From Candidatus Thorarchaeota archaeon (GTDB lineage: Archaea; Asgardarchaeota; Thorarchaeia; Thorarchaeales; Thorarchaeaceae), in assembly GCA_016840825.1 (NCBI GenBank), contig JAEORN010000201.1:1-20560 (forward strand): a stretch of 20,560 nucleotides of DNA, written 5' to 3'. The notes beneath the pieces are model-generated. The model was not told where the DNA came from. It ran no database searches and saw nothing but the letters and a program-made list of their open reading frames with translations. The position numbers were made by a program, and so were the translations under genes. The first letter of the stretch is position 1; the number at the start of each line of letters is the position of its first letter. Below, one piece after another: positions 1-20,560 of this stretch.

Positions 1-1
1 A

Positions 2-2563
2 GGATATATACCAGATCCATTCGGACATGTGAGCCAGATGCCCCAGATTCTATCACAATTCTTGATCGATTCTATTATCTTCGCTAGAGGAACAGGAGAG
101 GAATCGGAGGAGCTGGGATCGGAGTTCATTTGGGAAGCCTCCGATGGTAGCGAAGTACTTGCTCATTGGTTACCAGGATCATATGGCAATGCAGCCAATC
201 TTCCAGAGGACATACAGGATGCCATCTACGTCCTCGAGGATGTTATTGGGAGGATGAAGCCATGGTCTCGCATAGGAACCTACCTATTGATGAATGGTTC
301 AGATCATCTTGAGCCCCAGGAGCATCTCCCAGAGGTGGTTAGAAGATTCAATGAAACACATGAGGATAGAATCATTATCGGGACTTTACCCATGTTCGTT
401 GAGAGAATAAGGCAAAAGCAAGGAGAGCTTAAGCGATACCGAGGGGAGTTCAGACGATCCAAATATCAGAATCTGCTATCAGGAGTTTATTCTGCAAGAG
501 TCTACATCAAACAAGCCAACGACTATGCTCAACGATTCCTTGAAAGAATCATTGAGCCTTGGTGCTATACTTCATACATTCTAGGTGGAAGATATCCACT
601 TGATGAGATACGACTGGCTTGGAAATATCTACTTCTGAATCACCCCCACGATGATATTTGCGGCTGTAGCATCGATGAGGTCCATGATGATAACATGCAG
701 CGCTTCAGGTGGATAGATGAGATTGGCACATCTCTCCTCGAGGACAGTCAACAAGAGATCGTCAAGAAGATGGAATCCGATGTTCATGGTGTTGTAGTGT
801 TGAATCCATCAGCGCAAATACGAAATGGGATAGCTTACTTCGAAATTCCTGCATCGAATTTCAGATACTCCCGTCTTGCTGATATCCATCTTTATAATCC
901 AGCACTTGAACCCGAAACACCTCTTGAGGCGGCCAAAAATGATGTTCATATCGCATATGTACGAAATAATGGATTCGACCTTCCACCGACTAGGGAGCAA
1001 GAGGTAGTCATTGGGTCAAAGAAACTCTATGATTATGAGTTCGACTTCAGTAGTCTGGCTATGCTCGATCCAGCACAACGCCGATTTCTTAGGCATATTT
1101 CAACAGCCTACATATTCAGAGTCAACTCCGAAAACAAAATCGTTGATGTGTGGGCACGTAAGTTCGATGCATCAGAGCCTGCAGACGCAGTCCTTGCACT
1201 AGACGATGGGGAGGGAAACCGGATTGCCATTCAATTGCTAGACTATGAGATGATGAAAGACCCTAGAAATCACTTTATTGACGATAGAGAAGAGTACCTT
1301 ACATTTGCACTTGATGTGAAGGATATCCCAGCATTGGGCATGAAGCGTTATGACATGGCATTCACTAAGAAGAAGGACAGGGATATCAAAGACGCTGTTA
1401 CTGTCACTGAGGACACCCTTGAAAATGGGATCTTGAAAGTTACAGCGCAGGAGAACGGAACTATCACCGTTACAGACAAGCGAACCGCACAGACCTATGA
1501 GGGAGTCTTGATGTTTGAGGATTCTGCAGATGCTGGAGACTCCTATGACTATTGTCCAATAGAAAATGGTTCTATCCTCTACGACAACATCGAAGTTGAA
1601 ATTGAAGAAGGGTACTCAGGACCATTGGTTGGAATATTGCTTCTGTCAGGCACACTTGACATCCCCATCGGGCTTGATCGAAATGCAGTAGAGAGACTGG
1701 AAGAAACCGCACCTTGCGAATTCGTTACTGAGATAGCTCTAACAAAGGGCAGTCCAACCATACAGGTCACAACTGTCTTCAACAATCTAGCTGATGATCA
1801 CAGACTGCGAGTCCTCTTCCCCACGGAGTCTGATGCGAAGTCCTGTGAAGCGGACTCAACCTTTGATGTAGTGGAGAGACCCGTAAGACCGGTACAGGAA
1901 TCAGATTGGTTCCAACCTCTAGCACCAACATATCCTTTGAGAAACTTCGTGAGTCTCGGACAGAGTGGAAGGGGATTGACCATCACTACCAAGGGACTTC
2001 TTGAGTTTGAAATCCTAGAAAGCAATGGTGGTACAATCGCGTTGACATTGGTTCGATCAGTAGGATGGCTCTCAAAAATGGGTTTCTCTACTCGTACTGA
2101 TAGTGCAGGACCCATAGTAGAGGCTCCAGGCGCCCAGTGTAGTGGTTCTAATACTTTTGAGTTTGCAATAACACCTCACTCGGGTTCGTGGCAAAAGGAC
2201 AGTACATATCTAGATTCAGAAGATTATCTTCATCCACTCCAATGTCTATTCGTTCCCAAAGGAGAGAAGAAGACCGAACATTACGAGTATGAGGGAATCA
2301 AAATCACCCCCGAGTGTATGCGGCTATCAACACTCAAGCAATCAGAGGATGGCAAGTTCGGTGTCCTCCGATTCTGGAATATCTCAGATTCAGAGGAAGT
2401 ATGCACGATAGACTTCGGATTCGCTACAGCCGTTGCGATAGGAGGGAGAATGGACGAATCGATTGATGAGTCTATTCAGATTCAGAAAGCAAATGACAGA
2501 TGCTACAAGGTCACAGTAGCACCAAAGAAGGTCATAACCATCCTCTTCGAGCCAAAGAGATGA
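2..2563 (+). CDS. GH38 alpha-mannosidase / mannosylglycerate hydrolase-like, 5'-truncated by window edge
   Basis: Family GH38 enzymes are retaining, zinc-dependent glycosidases that remove alpha-mannosyl residues. The frame is open to the left edge, so the gene starts outside the window; the GTG at 29 is internal. The first visible codons read YIPDPFGH followed by VSQMPQIL, the GH38 nucleophile block (Asp at fragment residue 5). NGSDH lies near residue 98. HPHDDICGCS, near 214-223, matches the zinc-ligand His motif of the bacterial MngB-like branch. The long remainder (about 600 residues) fits the all-beta C-terminal domains of the family. The N-terminal part with the HxD zinc ligands, about 100 residues, is missing. 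I see no signal peptide because the start is absent. The MngB-like motif makes mannosylglycerate or mannosyl-glycan hydrolysis plausible, but substrate cannot be settled from sequence. It is followed after 6 bp by the Vps62-like gene, so the two are probably co-transcribed. Confidence 0.9.
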   Translation, partial: GYIPDPFGHVSQMPQILSQFLIDSIIFARGTGEESEELGSEFIWEASDGSEVLAHWLPGSYGNAANLPEDIQDAIYVLEDVIGRMKPWSRIGTYLLMNGSDHLEPQEHLPEVVRRFNETHEDRIIIGTLPMFVERIRQKQGELKRYRGEFRRSKYQNLLSGVYSARVYIKQANDYAQRFLERIIEPWCYTSYILGGRYPLDEIRLAWKYLLLNHPHDDICGCSIDEVHDDNMQRFRWIDEIGTSLLEDSQQEIVKKMESDVHGVVVLNPSAQIRNGIAYFEIPASNFRYSRLADIHLYNPALEPETPLEAAKNDVHIAYVRNNGFDLPPTREQEVVIGSKKLYDYEFDFSSLAMLDPAQRRFLRHISTAYIFRVNSENKIVDVWARKFDASEPADAVLALDDGEGNRIAIQLLDYEMMKDPRNHFIDDREEYLTFALDVKDIPALGMKRYDMAFTKKKDRDIKDAVTVTEDTLENGILKVTAQENGTITVTDKRTAQTYEGVLMFEDSADAGDSYDYCPIENGSILYDNIEVEIEEGYSGPLVGILLLSGTLDIPIGLDRNAVERLEETAPCEFVTEIALTKGSPTIQVTTVFNNLADDHRLRVLFPTESDAKSCEADSTFDVVERPVRPVQESDWFQPLAPTYPLRNFVSLGQSGRGLTITTKGLLEFEILESNGGTIALTLVRSVGWLSKMGFSTRTDSAGPIVEAPGAQCSGSNTFEFAITPHSGSWQKDSTYLDSEDYLHPLQCLFVPKGEKKTEHYEYEGIKITPECMRLSTLKQSEDGKFGVLRFWNISDSEEVCTIDFGFATAVAIGGRMDESIDESIQIQKANDRCYKVTVAPKKVITILFEPKR

Positions 2564-2569
2564 TGCTCA

Positions 2570-3277
2570 ATGGCATCTGAAGATATCCCGGAAATTGTAA
2601 GGAACTTTGCCCCTATATTGCATTTCCATCCAGAGGAAGGAACATATTGCTGCTTCCCTTCTGACGCAGAGGAGATCTACTCTAAGTACAAGGATAACTG
2701 GGATTCTTTCAAGAAGCAGTTAACACCATCGATACTCGATCAGAATACACCATGCTACTATGAGATGTGGACCAGCGATGGGATGACACAGATCAGGTAT
2801 TGGTTCTGGTATAATTACAATAGATTCCCTCGAGCGCCGCTGAAACTGGGGGAGCACTTAGGGGATTGGGAGCATGTAGAGGTGAGAATCTATTCCGATG
2901 ACAGGGTAATATGGCTTCTCTCTAACCATCTTGAGTCAAGGTTAGCTTCCATTCCCAACGGAATAACGCTTCCTGAGTTCAAGTCAGTAGCACCAGTTCT
3001 TGATGCTATGCACATTCATGCGTGGGTCGCGTTGGGTTCTCATTCACTTTATCCCGCTCATGACAGCAAACCATATTGCATCGCGGGGATATTATGTGAC
3101 AAGATTTCAGAGAAGGGGAAAATCTGGAGAACAGAATCTAACCTCATCAATCTCTCCCAGACTAATTTCTTTGAGTTCCAAGGACGCTGGGGAGATAAAT
3201 ACGCACCAAGGAGTCCAACGAACGATTACAATAACCGATGGAGAAATGCTCCAAATAGATTGCCGATTCATCGTTAA
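2570..3277 (+). CDS. Vps62-like protein of unknown function
   Basis: A 235-residue protein resembling the Vps62 family, named after a yeast vacuolar sorting protein and also found in plants and bacteria. Visible hallmarks are APILHFHPEE (14-23), the aromatic YWFWYNYN strand (77-84), GDWEHVEV (98-105) and VALGSHSLYP (153-162). The GDWEH block recalls the GHRHDWE motif of NPP1-like proteins, where acidic and His residues bind a metal. There is no signal peptide or membrane segment, so it should be cytosolic. The ATG lies 6 bp after the mannosidase stop, which suggests one operon and perhaps translational coupling. The biochemical role of this family is not established, and the link to glycan breakdown is only contextual. 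The C-terminal 60 residues contain a second hydrophilic stretch ending in basic residues that I cannot place. Confidence 0.7.
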   Translation: MASEDIPEIVRNFAPILHFHPEEGTYCCFPSDAEEIYSKYKDNWDSFKKQLTPSILDQNTPCYYEMWTSDGMTQIRYWFWYNYNRFPRAPLKLGEHLGDWEHVEVRIYSDDRVIWLLSNHLESRLASIPNGITLPEFKSVAPVLDAMHIHAWVALGSHSLYPAHDSKPYCIAGILCDKISEKGKIWRTESNLINLSQTNFFEFQGRWGDKYAPRSPTNDYNNRWRNAPNRLPIHR

Positions 3278-3306
3278 AATGATAGCAAGTATCCTAGAGC
3301 ATCCTA

Positions 3307-5574
3307 TTACCTCCTCCTGTAGAGAAATGCCACTACAACGATAATCACAGCAAGAGACCCGATTGTAATTGACAAGGAGATTATTTGCATCGTGGGGTCT
3401 ATCACATAGATCATAACTTGGCTTGACACCTCGTTTCCGCTAGTGTCGCTAACGATAAGTGTGTAATTATAGGTTCCAACTGATAGACCATCTATACTCA
3501 CACTGATAGCTCCTCCATTCCATTGCGATTCATAAATTGCTACATCATTCACCATGAAAACATATGATGCAGGATTTCGCTCGTAAATCTCCCAGACAAG
3601 GTTATTCCCTGTTTCGCCAATCGAGATAGTAATGCTTTCAGGAGTGCTCAGAAACTCAGGGGCAATGGTATCTTGGACAATAACAAGAATCTCCAAAATT
3701 GAACTGTGTTCATATGGATCATGGGCGGTCAGGAGTATTGGATACTCTCCAAGAGCAAGTAATGTTGTATTCCTTAGAACACCTTCACCATCCACATCAA
3801 ATAGTGTATTGTTTACAGACACTCCAGAGATACCTGATGGATCATTAATTTCCAATGTAATGGAAACTGGATCTCCAGATTCAATTCTAAATATGGAGGC
3901 TGAAGATGAAAGAACTGGTGGGAGTGTGTCATTGACTATTATCGTAAATTGCGTGCTACTTTGAATCTCATAGATGGTCTCTAGCGTTAATTCGATAGGA
4001 TATGTACCTATTGCGAGAGAGGAGCTATTTGTTAGAATTGTACCATTGAAGGAAAAGTGGACTTCGTCGTTCAATTCCCAGCTTGTGATAGGTGCATCTG
4101 AAGATATGTTGAGCCTCAGTTCCAATGATGCTCCAAATTCGAGGAAATACTCTGGTTCAGCTGAGATAGGTAGTATCTTTGGGGAGAACATTAATGGATA
4201 TAGGTCAACAACCCCTGCACCACCAGGAAGTGAGAAGGGTGTATCTCCGATACCATCCGAATTGCTGTCTTCCCCTTCATATTGAGAATAGAAGTTATGA
4301 TTGAATGAATTATCAGAAACATATACAATTGCATCATCCTCAGCTCCGATGAATGTGTTCCAAGATGCCACAACTCCCGTACCTGATACTTTCAAGGCTC
4401 GATAAGGAGACTCTATGTCATTGCGTGTCAGTGTAGCATTATTAATAGGCCACAAAGTGACACCATCTAAACAATCATGGACCATACAACCAGAAATAGT
4501 GATGTTCTCACATGTATCGATGTCCATTCCATCCATTTGCATGGAAGTGATAGAGGAATCTTCTATTGTGATATTGGCACATCTGAGTAAGGATATTCCC
4601 CTAGTCGAGCCGTTGAGTGAAACATCATGTATTGACACATTATAGCATTCTAGTAAGAGAATCTCTCCGGCCTCTTGATTGATTTCGAGGGAATCCTCGT
4701 ATTGATAATACAAACTGGGTTTGTCGTTCACATAGTTATTCTCAATTTGCAGTTGCATGAATCCATGCTGCATTGCTATGCCGCAAGAATACATCCAATT
4801 ATTAACAACTGTTTGATTCGCAGCAGATTCGAACCAGATTCCTCTAGACCCCCCAAATATTCGATTGTTCTCAATTGTATTGTTCTGATTCAAGGAATTG
4901 AAATTGACTATACCACCCCAGAGGATTATGCCTGCTTGCCAGTAATCCATAATCGTGTTGTTAGAGATTGTATTGTTATTAGACTCATCAAGCCACATTC
5001 CATCTGAGCTAGCAGAGATAATATTATCCTCAATCACATTGTAGTCAGATGTTTCGAGGTAGGCTCCAACAACGCAACCGAATGTATTTCCTTGAATGAT
5101 AATTGAAGAACAAGATCGTGTATAGACACCGACCGTGGCATTAGTTATCGAGGATTCTGTAATCTTTCCATTTGTTACATTGTACAAGTAGATGCCGGCA
5201 AAAGGATGATTTCCTCCAATCTCGCAATTTGCTATTTCAAAATAGGAACGTGTATTGTTTATTTCAATACATCTCTCATCTACAGTATCTTGATAGATAG
5301 AATAATCCTTAATCTTATAGGGAAGCTCTTCAGTGCCACTTCCTTCAAATCCCAACTGAGTGAAATTGTCATCATGTGTAATGACGATTGGTGAATGAGT
5401 TGTCAGGTCTGATGTGGTTCTCACCTCAGAAAGCAGAACATTTGCTTGTTGATTATGACGTGTTTCTAGCGTTGGAAGACCCAATAGGAGAAACAGCAAT
5501 GTAAACACAAATAGGACCTTGATTGCTCTTCGTTTTCTGAAATCTGACAAGTGCTTTACTATGACCTGTATCAC
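3307..5574 (-). CDS. Surface-anchored right-handed beta-helix (NosD-like) protein with Ig-like domains
   Basis: A 755-residue exported protein. A basic N-terminus (FRKRR) is followed by a hydrophobic signal/anchor segment at 19-34. Residues about 95-430 hold repeated short strands of the parallel beta-helix type with turns such as NNTIENN and NNTISNNTI, as in carbohydrate-binding/hydrolase (CASH) and NosD proteins. The typical NosD end motif, an acidic turn ending DGIGDTPF, is at 432-447. Three Ig-like or cadherin-like domains follow at about 470-548, 549-633 and 634-725, each ending in a strand such as FTIIVND or LVIVQD. A membrane helix at 731-751 ends in the basic tail YRRR. Many N-x-S/T sequons suggest heavy glycosylation. 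The start codon is GTG (5572-5574). No catalytic residues can be named; it may bind or cleave extracellular polysaccharide or serve as an S-layer-like adhesin. It lies downstream of two other surface genes on the same strand. Confidence 0.85.
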   Translation of the reverse strand: MIQVIVKHLSDFRKRRAIKVLFVFTLLFLLLGLPTLETRHNQQANVLLSEVRTTSDLTTHSPIVITHDDNFTQLGFEGSGTEELPYKIKDYSIYQDTVDERCIEINNTRSYFEIANCEIGGNHPFAGIYLYNVTNGKITESSITNATVGVYTRSCSSIIIQGNTFGCVVGAYLETSDYNVIEDNIISASSDGMWLDESNNNTISNNTIMDYWQAGIILWGGIVNFNSLNQNNTIENNRIFGGSRGIWFESAANQTVVNNWMYSCGIAMQHGFMQLQIENNYVNDKPSLYYQYEDSLEINQEAGEILLLECYNVSIHDVSLNGSTRGISLLRCANITIEDSSITSMQMDGMDIDTCENITISGCMVHDCLDGVTLWPINNATLTRNDIESPYRALKVSGTGVVASWNTFIGAEDDAIVYVSDNSFNHNFYSQYEGEDSNSDGIGDTPFSLPGGAGVVDLYPLMFSPKILPISAEPEYFLEFGASLELRLNISSDAPITSWELNDEVHFSFNGTILTNSSSLAIGTYPIELTLETIYEIQSSTQFTIIVNDTLPPVLSSSASIFRIESGDPVSITLEINDPSGISGVSVNNTLFDVDGEGVLRNTTLLALGEYPILLTAHDPYEHSSILEILVIVQDTIAPEFLSTPESITISIGETGNNLVWEIYERNPASYVFMVNDVAIYESQWNGGAISVSIDGLSVGTYNYTLIVSDTSGNEVSSQVMIYVIDPTMQIISLSITIGSLAVIIVVVAFLYRRR

Positions 5575-5716
5575 TATATTGCCCCCATAAACCCAGAAGG
5601 TTGTAGTTAGAAATAGAGGAAACGGCCCTATTCAAACATTACTACTTCTGGAAAAATAGTTGAATAACGAAGAAATAAAGGAATAGAGGAAGGGCTCTCA
5701 ATTAGAAACCAATGCT

Positions 5717-6595
5717 CTATTCGGCTCCTCTTTTTCTAAGAATGAGTATACCAATCGCAAGTGTAGCGACAGCAGCAACAGAGAACAACATAATTACTTG
5801 AAGGAGAATCATAGGATCGTCTGAAGAGCCAGATGGAATCGAAGGTGTTTCTGTATCTGAATCAGAGGTAGCTAGAACTTGGACTTCCTTGATGCCCCAT
5901 GTCCCATATAGATCCTCTGCTTCAATTCGATAACTAACTGGTCTTTGTTCAAGACTTGCTTGCCCATTTATTTCCTTATTACTGGATGGTTCTTCTACAT
6001 TGTTGGTGAGATTCTCCCAATTCGTTCCGTCAATTGTCCAGAAGATTACGATCGTAGAAATGCCACTGTCATCAGTAATTGTGTAATCAATATCAAAACG
6101 ACCATCAGCCATCTCCTCGTGATTACACTCTATTTCAGGAGCATCAAGTTCCGGAGCAACAACTACCTTGATGATATGTTCCGCATAATTGATGGCTTCA
6201 TCATGTGCCTTGAATCGAATAAAATATGTATAAGCTTCAGACGTATCGATATCGAATGTAATAGATTGTTCCGAGTACCAAAGATATGTTTTCATGGTAA
6301 GCCACCAGGATGAAATTTCAGGTATCTTCACGTCAATAAAATAGCCTCCATAGCTACTGACATCATCCCTCACAGCCCAAGTCAGTGTTATTGTTCCTGA
6401 ATCTTCAAGCACTGTCATATTCTCAGGATGAAGATAGATTTCGGGAGGCGTCGTATCTTCCTGCGAAGTCGTGAACCCAGTATGATGAGGATCATAGGTT
6501 GAATTCATGACCTGAGGTGCTAGAAGAAGAACGAATGAAACAACAAATATTGTAAGAACGAGATGTCTTTCTTTCAATATACTCACCACTCTCAT
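5717..6595 (-). CDS. Secreted membrane-anchored Ig-like protein, function unknown
   Basis: A 292-residue protein with the same layout as its neighbours: a signal segment (12-29), an extracellular part, a C-terminal membrane helix (262-286) and a short basic tail (RKRGAE). The extracellular part appears to hold two beta-sandwich (Ig/fibronectin-like) domains at about 48-147 and 150-243; the second begins DAPEIECNHE and contains the turn TDDSGIS, as in archaeal surface Ig-like repeats. A Ser/Asp/Pro-rich linker (244-260) precedes the anchor. No enzyme motif is visible. It lies between the beta-helix gene and the caspase/TSP3 gene, all transcribed leftwards, but with gaps of 142 and 198 bp, so each could have its own promoter. 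Likely role: adhesion or an accessory of the surface layer. That is inference from architecture only. Confidence 0.75.
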   Translation of the reverse strand: MRVVSILKERHLVLTIFVVSFVLLLAPQVMNSTYDPHHTGFTTSQEDTTPPEIYLHPENMTVLEDSGTITLTWAVRDDVSSYGGYFIDVKIPEISSWWLTMKTYLWYSEQSITFDIDTSEAYTYFIRFKAHDEAINYAEHIIKVVVAPELDAPEIECNHEEMADGRFDIDYTITDDSGISTIVIFWTIDGTNWENLTNNVEEPSSNKEINGQASLEQRPVSYRIEAEDLYGTWGIKEVQVLATSDSDTETPSIPSGSSDDPMILLQVIMLFSVAAVATLAIGILILRKRGAE

Positions 6596-6793
6596 TTTGC
6601 GGTTTGGACTATACGGTTGAACTCCATTGCCCTGCTGCCCTTACTCGAGAGCACTTACCACTGTGTGTGTAGGTAATATGAAACCTAAAAATGCTTTCGT
6701 GCTTTCAGCGTTTGGACACTGAGAGGCTTTGCCTTCAGATTGGAGCGTGGGACTGGAAAGACATCCTCTCCAGCCCCATCAGTATCTGAGACC

Positions 6794-9700
6794 TCAAGAC
6801 TTCCGTTTCTTCATAACGACAAGCAAGAGGACCACAACGATAACCCCTGCGGCAGAACCGATAATGATCAGCAATATTAGACTAGGTCCAGGTGGACCGA
6901 GAATCTCAGTGCCTTGAATCACGACATGATGCTCGCTATGCATATACGAGAAGTAGATGAAGGTCGCTGTGTCATTGCTGACAACATCAAAGGTGATCGG
7001 CATCTCATCGAGAAGAACCTCCCACTCCTCCTCTGGTGCATAGAGCAGGGCTCTTGGTATTGTGATGTTGCAGAAGCTCATTGTTCCTTCAGGACCACTC
7101 AGATCGAACTCGATGCGACCATTCTCTGAGTCGAACATCAGGTTATCGATCTGGGACGCAGTTCGGAAGTTCACATTAAACCCGTAGGTCGGAACTACCC
7201 ATCTGAAGATCTGCGGGAAGTTATTCTTGTTCAAAGGATCGGAACCAAAGTTGACTTCCCAGCCATCATTGTAACCATCACCATCTGTATCCTCTAGAGC
7301 GCAAAGGGTGTGGTTGATCAGATGGAAGTAGTTGCGAGCAGTCGTGTTCTCATCGCCTATGCTTCCGTAGGTATATCCTGGGATGATCATGGTGAGCTCG
7401 AGATAGTCTGAGAGACCATCCGAGTCATAGTCAGTCATCATACCATCCGGGAACATATCATTATCTTGATCACTGTTGAACATGTCAGTACCCAACGGAT
7501 ACCAACTCAATGATGAGTTCTGGTAAGCGTCGACCTCGAAACCGTCATAGATGCCATCGTCATCTGAATCATAGTCCAGGATATTGATGACCCCATCATT
7601 GTCATAGTCGCCGAGAGGGCCATGTTCCGGGTTACTACTAGCACTCATGCGATCGTTACAGATGAGGACTTCATCAAAGTCGTTGATACCATCCGCATCC
7701 GTATCGTTGCTCAAGGGGTCCAGAGAGACTCGCTCAAGAACCATAAAGCCCTCGTATGAGTAGTAGACGGCAAGCTCTTCGTAGTCCGAGAGACCGTCCC
7801 CATCCGAATCTGGAAGAGTTGGGTCAGTGCCGCTCAAGATCTCATAGCTGTCATTCAGACCATCTTCATCTGTATCGAATAGCGTTGCATTGGTGTAGCG
7901 TTCATTCTCAGGAAGGGTCGTATTCGCATTGACGACTAGTCCTGCTTCAAGGTCATCCAACTCAAATGCCTGAGTCTTCACAGAGCAGGGGACGAATAGC
8001 TCGGTCCAATCGTCGAGTCCGTCCATGTCAGTGTCAGGCATGAGCATATCAGTACCGTGCTCTAGCTCGACGAGGTCCGTGACTCCATCACCATCATAGT
8101 CCAGATAGTGCCAGATGTCAGGAACGTTATTCCAATCATCCGAGAACCTGTTCATCATGAAGTCGATCTCTCCGAAATCCAGCCACCCATCCGCGTCCGT
8201 ATCATTCGTAAGCGGTGAGAGAACGATGTCCTTCTCAAGACCATCGATCAATCCGTCAAAATCCGTATCCGGGTTCATGGGATGAGTCTGGAATCGTGCT
8301 CGATAGGGGTCAGGTGCGTTGTAGAGTTGCAGAAGTATGTACTGGCCAGCCTCCTCTATTACTGGCTCCTCGATGACATAGGCTCCTGGAGCGACCTTCC
8401 TGTTCACCGCCCAGTTCCAGCCGTAGTATTCTTCCCCATCGGTCAAACCATCGTCATCGCTATCCGGATCATCAGGCTCCGTGAAGTAGGATACGTCACC
8501 TTGATACAGGATGTAGAGATGTTGCTCTGCGACCTCGACATCATCTGTAAGCCCGTCGTTGTCTGTATCCTGCCGCAACGGGTCTATCCCGTACTGGTGA
8601 ACTTCGACGCCGTCCAGAAGACCGTCACCATCTGTATCCGGTACAAGAGGATAGCTGCCTATCTCGCCCTCTTCGCCATCCAATAATAGATCGTCATCAG
8701 TATCATTATCGAGAGGATCTGTCCCGATCAAAAGCTCGAATCCATCCAGAAGGCCGTCGTCATCGACATCAGGGTCATCGAGATAATAGAGCGCAGCGAT
8801 GGTCTCATTGGAGATACCACGTGTGAGGTTGAAGTAATTTACCTCATCTCCGTCTCGAATTCCATCGTCATCATTGTCTGGGTCTGTGCAATTCGCATGG
8901 AAGAAGAACAAGTCCCGAGTGTTCTCCAATCCATCGCCATCAGAATCTTGAGCGACAGGTAATGTGCCAGCAGTAAATTCTGCAACATCTGACGAGCCAT
9001 CTCCATCCGTATCGATTGACAAGGGATTTGTAGGAGTGGGATTCGGTGGTACACAGTCATCCAATCCGAAGGGCCATTGTGTCCAATAGTTACCATTCAC
9101 TTCTCCATAGTCTGTGAAATCTCCATAGAACCCTCCGTTGATTGCGAGGTTGTGCTCTGTTGTGTTGATGAAATTATCATCATCCAAGTCAAAATCGCCA
9201 TCTGTATCGATGTCGATGGGAGAGGTCAGGTAAAGATACTCTTCGCCGTCCAAAAGTCCATCTCCATCTACATCATCATCGAGTATATCGAGAACTGGCC
9301 ACGGACGACTGTACACATTCTGATACCACTCATATTCAGTGTGATCCCATAGTCCATCAGAATCAGAGTCACGTTTGCGAGGGTCGGGATGTTCTCCTTC
9401 TAGGTCAGGCCCAGCAAAGGACCACTCCTCCAGATCAGTGAATCCATCATGGTCTGTATCAGTGATGGATGGATTTGTCTTGATGTATTCTGACCAATAG
9501 GGGCTGTAGGTTCCTTTAAGCTCCCATTTGTCATTTAGTCCATCATTATCACTATCGTCATCAAGAATGCATGGCAGTCCATCCTTATCATAGTCCGCGA
9601 GAGGGTCAAGTCCTGCTGCATAGAAGAGAGCTATCTCTTCATAATCTAGCAGTCCATCAGAGTCAGAGTCATTCACAAATGGATCTGTGAAGTACATCAG

Positions 9701-11524
9701 CACCTCGTTCCCATCAGAGAGTAAGTCATTGTCTGTATCCGCACAGGAAGAGTTGAGTCCCATAGATTGCTCAAGTTCGTCACTTAGACCATCGCCATCA
9801 AGGTCTAATTTGGCATGATCATTTGTTGGAGGGTTACTGCTACCCTCAGACTGGATACTCACGAAGGGTATCTCATCTTGCCATTCTTTGGTGACATCAA
9901 ACTTGAAGATCCAGAACAATGAAGCATAGAACTTGAAGAATAGATAATAGAATAGTCCAACGGTGAAGGAATCACCTTCATGACCAAATGAAGCCTTGGC
10001 GAAGATTCCGGTCTTAGCTCGGAGCTCAGCGCCAAGAGTGATGAAGTCCAAAGGAAGGTCTATTCCAATTGCGTCTTTGATATATGATGCAGGTGAAGGT
10101 AAACTAATCGAGATATCAAGACCAAATCCTACTTTCAAGCCTACATCCTGTTGAGATGCCTCAGTAGTTGCATTGTAGCTCATTCCGAGTACTAGTCCCA
10201 TGTAGTTTACCAGATTCACCTTCATGTTGAGAAGGTCCATTATTGTTGTCACGGTCTTGCCAGTCCCAGGAATCAAATAGTCAAGGAACGTCGCAAGAGG
10301 GATTCCAAGTTGAAAACCAAGCTCAATAGAGAAGGATCCTCCCATGAACTGGAATGGATCCTCGTCAATCGCAGGGTTTGCATCAGCCATTTGCTCGATG
10401 AAATTACCAACGCGCAATGTTGCACTCAATTTTGGGGTCAGTTCAATGGATACATCATACCCTGCTGCTTTGAGAATCTGTTTTAGTCCTAACACCTCTG
10501 CTAGGTCTAATTTTCCATCCTTAGCTTGAATCGTGAAGACAAGGTCAACATATTCGGGCATATACCAAGGACCACTGCCTATACGAGGATCAAGGTCGAA
10601 CTCTAATGGTATATCAAATGGGAACTCACCGGTGTTCGAGTCCCCACTTCCCATGTCCTCCATCTTCATTGAACCGCTATCAGTTGACCCTCCATTGATC
10701 TTGTCCTGATCGAAATTTACATGGGTAGAGTTGGAAGAAACCCAGTCATTATTGAGAAGCTGTCCTAAGAGAATAATTGCCTTGAAGACATCGACTATCC
10801 AACCCCAAGGACCTCGTGAGTCTGTTTCACTGGACCCGTAATCGATATAGAATCCGTCCAAGGTTTCTTGAGGTTCAAATGCTCTTTCTATGATAGACTG
10901 CAGGTGGCTCAGGAGATACCCTGCTGCAATCTCAAATATTGGTTGTGCCAATACTTTCAGACCGGATTGTTTTGATGCATCTAGAATCTCATAGATTGTA
11001 CACAGAACACCAAGTGTAGCAACCTCTGTATCTACTGCATCCGCAAGACCATGGACATCGCATTCATCACCAAGCAGAGATTCAAGTGTGCCTGAATGAC
11101 ACACATCAAAGATATGATGCTCCACTGAAGATCGTTTTACAACATCTCCAAGCATTGACCATGACATACTATTGGTTCCGATGAGCATCCCTTCCTCAGT
11201 TCCATGGAATACATAGATGTTCATCCAAGAACCTCGCATATGAACAGAAAGATCACTGCTTGACCGAAGTGGAGTCAGTTTGATAAGGAGATTAGCATGC
11301 GATAATTCTTCATATAGTGCCGCGGCTGTTGAGATGCAAATACTGTCATCTGAATCATAGATGATGCTTACTTTTAGTTTATCAGGCGAATGAGAATAAC
11401 TCAAGGGCGTGACTTCGTATTCGGTATTCTGATATTCAATCCCACTGCTCACAAAAATCAGAGAAGGATTGAATATTAGAGATACCAGTAATATGCAGGC
11501 GAATACCTGTTTCCTAGAAATCAT
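6794..11524 (-). CDS. Giant surface protein: caspase/gingipain-like domain, TSP3 calcium repeats, C-terminal membrane anchor
   Basis: A 1576-residue exported protein. The signal segment is at 7-27. Residues about 50-180 look like a clan CD (caspase-fold) cysteine peptidase: a strand KVSIIYDSDD, then NIYVFHGTEEG with candidate catalytic His107, then HHIFDVCHSG with candidate nucleophile Cys142, which closely resembles the D-x-C-H-S-G site of metacaspases. Residues about 230-570 form an unrecognised domain. From about 573 to 1450 there are about 28 copies of the acidic D-x-D-x-D-G motif typical of thrombospondin type-3 and dockerin-like calcium repeats, many followed by L-x-D-x-x-E. A C-terminal domain precedes a membrane helix (about 1549-1571) and the tail MKKRKS. 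It should be tethered outside the cell with a calcium-stiffened stalk. The ATG at 11524 has GGGGAGAT about 13 nt upstream. Peptidase activity is inferred from motifs only; a non-catalytic caspase-fold domain is possible. Confidence 0.85.
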   Translation of the reverse strand: MISRKQVFACILLVSLIFNPSLIFVSSGIEYQNTEYEVTPLSYSHSPDKLKVSIIYDSDDSICISTAAALYEELSHANLLIKLTPLRSSSDLSVHMRGSWMNIYVFHGTEEGMLIGTNSMSWSMLGDVVKRSSVEHHIFDVCHSGTLESLLGDECDVHGLADAVDTEVATLGVLCTIYEILDASKQSGLKVLAQPIFEIAAGYLLSHLQSIIERAFEPQETLDGFYIDYGSSETDSRGPWGWIVDVFKAIILLGQLLNNDWVSSNSTHVNFDQDKINGGSTDSGSMKMEDMGSGDSNTGEFPFDIPLEFDLDPRIGSGPWYMPEYVDLVFTIQAKDGKLDLAEVLGLKQILKAAGYDVSIELTPKLSATLRVGNFIEQMADANPAIDEDPFQFMGGSFSIELGFQLGIPLATFLDYLIPGTGKTVTTIMDLLNMKVNLVNYMGLVLGMSYNATTEASQQDVGLKVGFGLDISISLPSPASYIKDAIGIDLPLDFITLGAELRAKTGIFAKASFGHEGDSFTVGLFYYLFFKFYASLFWIFKFDVTKEWQDEIPFVSIQSEGSSNPPTNDHAKLDLDGDGLSDELEQSMGLNSSCADTDNDLLSDGNEVLMYFTDPFVNDSDSDGLLDYEEIALFYAAGLDPLADYDKDGLPCILDDDSDNDGLNDKWELKGTYSPYWSEYIKTNPSITDTDHDGFTDLEEWSFAGPDLEGEHPDPRKRDSDSDGLWDHTEYEWYQNVYSRPWPVLDILDDDVDGDGLLDGEEYLYLTSPIDIDTDGDFDLDDDNFINTTEHNLAINGGFYGDFTDYGEVNGNYWTQWPFGLDDCVPPNPTPTNPLSIDTDGDGSSDVAEFTAGTLPVAQDSDGDGLENTRDLFFFHANCTDPDNDDDGIRDGDEVNYFNLTRGISNETIAALYYLDDPDVDDDGLLDGFELLIGTDPLDNDTDDDLLLDGEEGEIGSYPLVPDTDGDGLLDGVEVHQYGIDPLRQDTDNDGLTDDVEVAEQHLYILYQGDVSYFTEPDDPDSDDDGLTDGEEYYGWNWAVNRKVAPGAYVIEEPVIEEAGQYILLQLYNAPDPYRARFQTHPMNPDTDFDGLIDGLEKDIVLSPLTNDTDADGWLDFGEIDFMMNRFSDDWNNVPDIWHYLDYDGDGVTDLVELEHGTDMLMPDTDMDGLDDWTELFVPCSVKTQAFELDDLEAGLVVNANTTLPENERYTNATLFDTDEDGLNDSYEILSGTDPTLPDSDGDGLSDYEELAVYYSYEGFMVLERVSLDPLSNDTDADGINDFDEVLICNDRMSASSNPEHGPLGDYDNDGVINILDYDSDDDGIYDGFEVDAYQNSSLSWYPLGTDMFNSDQDNDMFPDGMMTDYDSDGLSDYLELTMIIPGYTYGSIGDENTTARNYFHLINHTLCALEDTDGDGYNDGWEVNFGSDPLNKNNFPQIFRWVVPTYGFNVNFRTASQIDNLMFDSENGRIEFDLSGPEGTMSFCNITIPRALLYAPEEEWEVLLDEMPITFDVVSNDTATFIYFSYMHSEHHVVIQGTEILGPPGPSLILLIIIGSAAGVIVVVLLLVVMKKRKS
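7256..9807 (-). repeat. Array of about 28 TSP3-type calcium-binding repeats (protein level)
   Basis: Inside the giant surface protein, acidic motifs such as DTDGDGLLDG, DSDNDGLND and DTDADGWLD recur every 25-60 residues. At DNA level they show as recurring minus-strand complements of 'catcatcctgtatc'-like and 'ccatctgtatc'-like stretches, but the units have diverged and are not an exact tandem DNA repeat. Each D-x-D-x-D-G loop should bind one calcium ion. Spacers between loops vary and several contain aromatic inserts of 20-40 residues. I counted by eye, so the number may be off by two or three. Confidence 0.85.
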
Positions 11525-11662
11525 GTTACTACTATCTCCCCAGATAGAATCCTAAGTGCCTGCGTTACCACTCTTTTGTATTTAACCGTTAAGGGTTACC
11601 TTTTCTTTTACCGAAAAGGTAATGAGCATCAGCTCCTATTAGCTCAGTTTGGTGGGTATTCC
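11525..11662. promoter_or_regulatory. Divergent promoter region with shared TATA-like element and dyad
   Basis: This 138-bp space separates the giant surface gene (leftward) from the LRR gene (rightward). GTATTTAA at 11578-11585 can act as a TATA-like element in both directions (TTAAATAC on the minus strand), giving expected start sites near 11553 leftward and near 11605-11610 rightward. A perfect 10-bp inverted repeat lies over the expected rightward start site, and GTTACC/TTAACC-like half-sites recur at about 11565, 11582 and 11595. Positions of the transcription starts are inferred from the usual archaeal spacing. Confidence 0.45.
11596..11622. promoter_or_regulatory. Perfect 10-bp inverted repeat, candidate operator
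   Basis: Left arm TTACCTTTTC (11596-11605) and right arm GAAAAGGTAA (11613-11622) are exact reverse complements with a 7-nt spacer. The dyad sits between the TATA-like element and the proposed GTG start of the LRR gene. It may be a repressor or activator site, or a hairpin in the LRR leader RNA. Confidence 0.5.
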
Positions 11663-13285
11663 GTGGGCGTTCTACTGATTTCTTATGGCTATGATGGAAG
11701 GACAAAGGGTGTATCAATAAGAGAGAAAGAGCAGCTTACGGAACTAGATTATGAATGGTACTCAATCAAGTACTTGAAAAGGTTCGAAGAACTTCTCGAT
11801 ATCAATCCACTATCTGATGAAGAGCTTATCAGCACATTTCCTACACCTCTATATGTCCTTGAGGATGATATAGGAGCAGTCGATCTCTCTGTTCTATCAC
11901 ATATTCAGGATTACCTAGTATTATCAATTGAATGTATTAGTAATGAGATTGATCTACGAGGTCTTCTAACCTGCAGGATACTTCAAGGATTTAGACTGAC
12001 AGGATATAATATCGAAGAAGTTGATTTGGCACCCTTTGATTCATTGGATCTCTTGCGACATGTTGTCATTAACTACACCAAAACTACTGAGCTTGATTGC
12101 ACACCTCTTCAAAACCTCAGAGAACTACATTTACTGAACCTTCAGAGCAACAGAATCAATAATCTCGTTTTTGATAACTATGAGGATAGTATGCACTCCC
12201 TTTATCCTAAATGGACGCAATTGACCGATCTTGACCTTTCATATAATGAATTAGAGCATTTAGATTTGCATCATTTTCGAGAGAGCAAACAATTAGAATC
12301 ACTAAGTCTCAAAGGAAATAGATTAGGAGGTGTTGACCTTACACCTCTTTCTGGTTTTTCCAATCTCCGAGCAGTGGATTTGTCCAGTAATCAATTGACA
12401 GAGGTGGATTTGTATCCCTTAGAAGATTCACCATTGAAAGGTTTGGACCTTAGTTACAATAAACTCTACAAATTGAACCTATTCCCTTTGTGGAAGAAAA
12501 GCACTCTACAAGGACTCAATTTGCAGATGAATCAGCTGCAGAATCTTGATCTTCGTCCTCTTACCGATTCGAAGAATCTAGAAGCTCTGATTATTTCCCA
12601 AAATCAAATAACTGAACTGGACATCACACCACTCATCGCATCCCTGAAGCTAGATTGGTATGATTTTGACGATTTCACATCTTTTCTGGTCAGAGAGGAT
12701 ACATTACAGGAGTCAAAGAGCAAACTACCCAGCCTATTCCGATACTTAGTTCGATTGCGTAAATTGAAAATAATCGCTATGAAAGAAAGTGGAGCTGCTC
12801 CTGTAACCAATCAAACTCTTGATGAAATAAGAAAGGAATTGGCTGACATTTCAAAGAGTATGCAATCATTACATCAAAACACCTTAGAGATAATGAAGGC
12901 CTCTGGAGAAAGTCAAGAGAATCAACAAGAAATGATCATTTTTCTTGAAAGGTTAGAAAAGCAAGTTGACAAAAATGGTGAGTTTGCAAAAGTGCTCATC
13001 ATGAATATGGAACTAATTTATAATTCGCTAATTGATGGAAACCGATCGCTTGAAGAGTCTCTACATATGCTACAGAATAGGATTGATGATATAGGTAAGA
13101 AGCTGGGCATGGACCGTGACCTTCTTGATAGGATACAGGATGCTATTACTGAATCAATGGCAAAGAAAGTTCAGACGACCATATTCACTAGGATTAAAGA
13201 ACAAATGACAAGACCTGAAATCGCAGCAATCCTTTTGACAACTATTAGAAGAGTGTTGAACCTATTAGGACTCCCCATTCCCTAA
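11663..13285 (+). CDS. Leucine-rich repeat protein with C-terminal coiled coil
   Basis: I start the gene at GTG 11663 (540 residues) because GGTGG lies 7 nt upstream (11651-11655) and the earlier frame from TTG 11576 overlaps the promoter dyad and does not read like protein. Residues about 116-326 hold around nine leucine-rich repeats of the form LxxLDLSxNxLxxLDLxPL, for example LTDLDLSYNELEHLDL and LRAVDLSSNQLTEVDL; such solenoids bind other proteins. A linker with a basic stretch (RYLVRLRKLK) leads to a heptad-rich coiled coil at about 381-501. The end holds an amphipathic helix and the tail LLGLPIP. There is no signal peptide, so it is likely cytosolic, perhaps membrane-associated through the last helix. 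The function is unknown; it may be a scaffold. It is divergent from the giant surface gene and may share its control region. Confidence 0.8.
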   Translation: MGVLLISYGYDGRTKGVSIREKEQLTELDYEWYSIKYLKRFEELLDINPLSDEELISTFPTPLYVLEDDIGAVDLSVLSHIQDYLVLSIECISNEIDLRGLLTCRILQGFRLTGYNIEEVDLAPFDSLDLLRHVVINYTKTTELDCTPLQNLRELHLLNLQSNRINNLVFDNYEDSMHSLYPKWTQLTDLDLSYNELEHLDLHHFRESKQLESLSLKGNRLGGVDLTPLSGFSNLRAVDLSSNQLTEVDLYPLEDSPLKGLDLSYNKLYKLNLFPLWKKSTLQGLNLQMNQLQNLDLRPLTDSKNLEALIISQNQITELDITPLIASLKLDWYDFDDFTSFLVREDTLQESKSKLPSLFRYLVRLRKLKIIAMKESGAAPVTNQTLDEIRKELADISKSMQSLHQNTLEIMKASGESQENQQEMIIFLERLEKQVDKNGEFAKVLIMNMELIYNSLIDGNRSLEESLHMLQNRIDDIGKKLGMDRDLLDRIQDAITESMAKKVQTTIFTRIKEQMTRPEIAAILLTTIRRVLNLLGLPIP

Positions 13286-13359
13286 CCAGAAGTAATTCGT
13301 ATAAATACCAATTACACAAGATGCGTGAGATACAAGATTCAAGATGATTTGGCTTTCTC

Positions 13360-13662
13360 TCACAACTTTCCTTTCAACCGCAGATACTTCCCATCCATCA
13401 TCCGGACCAGATACTGTCTTCCCCGCATTACCCACATGATCTTGTGCCCCTCTCTCGCTTTCTCAGCCCACTGGGAATCCTTGTGTGGGTTCTGCTTGAT
13501 GAAGCTCAGTCCCACGATAGTGAACTTGCGAAGCTTGCTTGCTGAGGTCTTCTCCAAGGTATAGACCTCACCATCGAGGGTGACCCTTATCTGCCCTGTG
13601 AAGATAGCTGATGAGTTGGAGTGGATATCGATAGAAGAAGGGATTAGAGGAAAACTGAACTT
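13360..13662 (-). pseudogene. Small conserved-looking protein frame without a normal start (5'-degraded or non-AUG start)
   Basis: A minus-strand frame is open from the stop at 13663-13665 to the TGA at 13360-13362 (100 codons). It reads like real protein, with ATFTG-like strand IFTGQIRVTLDGEVYTLEK followed by FTIVGLSFIKQNP, WAEKAREGHKIMWV and VRMMDGKYLRL. Its codons are strongly biased to C/G at third positions (AAG, ATC, TTC, GAG, CTG), unlike chance. The only ordinary initiator is TTG at 13557, which would cut off the well-formed VTLDGEVYT strand; no ATG or GTG occurs upstream in frame. So it is either a remnant that lost its 5' end or a gene with an unusual start (ATA or ATC). The opposite-strand frame here gives a Cys/Arg-rich product typical of a shadow. 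I do not recognise the family; it may be a small basic nucleic-acid-binding or DUF-type domain. Confidence 0.55.
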
Positions 13663-13702
13663 CTACTAAAACCAGTATTCTCACAAAACTACAGAAAACC
13701 AA

Positions 13703-13713
13703 AGTATTATACT
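13703..13713 (+). promoter_or_regulatory. TATA-like promoter element for zinc-ribbon gene
   Basis: AGTATTATACT is an AT-rich near-palindrome preceded by ACCAA, which could serve as the BRE. It lies about 50 bp before the proposed ATG at 13764, so transcription would start near 13733 and give a leader of about 30 nt. Because it is symmetric, it could also serve the leftward frame at 13360-13662. Confidence 0.4.
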
Positions 13714-13763
13714 ATTATCCTTCGCATACATACTTGAGATAGGATAAGCAATAGGTGAATAAT

Positions 13764-14447
13764 ATGCTATTGGAACTGATTCATCTCACCAAGGCATTTT
13801 TCGCTTTACTATCGAAAGCGAGTGCGTTCCTAGTGAAGACCTTTGTAGTTCCACCAGTTTCAAAATACCTGGCAATGACAATCATACCAAAGGCTAATCT
13901 CTTTCAAGCATCTATTCTCGGAAACACCTTCACAGTCACAACCCAGTCAGTAGGCGCATATGGTATCTCCAAGGCTCTTGATTGGGCTGTGGATAGGTCG
14001 TTTGACTTTGATGTGTCCTCTCTTCTCGCCAAGAAACCAGAACCAACCTTCAGATATTCAGGCTTAGACGAATCAAGGGATCTCCTATATGATCTGGGCT
14101 ACAAACGATATGTCGATGTTTCCCTTCCCACACTCTCTTCATCACTCTCAACACTTGATTCATACTCGACATACTCAAACCCTCCTACCTTCGAATTCAA
14201 CACCTGTAAGCGGTGTGGTTGTTTTGTCTATAGCGGAGATTATTGCTATTCATGTACTCTGAAAGAGTCAATGCAAAAATGCATCTCTTGTGGAACATGG
14301 TTCTATGGCAGTGGTAGCTATTGTGATTCATGTACTTCATATGACAATAGTTTCCTAGGCAAATCCTCACAGGTCTGCTACAAATGCGGTGATACCTTCC
14401 AAGGGTATTCATGGGAATCCAGCTGTTATTGGTGTAGAATACACTGA
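13764..14447 (+). CDS. Protein with three C-terminal zinc ribbons and a hydrophobic N-terminus
   Basis: I prefer ATG 13764 (227 residues) over GTG 13755, because GGTGA (13754-13758), complementary to the 16S 3' end, is 5 nt upstream of that ATG. The first 75 residues are hydrophobic or amphipathic (LLELIHLTKAFFALLSKAS, then VVPPVSKYLAMTIIP) and may bind a membrane. A Ser/Tyr-rich linker follows. The C-terminal 80 residues carry three CxxC-x9..12-CxxC modules (Cys 148/151/161/164, 173/176/187/190 and 205/208/221/224), each able to bind one zinc, resembling double zinc ribbon (DZR) proteins. Archaeal proteins of this type often act as adaptors for membrane or signalling complexes, but no partner is evident here. 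I do not recognise the N-terminal domain. Confidence 0.75.
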   Translation: MLLELIHLTKAFFALLSKASAFLVKTFVVPPVSKYLAMTIIPKANLFQASILGNTFTVTTQSVGAYGISKALDWAVDRSFDFDVSSLLAKKPEPTFRYSGLDESRDLLYDLGYKRYVDVSLPTLSSSLSTLDSYSTYSNPPTFEFNTCKRCGCFVYSGDYCYSCTLKESMQKCISCGTWFYGSGSYCDSCTSYDNSFLGKSSQVCYKCGDTFQGYSWESSCYWCRIH

Positions 14448-14465
14448 ATCAAATAGAAAATGTAA

Positions 14466-14483
14466 AGGAGTTCTCAGACTCCT
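14466..14483 (+). other. Short hairpin in 14448-14671 intergenic space
   Basis: AGGAGT (14466-14471) and ACTCCT (14478-14483) can pair around a 6-nt loop just after the zinc-ribbon gene. No T-tract follows, so it is a weak terminator candidate at best. I see nothing else firm in this 224-bp gap. Confidence 0.25.
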
Positions 14484-14671
14484 CTCCAGCTAGTTCCATT
14501 CAAGACAGACAACAATGAGTGAGAGATTGGCTCTTATTCATTGGTAATGGGAGATAGAGGATTCTAGGAGATGATCTTGCTTCTTCTTCATTATGCAAAA
14601 GATTCATCTCAAAGGTCTGTTCATACTCTTGGATTGGATACTAGACTTGAACCCTATTAGAGGGTCGAATC

Positions 14672-15196
14672 ATGAGTGGTAGTGGAAAGGAGTCTATAGA
14701 GTCAAAGTCTCAGAAGTTGTTACTTGAATTCTACATGAACGACTATGAGAAAAGGGATAAGATCGGAGAGAGTCTCAACCAACGGGCCAATACATTATTC
14801 GCTTTTAGTACCTCTACGACTGCTATCCTGTTTGGCGTTCAACAGATATCAATCGCAGGAGTCGATATATCATCGGACATTTTAGTAGGTGTCTCATTCT
14901 TTATCAGCATAGTTCTGTTCCTTATCGTGGATCTAACAACGCTTGCAGTATCATTCCTCAGATGGACTAAGTCAGACATGTTTCCAGTTGACATTGATGT
15001 TGTAAGAAACCTATTTCATCTGTCCTTAGAGGAACTCTATGAGGAACGAATCCAGATCATAGTTGATGCTCTGAGAGGTATGGATGAGATCGATGATAGA
15101 CGAGCGATCTATCTACAGATATCTCAGGTCCTCGTCATGGTAGCCATTGCCTTTCTGACCTTGACCTTCATCCTTGCTTTGGGAAGTGTGATGTAG
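14672..15196 (+). CDS. Three-helix membrane protein, function unknown
   Basis: A 174-residue protein with a charged N-terminal helix (1-38), a first membrane helix at about 40-58 beginning RANTLFAFSTSTTAILFG, a second at about 70-95, an acidic/basic cytosolic loop with the helix HLSLEELYEERIQIIVDALR (115-135), and a third membrane helix at about 150-171. The pattern of a charged helix followed by RANTLLAFS-like first helix recalls the SLATT/Pycsar-TM kind of small membrane proteins, which are effectors in some nucleotide-signalled defence systems; here there is no cyclase, TIR or other sensor gene beside it, so I do not assign that role. The ATG has GAGGGT about 10 nt upstream. The next gene starts only 4 bp after its stop, so they form an operon. 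Confidence 0.7.
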   Translation: MSGSGKESIESKSQKLLLEFYMNDYEKRDKIGESLNQRANTLFAFSTSTTAILFGVQQISIAGVDISSDILVGVSFFISIVLFLIVDLTTLAVSFLRWTKSDMFPVDIDVVRNLFHLSLEELYEERIQIIVDALRGMDEIDDRRAIYLQISQVLVMVAIAFLTLTFILALGSVM

Positions 15197-15200
15197 GAAA

Positions 15201-15602
15201 GTGAAACAAATGACGATGCGGTATAAGCCACAGTGGATTCAGGATATCATCCGGAAAGGAATCTGTTCTAGGCTAGCTCAGATATCCGAGCTACTTTGCC
15301 ATGGATGCACAGAAGTATTACAGGAAGACGAGGTGGTCTATTACTCCAATGTTCGAAGAACAAGAGGGGTGGTGTGTTGGAAGTGCAGCTCAAGTAAGAA
15401 GTCACTCCGTTTGGGGCCTGTTGTGTATGTAAGGGAGTGGTGTAGTGTTTCTGGAGTACAGCCTGAAAGGAAGGAGAGTATAGGAACTGTCATCCCCGAG
15501 GAAGATTGGAGAAAGATTCTGAGTAGTCGAACCGTGTCAAGGCCAAAGGCCAAAAAAGAAAGTGCTCCATATAAGATTCGCAAGGAGCATAGAAGATTCT
15601 GA
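15201..15602 (+). CDS. Small zinc-ribbon protein
   Basis: A 133-residue basic protein. Cys33 and Cys36 (LCHGC) and Cys59 and Cys62 (VCWKC) form a CxxC-x22-CxxC zinc ribbon around residues 30-65, followed by Ser/Lys-rich SSSKK and a hydrophilic, basic C-terminus (RPKAKKES, RKEHRRF). Such small proteins can bind nucleic acid or act as subunits, but no specific family is recognised. The GTG at 15201 is 4 bp after the stop of the membrane gene; the ATG at 15210, preceded by GGAAAGTGA, is an alternative. The two genes are probably coupled. A minus-strand frame overlapping its second half is Leu/Ser-rich and treated as a shadow. Confidence 0.6.
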   Translation: MKQMTMRYKPQWIQDIIRKGICSRLAQISELLCHGCTEVLQEDEVVYYSNVRRTRGVVCWKCSSSKKSLRLGPVVYVREWCSVSGVQPERKESIGTVIPEEDWRKILSSRTVSRPKAKKESAPYKIRKEHRRF

Positions 15603-15721
15603 TGCGATGCATATGCTTGAATGGTCCTCAACCCTGCCACAGCAATTTAACCTAGATGAGGAAAATACCTGTTTTAATTTCACCTAGACATACTCTATCC
15701 CTTTCTATCCAATGTTCCTAA

Positions 15722-16165
15722 TCACATCGACATAGTACTGATTCGTCTTTCATGGTCAACAAGAATATGCTTCATCAGAGGATGTAATTCGATAGATGAT
15801 AGTTCATCCTGTTTGACCCATCTAACCTCAGATTCGTAATTCTCCGGTCTAGGCTCGCCCGCTAACGGTCGTGCGAAATAGACCACGAGCACTCCATGAT
15901 ACTCAATTTGCCCCTTCATATCAGGGAGGATGACGTCTACAACATCAGCTAGCTCCAATAGCTCAACCTCAATCCCTGTTTCCTCAAGTGCTTCACGGAC
16001 AACTGCATCTCTATGTGGTTCACCTATCTTGATGACTCCACCTGGAATGCTCCACAGACCTTTTCCGGGATCCTTATCACGCTTCACCAGCAGGATGCCC
16101 TCCTTTCCAGCGATGATCGCGGCCACTCCTGCCATCGGATGTTGAGGATATCTACGTTCTGCCAT
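15722..16165 (-). CDS. Nudix hydrolase
   Basis: A 147-residue cytosolic enzyme of the Nudix superfamily, which cleaves nucleoside diphosphates linked to another moiety, such as ADP-ribose, NADH or oxidised nucleotides, using divalent metal. The complete Nudix box is visible: Gly43-x5-Glu49-x7-Arg57-Glu58-A-L-Glu61-Glu62-T-Gly64-Ile65 (GGVIKIGEP, then REALEETGI). WSIPGG before it and VRWVKQDEL near the end are usual in MutT/ADP-ribose pyrophosphatase types. The length is normal. The substrate cannot be told from sequence. It stands alone, transcribed leftwards, with the convergent zinc-ribbon gene 119 bp away. A role in nucleotide-pool sanitation or ADP-ribose turnover is the usual guess. Confidence 0.92.
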   Translation of the reverse strand: MAERRYPQHPMAGVAAIIAGKEGILLVKRDKDPGKGLWSIPGGVIKIGEPHRDAVVREALEETGIEVELLELADVVDVILPDMKGQIEYHGVLVVYFARPLAGEPRPENYESEVRWVKQDELSSIELHPLMKHILVDHERRISTMSM

Positions 16166-16301
16166 CTATCTCAGTCGTGAGGTATGTATCCTGAGAAAAT
16201 AAGGGACGTTATTTAGGAAAGACCACCTGCGATATGACATTGCTTCATATTCCCTGGAGAAGTATGGCGATAGAATGTAGCTAGGAAATCGTATACTCAA
16301 A

Positions 16302-16330
16302 GACTTATCAGGTCTAATCATCGATAAGTC
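16302..16330. other. 8-bp inverted repeat in 16166-16453 intergenic space
   Basis: GACTTATC (16302-16309) and GATAAGTC (16323-16330) are exact reverse complements with a 13-nt spacer. It lies between the divergent Nudix and monooxygenase-fold genes and could be a regulatory dyad for either. Chance is not excluded. Confidence 0.3.
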
Positions 16331-16398
16331 GGTCACGAGAAGACTGTTGCCTTGTTTCTTCCAGGCTTGTAACCCACAGATTGGCTTATGTCAATTCG

Positions 16399-16446
16399 TT
16401 TATTAATTAGTCTGATGGCTGTTTTTATTTGAATTGAACTAGGTGA
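16399..16446 (+). promoter_or_regulatory. Promoter and ribosome-binding site of monooxygenase-fold gene
   Basis: TTTATTAATTA (16399-16409) is a TATA-like element. A start site about 25 bp downstream would fall near 16430. AGGTGA (16441-16446), an ideal Shine-Dalgarno, is 7 nt before the ATG at 16454. Confidence 0.5.
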
Positions 16447-16453
16447 ACAAAGA

Positions 16454-16774
16454 ATGATATGTAGATTTTGGAGAGGATGGACTACAAAAAGTAATGCAGA
16501 CATCTACGAAAAAACGCTGAAGGAATTGATCATCGAGGAAGTCGAGGAAAGAGAGATTGTGGGGTATGAGCGTTTCCAATTATTCCGGATTGACAGGAAT
16601 GACGAAGTTGAATTCATTACCATCACGTACTTTCAGAACCTTGAAGGAATTAGACAGTTTGCAGGTGAGGACTATACACGAGCTTTTCTTCCTGAAAGAG
16701 AGAAAAGACTACTCTCTAGGTTCGATGAACACGTCGAAATCATTGAGCTAAAAATCGACCAAGAATTCAAGTAA
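16454..16774 (+). CDS. Antibiotic-biosynthesis-monooxygenase-fold (ABM) protein
   Basis: A 106-residue protein of the dimeric alpha+beta barrel type. It opens with the strand MICRFWRGWTTKSNADIYEK, typical of ABM-like proteins (MIxRxWxGWTxxxNADxYE), followed by GYERFQLFRI, a strand EVEFITITYFQNLEGIRQFAGEDY and a C-terminal LLSRFDEHVEIIEL. Members of this fold include heme-degrading and quinone monooxygenases, but many small ones have no known reaction, and no cofactor-binding residues can be named here. It is probably a homodimer in the cytosol. It has its own promoter and strong ribosome-binding site and does not seem to be part of an operon; the downstream gene is convergent. Confidence 0.85.
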   Translation: MICRFWRGWTTKSNADIYEKTLKELIIEEVEEREIVGYERFQLFRIDRNDEVEFITITYFQNLEGIRQFAGEDYTRAFLPEREKRLLSRFDEHVEIIELKIDQEFK

Positions 16775-16864
16775 CTGAATGAGAATGAAAATGATTTGCA
16801 AAGGCAAAAAACCTAATCTAAGAATCTGGGAGCATGGATCAACAGGAGATTTCACATTCTAGAA

Positions 16865-18541
16865 TCATATGCGTACAGGAAACTCCAGAGTGAATGATGC
16901 ACCTCCGTTGCGTCCCTTATTCGGTGAATCACTTACTGTAATAGTGCCATTGTACCTTCTGACCAATACGTTCGCTAATGGTAATCCAACACCTCCACTT
17001 GGATTTCGGGAGTGCCAGTCAAACAGTCCGCTCAAATCCTGTGCGGGCATCCTAAAGTCATCACAAGCTATCTCCACAAATACAGAGGACGGTCTATCAT
17101 TTTCTTGACCTACACGCACGACCAACCTAATTTTAGAAGAGCCAACATTATCAACAATGAAACGAAAGACACTGAAGAAGGCATACTTGAGCATATCCTC
17201 TGCTTGAATGACGTAATTATGCGGAGGGAAATGTGCATTGAATGTGATATTGTAGCGAGGATACAGCTCGTGAATGTCAAGCATTGCGTCCTCTAGATAT
17301 TTGATCAGATCTGAGTCATTCAGTACAGGAGATGTCTCATTTGCGCGGACCATGACCTTTGTTTCCTTCAGGAGGATCATAGATCTGTCAATCTCATCAT
17401 TGACTATGGTCAATCCATCAAGTACGTTCATATTTCGCTTAAGCTGGTGGAATGCTGTTTCGACACCAAGGAGCATTCCTTGTATGATATTTGCCATATC
17501 ATGGCTTAACAGATCCAGATAGAATGACGCCTTCTCTCTTTCTCCTTTGTATCTTGTAAGAATCTCTGAGAGCTGTTCGCTTTCCAAGTCCTCCAGTGCT
17601 CTGCTTACATCTGATATAGCAATCACGACGGATATTGGGTTTCCATCTGTACCTAGCTCGTGGGGTAGTATATCAACCTTGAAGCGCTGAGTGAATCCTA
17701 GAGGGTCTATTCTAACGTTTGGGATCGTCAATCCATTTCCGGAGAGGAAGACTTTCTCTATCGAATCAAGCAGGTATGCTACTATCGCGAGAGCAAGCTT
17801 ATGCATAGTCGATGGCTCAGACCTCAGATTTGAATCAACGATTCGACCCTGACTGTCAACGATAATAAGATGTATGTCCAATCGCTCATAGAGTCCAGCA
17901 TATGTCACTGTCCCAATGATATATCCTCCCAGACCAATGAGAATCACAGAGATCGCCTCAAAGGCGATTCCCAACTCAATCTGCCTGAGAACTCCCGCTA
18001 ATATTCCAGTACCCAGAACCATACAGAAGTATCCAAGAAAGATCACCCTGTACCCTCGTTCATACTCTGGTTTCAAGGTCCTGTAAGGGTGTTTTCGGAA
18101 GTGATTGAAGTAGTAGATCGGCAGACCCGCGAAGAGGGGAACAAGGAATACCACTGCTGCGCGTCGGGCTATCTCTGGATCGATGGTAAGATATAACGTA
18201 GAGATAACTGGCAAGCTAGTTGAGAATATCAGAACGATGATCCTTGAAGCCCAAGCATTCGGCTTTACGACTCTTGCCTTGGCACTTACATGGAGAAAAT
18301 ATACTCCCAGACTCAAAAGCGGTATCCCGTAGAAGTAATCCGTTGCCCTGAGAACAGGGACTAATGGATCATTCAGAGGCAGGTTCAACCAAGTATACAG
18401 GTTGAGATTGTGCATGATCATTGCGAAGGCAAAGCTTCCAAAGACCAAGTCATTCCGATTCTTATGTGTCCAAGCTTGCTCTATATAGATGAGTGTGACT
18501 ATGAGCGAGATGAATGCAGAGAAGATGGCAATCTCATACAA
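16865..18541 (-). CDS. 7-TM sensor histidine kinase with degenerate ATP-binding site
   Basis: A 558-residue membrane protein. About seven hydrophobic helices fill residues 4-214, followed by a PAS-like segment (about 218-315, starting IHLIIVDSQGRIVDSN), an H-box helix with His347 in DLLSHDMANIIQ, and a HATPase-like C-terminus (440-558). Aligned with the kinase at 18819-19919, the N-box Asn is replaced by Phe461 and the G1 box DxGxG by C-x-D-x-R (493-497), whereas the G2 part GGVGLPLANVLVRR is kept. So it probably cannot bind Mg-ATP normally, though the phospho-acceptor His is present. It may be phosphorylated by another kinase or act as a sensor pseudokinase. The start codon is TTG (18539-18541), preceded by GGAGGGT about 10 nt upstream, and it lies inside a hairpin described separately. 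Confidence 0.82.
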   Translation of the reverse strand: MYEIAIFSAFISLIVTLIYIEQAWTHKNRNDLVFGSFAFAMIMHNLNLYTWLNLPLNDPLVPVLRATDYFYGIPLLSLGVYFLHVSAKARVVKPNAWASRIIVLIFSTSLPVISTLYLTIDPEIARRAAVVFLVPLFAGLPIYYFNHFRKHPYRTLKPEYERGYRVIFLGYFCMVLGTGILAGVLRQIELGIAFEAISVILIGLGGYIIGTVTYAGLYERLDIHLIIVDSQGRIVDSNLRSEPSTMHKLALAIVAYLLDSIEKVFLSGNGLTIPNVRIDPLGFTQRFKVDILPHELGTDGNPISVVIAISDVSRALEDLESEQLSEILTRYKGEREKASFYLDLLSHDMANIIQGMLLGVETAFHQLKRNMNVLDGLTIVNDEIDRSMILLKETKVMVRANETSPVLNDSDLIKYLEDAMLDIHELYPRYNITFNAHFPPHNYVIQAEDMLKYAFFSVFRFIVDNVGSSKIRLVVRVGQENDRPSSVFVEIACDDFRMPAQDLSGLFDWHSRNPSGGVGLPLANVLVRRYNGTITVSDSPNKGRNGGASFTLEFPVRI

Positions 18542-18583
18542 TTCTGTTGATACCCTCCACTATATCATCTAGCAACAGAATTG
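18539..18583 (-). promoter_or_regulatory. 11-bp hairpin covering start codon of degenerate kinase gene
   Basis: In the leftward mRNA, CAATTCTGTTG pairs perfectly with CAACAGAATTG, leaving a 23-nt loop that holds GGAGGGT. The last three bases of the second arm are the UUG start codon. This could hide the start codon while showing the ribosome-binding site, or act as a DNA operator. Confidence 0.5.
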
Positions 18584-18746
18584 GCGTGTCCTGTATATCG
18601 ATTACAAGTTTCAGTGTATAATCTTTTTCTAGATATATCCTTCAAAACGCAATTTTTTCCACAATGCATAGGAAGAATTGCTAACACTACCATCTATTTT
18701 TCTTACAAATCGAATTAATATTCTAACGACCTGCACAAAATAGATT

Positions 18747-18760
18747 CATTAATCATTAAT
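18747..18760. repeat. Tandem CATTAAT duplicate upstream of PAS kinase gene
   Basis: Two perfect copies of CATTAAT sit side by side in the AT-rich 18600-18760 segment, about 60 bp before the kinase start. They may contain its TATA-like element or a protein site. The rest of the 18584-18818 gap holds only AT-rich sequence, with no other recognisable signal. Confidence 0.3.
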
Positions 18761-18818
18761 TCGAGATGAGGTTGAATGGGCTGCTAACGACTAGAATCTT
18801 AGGACTCTGGTGAATAGC

Positions 18819-19919
18819 GTGGATAGGACACAACTACTTTGGACGTTAGTTGAGGGTACAAACGAGCTTATTTTCAGCGTACCAAAAGACGGTACCTTTG
18901 AATATGTGAACACGTCATTCCTTAGAAAGCTAAAGTATTCTGAAGATGACTACGAAGAGCTTGCACTGACAGACATTGCCTTTCCTGGCTCACTGAATAA
19001 GATGAGGGACGTCCTGAAGGAAGCATTCTCAGGGAAAGAGGTCTTTGATCAGGAACTGACATTCACTAGCTCTGATGGTAAGATGGTAGAAGTGTCAGGG
19101 AACCTCATTCCGAGATATGAGGGCGGATTAGTAGTTGCAGTGGTAGGTATCTTCAAGGATATAACCGACAAGAAGAGAATTGAACAGGAAGTCAAAGATA
19201 CAAGATCAAAGGCAGATTTCCTTATGGATATCATGATTCATGATATCACCAACATCAATCAGGAGATTCTATCCACCTTAGAGCTTGCCAGCTTTGTACC
19301 TGCCATTCCGGCTGATTTAAAGACGCTCCTCCATGAAGGCATGGATGAGCTTGAGAGGTCATCGACCATCATCTCCAATGTCAAGAAGCTATCGATCCTA
19401 GAGTCCCAGAGGCTTCTTGTCGAGGAGAGGGATCTCGGTGATGCGATCTACGGAGCTTCAATTCGTGCAAGAGCGGCTCATCCTGAGAAGAAGCTCAAAC
19501 TGGTCAATAATGTGCAGCTTCAATCCTATTTCATCAAGTCGAATATCTTCCTATCAGATGTCTTCTATGAGCTATTCAGCAACTCAATGAAGTTCGATGA
19601 GAGGAAGGAGGTGGTCATTGAGGTCTCTGCAAGTCCCATCAAGATGACACCATTCCTCCGAGTGGAGATCTCTGATTATGGGAGAGGAATATCAGATGAT
19701 GAGAAGGAGAGTATCTTTGACAAGGAGATTCACAGGAAAGATAGTATCAAAGGACTAGGTCTTGGATTGACTCTTGTCAAGAGGATCCTTGAGTCATTGG
19801 GCGGGTACATCAGGGTCGAAGATAGGATTGAGAACGAACATGAGAAAGGAGCGAAGTTTGTACTCCTCCTTAGATATTCAGAGAAGCAAGTGAACCCGAC
19901 AGGAGATACATCAACATGA
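18819..19919 (+). CDS. PAS-domain histidine kinase
   Basis: A soluble two-component kinase. I prefer GTG 18819 (366 residues) to GTG 18810, because GGTGA (18809-18813) is 5 nt before it. A PAS domain occupies about residues 5-115 (TNELIFSVPKDGTFEYVN to GIFKDITDKK). The H-box MIHDITNINQEIL carries the phospho-acceptor His141. The ATP-binding domain has an intact N-box (Asn255 in ELFSNSMKF), G1 DYGRG (286-290) and G2 GLGLGL (312-317). There is no membrane segment, so it senses a cytosolic signal, perhaps redox or a ligand bound by PAS. It overlaps the following receiver gene by ATGA, which points to translational coupling and to that receiver as its phosphate target. Confidence 0.92.
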   Translation: MDRTQLLWTLVEGTNELIFSVPKDGTFEYVNTSFLRKLKYSEDDYEELALTDIAFPGSLNKMRDVLKEAFSGKEVFDQELTFTSSDGKMVEVSGNLIPRYEGGLVVAVVGIFKDITDKKRIEQEVKDTRSKADFLMDIMIHDITNINQEILSTLELASFVPAIPADLKTLLHEGMDELERSSTIISNVKKLSILESQRLLVEERDLGDAIYGASIRARAAHPEKKLKLVNNVQLQSYFIKSNIFLSDVFYELFSNSMKFDERKEVVIEVSASPIKMTPFLRVEISDYGRGISDDEKESIFDKEIHRKDSIKGLGLGLTLVKRILESLGGYIRVEDRIENEHEKGAKFVLLLRYSEKQVNPTGDTST

Positions 19920-20275
19920 CAAAGGTGCTAATAGTAGACGATGACAGTTTCCTTCATACAGTACTGGAAAGAATCCTGAGTATTGGTGGGCATGAGGTAG
20001 TTGCTCATGCTTATGATGGTGCAGATGCTATTGAGAAATACGTACAGTTAGATCAAAAACCAGACATCATACTCATGGACCATAGGATGCCAGTGATGAA
20101 TGGCGCTGATGCAACAACAGAATTGCATAGAATCAATCCAAAGGCGAAGATCATCTTCATCAGTGCAGATGAATCAGTGAGAAACATAGCAATAGGCGCA
20201 GGCGCGTTGGATTTCCTGACAAAACCAATAAGAAGCAAGCATCTATTCGCGATTCTCGAGAAATATGCTACATAA
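19916..20275 (+). CDS. Single-domain response regulator (CheY-like receiver)
   Basis: A 119-residue receiver domain with no output domain. The acidic pair (Asp8/Asp9 in VLIVDDD), phospho-acceptor Asp55 (LMDHRMP), the Ser83 switch (FISAD) and Lys103 (LTKP) are all present, so it should be phosphorylated normally. It overlaps the stop of the PAS kinase by 4 bp (ATGA). With no DNA-binding or enzyme domain, it must act by protein contact, or pass the phosphate on in a relay. Its stop is only 7 bp from that of the convergent kinase fragment. Confidence 0.93.
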   Translation: MTKVLIVDDDSFLHTVLERILSIGGHEVVAHAYDGADAIEKYVQLDQKPDIILMDHRMPVMNGADATTELHRINPKAKIIFISADESVRNIAIGAGALDFLTKPIRSKHLFAILEKYAT

Positions 20276-20282
20276 CATGAGG

Positions 20283-20560
20283 TCATAGCATCTTTCGAAT
20301 TGGGAGCGAGATCAGAAAACAGGCACCTTTTGCAGGAGATGTATCGTTTAGATCAATAGAACCATCTATAATCTTGAGAACTTCTCGGCTCAAATAAAGG
20401 CCATAACCCCCACCCGTCGTAGATACACCTCTTTCGAACAGGGATTCTTTCACTGATTCTGCGATACCTGGACCATCATCTTGAATCTCGATATGCAGAC
20501 GATTGTCCACGATCCTTCCTGTAATCTCGATCTTGGCCATTGGTCCAGCATATTTCGCAG
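20283..20560 (-). CDS. Histidine kinase, C-terminal ATP-binding part (5' end beyond window)
   Basis: The frame is open to the right edge; the ATG at 20540 is internal because upstream codons in frame read AKYAGP, the end of an N-box (NAxKYA type). Visible are G1 DDGPGI and G2 GGGYGLYLSREVLKIIDGSI, both intact, followed by the closing strand FLISLPI. The H-box and any sensor domain lie outside. It is convergent with the receiver gene, and may share that receiver with the PAS kinase. Confidence 0.88.
   Translation of the reverse strand, partial: AKYAGPMAKIEITGRIVDNRLHIEIQDDGPGIAESVKESLFERGVSTTGGGYGLYLSREVLKIIDGSIDLNDTSPAKGACFLISLPIRKML

Follow-up and report, generated by a model that had tools for sequence, protein, structure and literature searches.

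According to passages of PMC4357240, the minimal core of clan CD consists of four strands, helices 1 to 3, and a small sheet between strand 3 and helix 3, and clan CD structures all have a six-stranded sheet. The same passages describe RgpB with a 10-stranded sheet and a C-terminal Ig-type domain (they print His221/Cys244 yet give Gly210 and Gly212 as neighbors), and they state that calcium activates C11 peptidases, metacaspases, and separase and is present in active gingipain (PMC4357240). For Thermoprofundales, C11, C25, and C13 genes have been named (PMC6461988). According to a 2019 survey, pseudo-orthocaspases, in which Tyr and Ser replace the catalytic dyad, seem to be absent in Archaea (PMC6426788).

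We analyzed a window of 20,560 nucleotides (i.e., the whole stretch of DNA presented here) from a Thorarchaeota genome, which encodes a long surface protein with a candidate dyad of this kind near its N terminus. We judge it rather likely that this is an exported, helix-anchored protein in which a calcium-bound TSP3 rod carries at its tip a cysteine hydrolase with a caspase fold (p20 type), most probably a peptidase.

Architecture of the surface protein

The features of the gene are as follows.

6794..11524, minus strand: whole ORF, 1576-aa surface protein with an ATG start
11441..11524, minus strand: signal segment, residues 1-28 (hydropathy; hydrophobic stretch at about 5-30)
10880..11383, minus strand: caspase-haemoglobinase-like (p20-type) domain, residues 48-215 (AlphaFold2; structure and profile comparison)
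11204-11206 (codon), minus strand: His107, candidate catalytic His (VFHG), after strand 3
11159..11161, minus strand: Trp122, probably structural (66/66 family rows, dyad-less rows included)
11099-11101 (codon), minus strand: Cys142, candidate nucleophile (DVCHSG), after strand 4
11030..11032, minus strand: Asp165, probably structural (66/66 family rows, dyad-less rows included)
10625..10879, minus strand: linker, residues 216-300, with a conserved RGPWGW and a helix (model confidence <60)
9851..10609, minus strand: predicted amphipathic antiparallel beta domain, residues 306-558 (AlphaFold2; mean pLDDT, 69.8)
7229..9805, minus strand: TSP3 calcium-motif stalk, residues 574-1432 (Pfam PF18884; 28 strict motifs)
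6905..7207, minus strand: membrane-proximal region, residues about 1440-1540 (no Pfam match there)
6806..6892, minus strand: C-terminal membrane helix, residues 1545-1573, followed by a KKRKS tail (hydropathy)

An earlier note, made from the sequence alone, had described His107 in VFHG and Cys142 in DVCHSG, spaced 35 residues apart, behind a signal segment and joined to about 28 TSP3 motifs and a C-terminal membrane helix. Both motifs and their spacing are exact in the translation, hydropathy peaks at about residues 5-30, and residues ~1545-1573 are hydrophobic and followed by KKRKS. The strict pattern D-x-D-x-D-x-x-x-D yields 28 TSP3 motifs (a looser pattern yields 32 matches, partly overlapping), and the repeats match PF18884 (TSP3_bac) above the cutoff (E, 3.8e-22; 78.2 bits versus 25). 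Between the stalk and the caspase-like domain lies an amphipathic beta domain that the note had overlooked.

Conservation among long homologs

A protein search (E, <=0.001) found at least 20 homologs among 7992 candidates scored. These long homologs (965 to 1799 aa) cover 89-100% of query residues 45-560; their named hosts are Thorarchaeota, Lokiarchaeota, or Hodarchaeales, and functional names are absent among these at least 20 proteins. We aligned the window protein with 20 homologs (21 rows, including P0002, a nearly identical copy truncated at the start). The same architecture, which the earlier note had proposed to look for in related genomes, occurs in the homologs: the order of the parts is kept in 20 of the 20, as far as the sequences run. 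P0011, P0013, and P0014 end ahead of the membrane helix, P0021 is without a signal, P0002 is likewise without a start, and P0004 carries an N-terminal extension with methyltransferase domains. Strict TSP3 counts range from 13 to 28 across the 21 rows.

Of the four parts measured in the 21-row alignment, the N-terminal domain varies most (mean entropy, 1.83, with 10 of its 186 columns invariant), followed by the linker (1.5; 8 of 70), the TSP3 part (1.07; 234 of 857), and the beta domain (0.88; 61 of 261). Its ten invariant columns are Y104, H107, G108, G112, W122, C142, S144, L147, D165, and P218. The pair on which the earlier reading depended, His107 and Cys142, is thus complete in 21/21 rows, and so few invariant columns, this pair among them, in an otherwise variable domain are what one would expect of the active site of a fast-changing exported enzyme.

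A single-sequence scan of the genome collection found no relative, and a scan with the beta-domain alignment found one locus (L001). Used alone in a protein search, the beta domain recovered at least two short proteins (151 and 247 aa; the latter on a 902-base contig).

Predicted fold and database searches

In the AlphaFold2 model (model numbering; E, strand; H, helix), the N-terminal domain runs E25-31, H35-48, E54-60, H67-70, and E75-79 in its first half and hairpin E86-89/E92-95, H96-105, and E110-114 in its second, which is the element order of the minimal clan CD core. The His (model 81) comes after strand 75-79 and the Cys (model 116) after strand 110-114, i.e., at clan CD-like strand ends, and the Gly next to the catalytic-type His, a clan CD feature, is Gly108, present in 21/21 rows. 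Strands 5 and 6 are absent from the model, in which the confident part after the Cys consists of helices and a two-residue bridge. The predicted model supports a caspase-type core fold.

Foldseek favored flavodoxin-type folds for the model, with procaspase-3 at rank 41, and in the structure comparison PurE and receiver domains scored 9.4, close to legumain and the caspases. The domain might have a different three-layer alpha/beta fold, of the flavodoxin, PurE, or receiver type, with a fortuitous His/Cys resemblance. However, SAVED-CHAT (PDB 8tl0) lies ~3 Z units above the PurE/receiver rows, and with the profile comparison given below we regard this reading as very improbable.

In the window protein, Pfam matched only the TSP3 repeats, and the N-terminal domain had no match to PF01364, PF00656, or PF12770. 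The 10 members of alignment A4 had none to PF00656 or PF12770, and 1 of the 10 matched DUF6642 (PF20347; E, 3.3e-4). The short relative L066 gave a C25 match below the cutoff in the same region (16.4 bits versus 23; E, 0.0057). NCBIfam had no match over the window's N-terminal domain, sequence searches of the PDB returned nothing credible (0 matches in one; four at E 0.98-1.7 in another), and PADLOC (4 proteins) and PHROGs (2 proteins) gave one weak match each (L078 at E 0.055 for PADLOC; E, 0.055 for PHROGs). In line with the earlier note, to which no characterized protein with this domain order was known, we found no description of the family in the titles and abstract starts of the open-access papers that our searches listed. 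Since the model does not show the six-strand feature and no family profile matches, we do not file the domain in C14, C25, or CHAT. The protein resembles clan CD by its core fold and dyad, and it may work like clan CD.

Profile comparison with clan CD families

Comparison sets for C25, C14, CHAT, and C11 were taken from genomes of the phylum, together with response-regulator receivers, whose similar topology made them the control (83 of 100 loci used: C25, 20/20; C14, 16/20; CHAT, 16/20; C11, 15/20; receiver, 16/20). Each set was compared by hhalign with the dyad-bearing family, with 60 column-shuffled versions of the family as the null. The consensus-led scores were 30.6 for C14, 28.6 for C25, 15.9 for CHAT, 14.0 for C11, and 10.6 for receivers, and the observed scores were reached by 0, 0, 2, 14, and 17 of the 60 shuffles, respectively, so that CHAT and C11 do not stand clearly above the shuffles; the hhalign probabilities for C14 and C25 were modest (46% and 16%). 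The C14 and C25 alignments cover some 50-57 columns and place His on His and Cys on Cys. Dyads in register at scores above 60/60 shuffles, set against a receiver control that 17/60 reached, argue against another fold with a fortuitous resemblance.

In the first version of the test, the dyad family scored 33.5 versus C14 and 32.6 versus C25. Reference scores were 29.0 for C14-C25, 28.8 for C11-C14, 22.7 for C11-C25, 38.9 for C14-CHAT, and 75.2 for C25-CHAT, and the highest score of any set versus receivers was 18.4. Judged from these profiles, the similarity to C14/C25 is about as strong as what the more distant clan CD families compared show among themselves, and either C14 or C25 may be the nearer, their scores being too close to support gingipain membership over C14. 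The long-protein subset alone scored 26.4 versus C25 and 26.1 versus C14 (hhalign probabilities, 5% and 10%), and the dyad-deficient subset described below scored 16.7 versus C25 and 12.3 versus C14, no better than the controls. As scores fall to control level in the subset that lacks the dyad, the C14/C25 similarity rests on the His-to-Cys segment.

What holds of the caspase/gingipain-like domain first proposed is therefore the caspase-type core with profile similarity to C14 and C25; a preference for gingipains over C14 is not supported, given the close scores and the missing strands 5 and 6. We reject a chance motif, against which the conservation in the 21 rows, the invariants in the short relatives, and the profile matches speak, and the observation of the domain and motif is confirmed as real and more than chance.

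Dyad-bearing and dyad-deficient relatives

We ran a 10-row profile of the N-terminal domain on 227 genomes from the phylum to which L001 belongs (completeness values absent). Matches at E 0.01 occurred in 78 of the 227 genomes (matches inspected in part), with up to 13 in one genome (13 in G182; 11 in G040), suggesting lineage expansions. The beta domain was found in 4 of the 227 at E 1e-5, one of these being a 50-residue match.

The best ~30 matches, 20 longer relatives, and 20 short relatives gave a wider set of 66 rows after duplicate removal. Because these rows were retrieved with a dyad-containing profile, motif conservation among them is partly due to selection, although the retrieval of dyad-less matches means that selection for the dyad was not absolute. 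Both H and C are present in 43 rows, neither in 21, H only in 2, and C only in 0. W122 and D165 are present in 66/66 rows and, since they also occur in the dyad-less ones, look structural. In the gapless columns of the 43 dyad rows (grouped by dyad possession), only W122 and D165 are as fixed as H and C. Gly follows the His in 40/43 (Ser in 3), C-x-S follows strand 4 in 40/43, and position C-2, which is acidic in metacaspases, is variable across the dyad rows.

The 23 dyad-deficient rows form one clade (support, 100/99) in a tree built without the H and C columns, and the two His-only rows group together inside it. This single clade indicates that the dyad was lost once; joint His and Cys loss as independent proof of pairing was dropped, since one clade represents one event. 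In place of His, N, D, Q, P, G, E, or S-free variants occur, and Cys is replaced by G, A, or P. From these sequences, the clade members are presumed to be pseudo-enzymes. That 23/66 relatives are without an intact dyad speaks against our preferred explanation, as the fold apparently also serves without it.

The same rows bear on the alternative that the domain is a binding module and not an enzyme, i.e., that a caspase-like fold forms the tip of an adhesin or receptor and that His and Cys serve the fold or binding. The domain persists without an intact dyad in 23/66 rows (21 lacking both residues and 2 retaining His alone), with Trp122 and Asp165 kept in all 23, and the model does not contain the strands 5-6 half, which contributes to the substrate pocket. 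We nevertheless consider a binding module unlikely: none of the 43 rows outside the dyad-deficient clade has lost either His or Cys (rows grouped by dyad), and the modeled pair lies at the catalytic positions of the fold, aligned with the C14 and C25 pairs.

The short relatives (L059-L078; 298-578 aa) keep H, W, C, and D in 20/20. When 17 of the 20 were aligned, at 13-21% identity to the first row, only five columns were invariant (H, G, W, C, and D), and these correspond to H107, G112, W122, C142, and D165. A search with 17 short and 2 medium relatives found at least 35 proteins among 7996 candidates scored, with Thorarchaeota or Promethearchaeota as named hosts and "hypothetical protein" as every given name.

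Other members vary in form. L039, L040, and L041 resemble the window protein in carrying 28-33 strict TSP3 motifs. The loci of the dyad-deficient clade are L003, L018, L019, L021-L026, L028-L033, L036, L038, L047, L048, L051, L052, and L054-L058, and several members are frames of about 2100-2300 aa. The dyad-less L051:1346-5671 carries an N-acetylmuramoyl-L-alanine amidase domain (PF01520; E, 5.7e-38), which is unexpected in an archaeon, and L051 has an additional weak alpha/beta-hydrolase-like stretch. In L044 and L017 (G083:C3 near 1041049-1041552), the dyad domain lies inside a 13746-residue open frame.

Genomic neighborhood

An obvious operon partner was sought and rejected: six related loci (L179-L184; 15-20 kb each) are without a clearly common neighbor. 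Weak similarity to the window's beta-helix surface protein occurs in L180 (24% over 613 aa) and L182 (31% over 121 aa), and the other neighbor matches in L179-L184 are frames overlapping the stalk-protein gene itself.

In the window, two ORFs (3307-5574 and 5717-6595) follow the gene on the same strand, and by eye both begin with a signal-like stretch and have a hydrophobic segment at the C terminus; one is of the beta-helix/NosD type (PF13229, PF05048), and the other is 292 aa long and matches no Pfam family. A divergent leucine-rich-repeat ORF (11576-13285) lies 51 bases from the start of the stalk-protein gene. The ORF at 2570-3277 has a weak Vps62 match (PF06101; E, 4.4e-4; below the cutoff), and 16865-20560 holds histidine-kinase-like and response-regulator-like ORFs, by eye from their translations.

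Eukaryotic GPI8 (family C13) joins surface proteins to an anchor, and the domain could likewise be a caspase-fold enzyme that is no protease, i.e., a transamidase or sorting enzyme. An exported, membrane-anchored caspase-fold protein in an Asgard archaeon would suit such a role, as would the hydrophobic segments of the short relatives (2 to 7 per protein by a hydropathy threshold in the 7 measured, some possibly within the domain). A stalked protein of 1576 aa, however, would be an odd form for a sorting enzyme, and the six related loci offer no clearly conserved neighbor gene; we hold this alternative to be improbable.

Proposed function and significance

The caspase-fold hydrolase that we favor would be exported by its N-terminal signal and anchored by its C-terminal membrane helix. 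A calcium-bound TSP3 rod would lift the outer end of the protein, where the compact hydrolase domain with His107 and Cys142 would be followed by the amphipathic beta domain. What the data show are the sequence features, the conservation, the predicted core fold, and the profile similarity to C14 and C25; we infer the outward placement, calcium binding, catalysis, and a peptide substrate. The likeliest role, in our view, is limited proteolysis, in which the enzyme would cleave proteins on the cell surface or close to it, and perhaps its own chain or that of a sister molecule; the substrate and self-processing are guesses. External calcium would be needed for the rod and perhaps also for activity, and the role of calcium in clan CD relatives suggests that it could govern rod and enzyme alike. 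Several results weigh against this explanation: the Foldseek ranking, the PurE and receiver scores near those of legumain and the caspases, the missing strands 5 and 6, the CHAT and C11 scores that shuffles reach, the low scores of the long-protein and dyad-deficient subsets, the lack of a family or credible PDB match for the window's domain, and the variable C-2 position.

A more speculative version, which we would call a long shot, joins a caspase-type protease and a membrane-entering or membrane-stripping beta domain on the calcium rod, such that a cut in its own linker or a sister chain frees or switches the beta domain on contact with another cell. If true, this single-gene counterpart of the caspase-gasdermin pair would be contact triggered and found in the archaea closest to eukaryotes.

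Asgard archaea are among the closest relatives of complex cells. If the enzyme is active, they would possess an unnamed family of exported caspase-fold enzymes, and the lineage nearest eukaryotes would have elaborated caspase-type proteases outside the cell. A four-strand core may then suffice, and the same fold would also have given rise to a dyad-less branch of surface proteins. The protein offers a compact test case, with one domain and two residues to replace.

Comparison with known systems

Like the C25 gingipains (PF01364), the window domain has His-Gly followed by a closely spaced Cys, and the dyads align; the spacing is 35 here and 33 in RgpB, if its His is residue 211. Unlike them, it falls below the Pfam cutoff and has no strands after the Cys in the model, and whereas RgpB has an Ig-type domain, Pfam finds only TSP3 in the window protein. 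Clear C25 genes are separately present in 55/99 genomes of the phylum. With C14 (caspases, metacaspases, and orthocaspases; PF00656), the domain shares the aligned His/Cys and C-x-S after strand 4, but it has no Pfam match and a variable C-2 position, and the window protein is exported and stalked; C14 genes are separately present in 24/99 genomes of the phylum. For CHAT proteases, 2/60 shuffles reach the profile score, and the window protein has no PF12770 match; CHAT proteins of the SAVED-CHAT kind act inside cells.

The TSP3 surface proteins CglD and MtsD have a comparable calcium-repeat stalk (E, 7.1e-46 for the CglD model and 2.5e-9 for the MtsD model), but the window protein scores far below the cutoffs of both models (156.5 versus 400 bits and 35.8 versus 800 bits, respectively), and the best-matching stretches fall in its repeats. 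Pseudo-orthocaspases likewise combine a p20-type fold with loss of the dyad in one branch, as in the dyad-deficient clade. The replacements there are Tyr and Ser, in contrast to the other residues found in the archaeal clade, which is a comparable case in a different family.
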